From: a virus
IMG/VR virus record: IMGVR_UViG_3300031758_000391
Location: 1 to 29,817 of that record
Length of the DNA: 29,817 nt
Direction: 5' to 3' (one strand)
Shown here: positions 1 to 29,817 of the stretch, in pieces
Numbering within the stretch: the stretch's first letter is position 1
Layout: every line of letters starts with the position of its first letter
Program-made: the position numbers and the translations under genes
The notes under the pieces: generated by a model
What the model saw: the letters and a program-made list of their open reading frames with translations, nothing else
What the model was told of the DNA's origin: nothing
Database searches by the model: none

Positions 1-241
1 AATGATCTTTCATCAAGGTCACGTCTAGCCGCTTCAATTTCTTCTAGTGGAACGTTGCCACCATCAATGGTTGTGAACTGAAAGCTCTTCCACTGTGAGC
101 TTTTGCTCTCCATCATGTACATGTCATGTGCCCAGTTACTGAAGCCCTTGGGAGTTCCAATGAACATAGCACCACCCTGCTTGTCAGCAAGTGTAGGACG
201 AAGAACTTCAAACCAAGCAGCTGAGTCCATTTCTGCAAACT
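1..241. repeat. Left copy of 241-bp terminal direct repeat (contig overlap)
   Basis: The first 241 bases match the last 241 bases (29577-29817) apart from one substitution, G at 128 versus C at 29704. The repeat lies wholly inside terL and neither end holds the full gene, so joining the ends restores one intact frame. This points to a circular or circularly permuted molecule broken arbitrarily, not a fixed-end genome with functional terminal repeats. The mismatch suggests that two population variants were joined in assembly. Confidence 0.95.
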
Positions 242-587
242 CATCCAACACTAGATAGTCCAGACCCACTCCACGTAGGCTGTCTGCGTTGTCTGCGCCC
301 TTTAATTGTATGGTAGAATTGTTTTTCAGCAATATGGTTAATTCTGATTCGTTAATTTTTTTAGCCCAACGAAGATCTATGAGCTTCTTTTTTAATTTCG
401 TCCAAGCAATCATCTTAGCCTGGCGATAGGTTGGCGCTACATACCATACATCTCTATTAGGTTCTCTTGCATTCCTACATAATTCGCGTATTGCTAGGTG
501 TGTTTTGCCAAAGCGACGTCCCGCTACAATTACTTTGAAGCGTGTTTCTGCATCAACTATTTGTTGTTGGGCGTTGCTAAGTGCCAT
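1..587 (-). CDS. terL: Terminase large subunit, N-terminal part (cut by window end)
   Basis: This is the ATPase half of the packaging motor; the gene continues across the contig junction into 29817-28931, giving a joined protein of 410 residues. It starts at ATG 587, overlapping the previous stop as TAATG. Residues 22-29 (AGRRFGKT) form a Walker A loop of the terminase type. Residues 111-116 (YLVLDE) form Walker B with the catalytic Glu at 116. A TPKGFSNW coupling motif follows at 145-152. In this copy residue 154 is His (CAT), whereas the right-hand copy has Asp (GAT). The protein would dock on the portal and translocate DNA into the prohead. The neighbour order TerL then portal is standard for tailed phages. 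The C-terminal nuclease half is described under the right-hand fragment. Confidence 0.95.
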   Translation of the reverse strand, partial: MALSNAQQQIVDAETRFKVIVAGRRFGKTHLAIRELCRNAREPNRDVWYVAPTYRQAKMIAWTKLKKKLIDLRWAKKINESELTILLKNNSTIQLKGADNADSLRGVGLDYLVLDEFAEMDSAAWFEVLRPTLADKQGGAMFIGTPKGFSNWAHDMYMMESKSSQWKSFQFTTIDGGNVPLEEIEAARRDLDERS

Positions 588-922
588 TATAGGTATCTGT
601 CCTCTACCTTGATTCTAAAGCGTCTTTTATCAATGTCAGAGTCTGAAGTTGTTACTGTGCAGGTCACTGTGTAGAGTTCACCTGCTTTGCCACCACTTAG
701 TTCTACATAGGTAACATTGCCACCCTGTATGCCCTGCGAGACTATTACCAATGGTGCTGTGTCACCTGTGATAGTGCTCACAGCGTAAGAACTAGTAGCA
801 ATGGTGTTGCCAGTGGCTAACCATTCAGTACCCCAGTCCATTGAATAAACTAATGTTGCGCCAGGATCTTTGGGTATCCAACTGCCCTTTACGTCTTGTT
901 TGTATCCAGTTTTTGTTGTCAT
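587..922 (-). CDS. Small beta-rich virion-associated protein (111 aa)
   Basis: The 111-residue protein starts with ATG 922, overlaps the end of the 1,232-residue repeat protein by 4 bp, and its stop overlaps the TerL start (TAATG). The sequence has a Trp/Asp-rich first half (WIPKDPGATLVYSMDWGTEW), a run of predicted beta strands and an ending typical of Ig-like phage domains (YTVTCTVTTS, then a charged segment). Proteins of this build, often with a DW..WL..G..I pattern near the N-terminus, are common beside head and tail genes of many phages and are thought to be structural. Tight coupling to TerL fits co-expression with late genes. The exact role, whether decoration, connector or fibre accessory, cannot be read from the sequence. 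Confidence 0.75.
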   Translation of the reverse strand: MTTKTGYKQDVKGSWIPKDPGATLVYSMDWGTEWLATGNTIATSSYAVSTITGDTAPLVIVSQGIQGGNVTYVELSGGKAGELYTVTCTVTTSDSDIDKRRFRIKVEDRYL

Positions 923-3900
923 ACCGTAAGTTTCCTTGTTTCTTGATCTATTATAATAGTTCTATCCTCTGACTGCACTTTAATAATTCTATTTTCTTGT
1001 GGTACAATCAGCGTGTAGTATTCATCAATGTGTATTACTCTACCAGCCGTTAGTTGGAATCCATTTGCCTGTAGGTTAGCTTGTGCTACAACCAACTTGG
1101 TAATAATGAATAAACCTGTGGCCTGTGCTTGTAGTGCAGCATTAAAGAAAATAACAATCTCTGTAATAGGCACCGCAAGCGCAGTAGTAGTATTTAAGCC
1201 AACCGCATTATCACGTATGCGATTTGGGGTTGAAACGGTCGTAAATGTTGATACTAGTCCACTGCTGGTGTCTGTGACCTTCTGACCAGGTATTGCCACA
1301 GTGAACTGTGTGTTCAAGTCTGCTTCAACACGTTTGATCTTGTCTGCAATAACCGCAACATTGAACTGTGATGCAATGGCTGCTTCACCAAATACTGTTT
1401 TGATTGGATCCGCAGAACATGTAGCTTCAACTATTAGATTGCTGACCACATCAGTTTGTTTAAATGCTTCTGCGCTTAGTTGGCTTGCACTTTCTAATGT
1501 TATTAGGAAGTCACCAATCTTGGCCACTGCACTAAGTTGTGTTGCAATTGAGTCAGTGTCAATTTCATTGTCTCTGAATCTTGCATTGACCGTAGTTTGA
1601 CTAAACTCACTTGTAACTAAAGTGTTACCTGGTGTTTTGAGTATCTTACCAAATGGTAATGCAAGATTGGCTGAGGCGGAAAGAGCAGAGTCTGCAAAGC
1701 GAACTCTACGTTCACTTGCAGTTTGAGTAAATGCACTTGATTGGTTACTTGCAGTTCTTGCAGTCTTAACTGCATTGGTTGATTGCGTAAATGCAGAACT
1801 TAGTGTTCTAGCACCAGGTGAACGGAATCTATCATTAATTACAGTCAATGCAAATGCACTAGCGAGTGCAACACCAGGCTCACGCAATCTAGCATTAATT
1901 GTGCTTTGTGCAGCCACAACATTTATATTAGCATCAGCATTTACAATATTTTGTGCATCAATGAATATTGTGCTTTGCGCACTAGCACTTGCACTAAAGT
2001 CAAATGTGTAACCAGTTAGAACTGTGCCTACTTTAGTGTAGTTCCAAGCAGGTGCTACGTTGTTGCCTGTTTCAAATATGCCTTGATTCCAGTTGTGGAA
2101 CACTTCAGGAGTAATAAGATTGTTATCTTCATCAAAGCCTGGCTCATTAGGCATTACTTCTGTAGACGTTACTTGTCCATTAGTACCATAAGCTACTTCC
2201 CAATTAGTTGCATTATTATAGAAATCTGTATCTCTAATTACGTTAGGGAATCCTGTTTGCTTGATCCACAATTTGTTAATGTAGATGCTGAGGTCAGTTT
2301 TGCTACTGTCACCCCATGTTCCTGGGTTGTAACTAGTTTCAACAGTTCCATTCAGAATGGTTGAAGTGCCGCCGGTGCTAGTAAACACAGCTCCGTTAAT
2401 AGCAGGAACTCCATCAAATGATGCTGCACCATAACCTTCGTTACCAATTAGTGGCATAGTTAGGTTATGCCATTGTGTAAAATCAATGTTGGTAGCTACA
2501 CTAGTAAATGCTATACTTGAACTAAACCATTCATTTACATCTGCTTGCATGTAACGTGTAGCAGTAAATCTATAAGCACCTGAACTTAGTTTTGTTAATT
2601 TTAAATTTGTTGTGTAGTCAGGGTTGCTAATAAATCCTCTAGCATTAGCTCTCCACAGAGTAATTGTTTCATTGTTGTTTAGGTTTCTGCTTAGACGCAA
2701 CCACATGTTAACTGTTGCCAAAGTAGTTAACCAAGTGTTAGTATCATTAGCGTTAACAGCAGTAATTGTACCACCGTTGATTAATTGTAGGTGTTTGAAG
2801 TTAGCAGTTGCAGTTAGTGTAGAGCTTGATGATAGATTCTGTATTATGCCTTTAAACTTGTCAACATTAGCTGTTAAAGTTGCTGTTGCTGTGAATGTTT
2901 CAATTATGCCCTGCAATCTGTCAGCCTGTGCAACCTGTGTGCTAACAACATTAAGATCGCTTTGTGCTGATCTAAATCTATCTCCAGCTGCAACCACAGT
3001 GGCAATAGCAGTAGCTTCCATTTCGCCAGGATTTAGAGCGCCAGCATTAACTGCAAATGTTAAAGCACTATCAATACTTGCACTAGCCTCAATGGTAAAG
3101 CCGCCAGCCGCAATTACACTTGCTGTTGCTGTAAGTGTTATAGAATTATCAATAATTGCAGTTGCAATTGCACTTACTGCGGCCTGACTACTAATGTTGC
3201 TTGATACATTTTTTGTAACACCCGCAACTGCTTCTAATCTTGTGTCTACGCTTAGAAGTGCTTGATTAGGTATGAATTCACTTACATCATCGTCTGCTGT
3301 GGCATCAAAGTGAACTAGTAAACTAGTCTTAGGTAAGTTTACAAATGGTTCTGTAGGAACTGTAATTGTAGTGCTTGAAGGATTCCAGCCCAAGGGCCAG
3401 CTTGAAGTTCCCTTCATTACTCTAAATTCATCTACTCTAGCAAGACTACCTGCTTGCCAATCACCTATTGCAAACGAACCATTGTTTAGACTGAATCCAG
3501 TGTTGGTAGTGGCTTGAGCACGTCTGGTTCCATTTAGGTATATTGCAGTCTGATTGCTGCCAACTCTGGTTAATATTAAAACATGGTTCCACACATCAGC
3601 CGTTAGTGTAACTGACGTAATTAGATTTGTTGAACCAACTGTGAATCTAACATCCGCAGAACTTGGACCTGTAACTGCTAGGTAACGTGATGTGCCGCCA
3701 CTGTCTTTGGCCTGCAATAAGGGCACATTGGTAGGATTGCTGTAGATCCAAAACTCAATGGCTAGGTAATCATTATCAAATGACGAGTTGTTAGGTATAG
3801 CATACACAACACCATTGTCGCCATCAATCTTTGCAGAGTGCGTGCCAAACTTCTTAATACTTGCGTCATAGTCGCCTGCGCCTACACTCAGAGTATTTGC

Positions 3901-4617
3901 ACTTTGAGTGAGCGGACGACCAGGATTGACAGGAGATAATGTTGCTGCAATACCAAATGCTGATTCTAATCTTGTTCTTACTAAATTGGTTACGCCAGTA
4001 AATGTTGCAGTTACTGAAGCTGTACTTGTTATAGTTGCACTTGCTTCTTTAGTGTTGGCATTTGCTGTAGCACTCAATGAAAACGCGGCTTGAATATTTG
4101 AATCAACGCCGCGGCTTCTACTTACATCTGTGCTTTGTGTGAATGCTGCGGCAGCATCAGCACTTAGTTGTTTGATTCTAATGTAGTCAGTGGCAATGTC
4201 AAATACTGCATTAAGACTTGCTGAATAATCTCTTAGTCTTGCAACTGCTAGAGCAAGTTGTGCTTCACTGAATGCAAACAAGTCAGCGCCTTCAATGTGA
4301 CTGATTGTAGCTGTGGTTGAGAATGCTGCACTTACACTTGCACTAGCTTCTTTAACAACACCTACTAATGCTGTAACTGAGGCTGTTGAGCTTAACGCTG
4401 CCTCAGCTTCTTGTAGTGTGCCTTGTACTTCAGTTAGATCACATGCAAGTGTAGCAAACGCATTACCAGCTCTGTCTTCATAGTAATCATATTCAATGTA
4501 GTCTGGATCAATGTAGTAGCCTGACTCTAACACAGCCTCAGCGGTGTAGACATAATACTCCTCTGGTGTAAAGTATCCAAGTTCTATGTATAATTGATCT
4601 GAGGCTTGTCTTGACAT
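919..4617 (-). CDS. Giant repeat-containing virion protein with internal LamG-like domain (1,232 aa)
   Basis: This is the second-largest gene. An acidic, Tyr-rich N-terminus (residues 1-50) is followed by degenerate units of roughly 20 residues, rich in Ala, Ser and Thr with a recurring hydrophobic-x-x-A-F-x-x-T/S pattern and often an R-x-R. The repeats are interrupted at about residues 240-430 by a concanavalin/LamG-like domain (strands such as LAIEFWIYS and VDEFRVMKG). A second globular segment lies around 640-850, and repeats resume at about 890-1190. The C-terminus carries short E-R/E-T-R beta repeats of a type seen at the ends of phage structural proteins. Low charge and the periodic pattern suggest a long fibrous virion component, probably for host recognition. 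It lies within a cassette of fibre genes. A ribosome-binding site, AAGGA, precedes ATG 4617. I do not recognise a named family for the repeats. Confidence 0.85.
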   Translation of the reverse strand: MSRQASDQLYIELGYFTPEEYYVYTAEAVLESGYYIDPDYIEYDYYEDRAGNAFATLACDLTEVQGTLQEAEAALSSTASVTALVGVVKEASASVSAAFSTTATISHIEGADLFAFSEAQLALAVARLRDYSASLNAVFDIATDYIRIKQLSADAAAAFTQSTDVSRSRGVDSNIQAAFSLSATANANTKEASATITSTASVTATFTGVTNLVRTRLESAFGIAATLSPVNPGRPLTQSANTLSVGAGDYDASIKKFGTHSAKIDGDNGVVYAIPNNSSFDNDYLAIEFWIYSNPTNVPLLQAKDSGGTSRYLAVTGPSSADVRFTVGSTNLITSVTLTADVWNHVLILTRVGSNQTAIYLNGTRRAQATTNTGFSLNNGSFAIGDWQAGSLARVDEFRVMKGTSSWPLGWNPSSTTITVPTEPFVNLPKTSLLVHFDATADDDVSEFIPNQALLSVDTRLEAVAGVTKNVSSNISSQAAVSAIATAIIDNSITLTATASVIAAGGFTIEASASIDSALTFAVNAGALNPGEMEATAIATVVAAGDRFRSAQSDLNVVSTQVAQADRLQGIIETFTATATLTANVDKFKGIIQNLSSSSTLTATANFKHLQLINGGTITAVNANDTNTWLTTLATVNMWLRLSRNLNNNETITLWRANARGFISNPDYTTNLKLTKLSSGAYRFTATRYMQADVNEWFSSSIAFTSVATNIDFTQWHNLTMPLIGNEGYGAASFDGVPAINGAVFTSTGGTSTILNGTVETSYNPGTWGDSSKTDLSIYINKLWIKQTGFPNVIRDTDFYNNATNWEVAYGTNGQVTSTEVMPNEPGFDEDNNLITPEVFHNWNQGIFETGNNVAPAWNYTKVGTVLTGYTFDFSASASAQSTIFIDAQNIVNADANINVVAAQSTINARLREPGVALASAFALTVINDRFRSPGARTLSSAFTQSTNAVKTARTASNQSSAFTQTASERRVRFADSALSASANLALPFGKILKTPGNTLVTSEFSQTTVNARFRDNEIDTDSIATQLSAVAKIGDFLITLESASQLSAEAFKQTDVVSNLIVEATCSADPIKTVFGEAAIASQFNVAVIADKIKRVEADLNTQFTVAIPGQKVTDTSSGLVSTFTTVSTPNRIRDNAVGLNTTTALAVPITEIVIFFNAALQAQATGLFIITKLVVAQANLQANGFQLTAGRVIHIDEYYTLIVPQENRIIKVQSEDRTIIIDQETRKLTV

Positions 4618-4639
4618 TGCAGGTCCTTAAATTCTTAGA

Positions 4640-5332
4640 TTAACTATTGTCATCTGTGAATACAGTTGATCCATCTGTTCCATCAGCGTGTATTAGTAAC
4701 AATGTATTTGCATCATTGGTAAATGCCGCTGTTGGCGCTGTAAAGTTAGCGGTATAACGTGCGCTGTTGCTGTAACGTATCTCATCAATCCATCCATTGA
4801 AGCTTTCAATACCACCGCCAGTGCTAACAAAAGCACCAATGTCAATGTCTCCATTGGTGTCTAAGCTAGCTGAACTTGTGCCAATGGTTGTAACAGTTCC
4901 GTTAACAGAGCCATACCAGGTGTTACCACTGCGAATTACAGCAACGTGATAAAAGGCACCTGTGGCCACTGTGCCTATGCTGACACCGTTCCATATGTTC
5001 CATGTTGAACTGCCTGACGATGCATAGACTCTCATAGTAGTGCCATTCTGATATACAGTAAGTCCCCAACGACCACTGTTGCCAGTGAGACTCATAACGT
5101 GATAGCTTGTGCCAGTGTTGGCTGGTCTAATCTGCGCTTCAAATGTAAAGTTGCCACTGGCAGTTACACCTACAGCATTGGCTCTAAGATGATCGCCACT
5201 GCCATCAAACAAGGCACTGGCACCACCAAATTTACTTTGTGCGGTGTCTACTTGTGCATTGCCCACTGTAGTAATTACTAATCCACTTGGAGCAAAGGTA
5301 GCGCCTACCATAGAGCATAATACGCCTGCCAT
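4640..5332 (-). CDS. LamG/concanavalin-like lectin-fold virion protein (230 aa)
   Basis: Almost the whole 230-residue protein matches a LamG/Concanavalin A-like beta-sandwich. It has a hydrophobic start, then AQSKFGGASALFDGSGDHLR, FTFEAQIRP, a HVAVIRSGNTWYGSVNG strand pair and WIDEIRYSNSARYT near residue 190, ending in LLLIHADGTDGS. This is the layout of phage LamG_3-type proteins, which usually bind carbohydrate or serve as adhesin heads. Its ATG at 5332 overlaps the stop of the upstream fibre gene (TAATG), so the two are translationally coupled. A related domain is embedded in the next gene. A receptor-binding or glycan-binding role is inferred, and no catalytic residues are visible. Confidence 0.85.
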   Translation of the reverse strand: MAGVLCSMVGATFAPSGLVITTVGNAQVDTAQSKFGGASALFDGSGDHLRANAVGVTASGNFTFEAQIRPANTGTSYHVMSLTGNSGRWGLTVYQNGTTMRVYASSGSSTWNIWNGVSIGTVATGAFYHVAVIRSGNTWYGSVNGTVTTIGTSSASLDTNGDIDIGAFVSTGGGIESFNGWIDEIRYSNSARYTANFTAPTAAFTNDANTLLLIHADGTDGSTVFTDDNS

Positions 5333-6345
5333 TATGATATATTCCCTGTTAGGATTGCTACAGTTGCACTTACAAACAAGATGTTGCAGACACCACGTGT
5401 TGCAAGACTCACTGATGTCTTGTTGGTGTTAGTGCCAGCAATGTAAGCGTTGGTTGTTGAAAGTGTAATTGTAATGGCTGCGGTGTGATTGTTATAGATC
5501 ACAACCACATCACCTGCTGCGAATGTTGAGTTAGGAACTGTGATTGATCCGCCTGAAGCAACCTGCACAAACTCACCACGGTCTGAAGTTTGTAGTGTGT
5601 ATGAACTTGACTTTTCTGCACCAGCACTTGGAATAACTCTAAAGCCTACACCATTGGTGCCATCTGCTGTACAGTTCTGTAGGTTACCACTTGTTGGTGT
5701 TCCTAACAGCGGAGTTACCAAAGTTGGACTTGTGGCAAATACCAATGCACCAGTTCCTGTTTCATCTGTTACAGCTGAAATAAGGTTTGCTGAACTTGGT
5801 GTGGCTAAGAATGTTGCAACGCCAGTGCCTAGACCGCTTACGCCAGTGCTCACTGCCACTGACTGACTAGCAAAACTTAACACGCCTGACCCATTGGTCT
5901 GTAACACTTGATTGGCTGTGCCATCTGCTATAGGATGTTGAATGCCATCTATGACCACACGACCTGTGCCGTCTGGTGTAATTGAAATATTACCATCGTT
6001 ACCATGATTAATTACTATGCTGCCGCTATTGGTTCCAGCATGAGTGTTAATGGTCAGTGTGCTGGTTCCATACGTGGTTAAATTTACGGCGCTGTTCTGA
6101 TCACCAACTCTAATTGTGTCTGCTGTGAGATATACATCACCTGTGCCATTAGGTGCTATTTCAATGTTGCCATTGCTAACACTTACAATGCTGTTGCCGT
6201 TAACGTCTAAGTTGCCACCTAGCTGCGGTGTTGTGTCCGCAACTATGTTTTCTAATTTGTCTGTGTTGAGGTTGGTGATATTTGCATCACCTTCTGTCCA
6301 GGTTAGTGCTGAACCTTTTGATGCTCTTGTGTATATTGTTGACAT
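5332..6345 (-). CDS. Tail fibre/appendage protein (337 aa)
   Basis: The N-terminus, with YTRASKGSALTWTEGDANIT followed by an N-L-N-T-D-K stretch, is the attachment-type start seen in many marine and cyanophage fibre proteins. The middle contains Gly/Asn/Thr-rich short beta repeats (LGGNLDVNGNSIVS, IEIAPNGTGDVYL, ISITPDGTGRVVIDG) expected of a trimeric fibre shaft. The end is a compact beta domain (about residues 250-337). A similar N-terminus occurs in the 339-residue protein at 7990-6971, so the two may use the same docking site on the virion. The start is at ATG 6345 with GGAG upstream. Fibre identity is firm at the level of fold and context; the receptor is unknown. Confidence 0.82.
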   Translation of the reverse strand: MSTIYTRASKGSALTWTEGDANITNLNTDKLENIVADTTPQLGGNLDVNGNSIVSVSNGNIEIAPNGTGDVYLTADTIRVGDQNSAVNLTTYGTSTLTINTHAGTNSGSIVINHGNDGNISITPDGTGRVVIDGIQHPIADGTANQVLQTNGSGVLSFASQSVAVSTGVSGLGTGVATFLATPSSANLISAVTDETGTGALVFATSPTLVTPLLGTPTSGNLQNCTADGTNGVGFRVIPSAGAEKSSSYTLQTSDRGEFVQVASGGSITVPNSTFAAGDVVVIYNNHTAAITITLSTTNAYIAGTNTNKTSVSLATRGVCNILFVSATVAILTGNIS

Positions 6346-6424
6346 GTGACTTGCTCCACTAAATGTTTGTTCTACAATGCACTAGGAGTCTAAGTCTAGA
6401 GCACTGGGTGTTTTCAGCAGGAAA

Positions 6425-6438
6425 GGGGCCTAAGCCCC
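6425..6438 (-). terminator. Weak hairpin after the 139-aa gene
   Basis: A GGGGC/GCCCC stem with a 4-base loop lies just past the stop at 6456 and is followed on the minus strand by only three T residues. It could be a weak terminator or an mRNA-stabilising hairpin between fibre genes. Confidence 0.35.
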
Positions 6439-6455
6439 AAACCTGCATTTAACTA

Positions 6456-6875
6456 TTAGGCCAAGCTAATTGTTAAGTTACCAGCTGACACTTGGAAAGT
6501 ATCGCCAGTCTCAATGGTCTTTGAAGTTGTAACTGCACCGTAGAACAATACGTTACCTGCTCCAGCAGTAGCGCCATCCATAACTGCAACGTGAGTAATA
6601 GTTCCCCAGTTTGCTGTGGCTGCATCAAAGGTCACAGTTGCTGCTGAGGCGCTGGAACCGCCTGAAGCTGCGTTAAATGTGATTGCTTTGCGAGCATAAG
6701 CTGAACTAGAAGTTGTTACTTCGTCAGTTAATGTGCCTGCTTCAAGGTTGGCAGCTGCCGCTGTTGAAGTGTTGGTAAACAGAGCTAGGTAGCGTGTACC
6801 AGGTGCTGTGTATGATGTTGCAGTTAGAACGTGGTCTAACAGTTTGTTCTCTAGATAATTTGAGGCTGCGCTCAT
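6456..6875 (-). CDS. Small conserved-type virion protein (139 aa)
   Basis: This 139-residue protein resembles a widespread phage structural family. It begins with a helical segment (SNYLENKLLDHVL), then YLALFTN, an SAYARKAITFNAA strand, a WGTITHVAVMDG motif, a GNVLFYGAV strand and a final GDTFQVSAGNLTI hairpin. Family members occur next to tail-fibre or capsid genes in very diverse phages and are usually annotated only as structural or hypothetical. AAGGAG lies 8 bases before ATG 6875. A 95-base gap separates it from the upstream fibre gene, so it may have its own promoter; a CTAAATA element sits in that gap on the coding strand. A virion role is inferred from resemblance and position. Confidence 0.75.
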   Translation of the reverse strand: MSAASNYLENKLLDHVLTATSYTAPGTRYLALFTNTSTAAAANLEAGTLTDEVTTSSSAYARKAITFNAASGGSSASAATVTFDAATANWGTITHVAVMDGATAGAGNVLFYGAVTTSKTIETGDTFQVSAGNLTISLA

Positions 6876-6970
6876 GTGTATTTCTCCTTATAAGGTGTGA
6901 ATCTGCGTTGCGAATCGCACTTGTATTTAGTGCGGGGCTTCTAAGACGGTAGGGAAAGAGTCTGTTTTGT

Positions 6971-7990
6971 TTAGATTCTTGTGAGTCTCCACTGACTAGA
7001 ACCAAGGAATTCAATGTCATAACTGTAGGTGCCTGTTTCACCTGACGCAATGGTTTGTCCGCTGGTGAATACGCCTTGCACACCAAATCCTACCACAGCA
7101 CTGGTGGTTTTGTTTATGTGTAGTGTGTAGAGTCTACCAATTTGATCTGTACCATTAGGCAGTTGAATGTTGCCATTAATTGTAGCAGAATAGTCTGTGT
7201 AACTGATACTGTAGGTGAATAAGTCTTTGCTTACCCAACCAGCGGCAATGTCACCGTTAACAATGTTGGTATTTTCACCAATGGGTCTAACACTTCTACG
7301 ATTACCTACTTCACTCCACTCTGTGCCATTGTAAAAGTCTAGCACCTTAGATGTTTCATTGTGTATCAAACTGCCAGTTAGTGGACTGCTTACTGCATTA
7401 CGCTCTGTTCTAGTGTAATTGCCTAATACTAAGCGGCATTCAACTGTTGTGCCTAGGTTATCTTCAGACCTTAATAGTAATTGATCTGCGCCTATTTCTA
7501 CATCGCCATCATACTGATCTGTGATTAAACTAATTCTATCAATGCCACCATCAAAAAGAATATAGTTGGCAGAGTCAGTTACGCCAATGTTTAGAGTATT
7601 GCCAGTGCCTTTAATAATTGCTCCACCAGCAGCTGGTCCAACATTGACGGTATCAAACTGTAGTGCAAGGTCTTTGCTAGAAAATCCTGTAGGTGCTCTT
7701 AACACTACGGTGTTATTATCAGCAACTCCTAGTGGCAGGTCATTGCTGGTTAAGTTAGCGGCACTTGCGTCAACAGTAATAGTCTTTGCTGTGTTGTCAC
7801 CTGTGAAGGTTACGCCTGAACCTGCTACCAATGTGATAACACCATTCAAATCCGCAGTAACTGTGGTGCCTGCACTTCCTGCACGTAGACCCACAGTGGC
7901 ATTCTGTAGGTTGGTGAAGTTCTGATCGTGTTCTGCTGTGGTTAAGGGTGAGCCCTTTGTGGCTCTGTTTACTATGACGGGTTTGGTCAT
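6971..7990 (-). CDS. Tail fibre/appendage protein (339 aa)
   Basis: The N-terminus (VNRATKGSPLTTAEHDQNFT, then a N-L-Q stretch) matches the docking-type start of the second fibre protein at 6345-5332. A shaft of short beta repeats follows (for example GVITLVAGSGVTFTGDNTAK and a GDVEIGADQLLLRSEDNLG segment). Around residues 200-225, SLIHNETSKVLDFYNGTEWS is the familiar trimer-tip or head-domain motif of phage fibre proteins. The C-terminal 110 residues form a beta-rich domain ending in SSQWRLTRI. ATG 7990 overlaps the stop of the 61-residue coiled-coil gene (ATGA), so the two are coupled. A virion fibre is likely, with the exact attachment point unknown. Confidence 0.82.
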   Translation of the reverse strand: MTKPVIVNRATKGSPLTTAEHDQNFTNLQNATVGLRAGSAGTTVTADLNGVITLVAGSGVTFTGDNTAKTITVDASAANLTSNDLPLGVADNNTVVLRAPTGFSSKDLALQFDTVNVGPAAGGAIIKGTGNTLNIGVTDSANYILFDGGIDRISLITDQYDGDVEIGADQLLLRSEDNLGTTVECRLVLGNYTRTERNAVSSPLTGSLIHNETSKVLDFYNGTEWSEVGNRRSVRPIGENTNIVNGDIAAGWVSKDLFTYSISYTDYSATINGNIQLPNGTDQIGRLYTLHINKTTSAVVGFGVQGVFTSGQTIASGETGTYSYDIEFLGSSQWRLTRI

Positions 7991-8172
7991 TGTGTGTTCT
8001 CCATGTATAGTTTTTGTAGACTCATCACAGCTAAATTAACATTCTTCATGTGCTCCTGCTGTATGGTGACTGACCTAATCAGTTCTTCTTGTATTTTCTC
8101 CAGGAGTTCTACACGCTGTTGCATGATTAAGATTCTTTCCCAGGGGTCCATGTCTTCAAATATTTGACTCAT
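7987..8172 (-). CDS. Small coiled-coil protein (61 aa)
   Basis: A 61-residue, almost entirely helical protein with heptad-like hydrophobics (RVELLEKIQEELIRSVTIQQ) and no transmembrane segment. It overlaps both neighbours by four bases (ATGA), the arrangement of genes made at matched levels. Directly upstream of a fibre gene it could be a fibre-assembly chaperone or a trimerisation partner, but this rests on position and helicity only. No family recognised. Confidence 0.65.
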   Translation of the reverse strand: MSQIFEDMDPWERILIMQQRVELLEKIQEELIRSVTIQQEHMKNVNLAVMSLQKLYMENTQ

Positions 8173-8531
8173 TTTAGTCTTTCCTTCTGTGTGCTGAGGT
8201 GATACAGTCTAGTAACAACTTCAACATTGCCTAAAGCCCAGGGCTCACTGTTGTCCAGTCTGATCATGCAGTAGTCATCTGGTTTGCGTCCACGCTGCAC
8301 AAACATATCATTGGGCCACAGAGTTCTGAAGTCTTCCCAGCTTAGGTTATAATCTTCCTTGCGATAACGTGCTTGTGCTCTATGCTTCTGCCACGCATAA
8401 TACTTATCGTGCTCTACAGGGTCAGGACCACTGATCCATGTTTCAGGTGAACGTCTGCGAATCTTGCGTGTAGTAGTAGGCTTGGCTTTTGAGCCAATGA
8501 TGTAGGGTTCATATTTTATTTGATAGGTCAT
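8169..8531 (-). CDS. Degenerate HNH-type endonuclease-like protein (120 aa)
   Basis: The second half has the framework of small phage HNH homing-endonuclease relatives: a Y-x-W...R-x-x-A-R-Y-R helix (about residues 44-57), SWEDFRTLW (64-72), RGRKPDDYCMIRLDNSEPW (80-98) and GNVEVVTRLYHL (101-112). In canonical members a catalytic His pair precedes the R-x-D...N-V segment. I do not see a clear H-H equivalent, so catalysis may be lost or altered. The N-terminal 35 residues are very basic, consistent with nucleic-acid binding. The gene overlaps both neighbours by four bases. Small basic HNH relatives can assist packaging in HK97-like phages, and closeness to the small-terminase-like gene makes that possible here. 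A solitary homing-type relic is the alternative. Confidence 0.5.
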   Translation of the reverse strand: MTYQIKYEPYIIGSKAKPTTTRKIRRRSPETWISGPDPVEHDKYYAWQKHRAQARYRKEDYNLSWEDFRTLWPNDMFVQRGRKPDDYCMIRLDNSEPWALGNVEVVTRLYHLSTQKERLK

Positions 8532-8974
8532 TCAAACAGTTCCTCTTTGATTGTGCGTTTACTTGAGTCATCATTAGGCAGGTCTATGCCCATGGCCCTG
8601 CACCATATCTCACGACCTTGACAGATCAACTTCCAGGCTGTGCCTTTATAGTTGTGACCATTGGTGCGTGTCTTAAATGGTGTAAGGATATTGTTGGATG
8701 TGGAGAGATCACCGTAGCGGTCCAAAGTCTTTTGTGCTTCTAACACAGTTGCAATCTCATCCATCTTGACTAGGTATCCAAATTCTTTATTGATTATTTT
8801 AAGCCCATCAATGTAGGCACGCCATATGTCATTGTCCATAGCATGTAACATTGTCCATACTTCTTTGTTGTTGCGTTCTAGCTGACCATGTTGTTCAATC
8901 TGACGGTTAAGAGTTTCTGACACTTTCTTAACGATCATTAAACAATCTTGTTCATATTGTTTTCTATCTGCCAT
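8528..8974 (-). CDS. Uncharacterised helical protein (148 aa)
   Basis: I chose ATG 8974 because AAGGAG sits six bases before it; an in-frame ATG at 8980 would begin directly on the Shine-Dalgarno sequence. The protein has a mostly helical first 95 residues (CLMIVKKVSETLNRQIEQHG; WRAYIDGLKIINKEFGYLVK) and a basic, Trp/Cys-containing C-terminal third (YKGTAWKLICQGREIWCRAM). It is the first gene behind a TATAAATA element at 9004-8997, about 22 bases upstream. It overlaps the HNH-like gene (ATGA). I recognise no family, and nothing indicates a signal peptide or membrane segment. Confidence 0.7.
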   Translation of the reverse strand: MADRKQYEQDCLMIVKKVSETLNRQIEQHGQLERNNKEVWTMLHAMDNDIWRAYIDGLKIINKEFGYLVKMDEIATVLEAQKTLDRYGDLSTSNNILTPFKTRTNGHNYKGTAWKLICQGREIWCRAMGIDLPNDDSSKRTIKEELFE

Positions 8975-8996
8975 CTGCATCTCCTTTGTGTAAAAG

Positions 8997-9004
8997 TATT
9001 TATA
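8997..9004 (-). promoter_or_regulatory. TATAAATA element (T4-late-promoter-like)
   Basis: An exact TATAAATA octamer on the coding strand lies in the 64-base gap before the 148-residue gene. No -35 hexamer is visible at the usual spacing. The distance to the ribosome-binding site would give a short leader, as in T4 late genes. Known: TATAAATA is the T4 gp55-dependent late promoter motif. Use here is inferred. Confidence 0.45.
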
Positions 9005-9044
9005 AGATAAAGTTAAAGGAGGCTATAAATGTGGTCAATATGCG

Positions 9045-9320
9045 TCAAAGCAAACCAAACACAGTGAGCCATCGTTGACTAGGATGCGATGCCCATATCT
9101 TTAAGCCAACCATCTGTGCGTCTGTGTCTCTGGTGTAGGCCATCCAGAATGAACCGCCTGAGGCTGTGAAACGTTTGACGTAGTGACTGCCAAACATATC
9201 TTCTATTTGTTCACCAGGGGAAGAGAAGTCCCATACTGAGTCTTCTTCGTATATGATGTCTCTGACTAGAACCTTGTGAGTGCCACGCTTGGGCCTATTA
9301 CCAACCCAGAAGAACTGCAC
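9045..9320 (-). CDS. Uncharacterised small protein (91 aa)
   Basis: The frame is open from TTG 9353, but I favour GTG 9320 because it lies four bases after the stop of the small-terminase-like gene, a reinitiation arrangement; neither start has a clear Shine-Dalgarno sequence. The protein is Trp/Phe-rich (QFFWVGNRPKRGTHKVLVRD, SVWDFSSPGEQIEDMF, GGSFWMAYTRD), soluble and without Cys. I recognise no family. Position directly after the TerS-like gene hints at a packaging or late accessory role, nothing more. Confidence 0.55.
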   Translation of the reverse strand: MQFFWVGNRPKRGTHKVLVRDIIYEEDSVWDFSSPGEQIEDMFGSHYVKRFTASGGSFWMAYTRDTDAQMVGLKIWASHPSQRWLTVFGLL

Positions 9321-9324
9321 ACTA

Positions 9325-9771
9325 TCAGGCAGTGGAGTTGTTGATGTCCTCAAGGGGGATGTCCAATTCGTCAGCTATCTCAGCCTTGTCATCGTCACTC
9401 CATGGTAGAGGAGCGTGACTCTCTGATGCAAGTGGTGTGTCAGCCATGCCTAGAATGTTCTTACTGAGAAATATCTGCACAGCCGCATTCATGTTTTCGC
9501 AAGCGTTGCGGAACATGGCCCTACGCAGTTTAACCTTCATCACTTCACGCCCTTTTGTGAGATTGGAACTAAAATTGTATCTAAGGGTCTGTTCAGTAAT
9601 ACCGTAGAAGTTGGATATATCTCTGTCTGTACAGCCCAGAGCTGCCAACTCCTCTACTTGCTCAGGTGGGACCACTGTTTTGTCACGGCCCACAGGCAGT
9701 CCTAGTATAGTGCCTTCTACTAGTTCTTTGGGCTTGGGCCCTGTCTTACTTGGATTATGTTCTGTCTGCAT
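9325..9771 (-). CDS. terS: Putative terminase small subunit (148 aa)
   Basis: From ATG 9771 the protein is 148 residues. Residues 36-66 form a helix-turn-helix of the small-terminase type (PPEQVEELAALGCTDRDISN, then FYGITEQTLR). A basic helix follows (KGREVMKVKLRRAMFRN) and then an oligomerisation-like segment ending in NAAVQIFLSKNILGMAD. This helix-turn-helix, central helices and a short acidic tail are the usual build of TerS, which recognises the packaging site and loads TerL. A TTG start at 9846 is possible but would overlap the upstream gene. ATG 9771 has no good Shine-Dalgarno sequence and lies only four bases from a TATAAATA element. Unusually, TerL is not the next gene; about 8 kb of fibre genes intervene. 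A generic DNA-binding protein is the alternative. Confidence 0.72.
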   Translation of the reverse strand: MQTEHNPSKTGPKPKELVEGTILGLPVGRDKTVVPPEQVEELAALGCTDRDISNFYGITEQTLRYNFSSNLTKGREVMKVKLRRAMFRNACENMNAAVQIFLSKNILGMADTPLASESHAPLPWSDDDKAEIADELDIPLEDINNSTA

Positions 9772-9775
9772 CAAA

Positions 9776-9783
9776 TATTTATA
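9776..9783 (-). promoter_or_regulatory. TATAAATA element upstream of the TerS-like gene
   Basis: An exact TATAAATA on the coding strand, four bases before ATG 9771, without a recognisable -35 hexamer at 16-18 bases. If it acts as a late promoter, the transcript would begin at or inside the start codon, implying leaderless translation or expression of downstream genes. Confidence 0.4.
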
Positions 9784-9827
9784 GCCCCTGGATGCAATTG
9801 GGCTTTGAATTGGCGGTTTTAGGTCAA

Positions 9828-10079
9828 TTACTGATCTAATACCCAATCTTCTGCGTAGTCTTCAGCTAGGTCTACTGTGGGGAATGGATGTGCAAAGCGT
9901 TCCATTTGATTTTCATCATAGCATACTGTGACCCAGTCTTTGAGCCAACTTCTGTGATACACGCGAGCTTTTACTTCTTTGCCCACGTGTTCACTGATTA
10001 GATTCATTTCTAGTTGCTGTTGCATTTCTAATTCCCATTGATGATGTAATGCTTGGCTGTCATCTTCTATATAGTGCAT
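9828..10079 (-). CDS. Uncharacterised small acidic protein (83 aa)
   Basis: Starts at ATG 10079, overlapping the stop of the lipoprotein gene (TAATG). The N-terminal 30 residues are a Gln/Glu-rich helix (ALHHQWELEMQQQLEMNLIS), followed by a small mixed domain with YHRSWLKDWVTVCYDENQ and an acidic C-terminus (LAEDYAEDWVLDQ). No membrane segment or signal peptide. No family recognised. Coupling to the lipoprotein suggests joint expression from the 10,673-10,701 promoter. Confidence 0.6.
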   Translation of the reverse strand: MHYIEDDSQALHHQWELEMQQQLEMNLISEHVGKEVKARVYHRSWLKDWVTVCYDENQMERFAHPFPTVDLAEDYAEDWVLDQ

Positions 10080-10342
10080 TAGCGGCTTCTTGACGTCTGA
10101 ATTACACTGATTGTAGAACCACTCTGTATTACACTATAACCACCGTAGGGTGTAAACACCTGTGTTGATGAGATGCCTGTGCTGGGTGAGTATCCGCCAC
10201 TGCCTGATGCCGCACTAGGGTTTTGTGCAAGACGCTGTTCCCATTCTGCACAGGTCCAAACGCAACCTGTTTTAAGGTGTGTGTTGTAGGTTGAACAACC
10301 ACTCAATGTAGCCAATGCTAGAACTGCTATTACTGCTTTCAT
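10079..10342 (-). CDS. Small secreted lipoprotein (87 aa)
   Basis: Starting at ATG 10342 gives MKAVIAVLALATLSGC, a classical signal peptide with the lipobox L-S-G-C and lipid-acceptor Cys at residue 16. The in-frame extension upstream to 10429 would bury this signal and is unlikely. The mature part is about 71 residues, has two more Cys within the first 30 and is Gly/Ser/Thr-rich toward the C-terminus (YGGYSVIQSGSTISVIQTSR). Size and lipidation would fit an outer-membrane spanin subunit or a superinfection-exclusion lipoprotein. It lacks the Pro-rich body typical of Rz1 and has no neighbouring inner-membrane spanin, so I do not assign either role. Confidence 0.72.
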   Translation of the reverse strand: MKAVIAVLALATLSGCSTYNTHLKTGCVWTCAEWEQRLAQNPSAASGSGGYSPSTGISSTQVFTPYGGYSVIQSGSTISVIQTSRSR

Positions 10343-10430
10343 TTTGAGCCTTTGTGTTGTGATTAAGTTTAGGGTTTTGGCACTCACCCTAAAAGAGCGA
10401 GGAGTAGGGCTGTTACACCCTACTGCCATT

Positions 10431-10622
10431 TTACTTATTTTTTATTACTGTTAGTATGCTTTTCATTGTTTCTTGAAGTTCATCCAAACTGTAAGCAATG
10501 TTGGCTAAACTATCTGCTACTCTATCACCACTATCACTTTTTGGATTTGCTTCATTGCTGATAATAATACCTACTTCTTCAATTGCGTTTACTATACTAT
10601 CAATTTGCTCTTTGGTTACCAT
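10431..10622 (-). CDS. Small helical protein behind a consensus promoter (63 aa)
   Basis: ATG 10622 is preceded by GAGGAG at six to seven bases, which decides the start over an upstream in-frame TTG. The 63-residue product is predicted all-helical, with two amphipathic helices (KEQIDSIVNAIEEVGIIISN; DSLANIAYSLDELQETMKS) and no membrane segment. It is the first gene after the strongest promoter in the window (10,673-10,701), which carries an operator-like inverted repeat. The position suggests an early-expressed factor, perhaps a small regulator or host-takeover peptide. No family recognised. Confidence 0.68.
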   Translation of the reverse strand: MVTKEQIDSIVNAIEEVGIIISNEANPKSDSGDRVADSLANIAYSLDELQETMKSILTVIKNK

Positions 10623-10672
10623 TTTATTCTCCTCAGTTAAATGATATAACAACATTGTGTTGCTATGTAGTT

Positions 10673-10701
10673 ATTATATATTTATCACACTAGAATGTCA
10701 A
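10673..10701 (-). promoter_or_regulatory. Consensus sigma70 promoter
   Basis: On the minus strand, TTGACA (10701-10696), a 17-base spacer and TATAAT (10678-10673) match the sigma70 consensus at every position. A GATAAATA variant lies in the spacer (10686-10679). Transcription would enter the 63-residue gene about 45 bases downstream. Confidence 0.85.
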
Positions 10702-10720
10702 GCGGTTTGGATGACCGCTT
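10700..10720. promoter_or_regulatory. Operator-like inverted repeat at the -35 box
   Basis: AAGCGGT, a 7-base gap and ACCGCTT form a perfect 7-bp inverted repeat. It abuts and overlaps the -35 hexamer of the consensus promoter by two bases. The placement is typical of a repressor operator. No recognised repressor gene is present, so the binding protein would be host- or helper-encoded or one of the unknowns. Confidence 0.5.
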
Positions 10721-10730
10721 TTGGATAAGA

Positions 10731-10753
10731 TTTGGGCAGGCAGCGGGCCCAAA
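10731..10753 (-). terminator. Possible intergenic terminator hairpin
   Basis: TTTGGGC/GCCCAAA, a perfect 7-bp stem with a 9-base loop, lies between the 169- and 63-residue genes. It is followed on the minus strand by TCTT, not by a long T run. A second perfect 8-bp hairpin (CTTGCACA/TGTGCAAG, 10788-10805) lies closer to the upstream stop. They may together end the upstream transcript or protect its 3' end. Confidence 0.4.
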
Positions 10754-10816
10754 AGGGATAACACAATAGTTCTACACAGACTGCCTACTTGCACACCTGT
10801 GCAAGCCCACTCTTAC

Positions 10817-11326
10817 TTACCAAGGTTCTGCTGACTCTGATACTTCTGTGACAGCCGTCCATTTATACACTCCTAAACAACCTTTGGCTTTTTGTTTACG
10901 ACTAATGCTGTCATAGTCAAATTCGCCTTTGAATGTTAGATCTTTCATTTTAAGCATGAATCCAAATATATCTGTATTTTGACTTTTCATAAGCGCACAA
11001 AAGCCCTGTGCTACTACACGGCCTTTGGTTCCTGTGTTGCGTGTTTGTTTGCTGATATACACATCAAAGCCTGCTTGTTGCAGTTGTTCAAATTGTGTTT
11101 TAAACTTTCGTTTTTCATCTTCAAACCATTCTTTGGTATTTTCTGGTTGGCTACGATTGTAGGCAGTCCATGTGTTTTTAGTTTGGGCGCCATTGTATGA
11201 AAAGAACCAGCGTTTTTCTGTGGGTAAATTGTAATTGGTTGTCATGGTTAGGTGTAGGCCTTCTTCAGCGTTATCCCATAACCAAATGGTGAGGTTTTCT
11301 AAACCAGATGTTGGTGCGTTTGACAT
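10817..11326 (-). CDS. Uncharacterised Trp-rich protein (169 aa), own strong promoter
   Basis: Starts at ATG 11326 with AAGGAG upstream. The first half is aromatic-rich (LTIWLWDNAEE; KRWFFSYNGAQTKNTWTAYN). A charged helix follows (KEWFEDEKRKFKTQFEQLQQ), then a mixed half with FGFMLKMKDLTFKG, ending in SESAEPW. The short acidic, aromatic C-terminal tip recalls tails of single-stranded-DNA-binding proteins, but no OB-fold signature is clear, so this is only a hint. It is the first gene after the iteron/hairpin array and has a near-consensus promoter. The placement would suit a replication or early accessory factor. No family recognised. Confidence 0.72.
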   Translation of the reverse strand: MSNAPTSGLENLTIWLWDNAEEGLHLTMTTNYNLPTEKRWFFSYNGAQTKNTWTAYNRSQPENTKEWFEDEKRKFKTQFEQLQQAGFDVYISKQTRNTGTKGRVVAQGFCALMKSQNTDIFGFMLKMKDLTFKGEFDYDSISRKQKAKGCLGVYKWTAVTEVSESAEPW

Positions 11327-11348
11327 ATTGTCTCCTTGTTTGCAATAG

Positions 11349-11356
11349 TATTTATA
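11349..11356 (-). promoter_or_regulatory. TATAAATA element overlapping the 169-aa gene promoter
   Basis: An exact TATAAATA on the coding strand coincides with the -10 box of the sigma70-like promoter for the 169-residue gene. The site could therefore be read both early by host sigma70 and late by a T4-type late sigma factor, if one is present. Confidence 0.45.
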
Positions 11357-11379
11357 CTACATCTAAAAGGAGATGTCAA
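11351..11379 (-). promoter_or_regulatory. Near-consensus sigma70 promoter for the 169-aa gene
   Basis: TTGACA (11379-11374), a 17-base spacer and TATAAA (11356-11351) on the minus strand. The leader is about 20 bases, with AAGGAG before ATG 11326. Confidence 0.82.
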
Positions 11380-11497
11380 GAAAAGAAGCGTTTTATATAT
11401 TACTATAGAACTATTTAGAACATATAGAACAATAGAACTTTATAAAGTGGAAACCACTTTACTCTGGATTTCTTTTCAGAAACACCAACTAGAACGG

Positions 11498-11513
11498 CTT
11501 CGCCAAGAGAACG
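11498..11513 (+). repeat. 16-bp direct repeat, copy 1
   Basis: CTTCGCCAAGAGAACG, identical to copy 2 at 11545-11560 (47-base period). Its first seven bases complete a small stem-loop with the preceding GGC. It is followed by the hairpin GGGC-TAC-GCCC. Confidence 0.9.
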
Positions 11514-11544
11514 GGCTACGCCCAGATATAACGGCGAGGCAGTC

Positions 11545-11560
11545 CTTCGCCAAGAGAACG
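11545..11560 (+). repeat. 16-bp direct repeat, copy 2
   Basis: Identical to the copy at 11498-11513. Here CTTCGCC closes a longer stem with GGCGAGG (11533-11539), and the following hairpin is GAGGC-AGA-GCCTC. Confidence 0.9.
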
Positions 11561-11604
11561 AGGCAGAGCCTCAGATAACAAATAGGAAACGCGGGCCGTC
11601 AGTC

Positions 11605-11633
11605 AAAAAAAAGCCCTGCCATAAAGACAGGGC
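11605..11633 (-). terminator. Rho-independent terminator
   Basis: On the minus strand a GC-rich stem (GCCCTGTC pairing with GGCAGGGC, with one G-T pair) is followed at once by eight T residues. It lies about 70 bases beyond the stop of the 54-residue gene and isolates that transcript from the iteron region and the 169-residue gene. Confidence 0.88.
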
Positions 11634-11674
11634 CCATATTTCAATTGGTGCAAACAAGTTGAATATGTCTACGT

Positions 11675-11682
11675 TATTTATA
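11675..11682 (-). promoter_or_regulatory. TATAAATA element before the terminator
   Basis: An exact TATAAATA on the coding strand between the 54-residue gene and the terminator, with no -35 hexamer at standard spacing. Transcription from here would give an RNA of about 60 nt ending at 11605, without a convincing reading frame. Confidence 0.4.
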
Positions 11683-11701
11683 CAGTTTTACATTGTGCAA
11701 T

Positions 11702-11866
11702 TTAATATTTGTAGGGCTGTGATCTTTTCACGTCCTCTTTACTAAGCCACTTAACAAATACTTTGCATTTGGCACAGGTCATCTTAGCATGGTGTATACC
11801 AAAAGGTCCAAGCACAATATTTTTTGGATGTCCGCGATGATCCTGCACAGGTGTATATTTTGCCAT
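11702..11866 (-). CDS. Small zinc-finger-like protein (54 aa)
   Basis: Starts at ATG 11866 with GGAG six bases upstream and ends in TAA at 11702. The protein begins MAKYTPVQDHRGHPKNIVLG; it contains GPFGIHHAKMTCAKCKVFVK at residues 20-39, then WLSKEDVKRS. The H-H-x5-C-x2-C arrangement (His25, His26, Cys31, Cys34) suggests a half zinc ribbon. I have an impression, not a check, of similar short proteins with an HAK-x-x-C-x-x-C-x-x-(F/I)-x-KWL pattern in T4-like cyanophages, some near single-strand DNA-binding genes. It forms its own transcription unit: a sigma70-like promoter at 11,904-11,932 and a strong terminator at 11,605-11,633. Isolation in the control region suggests a regulatory or replication-linked role, which remains inference. 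Confidence 0.78.
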   Translation of the reverse strand: MAKYTPVQDHRGHPKNIVLGPFGIHHAKMTCAKCKVFVKWLSKEDVKRSQPYKY

Positions 11867-11903
11867 TATAATCTCCGTTCATGTAGTGTGATACATTTTA
11901 CAT

Positions 11904-11932
11904 AGTATAACTGAAATTCTGTAAAAAATCAA
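11904..11932 (-). promoter_or_regulatory. Sigma70-like promoter for the 54-aa gene
   Basis: TTGATT (11932-11927), a 17-base spacer and TATACT (11909-11904) on the minus strand. The predicted leader of roughly 30 bases contains GGAG before ATG 11866. Confidence 0.72.
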
Positions 11933-11938
11933 GAGAAA

Positions 11939-11976
11939 CCGCATTTGCGGGGTATTGTATAGCTATGCAATGCCCC
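11939..11976. repeat. Adjacent palindromes upstream of the 54-aa gene promoter
   Basis: A small hairpin CCGC-ATTT-GCGG (11939-11950) abuts a 28-base near-perfect palindrome (11949-11976; arms GGGGTATTGTATAG and CTATGCAATGCCCC) in which the only two non-Watson-Crick positions are G-T pairs. Read on the minus strand, the small hairpin is followed by TTTCTCTTG, so it may weakly terminate upstream transcripts. The large palindrome could be an operator or a cruciform-forming site. Confidence 0.6.
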
Positions 11977-12066
11977 TACAATAGGTGTGAAGAAAATAAG
12001 GCAAAAAAATGCCTACCTCTGCAGTTTTACCTTGGCATTGCGCTTCAGTCTGACAGGATAGGCAAT

Positions 12067-12084
12067 AAAAACCCTAGGGTTTTT
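12067..12084. terminator. Possible bidirectional terminator palindrome
   Basis: AAAAACCCTAGGGTTTTT is a perfect 18-bp palindrome. Folded with a CTAG loop it gives a short stem followed by T residues on both strands. It lies downstream of the last late gene, where a transcript end is expected. The stem is AT-rich, so efficiency is doubtful. Confidence 0.4.
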
Positions 12085-12140
12085 TGTTCTCTAGGCTAGA
12101 AAACCAATTTACAGGAAGATAAACGGAACCCAAAGAACAA

Positions 12141-12233
12141 GTGTAGCGGAAACTCATCACGGAGTTTTCAGAATGGCAGTACTGAATGATATTGATGGGT
12201 GAAGTGACAGCCTCACCATTGTCTCCGCTACGC
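12141..12233. ncRNA. Candidate structured RNA closed by a 10-bp helix
   Basis: GTGTAGCGGA (12141-12150) can pair with TCCGCTACGC (12224-12233) over ten positions (one G-T), enclosing 73 bases. Inside are an AAACTC/GAGTTT hairpin (12150-12155 with 12162-12167), a GGTGA/TCACC arm (12198-12202 with 12213-12217) and a short CAGTACTG palindrome, giving a multi-arm junction. It is not a tRNA: there is no T-loop consensus and no proper anticodon arm. The transcribed strand cannot be decided. Folding is by eye; transcription is not shown. Confidence 0.4.
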
Positions 12234-12235
12234 AT

Positions 12236-12544
12236 TTATTTATTCTTGCTTAATGTGTGGTTTCTGAAAAACGAAGGTGCTTGTGCAGCCTTGACATCAA
12301 ACACACCTGTTTCTGGATTTTTGTACATCTTGCAACTGAGGCAGTATTCACGCCAATGCCGCATGGGCCAAGCATGAGTTTTAATTTCTGTTCTGCGATC
12401 CACAACAATTTTGTTGCAGCTATCGCAGGTTAGTTCAACAGGGGTGAGTTTTTCTACTTGTGGGAATGCCGCACACTCATCGTCTGCGTTTTTGCGGGTC
12501 TTGTAGACCAAGCGTTGTTCAATTTCTGGTGGTATCTGCATCAT
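12236..12544 (-). CDS. Zinc-finger-like protein (102 aa)
   Basis: A 102-residue protein with two CxxC knuckles, Cys40/Cys43 (LTCDSCNK) and Cys68/Cys71 (YCLSCKMY), separated by 24 residues containing TEIKTHAWPMRHWRE, which fits a four-Cys zinc ribbon. The C-terminal 25 residues are basic and probably flexible. It is the last gene of the late cluster, eight bases after the coiled-coil/transmembrane gene, with no clear Shine-Dalgarno sequence, so translation is probably coupled. A nucleic-acid-binding role is plausible but unproven; no named family recognised. Confidence 0.72.
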   Translation of the reverse strand: MMQIPPEIEQRLVYKTRKNADDECAAFPQVEKLTPVELTCDSCNKIVVDRRTEIKTHAWPMRHWREYCLSCKMYKNPETGVFDVKAAQAPSFFRNHTLSKNK

Positions 12545-12552
12545 GCAGATAT

Positions 12553-12819
12553 TTACGGCATATTGGAATACACCACGGCAATTGCGGATGCGATAGCCGC
12601 AATGATGGTCGCTGTTGCAGCAATCAATGCTTTCAGCGTGGTGTTTTTATTGTCCCTTACTTCATTGGATATACTATCCAATTTAGATTCAACCTTGTCT
12701 AAGCGTTGATCCATTTGTTCAAACTGTTTTTGCAATCCCTCATACCTCAACGAACATTTGTCTACGTGAACTTCTAAGTTTTCTGATTCTAATTTGCTAA
12801 CTGTAGCTAGACCTTGCAT
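12553..12819 (-). CDS. Coiled-coil protein with C-terminal membrane segment, XhlA-like lysis candidate (88 aa)
   Basis: Residues 25-60 form a coiled coil (GLQKQFEQMDQRLDKVESKL) and residues 62-84 one hydrophobic helix (LKALIAATATIIAAIASAIA), ending with a short polar tail. A coiled coil, then one C-terminal transmembrane helix, in about 90 residues is the layout of XhlA/haemolysin-type holin partners. The position after the tail-tip and fibre genes is where many phages keep lysis genes. No endolysin follows, so lysis would need a partner elsewhere. The start is ATG 12819 with AGGAG upstream. Alternative: a membrane anchor unrelated to lysis. Confidence 0.6.
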   Translation of the reverse strand: MQGLATVSKLESENLEVHVDKCSLRYEGLQKQFEQMDQRLDKVESKLDSISNEVRDNKNTTLKALIAATATIIAAIASAIAVVYSNMP

Positions 12820-12829
12820 GATCTACTCC

Positions 12830-13261
12830 TTAGGTTGCTGAAATAGCAGCACCCAGTGCCACTCTTAACCAATTAGTGCCATTGTACACAGCTAGGCATG
12901 GCGAACCACCTGCTCCATTAGAACAGTAAGCAACGTCACCTGGACTTGCACCTGGTGATGTAGCAAATGTTGTAAGCTGTGCTACTGTGCGTGTTTCCAA
13001 TCTTAATATGTCTTCAATCTTTACCACTGTGCTGGTTGGATCCAGTGTAAGCACACCTAATGGCTGCTGTAGTGCTGGAACTGCTGTACTGCTGATAGCG
13101 CCTGTGCCATCCAACAGCGCAACGCCACCATTAGTGTTGCGTTCTGAAATAATTGTGTTTACTGCTGTGGTCAATGCCAGCAGGTCAACTCTAGCTGCTG
13201 CTGGTGAATCAGCATCACTGTCTAGATTTGTTGTGTTAATTGTTGATGTTGGAAATGCCAT
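12830..13261 (-). CDS. Short fibre-type appendage protein (143 aa)
   Basis: The N-terminus (TTNLDSDADSPAAARVDLLA, then a TTAVNTII helix) is the fibre-docking motif found in many phage tail fibres, followed by GVALLDGTGAISSTAVPALQ, a shaft-start motif. After residue 100 a small beta domain, GDVAYCSNGAGGSPCLAVYN, then W-L-R-V, closes the protein. Its two Cys may bridge. At 143 residues it is much shorter than normal fibres and may be a truncated or adaptor form. AGAGGA precedes ATG 13261. Confidence 0.75.
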   Translation of the reverse strand: MAFPTSTINTTNLDSDADSPAAARVDLLALTTAVNTIISERNTNGGVALLDGTGAISSTAVPALQQPLGVLTLDPTSTVVKIEDILRLETRTVAQLTTFATSPGASPGDVAYCSNGAGGSPCLAVYNGTNWLRVALGAAISAT

Positions 13262-13295
13262 GTTCTATCCTCTTTTTATATTTAATTAAACTTGA

Positions 13296-14009
13296 TCAGC
13301 GCAGTAACAAATTGTTCCCGCTCATGTACTGTTCTGGTAATGCTTCAGCTACTACATCTATAATGCCATCTCTGGGCACGTTGTCTAGACCTACCAAACG
13401 TATTGAAGGCACAGTTTTATCTACCACAATAGGAACAACTACATTTGATGTAGGATAATCTGTTGAGTACACAGCCATGGTGTAATTGCTTACTGCTTTG
13501 GGTGTGATCTGTATGTTGGTAATGCCTGCAATGCTTCTACCCAAGTCCAATGTTCTTGCACTAGTTGTACCTGCCAGTGTTGAAGTATCAATACCATTCA
13601 CACTGATTATTCTACTTTGATTTGTTGCTCTGGCACGCATGTTCAACAGTTGTGGTAAGCCTGAGGTATTGGTTACTCTTACTAAAATATAAACCATAGC
13701 GCCTTCAAAGGCTGGCACATCTGTGTCATCTTGCTCAATGTATGTTATAACTTCTTCACCTGCATAAGCACCATTGGATGAAAGCCATATATCGTATTCA
13801 ACATCACCCACTGCTTCTGAAATAATTTCAATAGCACAAGGTCCAGGACTCAGTGCCAAAGGTTCTGATACCCATTCAATTGCTGCCGCTGTAGGATTCC
13901 AATTTGGTGCTGCTGCCCAAGTACTGAGTGCAGTCCATGATCCTGTAGGAGCAGGCTCTACAATATCTAGTATAGGATTTAAGACTGCTGTTGATTGTGG
14001 TAGTGCCAT
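13296..14009 (-). CDS. Tail-tip-associated beta-rich protein (237 aa)
   Basis: It follows the J-like gene by ten bases with GGAG immediately before its ATG (14009). The protein is beta-rich, with a Trp-rich start (TGSWTALSTWAAAPNWNPTA), a Fn3-like middle (VEYDIWLSSNGAYAGEEVIT; AMVYILVRVTNTSG) and a segment LDLGRSIAGITNIQITPKAV. No signal peptide, coiled coil or catalytic motif. Its position after the tail-tip protein suggests a tip or appendage component; no family recognised. Confidence 0.7.
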   Translation of the reverse strand: MALPQSTAVLNPILDIVEPAPTGSWTALSTWAAAPNWNPTAAAIEWVSEPLALSPGPCAIEIISEAVGDVEYDIWLSSNGAYAGEEVITYIEQDDTDVPAFEGAMVYILVRVTNTSGLPQLLNMRARATNQSRIISVNGIDTSTLAGTTSARTLDLGRSIAGITNIQITPKAVSNYTMAVYSTDYPTSNVVVPIVVDKTVPSIRLVGLDNVPRDGIIDVVAEALPEQYMSGNNLLLR

Positions 14010-14018
14010 AATATCTCC

Positions 14019-17000
14019 TTAAACTACTGCTGGCTCGCCTGCTGGTACTGGAGACAGAGACGCAACACTATTTGTTCCAAATCTCAAATTAGCAGTTGCA
14101 ATACTGGCCACAGACTGATTAAAATTTCTTAGGTACAGCACAGGAAATGCATTGTAAGAACTTTCTGTAACATTTGTAGGTAATCCATACGTAAACCCAT
14201 TAACCTTGCTGGTTAATGCAATATAAGGTATGTGTGGCAATAACTGTAGACTGTTGCCTGTGCTGGTTACAGTTACAATCATGTACTCAAACCTTTCTGC
14301 TCTAAAACCACACAGAGGTTTGTTTGTGGTGTAATCAGGTTGTATGCTTACCACAGTAGAGTTGTTAACTGAATCTGCACTTGGAGCACCATAATAATAA
14401 TTAAACTCTGCATGACTCAAAGGCACTCTAAGATTAACTGTGGTAACACCGCTGGCTGTGGTACTGTTAGAACCACTGATTGTAAGTTTTTCCCAACGCC
14501 CAACACCATAATAATTGTTGTATCTGTCCTGAGCAGTGATGCTACGTTCACGACGATATATTTCTACTCTGGTAAAGTTACTGATGTTTTCAGCATTGTA
14601 CTTGACTTGGAAATACAATGTGCTAGGACTAGATCCAGTACCATCTCTTTGTATTCTACTCCATTCAACAACCTGTACCTGTGTTTTAGGACCACCAGCC
14701 TGTGCTTCTTGTAAGACAACTGAACTATCTCTAAGAATAAAGTTTAACTGCTGCCAATAGTTAGGGAATGTAGTGCCTGCTACAAAATTCACAGCACCTT
14801 TACCATACCATCCTTTAAAGGCGTTAACAACTGCGCCATTATAAGACACCAATGGTACTAAAAAGTATTCATATTGAACATTATATTTTATAACTGTGCC
14901 AATGAAGTAAAATCCACCTGAAAGATTCATTGGACTTACTCTTGTGCTACTCCAAGTAGCAGCACCTGCTTCTTTAAAGTATAATCTAGCACCACGCCAT
15001 ATAGTATCAGGATCTACAACAGGATCAATATGAAATCCAATACTGCTGTTGCCTGTGGCAAGGTTCTTGCTTTGTGTAACAGTAAATTTAAATTCTCTTG
15101 GATCTGCAACACCACCGCCAGGAGGTGCATCTTCTGTTGTTAATAAATTAAATGCTGTAACATCTTCTTGACCCTGTGCAATGGCCTGAGTGGTTGTAAA
15201 GATGTTAAAGTTAGTAGCGCCTAGTGCATCAGTTTGCACATCTGTGTTCATTACTCTGTACTGTTTGGTGCTTTGCTTGCCATCAGTGTATCTGAATCTA
15301 ACTACCCAATCATATTTGTCAGTGGTTCCTGCTGTGCCCAGTGTTGCAGGAAATTCAAACGTGTAAGGTGCGCCTTCTGAATAGGCCACAAAGTCTACAG
15401 GTTGTTTGGTCCAATAGGTATTTGCACTTGGTTTAAAGTAAATGTCTACGCCTGCAATCTTATTTGTAATAGGATAGTTATTGATGTCCTGTACCACAGT
15501 GATATTTGCACGTCTTGGATTGCTGGCTGCAATAGGACGACCATCTATTGATTTGAATACATTGTTGTAGGTCAGTGGAGGTGCTTCAGTGTTTACTAAC
15601 CAACCACTGGTAACAGTTTCTTGGTAGTCAACAGGATTACCTGTACCACCTGCAACAATAGGAATGTTTACTGTGCCTGCAAATTTACTAGACTCACCTG
15701 TGCTGTATTTTACTCTACTCTTAATGATGTAGGTAAATCCAGCAATGAGTGGTTTTAGTGTTGCAGTAATGTCTTGACCAGCACCTGGCTTATAAGGAAC
15801 ATTAACTGTGTCCCAACGTGTTTCACTTGCAATACTGCGTTTGTAATAAAAGTCAACGCTGTCAAATAAAGCATTGTTAGGTTGCTTGTAGGTTAAGAAT
15901 AAGAAAAATCCAGTGGTTGCATTACCTGACACCACATAGTTGTCAATAGTAATAAAATCAGTAAGTTCTTGTATTGGAGTAGGTGCTGGAGGAGGAGTGT
16001 TTACACCACCGCCTTCATTTACTGGACCATCAGGTGCACCTACACCACCACCGCCTGTAGCATCTGTACCATCTGTTGGAGGTGGATTAACAACTGGATC
16101 TGCAATAATTGGATCACCTGCACCATCACGTGGGAAGTCTGCACTGGTAGGTGGCACAAGTCCAACTGGAGGTGTGCGTCTATTACCTGGATAATAGATC
16201 TCTGCACCTTTTGGAATGTATGGAGGAAGCACCACGTCAATTTCACCCACACGAGCATGTGGATACATGAAGTCAGGGTTTCTTACAGCACCAATATCAA
16301 ATGTATAATCATTGTTTAACTTTATACTTACAATGCGCCATGGAATTGCATTAGCATTTGGATCTGTACCAAACTTTAGTATGTTGGCTTCAATGTAGAC
16401 ATTGTCACCTGGCTCTAGTTCAAAGCATGAACTGTCACCTTTGAATGTAATTGAATCTTGATAGCGTGACTTTTCTAAGATTAGGCGTGCCATGTCTTTG
16501 GCAATAGCATAATTGGTTAGACCTGGAAAGGTAATTTCTGCCTTGTTCTCTCTACCACCGTCATCAATTTGTAGAGACAAACGTAATGCTTCCTGTTCAG
16601 GGTACACAACTTCTTGCACACTCCATTTTAGGTCTGGGTCTACATAGCGCACCACAACTTGGTTGTATTTGCTGCCTCTGTCAATACCTGTGTAGGTAAT
16701 TGAACCTACCATATTGTCTTTGGTAAAGGTCTTAACAATAGTAGCCGCACCTGACAAGATATCATTTGCATTGCCAGCATCTTCAATCTTAAGTTTGTAT
16801 TTGCCTTGAACAAACGGCAAATAGCCCCTAAAATTGCTTAACAAGGTCTTAGTGTTGTTAAAAAGTGTTTGTCCTGTATCCAACACAATGTTAGTGGTCA
16901 TGATAGGACCTTGTATGCCATTTACATAGGTAACTGTTTGGTTACACTTGGCAGCGGCTGTGCGGAAACTAGCCCAATCAATTTCTGAATTGCTAAGTCC

Positions 17001-17804
17001 CTTACCATAGCGTGGATTGCGTAGGTAGTCTAACAATATTTCTGCTGGGTTTGTTGAATAACGTTCTGTGTAGTTTGCACTACCATAGCTGTAGTTTTCA
17101 GTATCTGTATCAATCAAGCTGGCTACTTTTTTACCCAACAAACACACCTGCACTTGTGGAATACCACCACTAAATGGATTGTTGTCTGAATCTTCTTGAG
17201 TCTTAATTTCTTTCCATTCATAGCGAGCAAACATTGTAACAAGACCATTGTGTGCCATAGTTGATTTCCAACTAGGTGAGTCTTTGGTAATTGCTTGTGT
17301 GCCTATAGGTGAGTTTGCAGGATTACTGTAAAATGTTCCTTGGAAGAATTGTAATCTTACTCTACCAGCATACTTGCCTGTGGTAAGTTCAATTGCTTGT
17401 CCTGCATTCAAAGGAGCAATTATGTTGTTGTCTAGCTGTGTGTCATCAATGAATATTTCACGCAAGCCTTCAACAGCACCTTCTGCAAATGTGTAAACAA
17501 CCCAAAGGTATCTGTTGTTGTCTGCACCTGTTTCAGCAAATGTTACTGAGCCTGCAAGTTTTCTATAACCATACACCACAGGTATGTTTACGTTTGATCC
17601 AGTTTGTTGTATTAAGACGCCTTGCTGTCTATCTGCTTCAGCACTATCATTGGGTATGTCTGGAGAACCAAATATTCCCATAAACGGACTTGCTACGAAG
17701 TTTACAACGCTGCTGATTACTTTGCCAACAGCCTTTACAACGCCTGTGATGACATTACCAACTGCCTTGGCAACACTTTTAACTGCTTTAACTACGAAGC
17801 TCAT
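14019..17804 (-). CDS. Tail tip / host attachment protein, lambda J-like (1,261 aa)
   Basis: This is the largest gene and is placed last in the tail module. The N-terminus is an amphipathic Val/Ala/Lys-rich repeat (AVKSVAKAVGNVITGVVKAV), then VNIPVVYGYRKLAGSVTFAE, the conserved start of J-like tip proteins. Residues up to about 530 cover the conserved hub region. A Pro/Gly-rich linker at roughly 540-606 (NPPPTDGTDATGGGG) separates it from repeated Fn3-like beta modules (DSVDFYYKRS, VDIYFKPSANTYW, ARLYFKEAGAATW, VEIYRRER). The last 150 residues are likely the receptor-facing tip. The protein would close the tail and contact the host surface. The start overlaps the GNAT-like gene by 17 bases. 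Confidence 0.88.
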   Translation of the reverse strand: MSFVVKAVKSVAKAVGNVITGVVKAVGKVISSVVNFVASPFMGIFGSPDIPNDSAEADRQQGVLIQQTGSNVNIPVVYGYRKLAGSVTFAETGADNNRYLWVVYTFAEGAVEGLREIFIDDTQLDNNIIAPLNAGQAIELTTGKYAGRVRLQFFQGTFYSNPANSPIGTQAITKDSPSWKSTMAHNGLVTMFARYEWKEIKTQEDSDNNPFSGGIPQVQVCLLGKKVASLIDTDTENYSYGSANYTERYSTNPAEILLDYLRNPRYGKGLSNSEIDWASFRTAAAKCNQTVTYVNGIQGPIMTTNIVLDTGQTLFNNTKTLLSNFRGYLPFVQGKYKLKIEDAGNANDILSGAATIVKTFTKDNMVGSITYTGIDRGSKYNQVVVRYVDPDLKWSVQEVVYPEQEALRLSLQIDDGGRENKAEITFPGLTNYAIAKDMARLILEKSRYQDSITFKGDSSCFELEPGDNVYIEANILKFGTDPNANAIPWRIVSIKLNNDYTFDIGAVRNPDFMYPHARVGEIDVVLPPYIPKGAEIYYPGNRRTPPVGLVPPTSADFPRDGAGDPIIADPVVNPPPTDGTDATGGGGVGAPDGPVNEGGGVNTPPPAPTPIQELTDFITIDNYVVSGNATTGFFLFLTYKQPNNALFDSVDFYYKRSIASETRWDTVNVPYKPGAGQDITATLKPLIAGFTYIIKSRVKYSTGESSKFAGTVNIPIVAGGTGNPVDYQETVTSGWLVNTEAPPLTYNNVFKSIDGRPIAASNPRRANITVVQDINNYPITNKIAGVDIYFKPSANTYWTKQPVDFVAYSEGAPYTFEFPATLGTAGTTDKYDWVVRFRYTDGKQSTKQYRVMNTDVQTDALGATNFNIFTTTQAIAQGQEDVTAFNLLTTEDAPPGGGVADPREFKFTVTQSKNLATGNSSIGFHIDPVVDPDTIWRGARLYFKEAGAATWSSTRVSPMNLSGGFYFIGTVIKYNVQYEYFLVPLVSYNGAVVNAFKGWYGKGAVNFVAGTTFPNYWQQLNFILRDSSVVLQEAQAGGPKTQVQVVEWSRIQRDGTGSSPSTLYFQVKYNAENISNFTRVEIYRRERSITAQDRYNNYYGVGRWEKLTISGSNSTTASGVTTVNLRVPLSHAEFNYYYGAPSADSVNNSTVVSIQPDYTTNKPLCGFRAERFEYMIVTVTSTGNSLQLLPHIPYIALTSKVNGFTYGLPTNVTESSYNAFPVLYLRNFNQSVASIATANLRFGTNSVASLSPVPAGEPAVV

Positions 17805-18264
17805 CGTCTAACTCCTTGGTCATCCACACGCCTTCAGTAAATCCTAGATGTGTGTATATTTTTTTTGTTCGTTCTGGATTAATTCCAATATCGCCTGCTG
17901 TTAGTTTTGTGCAACCACACATCTTTGCCCATTGCTCAACAGCGGTGTATAATTCTTTAAAGTTGTCTAATGACCTATGACTTTCTAGCAAGAAGATCAT
18001 GTCAATGTGTCCAATAAGGATCTTTCTATTCCAAGGCACAGTGGTTACACAGCCTGCAACAAGACCAATTGGACGTTGACCTTCATAGGCATTGAACCAA
18101 ATGTATTCATTGTGTGAATTGTAAAGACGTATTGTTTCTAACACTGAGTCAGTGTCATATTCTTCATTAATTTCTGGCAAGCGTTCTATGGCTTCATCTC
18201 TATAGTAACCAAAGAGATTTACTGTAACATCTATTTCGCTTGGCTGCATACGTCTTACTATCAT
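17788..18264 (-). CDS. GNAT-like N-acetyltransferase fold protein in the tail-tip cluster (158 aa)
   Basis: The strand pair YIWFNAYEGQRPIGLVAGCV (about 54-73), the strand IGHIDMIFLLESHR (84-97), a long helix YTAVEQWAKMCGCTKL (106-121) and TKKIYTHLGFTEG (133-145) follow the GNAT order. The acetyl-CoA pyrophosphate loop (R/Q-x-x-G-x-G/A) is degenerate, with HRSLDNF where it should be, so activity is uncertain. It lies between two tail-tip genes, starting one base after one stop and overlapping the J-like start by 17 bases. In lambda-like and GTA-like tail modules this slot usually holds an NlpC/P60-type peptidase. It may modify a virion protein or be a structural derivative. Confidence 0.72.
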   Translation of the reverse strand: MIVRRMQPSEIDVTVNLFGYYRDEAIERLPEINEEYDTDSVLETIRLYNSHNEYIWFNAYEGQRPIGLVAGCVTTVPWNRKILIGHIDMIFLLESHRSLDNFKELYTAVEQWAKMCGCTKLTAGDIGINPERTKKIYTHLGFTEGVWMTKELDDELRS

Positions 18265-18852
18265 TTACTTACGTCCCCACTTAAATTCTGTTTGACCAAC
18301 AAAGCCTGATTTCTCAAAGGCTGTATCATAGTTATAACCTTGGTATAACCAGTTGCTGCCATTGTTGGTTTTTCTGCTGGCAATTCTTTCAAAGTCAGCA
18401 AACAGAGTGGAACACTCCACAGTGATACTAGCGGAGTTTGCAGTTTCAGTGATAGCAACGTTGTGTAGTTGTCCATCAAATATTATGATTGGTGTGTCAA
18501 TGATGTCAAGACTCATTGGATCAAAGTCAAGGAATGCTTTGCGTATCACAACACGCTGGCCTTCAAAGTCTTTGTTTAAGAATCTGTTTACCATACCTGA
18601 TCCTAGACCACTTAGGTAAACTGAGAACTTACCAACCTTCACATCAAACTCTTCTGGCACAGTTGAGAAGCCAATAAAGTCTCCTTGTGCTGTGTAGGTA
18701 TTTGAATTGAATACTATATCAAAGCCACCTGAACAAAGATACAGGTAGGCAGGATCTCCTACAGCGTCAGTGAGGTATAATTCTAACAGGTCTACACATA
18801 TAAACTTGTCACGAAAAAATTCATCTCTAGTGGTACTTGGATATGTTTTCAT
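18265..18852 (-). CDS. Minor tail protein of the tail-tip module (195 aa)
   Basis: I use ATG 18852 (TAATG overlap with the upstream gene) rather than TTG 18858. The protein starts with a helix, TRDEFFRDKFICVDLLEL, followed by a beta-rich body (FDIVFNSNTYTAQGDFIGFS, VGKFSVYLSGLG, VVIRKAFLDFD) and a final segment ITVECSTLFADFERIASRKT. Position, length and the VNRFLNKDFEGQRVVIR segment fit DUF2163/gpL-like tail-tip proteins. The Cys residues typical of Fe-S-bearing lambda gpL are not present as a cluster. Assignment is by resemblance and gene order. Confidence 0.72.
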   Translation of the reverse strand: MKTYPSTTRDEFFRDKFICVDLLELYLTDAVGDPAYLYLCSGGFDIVFNSNTYTAQGDFIGFSTVPEEFDVKVGKFSVYLSGLGSGMVNRFLNKDFEGQRVVIRKAFLDFDPMSLDIIDTPIIIFDGQLHNVAITETANSASITVECSTLFADFERIASRKTNNGSNWLYQGYNYDTAFEKSGFVGQTEFKWGRK

Positions 18853-19445
18853 TACCAAACTTCTCGCATATCTAATTGCATTGTGGTAATGCCACCAATG
18901 CCTACATCAAATTCTTGTATTTCGTTGTCAAGTATAACATTGAATGGCACAGAATTAAAAACAATCTGTGTTCCACTTGGCACAGCACTTACCAAGCTGC
19001 CTGAGAAATACAATGGCTGACCATATACCCAATCTGCTGTACACATGTAAACTTTAGAATGATTAGAGAACTTAAAAAAGTCTCCAGCAAGTAAAAATGT
19101 ATCGCCACTTGAAAATCCAGCAACTGGCACAGAGTTGTCACCAATTGCTTTTGCACTTGATGTAGTCACTGTGATACTGCCCAGTGTAGTATTCTTTGTA
19201 AAACTAAGTTCTGGCAACACAATTGAAAAGTTATCAAGCTGTCCATACTGTGCAGCCACAAAGCCCAACACTGGGCCCATGTTGTAGGCAGTTTGATTAG
19301 GAAACTTTGTAGTAAAAGTATAGTAGCTGTGCCCCATACCTACTCTGCGTTTCTTGCCACTAATTGTTTCGCTGGTTAAGGTTGGTGTGTTAATCTTAAA
19401 GTTAACAGCTTCAAAGCCAGGGCTAGATGGAAACGTTCCACTCAT
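18852..19445 (-). CDS. Distal minor tail protein (197 aa)
   Basis: It starts at ATG 19445 overlapping the tape measure stop (TAATG) and begins with FPSSPGFEAVNFKINTPTLT, then SGKKRRVGMGHSYYTFTTKF, a pattern of the first tail-tip protein after the tape measure in lambda/GTA-like modules (gpM or DUF2460 position). The rest is beta-rich, ending in FDVGIGGITTMQLDMREVW. Likely part of the distal tail ring to which the tip hub attaches. Family assignment is based on order and general pattern. Confidence 0.72.
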   Translation of the reverse strand: MSGTFPSSPGFEAVNFKINTPTLTSETISGKKRRVGMGHSYYTFTTKFPNQTAYNMGPVLGFVAAQYGQLDNFSIVLPELSFTKNTTLGSITVTTSSAKAIGDNSVPVAGFSSGDTFLLAGDFFKFSNHSKVYMCTADWVYGQPLYFSGSLVSAVPSGTQIVFNSVPFNVILDNEIQEFDVGIGGITTMQLDMREVW

Positions 19446-21904
19446 TATAACATACTCCTTTGTCCACGTTCAGTAATTGCGTCACTGACCATTTGTTGTA
19501 TCATGCCACGACGCTGTATTAATAAGTCATCAAAGCCTTCTGCATCATTGGCTTGGATGTTAAAGCTAATGTTCACAGGTGCACCACCTAGGTCACTGTT
19601 GCGTGTGATTGATCCAGTTGCGTTTGGTGTAAACAATTCAGGACCATTCTCACCAACTAGATAAGGTTGTCCACCCATAACAGGTCCACCAAGTTGACGT
19701 CCTGAATATTGTTGAGCTCTGATCTGTGCAACCTGTGCAAGACCTAAACCAATTGCTGCCGCAGCAGCAATAAAGCTGAATGGTGGCGGATATGTTGCAA
19801 GTGCTTTGGTTGCTGCCATGTAGGTGTTCATGATAGCGTTGGCAATGTTAAATGCCTTGGCTGCTTCAAACGCCTTCTTATTTTGTGCGCCTAGTGCGGA
19901 GAACATCTGTGCGCCTTGGTCAATGGCAAACTGTGCCTTCTCCCCTTCTGTTTTCTTCTCAAATGCAACTCTGTCACTGGCAATTCTCTTCTGACGTTCG
20001 CTTTGACCAACTTGTCGTAGTATAGCTTGATCTTGCTGGCTTAGTACAGCAGCTCTACCATTGTTCTCAGCTTCTAATACTTTGTTAATTCTATCTAGTT
20101 CAAGTTTCAAACGCTGGTCAGCAATTTGTCTGTCAAATTCTAGTCTTTCTAATTGTTGTTTACGATATAGATCTTCTTTGCCCTGTAACAGCGCAGCTTC
20201 TTGTTCAGCACTTAGTCTAATGTTGTTAACTTGTAAACTTAGTGCAAAGTTATCTAGATCTTGAATTTCTTTTGTATGGCGTGTCTTAATTGCATACAGT
20301 TGATTATTTTTTGCAATCTCACCAATAATTGTATTTTGTAAATTCTGCTCCATTGAAGCCTCAGCCATTTGACGATATCTCTTGTCAGTGCGGAACTGTT
20401 CTTCACGGATCTTCTTAATGTCATCAGCACTCTTGCCTTCCATTAATAAACGGAATTCAAGTTGCTTTTGTAATTCTTTTTCAACTGGGCTTTGACCACC
20501 TAGTATTGCACCAAATGCAGCACTAGCTTGCTCACTTCTAAGTTGTATCTGACGCTTGATACTATTTTCTTCTTCAATAGCTGTGCGTAAACGTTTTTCT
20601 TGGTCAGTGGTAATGCTTAGGCCAACTTTTTGTAACTTGGCTGCTTCTTCTGCAATAGTTTTTCTAACAGTTGCTTCTTGTTCACCAAGGTTCAACACAT
20701 CACGTTGATACTGTGCGCTTTGTTGTAGCTTTGTAACTGTGTCATCAAATGCTTCCAATGCTTTGCGCATTGCATCATTAAGTCTATCTGCGGCTTCAGC
20801 ATTGGCATTTAATGGAGGTCCTGCTTTTTCTACTTCTTCTTTAATTTCTTTAGCAACACCTGCAGCATCACCCAGCGCACTATCAAATGCATTACCTGCT
20901 ACTGTAGCGGCAGCAATAGCACCTGCTACTCCTAGTGTTAGTGTTAGGATTGCACTTAGACCACCTGTGGCAATTGCCTGCATGGTTGCAGCAGCAATAC
21001 CAACAGCTCTAATAGCTTTAGTAAGTGTAACCATTGCAGCCACTGTTCTGGCCACAAATCCAATTAATGCAACAAACTTAGCAGCCGCAAGAATTGTAAA
21101 CAACACAGCAGCCGCTTGTGTTAACAAGCGTATTGCTGGTAGTAATCTATCTTTGAGTATGGCTTCAAAGCCGCCTGCTTCTTCTACAGCAGCCTTAATG
21201 TTTCTAGCAACAGCAATTAGTAATGGTGCAATTTCAGCAATGGCTTTTTGTAGCGCACCTTCAGCAATGAACTTCAATTCATCTAGCGAATCGCCTGCTT
21301 GCTCAATGGCTCTTACATCAAAGTCACTGAGTGCAATGCCCAATGCTTCTGCTTCACGTTTGAGTCTTTCTGCATTTTCAGCAGCTTCAAGTAACCTAGG
21401 TCCTTGTTTGCCCAACAAATCCAGTGCAGCAGCACTACGTTCAGCTGGTGTAGGTAATTGATTAATTGCCGCAGCAATTCTTGCAAATTGTTGATCAGCA
21501 CCTAGTCTTGACAATTCACCTGCTGTGAGGTTTAGACGTTTAAGCGCATCTGTTGCTGGTCCTGTGCCCTTGACCAATGCATCACCAATGTTGGCTTGTA
21601 GTTTGCGTAAGCTGTTTGTAAATTCATCAGCACCAACACCTGCAAGAATTGCAGAGTTTTGAAATGCTTGTAAACTTTGAACAGTAGTGCCTAGTGATTT
21701 AGCTGTGTCAGCTAGAGCACCTACGCTGTCTAGTGTTTTTACAGTAGCAAAGGCTAAGGCACCAGCAGCGGCAGTAACCACGGCTAATGCCTTAGTAGCA
21801 GCACCGCTAACAGCCTCTATGTTAGCAAGTGCTTCACCTAGCTTCTCAATTTGTCTTTCAGCTTGACTAGTGTCCGCCGTAATTCTAATTTTTGGATCCG
21901 CCAC
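19445..21904 (-). CDS. Tail tape measure protein (819 aa)
   Basis: An 819-residue protein that sets tail length and is expelled into the host on infection. GTG 21904 follows the stop of the GT chaperone directly, with AGGAG seven bases upstream. Residues 1-50 start as a short coiled coil (ITADTSQAERQIEKLGEALA). Residues about 100-200 are helical, with a hydrophobic Ala/Ile-rich zone at about 265-335 (FVALIGFVARTVAAMVTLTK). A long charged coiled coil (about 370-650) and a Gly/Pro-containing C-terminus (GGPVMGGQPYLVGENGPELF) follow; this C-terminal motif is common in tape measures. The usual rough scaling of 1.5 angstrom per residue suggests a tail near 120 nm. No lytic transglycosylase or peptidase domain is evident. 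Confidence 0.93.
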   Translation of the reverse strand: MADPKIRITADTSQAERQIEKLGEALANIEAVSGAATKALAVVTAAAGALAFATVKTLDSVGALADTAKSLGTTVQSLQAFQNSAILAGVGADEFTNSLRKLQANIGDALVKGTGPATDALKRLNLTAGELSRLGADQQFARIAAAINQLPTPAERSAAALDLLGKQGPRLLEAAENAERLKREAEALGIALSDFDVRAIEQAGDSLDELKFIAEGALQKAIAEIAPLLIAVARNIKAAVEEAGGFEAILKDRLLPAIRLLTQAAAVLFTILAAAKFVALIGFVARTVAAMVTLTKAIRAVGIAAATMQAIATGGLSAILTLTLGVAGAIAAATVAGNAFDSALGDAAGVAKEIKEEVEKAGPPLNANAEAADRLNDAMRKALEAFDDTVTKLQQSAQYQRDVLNLGEQEATVRKTIAEEAAKLQKVGLSITTDQEKRLRTAIEEENSIKRQIQLRSEQASAAFGAILGGQSPVEKELQKQLEFRLLMEGKSADDIKKIREEQFRTDKRYRQMAEASMEQNLQNTIIGEIAKNNQLYAIKTRHTKEIQDLDNFALSLQVNNIRLSAEQEAALLQGKEDLYRKQQLERLEFDRQIADQRLKLELDRINKVLEAENNGRAAVLSQQDQAILRQVGQSERQKRIASDRVAFEKKTEGEKAQFAIDQGAQMFSALGAQNKKAFEAAKAFNIANAIMNTYMAATKALATYPPPFSFIAAAAAIGLGLAQVAQIRAQQYSGRQLGGPVMGGQPYLVGENGPELFTPNATGSITRNSDLGGAPVNISFNIQANDAEGFDDLLIQRRGMIQQMVSDAITERGQRSML

Positions 21905-22407
21905 TTACCCTCTCCTTTGCTTTTTCATTTGTTTGTGTTCCCAACTGTAGAAAGCCGCCCATGTTTGAAACTCATCTACAGTCATATCAAACACCTGTTC
22001 TAGTGTAAGACCCAGATCCTTGCCCAGCCTACAGGCAAACATCAAATCTGGATCTTTTACGAGTTTTTTTCTATTGTCTCCACATCACTAGTGTCAGTCC
22101 CGTTATTGATTTCACTAACAACTCTAATCAATACCTGTGGATCAACTTCGTTAAGTAGAACCTGCTTGTCCATCATAGTAAACATCTTAGAGCCATCCTC
22201 ATTACGAGCTTTGACAATTAATGTTTCTACTAGTGCTTCAACAGTCTTACCTGTTGTTGCTAATTCAATTAATTTGCTTTGTTCCTTAAGCGTAATGCTT
22301 TGTTTGAAGAAAACTTTAGTTTCCCATTCAGGCACATAGATGCTTAAAGAATCTGCTGACAATTTTGCACGAAAGTGTGCCGTTGCTTTATCTAATACTT
22401 TGCTCAT
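21905..22407 (-). CDS. Tail assembly chaperone GT fusion by -1 ribosomal frameshift (167 aa)
   Basis: The slippery heptamer A-AAA-AAC lies at 22069-22063 in the correct frame, six bases before the G stop codon. A -1 shift there continues with LVKDPDLMFACRLGKDLGLT and ends in MTVDEFQTWAAFYSWEHKQM plus a basic tail at TAA 21907. This is the classical lambda G/GT arrangement: G and GT coat the tape measure, and the T extension contacts the tail tube protein. The T part adds 52 residues, and its stop is directly followed by the tape measure start. The D-E-F-x-x-W-A-A-F-Y core is typical of T domains. Frameshifting is inferred from sequence. Confidence 0.88.
22057..22407 (-). CDS. Tail assembly chaperone G (116 aa)
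   Basis: This is the zero-frame product, 116 residues, starting at ATG 22407 directly after the preceding stop. Features are VPEWETKVFFKQSITLKEQS, a helical middle and an acidic C-terminus ending at TAA 22057, just past the slippery site. It resembles small phage tail assembly chaperones of the lambda gpG / HK97 type (x-W-x-x-x-V-x-F-K/R-x-L-T/S). It is made in excess over GT and coats the tape measure until the tail tube assembles. Confidence 0.88.
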   Translation of the reverse strand: MSKVLDKATAHFRAKLSADSLSIYVPEWETKVFFKQSITLKEQSKLIELATTGKTVEALVETLIVKARNEDGSKMFTMMDKQVLLNEVDPQVLIRVVSEINNGTDTSDVETIEKNS

Positions 22408-22710
22408 TTAAATTTTTCCTTTGGTTGAGTCTAATGCTGGTCCTATGATACCTCTACCTTTGTTAGCAGCTCGCATGCGAGGTGTTCCACGTTCAAGATA
22501 GGGCACATAAGGAACTGAGTTGACAATCTCTGGGTTTTTGACAGAGTTTGTCTTACGCCATCCAGACTGGGCAAAGCCTGTTCTCACAGGAGTAAAGGCT
22601 TTGGCCTCGTCTAGTAGTGTGTCAGCAACACGTTGGTAAAAGTCATCAACCTCTTCGTTCAAACGACGAATAGTTGCGTCAATGCCTGTTACCTGTATCC
22701 TTACTGACAT
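22408..22710 (-). CDS. HK97 gp10-like head-tail joining / neck protein (100 aa)
   Basis: Residues 5-45 carry VTGIDATIRRLNEEVDDFYQ and VADTLLDEAKAFTPVRTGFA, followed by QSGWR, matching the HK97 gp10-like family (a helix, then A-x-x-x-x-P-V-x-T-G-x-L/A-x-x-S). A P-Y-x-x-Y-L-E-R-G-T segment near residue 70 is also typical. Proteins of this type act at the connector between capsid and tail. At 100 residues it is slightly short. Its position after the tube genes is unusual, as it normally lies before them. Confidence 0.82.
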   Translation of the reverse strand: MSVRIQVTGIDATIRRLNEEVDDFYQRVADTLLDEAKAFTPVRTGFAQSGWRKTNSVKNPEIVNSVPYVPYLERGTPRMRAANKGRGIIGPALDSTKGKI

Positions 22711-22718
22711 ACTATTAC

Positions 22719-23114
22719 TTAAGCATAACTCACAGAGCCACTACCCTGGAATGAAATTGAAGCTTCAATCAATCCATCGTAACTTGCATTCACTGTGTAA
22801 CCAGTGATGATTACGTTGCCTGTGAAACCAGTTCCACTACCTTCTGGGTATAGAACGATTGCAGCAGGTGCACTTCCTACTTGGCTTGTGCCTGTTACGT
22901 TTGGATTCATTCCATTTGTTGACCAATGACTTGCATTCCACAATACATCTGCGGAACCTGAGAATGTGCTCATGCCTTTAACATAAACACGGGCGTCATT
23001 GCCCATTACACTTGTTTCAATTGTGTCAGCTGTGGTTTCAACGCTCCAAGAACGAACTTCTGCAACGTTGGCGCCACCAAAACTTACAACACCGTTATTT
23101 CCTACTGTAGCCAT
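22719..23114 (-). CDS. Major tail tube protein paralogue B (131 aa)
   Basis: Aligns along its length with the gene just upstream: both start MA-x-VGNNGVV, share ADTIETSVM, YVKGMST and SG-x-ADVL, and end with NASYDGLIEASISFQG. This pattern (E-V-R-S-W-S/D-x-x-A-D-x-I-E-T-S, later Y-x-V/I-x-A-x-Y-D-G-x-I-x-x-S-I-S-F-x-G) is that of small phage tail tube proteins. AAGGAG precedes ATG 23114. Either copy could be the main tube subunit, with the other a variant or terminal ring. Confidence 0.85.
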   Translation of the reverse strand: MATVGNNGVVSFGGANVAEVRSWSVETTADTIETSVMGNDARVYVKGMSTFSGSADVLWNASHWSTNGMNPNVTGTSQVGSAPAAIVLYPEGSGTGFTGNVIITGYTVNASYDGLIEASISFQGSGSVSYA

Positions 23115-23123
23115 GATGTCTCC

Positions 23124-23585
23124 TTAAGCGTTAGTTTGATAATACAAAGGACCATTACCTTGGAAGCTGATGCTTGCCTCAATAAGTCCATCGTAACTTG
23201 CATTGATTGTGAAGCCAGTAATGATTACTGAACCACCTATCAACTTGTCTGTGCTTCCTGCTTCACCTTCTGGATATACCACTAGGTAAATGGGACTTGA
23301 TCCAACAGTAGAAGCACTAGCGTTTGGATTTATTAGATTGAACTGAGTGCCGTCAAATAAAACATCTGCGTTGCCGCTCCATGTGCTCATCCCCTTAACA
23401 TAGGTTCTTGAGTCATTGCTCATTACTGATGTTTCAATTGTGTCTGCTGTTGATTCAATTGAATAAGAACGGATCTCGCCTACTGCGGTTCCGCCTGTTG
23501 GTGCTGAAGTGCCAGGAGTTGTCCAAGTTATTGCGCTTGAACTGGTTGAAACCCTGACAACACCATTATTGCCTACGATAGCCAT
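23124..23585 (-). CDS. Major tail tube protein paralogue A (153 aa)
   Basis: 153 residues, about 20 longer than paralogue B because of insertions after residue 12 (STSSSAITWTTPGTSAPTGG) and near residue 107 (EAGSTDKLIGGS). The conserved core ADTIETSVMSND, YVKGMSTWSGNADVL and FTINASYDGLIEASISFQGN places it in the same tube family. AAGGAG precedes ATG 23585. Tandem tube paralogues may form a mixed tube or a specialised end ring. Confidence 0.85.
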   Translation of the reverse strand: MAIVGNNGVVRVSTSSSAITWTTPGTSAPTGGTAVGEIRSYSIESTADTIETSVMSNDSRTYVKGMSTWSGNADVLFDGTQFNLINPNASASTVGSSPIYLVVYPEGEAGSTDKLIGGSVIITGFTINASYDGLIEASISFQGNGPLYYQTNA

Positions 23586-23587
23586 AA

Positions 23588-23785
23588 TTAGTCTCCTTGA
23601 GTGTTATCGTTGTTGCCAACCTCTTCTTGCGCGGTGGGTTCTGGCGGTACCGCTTTCTTGGACTTAGGCGCACGAAGGACAATTACTTCCTCCATGGGCA
23701 CCCAACCAAAATTCTTTAGAAACTCTGCTTCTTCAATACGGCCCAATCTCTGCTGCATAGTTCCTGGTTTGTGATATGTTATCAT
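23588..23785 (-). CDS. Small protein between terminator and tube genes (65 aa)
   Basis: 65 residues with AAGGAG before ATG 23785. The first 38 residues contain YHKPGTMQQRLGRIEEAEFL and a short FGWVPMEEVIVLR strand; the rest is Pro/Lys/Glu-rich and probably disordered. No family recognised. Placement just before the tube genes suggests a minor connector or tail assembly factor. Confidence 0.6.
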   Translation of the reverse strand: MITYHKPGTMQQRLGRIEEAEFLKNFGWVPMEEVIVLRAPKSKKAVPPEPTAQEEVGNNDNTQGD

Positions 23786-23805
23786 CTTAGCTCCTTACGC
23801 TCTGC

Positions 23806-24240
23806 TTATGGATTTAATCTATTATAAAAATAACCAACATCCAGTGTCACTAATATTTCTGCCAATGGATGCATTCTATCAATTACTTCTATGGTTGTTA
23901 TAATAGAATCTTTTACACCTGAACTATACAACTGTCTGTAACGTTCTGATTCAAGTGCTGTTTCAATTTGATTTATTAGTTCATTGCGTAAACGGTCAAG
24001 TTCTTTACCCCTGACAAAGCCACGAATGTTTAGTGTGATAGTGCCCTGCTTAATGCCATTTGCACCCATGGTAGAAAGTTCGCGTTCTTCAACAGCGAAT
24101 GTTACCAACACAGCAGGAAACTGCGTGATTGCTAGTTCTGTTACTTCAAATGGTTCACGTGTAACAAGGACTGGACGTGGATCATCCATTTCCTTAAGTG
24201 TATCTATAACGTGTGTGACAATATGTTCTCTGAGATTCAT
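23806..24240 (-). CDS. Probable tail terminator / completion protein (144 aa)
   Basis: Pattern of tail terminator proteins (lambda gpU / SPP1 gp17-like): an N-terminal helix (REHIVTHVIDTLKEM), ITQFPAVLVTFAVEERELS, a strand ITLNIRGFVRG, a long helix LDRLRNELINQIETAL and a closing beta pair LAEILVTLDVGYFYN. ATG 24240 overlaps the adaptor stop (ATGA). The fold caps the tail tube and joins it to the head. Order after the adaptor and before the tube fits. Confidence 0.75.
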   Translation of the reverse strand: MNLREHIVTHVIDTLKEMDDPRPVLVTREPFEVTELAITQFPAVLVTFAVEERELSTMGANGIKQGTITLNIRGFVRGKELDRLRNELINQIETALESERYRQLYSSGVKDSIITTIEVIDRMHPLAEILVTLDVGYFYNRLNP

Positions 24241-24665
24241 CTGCGTAACCTTAAGGCAACAACTGGATCTTTCTCCATAGCTTCTACTGTGCCATCGTCA
24301 TCTAAATCATAGAGAACGCCTTCACGTAGAATAAGATCCATTTCATGTTCAAATCTGCCACTGTAGTATTTCATCATCACTGAGAACTTGTCTTCTTCAG
24401 GAGTGAACTGTGTTAGCTTAGGACAGATGTGATAAGCCAACGCATGGTAAATGGTGGCTTGTGTGAATTGACTTTGTGTAAGTAGTGTAGGATCAAATTG
24501 CGCTGTGGTTGCAAATTTCTTTGCATAGGATTGATACCAGCGAACCTTAAGAACGCGGTTGATTTCTGCTTCAGAACGTGCTAGTTCTGCGTCCCAATCT
24601 AGAACGCCGTAGTCTGTTATTGTGGGTTCAACGATCAACAGATCGTCTATTGTAGCATACGCCAT
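24237..24665 (-). CDS. Head-tail connector (adaptor) protein (142 aa)
   Basis: I use ATG 24665, preceded by AGGAG at ten bases, rather than TTG 24701. The product begins MAYATIDDLLIVEPTITDYG, is helix-rich (AELARSEAEINRVLKVRWYQ; TQATIYHALAYHICPKL) and ends in the strand pair VLYDLDDDGTVEAMEKDP. The layout fits HK97 gp6 / SPP1 gp15-like adaptors that bind the portal base. First gene after the post-capsid terminator, with an unusual 176-base leader region. Confidence 0.75.
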   Translation of the reverse strand: MAYATIDDLLIVEPTITDYGVLDWDAELARSEAEINRVLKVRWYQSYAKKFATTAQFDPTLLTQSQFTQATIYHALAYHICPKLTQFTPEEDKFSVMMKYYSGRFEHEMDLILREGVLYDLDDDGTVEAMEKDPVVALRLRR

Positions 24666-24695
24666 AGAAGTCCTACTCCTGATTAATTTGACATG

Positions 24696-24714
24696 AAGCA
24701 AGTCCTACTTGCTT
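24696..24714. repeat. 7-bp inverted repeat in the adaptor leader
   Basis: AAGCAAG-TCCTA-CTTGCTT, a perfect stem with a 5-base loop about 30 bases upstream of the adaptor start. TATAAATC and CTAAATA elements lie further upstream on the coding strand (24742 to 24722). It could act as an operator or mRNA-stabilising hairpin. Confidence 0.4.
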
Positions 24715-24751
24715 TGATAATGTATTTAGCGGAAACGATTTATACGCCGTG

Positions 24752-24785
24752 AAAAAGCCCCTAAATCCTAAGACTTAGAGGCTTT
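24752..24785 (-). terminator. Terminator after the major capsid gene
   Basis: On the minus strand AAGCCTCTAA pairs with TTAGGGGCTT over ten positions (one G-U), followed by a run of T. It lies about 57 bases past the capsid stop. It would reduce transcription of the tail genes relative to the capsid. Confidence 0.72.
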
Positions 24786-24841
24786 GTCGTCTGCTAGATA
24801 AAGAATGTAGTAATGTCAGTAACTACGACTTTATTTATTGA

Positions 24842-25696
24842 TTAAGCAGGATCAACTAAAGATGAGTCAGCAGTGATCTTAACACCGTAACCATCATATA
24901 GTTCACCAACGCCATAGTGTGCTGATGCAACGATGTCGTCACCAATGAATGAAGCACGTCTTTGTGTTTCAATGTTGATGTCGCCAATCATAGCAAGGCC
25001 TAGAGCGTCACGGTGGAATACTGCACCAACGTAGTCACCAGCTGTGCCAGTGTTAGCAATGTTGCTAGACTCAAACACTGGAACACCAAATAGTGTACCA
25101 ACGTAGCCAGTCTGCATTGCTTCGTTCTGGATGATACCAGCATTTGGGTTAGCAAATGTGTTTGTCAATGCTGACTTTAGGTCATAAGCAACGTATGGGT
25201 TAACCACACATGCTAACTGATCTGAAGGAACAGCATTAGCACGTAAACGTGCAACTGCTTGTGCCAATACGGCTGCTGAGAATGCTGTTGAAGCACTACC
25301 AACGCCTACTGAGAAGCCACTGAATAGGGCTAATAGGTCTTGGTCCATTTTCTTAGCGATAGCTTCGCCAAATAAACGTCCCATGTCAGCTACTACGTTA
25401 GAAGCAGAGCTGGCACGTACTAGGTCAGTAATGATAGTACGGATTGCAACTGTGGAAACAGTTAATGTAACACCGTCAGTGCTTACTGCTGTGTTACTTG
25501 CCTCATCACCTTCTGTCAAAGCCGCTGCGGTTTGAGTTGGGTAGATAGGAACAGTAATTGTCTTACCGTTGCTTGCTGGAATTGAATAATTCTTTACTAA
25601 TCCACGCATGATGGATCTTTCGTTTGCGACAAACATTGCTTCAGCAGTGATTGCTGGCAATAGGTCATTTAAGGTTGTAGTTGTTGAACCGGCCAT
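24842..25696 (-). CDS. Major capsid protein, HK97 fold (284 aa)
   Basis: A compact HK97-type coat protein. The N-arm (TTTLNDLLPAITAEAMFVAN) leads into VKNYSIPASNGKTITVPIYP, the strand and loop typical of this family. Further features are a long helix VVADMGRLFGEAIAKKMDQD with LLALFSGF, an ACVVNPYVAYDLKSALTN segment and a C-terminal ETQRRASFIGDDIVASAHYG with GVGELYDG. There is no cleavable N-terminal delta domain and no protease gene nearby, so maturation probably uses the separate scaffold. AAGGAGATATT precedes ATG 25696. Preceded by scaffold and followed by a terminator. Confidence 0.92.
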   Translation of the reverse strand: MAGSTTTTLNDLLPAITAEAMFVANERSIMRGLVKNYSIPASNGKTITVPIYPTQTAAALTEGDEASNTAVSTDGVTLTVSTVAIRTIITDLVRASSASNVVADMGRLFGEAIAKKMDQDLLALFSGFSVGVGSASTAFSAAVLAQAVARLRANAVPSDQLACVVNPYVAYDLKSALTNTFANPNAGIIQNEAMQTGYVGTLFGVPVFESSNIANTGTAGDYVGAVFHRDALGLAMIGDINIETQRRASFIGDDIVASAHYGVGELYDGYGVKITADSSLVDPA

Positions 25697-25714
25697 AATA
25701 ATATCTCCTTGATG

Positions 25715-26392
25715 TTAGGCTAAACCATGTGTCTTGCGGTGTTCCGCATAGACCTTGCGGTGTTCTGGATTTTTCATATCCAATTTGCTAATATCAAATG
25801 CATCTTTGCTGTTATTAATAGAAGTCTTGGTATTTGTAGTGCTTGGTGTTGGTTGAACAAAGTGTGGATTCGCATCTAAAAATTCTTTCACCAACTCCTC
25901 AACTCCTAGTGCTTTGCCTGAATCACTGTAACGGACTGATCCGTCTTGACCAATGACTTCAACTTCGCCATCATCGTTGAGCCTTACATTACTCTTTAAC
26001 AGTGACTTAACTTGTTCTGGATTAACAGAACGATATTTTGCCGCTGTGCTTACCAATGGTGTATCCACCTTGTATTCTTTAATAACTGCATCGCGCTTTT
26101 GAATCTCAGCGTCTTTTTTTGCAGCTAAGTCTTGCATCAACTTTTCAAACTCTCCACGCTTTTTAGCTTCCTCTAATCTCTTAGATTCTGCTTCTGTTTT
26201 GAGTTGACGAAGTTCATCAATATCACCTAAATCAGCAAATTGTCTTTCGTACTTTTTGCTAATGCTGGCTTTTAAGCCTGCCATGTGATTATCAAATTCT
26301 TCTTGTGTGTAAGTCTTTGCTGGTTTTGCCTGACTATCTGTATTGGCTGAAGCGTCAGTTGCTTCTGTTGCCGTGGTTATTGTAGAGTCCAT
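25715..26392 (-). CDS. Capsid scaffolding protein (225 aa)
   Basis: Charged, coiled-coil protein immediately upstream of the capsid gene. Residues 1-25 are a Thr/Ala-rich flexible start, and TYTQEEFDNHMAGLKASISK begins a long Lys/Glu-rich helix (about 27-110; EAESKRLEEAKKRGEFEKLM). A small segment PEQVKSLLKSNVRLNDDGEV follows, then a basic C-terminus (NPEHRKVYAEHRKTHGL) as found in capsid-binding scaffold tails. It would line the inside of the prohead and leave before DNA entry. A CATAAATA element (26433-26426) and AAGGAGG lie upstream. Confidence 0.88.
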   Translation of the reverse strand: MDSTITTATEATDASANTDSQAKPAKTYTQEEFDNHMAGLKASISKKYERQFADLGDIDELRQLKTEAESKRLEEAKKRGEFEKLMQDLAAKKDAEIQKRDAVIKEYKVDTPLVSTAAKYRSVNPEQVKSLLKSNVRLNDDGEVEVIGQDGSVRYSDSGKALGVEELVKEFLDANPHFVQPTPSTTNTKTSINNSKDAFDISKLDMKNPEHRKVYAEHRKTHGLA

Positions 26393-26464
26393 CGTTACTC
26401 TGCCTCCTTAATGAGTGTGTAAGTTTATTTATGTTAAGTGCATTTAACTGTTGTGAAAATGGTG

Positions 26465-26800
26465 TTATTTTCGCGGTTTAGTAGGCTTCTTAACCTTGGG
26501 TGGTTTATGCTTAGGATGAACTAGGTCAGTGTGCTCAGTGTTGATGTATTCAATTAAGTTTTCACACCAAGACTTAAATCTATCTGGTGTCATCTTGTTG
26601 CGCTTGAGATTGTTTTCTAGTTTTCCTAATAATGCATTACAGCCTCTGTGAAGAACTGCCCTAACTAATCCTGATGTGTGACAATGATCTAAAACTGCAT
26701 CATCTACAATTAAGTCATTGCACAGCGCACAACGATATCCTTGCTGTTGTGCAAGTTGTTCTCTAGTGGGTTTAATTTGGGTATATGTTAATCTAGGCAT
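26465..26800 (-). CDS. Recombination endonuclease VII-like HNH nuclease (111 aa)
   Basis: Family signature of T4 gp49-type resolvases: Cys24/Cys27 (YRCALC), then DHCHTSGLVRAVLHRGCNAL with LGKLE. Asp38-His39 match the catalytic D-H pair, and Cys54-Asn55 match the second zinc Cys and catalytic Asn of T4 endo VII. Where T4 has the third zinc Cys there is His51, so the zinc site would be Cys3-His. A basic Pro/Lys-rich tail ends the protein. Such enzymes cut Holliday junctions and branched DNA before packaging. Position between portal and scaffold supports a packaging role. No good Shine-Dalgarno sequence before ATG 26800. Confidence 0.88.
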   Translation of the reverse strand: MPRLTYTQIKPTREQLAQQQGYRCALCNDLIVDDAVLDHCHTSGLVRAVLHRGCNALLGKLENNLKRNKMTPDRFKSWCENLIEYINTEHTDLVHPKHKPPKVKKPTKPRK

Positions 26801-26859
26801 GTATACTAATTAACAAGTATGGCATGAAGTAGATTGTAATAAAGACTTTGACGCTGTAG

Positions 26860-27207
26860 TCAAAGAGTTGCTCGTATGTCATTGAGTGTACGCCTGTCCT
26901 GCTGTATTAGGACGGGCGCAGGAGTTGAATTGTTTTTGTATCTAGGATGACTCCACAACCATTCGTACTCTGCGTCTGAGTCAAGTCGCTTGCATAACTT
27001 CTTAAGTCTGCGAGGTGTAAGATCCACAATGTATACTCTTGCATGGTATGGCTCCAAATCTACGACTTGACTGCGCCATTTTTGTATGCAGATCTTACCC
27101 TTTTGCCAAGCGGCATAACTCCATGGACATTCTTTACGAATGCTGTAGAAGTAATCAGCCCACTTAGCCTCTGCGCTTACCGCCGCCGCCTGTCTTTTTT
27201 CCACCAC
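26860..27207 (-). CDS. Uncharacterised protein after portal (115 aa, start in doubt)
   Basis: The body is convincing: ADYFYSIRKECPWSYAAWQK, ICIQKWRSQVVDLEPYHARV, LTPRRLKKLCKRLDSDAEYE, then WLWSHP, a small soluble Trp/Arg-rich domain with three Cys. The frame opens at GTG 27207, but the best initiation site is ATG 27217 with AGAGAA upstream. That ATG reads a different frame, a Lys/Arg/Gly-rich 17-codon peptide (MKKRGGKKTGGGGKRRG) ending at 27164. Either a sequencing or population indel lies in or near A6/GGC repeats, or a +1 frameshift joins the basic N-terminus to the body. No named family recognised. Confidence 0.7.
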   Translation of the reverse strand: MVEKRQAAAVSAEAKWADYFYSIRKECPWSYAAWQKGKICIQKWRSQVVDLEPYHARVYIVDLTPRRLKKLCKRLDSDAEYEWLWSHPRYKNNSTPAPVLIQQDRRTLNDIRATL

Positions 27208-27227
27208 GTTTTTTCATGTTAGTTCTC

Positions 27228-28925
27228 TTAGTTATTATTTCTTGCAGCCGCTGCTGCTGCTTCTACGATGTCTTCAACAGTGATGCCTGGAATCCTATCC
27301 ATAATTTCTTGATTGGTTAGTCCTTGCATTAACAGTTCTTGTATCTGTTCTTGAACTTCTACACTTACTGTTTCAATGTATTCATCATCCATAGGTTCCC
27401 ATTTGGCACACCAGTAGACTGCTCTTACAGGCGCATCAAACTTAGTGCAATACAATTCGCCTGGCTTATAGTATTCACAGTTAGCACAGTTTTGTCCCTC
27501 TGGAACTTCTGCATTAGTTGCTGGTTGATAAGCATTAGGCAAGTTTGCATTTATTTCTTCACCGTCAGGATATAGTCTACCTGGCTGTGGATTAGGATCA
27601 ATGAATGGCAAATATTCTTCTTCTTCACCCATCCACTCAAGGATGTGTTCATCAATCTTGCGTAGCACAACTGCATCAGTTGCTGTGTCTTTGGCAATTT
27701 TTAATTGTTCAATTTCTTTGCTGGTGTCACGTATGTTGAATGAACCTGGGTATTCAACATCGCCATCCCACACCATGCCTTGATACTGTGCATACAGTTT
27801 CCAGATGTGTTCTTCAGCAAGTTGTAGGTTGTCTGCTTTCTCGCTTAGTTTAGCGTTAAGCAATTGAAATTCTGTTTCCATAGCAACACCACTCATTGTT
27901 CTTGATTCAATGGCACGCACAGCACCAATGTTGGCCATCTTATCAATAGCATCAATTGAGTTTTGTATGCTGGCATAGATCTGTGCTAGGTCAGTGCTTA
28001 CACTCAGCAAGTATGGTTTTAATGCTGCATCCATATCTTCAGGCATGTGGATCACTGCACCTGCACCACCCACAGCTTCTACGCTTGGTGTCTTAACCAA
28101 TGCTGGGTGACCATTCAATCTAATGCTTTGTTCTATTTCTGAATATTCATTGTAGATCTTGCGTTGGTGATCAGCAATGTCACTGATGTCGCTTAGACCC
28201 AATCCACGCACAGGTGAACGATGATTGTAGGCTATTACCACAGGCACTATACCCATTTGATTTTCTTCAATGGTTTCTTCAGTTAGCTTTTGACGCTCTG
28301 TGTCCACAACCATAGTTTTGATGTAGTCATTGGTCCACTCTTTAATAACTGTGGTACTGCCGTTTACATCTTCAATGTATTTGATGTAGTCTATTACGTA
28401 TTGTCCATTTGGTGAACGGCTCCAATTCCAATCTGTGACAGTAAGTGGCGTAAGAATTGAAAGATATGGTCTGACACCTTGTGCAAGCTCTTCACCACGT
28501 GATACTGCACCAATGTTTGGTTTAGTAACCATAATAAATGCGTGTCCAAACACTGAACTCCAAATGCTTACTTCTTTCATGAAGTTGTCTAGTGAACGTC
28601 CATCATAGTCAGCGTCTTTGAGGAAACTTTCCAATGCTGGGTCATTGGCAATACTTTCAAATTCACGCTTTGGATTTTCACGGAACAGGAAGCTCACGTA
28701 AACTGAGATCACTGAACGGCAGTGATTGTCTAATGGAGTTGCTTTTAACCTAGCAGCGTATTCGCTTGAAGTTTCAAGTTGATACTTGGTTAGCTGTGCA
28801 GACTCGCGATAGTCCTCACCACCAAGGTAACTTTGTAGTAAGTATTCCCAACGTTTCTGAAATCTAGTGTAGGTATCGTTAGTTGATACCGCTAGATTAT
28901 ATGCATCTTGTATAATTTTATCCAT
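27228..28925 (-). CDS. Portal protein with C-terminal four-cysteine (HiPIP-like) domain (565 aa)
   Basis: Residues about 1-440 are an SPP1/HK97-type portal: RFQKRWEYLLQSYLGGEDYR, TPLDNHCRSVISVYVSFLFR, SVFGHAFIMV, ISDIADHQRKIYNEYSEIEQ and a long crown-stem helix. The portal forms the dodecameric DNA gate and binds TerL. Beyond the usual end there is an added segment with Cys480, 483, 493 and 506 (C-x2-C-x9-C-x12-C-x2-W), close to the high-potential iron-sulfur protein signature. A final helix-turn-helix-like stretch, IQELLMQGLTNQEIMDRIPG, then ITVEDIVEAA, precedes a polar end. The start ATG 28925 follows the TerL stop by five bases. Confidence 0.92.
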   Translation of the reverse strand: MDKIIQDAYNLAVSTNDTYTRFQKRWEYLLQSYLGGEDYRESAQLTKYQLETSSEYAARLKATPLDNHCRSVISVYVSFLFRENPKREFESIANDPALESFLKDADYDGRSLDNFMKEVSIWSSVFGHAFIMVTKPNIGAVSRGEELAQGVRPYLSILTPLTVTDWNWSRSPNGQYVIDYIKYIEDVNGSTTVIKEWTNDYIKTMVVDTERQKLTEETIEENQMGIVPVVIAYNHRSPVRGLGLSDISDIADHQRKIYNEYSEIEQSIRLNGHPALVKTPSVEAVGGAGAVIHMPEDMDAALKPYLLSVSTDLAQIYASIQNSIDAIDKMANIGAVRAIESRTMSGVAMETEFQLLNAKLSEKADNLQLAEEHIWKLYAQYQGMVWDGDVEYPGSFNIRDTSKEIEQLKIAKDTATDAVVLRKIDEHILEWMGEEEEYLPFIDPNPQPGRLYPDGEEINANLPNAYQPATNAEVPEGQNCANCEYYKPGELYCTKFDAPVRAVYWCAKWEPMDDEYIETVSVEVQEQIQELLMQGLTNQEIMDRIPGITVEDIVEAAAAAARNNN

Positions 28926-28930
28926 TTATA

Positions 28931-29817
28931 TTACCCCAGTTTATGTCCCCAGCGTGTGGGTTGTTGAATTTGTTCACGTGCTCTATTGATTGGGAACAAG
29001 CCGTCTACGCAATATCCCAATGCGTCCATCATGTGGTCCAAGCCACTAGTCTTATCAGGTTGGCTTGTGCCTTCTTTGTATACTTGTTTCTCTAAGCCTT
29101 CAATGGTGTGTTTGCACTTAGGATCTATAAACAATTTGATCTCACCACTTTGACTTAGGAATCTTGAGTTAACAGCATTTACTCTATCTCTAATAGCAGT
29201 ATGCACACTCTTAGCTTTTACAGTCCAACCTGCGTTTTGCAATATTCTAATATCAGTTTGACCATTAGCACTGGTCTTGCGCTGTGCTCCAGCAGGATCA
29301 GGGAATGCAATTACCCTAATGCTAGGATAACGTGCATGAACTTCTTCTACTAGTTCATTGGTGTTGGAACCAAAGATACGCACTTCATCAAATGCGTGTA
29401 GCGTTTCACCTTCTCTGTGGAACAGTATAGCACTCATTGGGTCAATGTTAAAGTCACAGCCCACATAGATTGTGTGCGGTGTCTTAGACTCAAAGGGCTT
29501 AACATGCAAGCGTCTATCAAATGCGTAGTAAACACGGCCTGCATACTCTTCAAAGGTTGCCATAAACTCTTGACGGAATGATCTTTCATCAAGGTCACGT
29601 CTAGCCGCTTCAATTTCTTCTAGTGGAACGTTGCCACCATCAATGGTTGTGAACTGAAAGCTCTTCCACTGTGAGCTTTTGCTCTCCATCATGTACATGT
29701 CATCTGCCCAGTTACTGAAGCCCTTGGGAGTTCCAATGAACATAGCACCACCCTGCTTGTCAGCAAGTGTAGGACGAAGAACTTCAAACCAAGCAGCTGA
29801 GTCCATTTCTGCAAACT
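28931..29817 (-). CDS. terL: Terminase large subunit, C-terminal part (cut by window end)
   Basis: Continuation of the gene at 587-1; the first codons here repeat that copy because of the 241-bp overlap. It carries the RNase H-fold headful nuclease that cuts the DNA concatemer: VGCDFNIDPMSAILF supplies the first acidic residue, IAFPDPAGAQRKTS the second and SGLDHMMDALGYCVDGLF the last. All expected acidic positions are present, so the nuclease looks intact. The joined protein is 410 residues. Here residue 154 is Asp, against His in the left copy. Portal follows five bases later. Confidence 0.95.
   Translation of the reverse strand, partial: FAEMDSAAWFEVLRPTLADKQGGAMFIGTPKGFSNWADDMYMMESKSSQWKSFQFTTIDGGNVPLEEIEAARRDLDERSFRQEFMATFEEYAGRVYYAFDRRLHVKPFESKTPHTIYVGCDFNIDPMSAILFHREGETLHAFDEVRIFGSNTNELVEEVHARYPSIRVIAFPDPAGAQRKTSANGQTDIRILQNAGWTVKAKSVHTAIRDRVNAVNSRFLSQSGEIKLFIDPKCKHTIEGLEKQVYKEGTSQPDKTSGLDHMMDALGYCVDGLFPINRAREQIQQPTRWGHKLG
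29577..29817. repeat. Right copy of 241-bp terminal direct repeat
   Basis: Same 241 bases as 1-241 with one difference (C at 29704 versus G at 128). It supports circular topology and a unit genome of about 29,576 bp. Confidence 0.95.

Follow-up and report, generated by a model that had tools for sequence, protein, structure and literature searches.

A HiPIP-fold module near the C terminus of a phage portal protein, a candidate [4Fe-4S] docking cassette of the head

The window, the whole stretch of DNA analyzed here, is a complete IMG/VR record (29,817 bases, linear ends) that is possibly a fragment. Residues 450-512 of its portal protein form a compact domain at the portal tail end that almost certainly has a HiPIP fold. 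Homology makes it likely that this fold holds a [4Fe-4S] cluster in vivo, and docking is the main role that we slightly favor for the portal copy. As a whole, the description of the module as a HiPIP-fold, [4Fe-4S]-holding docking cassette of the head is the one toward which we lean. If the cluster is real, the domain would belong to a family of HiPIP-fold cassettes that recurs among the head-assembly proteins of metagenome phages (portal, prohead protease and protease-capsid fusion). The portal and its parts are located as follows.

27228..28925, minus strand: portal protein of 565 aa, carrier of the module (PF05133 SPP1_portal and PHROG_145)
27690..28886, minus strand: portal core, residues 14-412 (extent of the PHROG_145 match)
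27390..27578, minus strand: module with predicted HiPIP fold, residues 450-512 (PF01355, PDB profile search, AF2 and Foldseek)
27528..27530, minus strand: Tyr466, aromatic residue 14 residues N-terminal of Cys480 (at least 90% conserved in alignment A4)
27486..27488, minus strand: Cys480, putative cluster ligand 1 (invariant in 179/179 copies)
27477..27479, minus strand: Cys483, putative cluster ligand 2 (invariant in 179/179 copies)
27447..27449, minus strand: Cys493, putative cluster ligand 3 (invariant in 179/179 copies)
27411..27413, minus strand: Trp505, aromatic residue directly before the fourth Cys (i-1; Trp in 94 and Tyr in 85 of 179 copies)
27408..27410, minus strand: Cys506, putative cluster ligand 4 (invariant in 179/179 copies)
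27399..27401, minus strand: Trp509, aromatic residue at i+3 from the fourth Cys (Trp in 179/179 copies)
27255..27347, minus strand: C-terminal tail past the module, residues 527-557, weakly DUF433-like (PF04255, 17.9 bits, below the cut-off of 23.6)

The portal is recognized by SPP1_portal (PF05133) with an E-value of 1.1e-7 over residues 66-395 and by the PHROG_145 portal family with an E-value of 1.8e-48 over residues 14-412. The four-Cys motif that a sequence-only reading had placed in the portal C terminus, beyond the portal domain, is confirmed in both respects: the core ends at residue 412 (PHROG_145) or 395 (Pfam), and residues 480-509, CANCEYYKPGELYCTKFDAPVRAVYWCAKW, follow the pattern C-x2-C-x9-C-x12-C-x2-W. 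Its span of 27408-27488 covers exactly Cys480 to Cys506, and Trp509 is just beyond. In outline the module reads RLYPDG...LPNAYQPA...CANC...C...YWCAKWEPM, and a unit that begins at YPDG is seen repeatedly, on portals, in Dps fusions and as standalone proteins. No second four-Cys motif of this kind turns up when the window is translated in six frames, and no second HiPIP match was found in the window. The uniqueness in six frames, the PF01355 scores and the strong purifying selection given below argue together that the motif is not a chance occurrence. A tail like residues 527-557 is present without the module in locus L020.

Among the neighbors of the portal, an Endonuclease VII-like gene (PF02945, E 8.7e-14; 26465-26800, minus strand) lies between the portal and the putative scaffold, and no S78 prohead protease was recognized in the ORFs scanned between the portal and the major capsid protein (24842-27207). 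A GNAT acetyltransferase-like ORF (PF00583, E 3.1e-7; 17788-18264, minus strand) is located in the tail gene cluster, between the tape measure and the J-like fiber.

Comparisons of the module copies, from loci found by homology or by peptide patterns, showed that the four Cys and the Trp three residues after the last Cys are kept in every copy (179/179), a count that is partly biased because some of the searches used Cys-containing peptide patterns. In the set from the portal-homology search, the four Cys are kept in 14/14 module-bearing loci. The check on Cys conservation in related portals, proposed together with the motif, thus came out in its favor. The spacing of x12 between the third and the fourth Cys is nearly constant and the loop between the second and the third Cys ranges from 7 to 18, in a set that comes partly from patterns that fix the spacing. 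HiPIPs have a conserved Trp directly before the fourth Cys and a conserved aromatic residue at i+2 or i+3 (PMC7462912), a feature that the window module shares through Trp505 and Trp509. An invariant Tyr precedes the first Cys in the alignment of cellular HiPIPs (A5) as well; its equivalence to Tyr466 was judged by eye, in a region that hhalign left unaligned. Between the window and close portals, the module has a dN of 0.04-0.11 with a dS above 1 or saturated, and it is under strong purifying selection.

The Pfam family HIPIP (PF01355, cut-off 22 bits) matches the isolated segment with 22.7 bits, the record in the genome search with 22.4 bits (E 4.6e-6) and the whole portal with 18.7 bits, the last below the cut-off. 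The HiPIP signature is C-x(6,9)-[LIVM]-x3-G-[YW]-C-x2-[FYW]. As the sequence-only reading had claimed, the window module fits it except for Tyr504 in the place of the Gly, and so misses the exact form; this is a small departure, and the exact signature with Gly occurs only in standalone relatives, for example L318. Relatives were gathered from IMG/VR and genomes, and the alignments used for profile searches contain phage copies only. With portals only (alignment A1), HiPIPs in the PDB appear only at E-values of at least 0.2 and an antibody chain ranks top. With the proteases added (A2), the best 6 of 177,635 PDB sequences are HiPIPs (E 3e-4 to 1e-3), and with the 56 rows of A4 the top 14 of 177,635 are all HiPIPs (E 9e-6 to 0.58). 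Alignment of the phage copies with Tat-type cellular HiPIPs by hhalign, the cellular side being nine sequences from genes with twin-arginine-like leaders, gave a probability of 96.3 and a P-value of 1.5e-9. A scan of genome contigs with the phage alignment also pulled out a cellular HiPIP (L208, 64 bits with PF01355). In a shuffle test, which is weaker than the profile evidence, 34/56 modules scored above at least 99 of 100 shuffles that preserved Cys and Trp (HMM of cellular HiPIPs, single scoring), and the window module reached 11.6 bits against a maximum of 7.7 among its own shuffles. A tree of the modules with the cellular HiPIPs has too few columns to resolve the origin.

The predicted structure agrees with the profile searches. 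The AF2 model on the narrower alignment A3 has a pLDDT of 55.9 and is too uncertain to use. On A4, with phage rows only and no templates, the model has a pLDDT of 88.5 and a pTM of 0.68. The segment is thus modeled confidently and not as the disordered tail that had been named as one outcome against the motif. A Foldseek search of this model against 350,542 PDB chains gave 18 matches with E-values up to 10. The first 14 are without exception HiPIPs (TMq 0.50-0.65; best E 8.6e-3 with prob 0.99), the single E-values being modest, and ranks 15-18 are glycyl-radical enzyme entries (E 1.9-4.7). In the viral library, the best match is A0A2K9VGN9, an unnamed protein of 484 aa, as long as the prohead protease P0002 of phiPsal1 (a match by length only); several small phage proteins among the matches are already labeled HiPIP, and a portal in BFVD, A0A6J5N8S4, matches weakly (E 0.5). 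The profile search, the predicted fold and the Cys conservation all point to a HiPIP as the probable identity of the segment, the lead reading from the outset.

The same searches bear on the nature of the metal. No zinc family was found among the Pfam hits on the portal with E-values up to 10, and zinc-site proteins are absent both from the significant hits of the PDB profile search and from the Foldseek PDB matches. A zinc knuckle or ribbon, the main alternative put forward with the motif, is unsupported by the Pfam, PDB profile and fold searches. Four-Cys sites are able to bind either metal, and the four Cys could therefore hold zinc as a structural site within a HiPIP-derived fold. This is improbable, however, with the PDB profile and Foldseek matches being HiPIPs followed by glycyl-radical-enzyme entries, with the HiPIP-conserved aromatic residues kept and with relatives of the module tied to iron proteins.

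The module has several other carriers. It is found in the N-terminal part of S78 prohead proteases, for example P0002 of Pontimonas phage phiPsal1 and many IMG/VR contigs, and in a protease-like ORF of L161-L167, L182, L205 and L207, which matches the head maturation protease family PHROG_15531 (run on L166 and L205). A single ORF, L206:2245-4272 on a contig binned as Bacteroidetes, combines the HiPIP module, an S78 protease and a phage capsid domain. Further carriers are large unassigned proteins (L212, L227, L228 and L230), a ferritin-like (Dps) protein with the module as a C-terminal fusion (ferritin PF00210, E 6e-20) and small standalone proteins. One standalone group is found downstream of nrdB: nrdB is present in 9/10 of its contigs with the module gene downstream in all nine, overlapping nrdB in most and ~0.16 kb off in L252 and ~1 kb off in L240. 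The standalone HiPIP-like gene directly follows nrdB in L214:4210-5432, L221, L225, L229, L238, L243 and L273. A-type Fe-S carriers are encoded upstream of nrdB in L225 (BLAST match) and L240 (confirmed by PF01521). Members of a second standalone group, of ~62 aa, lie near terminase-like and DUF5824 genes. A DUF5824 domain also occurs alongside the HiPIP module in L168:3293-5335 and L318:1354-1614, fused in a protease or encoded by a neighbor gene. In the cultured Pelagibacter phages HTVC026P and HTVC111P, a standalone relative is located a few genes upstream of the terminase, and their portals match the window portal only up to residues 439 and 412.

For some of these carriers, a function in redox chemistry is a serious rival to docking, since ferritin and nrdB are each an iron-redox system. 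A module with a [4Fe-4S] cluster might pass electrons to or from Dps/ferritin or the diiron NrdB, or handle iron, and on the portal it might sense or buffer oxidative conditions around the packaged DNA. The fusion to ferritin/Dps, the position after nrdB with A-type carriers nearby and an aromatic shielding that resembles that of electron-transfer HiPIPs are consistent with such a role. A general parallel is the order nrdA-nrdB-yfaE in E. coli, in which yfaE is a [2Fe-2S] ferredoxin. However, neither nrdA/nrdB nor A-type carriers were found in the window, and the ORFs between the portal and the capsid protein have no Pfam match to a redox partner. The module is also carried by proteases and the protease-capsid fusion, which have no obvious redox chemistry, and the same C-terminal slot holds a cassette without the four Cys in relatives. 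Redox or iron handling is thus a rather unlikely function of the module.

The exchange of cassettes between portal and Dps is seen in the phage group of the window. Searching with the Dps part gave 19 contigs; wherever the stretch extends over these genes, they are ordered TerL - portal - Dps - scaffold - MCP, the window order plus Dps; their portals are ~50% identical to the window portal. These contigs, with the Dps/ferritin gene located between those of the portal and the scaffold, are L355-L373 (e.g., L359:1418-3550 and L365:1622-3938). The Dps C terminus carries the HiPIP module in five contigs (L355, L356, L357, L359 and L364), a six-Cys cassette in four (L358, L360, L361 and L362) and an H-x-M-x-NP-x-TG...EH...GY cassette in three (L368, L369 and L371), and the remaining Dps have little or no extension. 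Among the portal tails read, none beside an extended Dps carries a cassette. Conversely, the six-Cys cassette is on the portal next to a bare Dps in L365-L367 and L373, and the H-M-NP-TG cassette is on the portals of L001-L003, L016, L019, L022 and others, loci in which Dps was undetected. What connects the H-M-NP-TG cassettes of portal and Dps are weak HMM scores, 9.6-11.6 bits when three sequences were searched. The six-Cys cassette has the core C-x2-C ... C-x12-C-x2-W (L358, L360-L362, L365-L367 and L373) and may be a variant HiPIP to which two further Cys have been added, the two types being connected by weak HMM scores only. C-terminal cassettes are thus found either on Dps or on the portal, no examined locus having them on both, and two HiPIP modules in one locus were found in 0/303 loci, most of which are genome parts. 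In the window type, the HiPIP module is on the portal and the ORFs between the portal and the capsid protein are not Dps by Pfam. The portals of L001-L003 are 80% identical to the window portal over residues 1-453 and have no HiPIP module.

With a Dps-HiPIP gene directly after the portal in sister phages and no module in the closest portal relatives, the portal copy could be a passenger, fused to the portal by a deletion when the Dps-HiPIP gene was lost and having little function now. The low dN/dS argues against this, as does the fact that every portal copy found has retained the four Cys and the Trp, and such an origin as a mere leftover is very improbable. The slot can hold a HiPIP, a six-Cys or a non-four-Cys domain on either of two neighboring gene products, so that docking or recruitment is a simpler explanation than a fixed redox reaction.

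In the preferred docking reading, Cys480, Cys483, Cys493 and Cys506 would ligate a [4Fe-4S] cluster, with Trp505 and Trp509 as its shield. Loading of the cluster by the host Fe-S machinery would take place in the cytoplasm and precede assembly. Since the module is C-terminal to the portal core, it would probably be located at or beyond the portal crown, facing the capsid interior. Portals are dodecamers, and the module could be present in up to 12 copies. Rather than transferring electrons, it would serve as a compact docking cassette, stabilized by the cluster, for recruiting or orienting components of the head; prohead proteases also work within the procapsid. A precedent is given by glycyl-radical enzymes, whose HiPIP-like subunits serve assembly and control conformation. 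That the interchangeable cassettes put Fe-S clusters on the portal or on the Dps-like ferritin of the adjacent gene, as an iron/redox system that guards the packaged DNA or signals the redox state at the genome gate, is an unlikely variant.

The presence of the module on other head proteins or on an iron-storage-type protein of related phages suggests the existence of iron-sulfur clusters in some phage heads. Database labels of HiPIP-like on small phage proteins and Fe-S clusters in tail tips are already known. In the openly licensed PMC literature, searches found no portal or prohead protease described as having a HiPIP domain, and no account of a portal/Dps cassette exchange; the earlier remark was that no Fe-S cluster is known to be established in a portal. 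If the cluster is real, this would be, as far as we found, the first phage portal with an Fe-S domain. Phage heads would be linked to iron proteins (Dps/ferritin and class I RNR), making the role of iron in virions directly testable, and the exchangeable cassette would be a probe for portal and procapsid assembly.

Comparison with known HiPIPs (PF01355; T. tepidum 1EYT, E. vacuolata 1HPI and PioC) shows a shared C-x2-C-xn-C-xn-C core with a CxNCxxY segment and aromatic residues adjoining the last Cys and at +3, and HiPIPs are the top matches in sequence and predicted fold. The ligands of PioC, the smallest HiPIP, are Cys22, 25, 34 and 47 (PMC7462912), giving spacings of x2, x8 and x12 compared with x2, x9 and x12 in the window module. 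However, HiPIPs are exported free electron carriers, whereas the window module is a domain inside a portal without an export signal: the protein begins MDKIIQDAYNLAVSTND, with no twin-arginine and no Tat signal. The module also differs in its shorter loop between the second and the third Cys, the Tyr in the place of Gly and a Pfam score at the cut-off. Small subunits with a HiPIP-like fold are also known from glycyl-radical enzymes, where they hold [4Fe-4S] clusters and have roles in assembly, in solubility and in controlling conformation (PMC12358834). BSS beta, MASS beta/gamma and HPAD gamma resemble the module in their HiPIP-like fold (Foldseek ranks 15-18), but they are separate subunits of metabolic enzymes and the structural similarity is weak. 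Phage proteins auto-named HiPIP-like in UniProt/BFVD, such as A0A879R316 of Synechococcus phage S-SRM01 and A0A8S5V678 of Siphoviridae sp. ctmqu18, have a predicted fold similar to that of the module and are small or uncharacterized, without assigned function. As the sequence-only reading had noted for lambda gpL, the tail tips of lambda, R4C and RcGTA have a structural protein of the virion in which four Cys hold an iron-sulfur cluster (PMC10721106, PMC10276861). Domains of the gpL type are located in the tail tip and use Cys173, 182, 205 and 212 in gpL, whereas the window module is on the portal with another Cys layout, and these two differences set it apart from a gpL-type tail-tip Fe-S domain.
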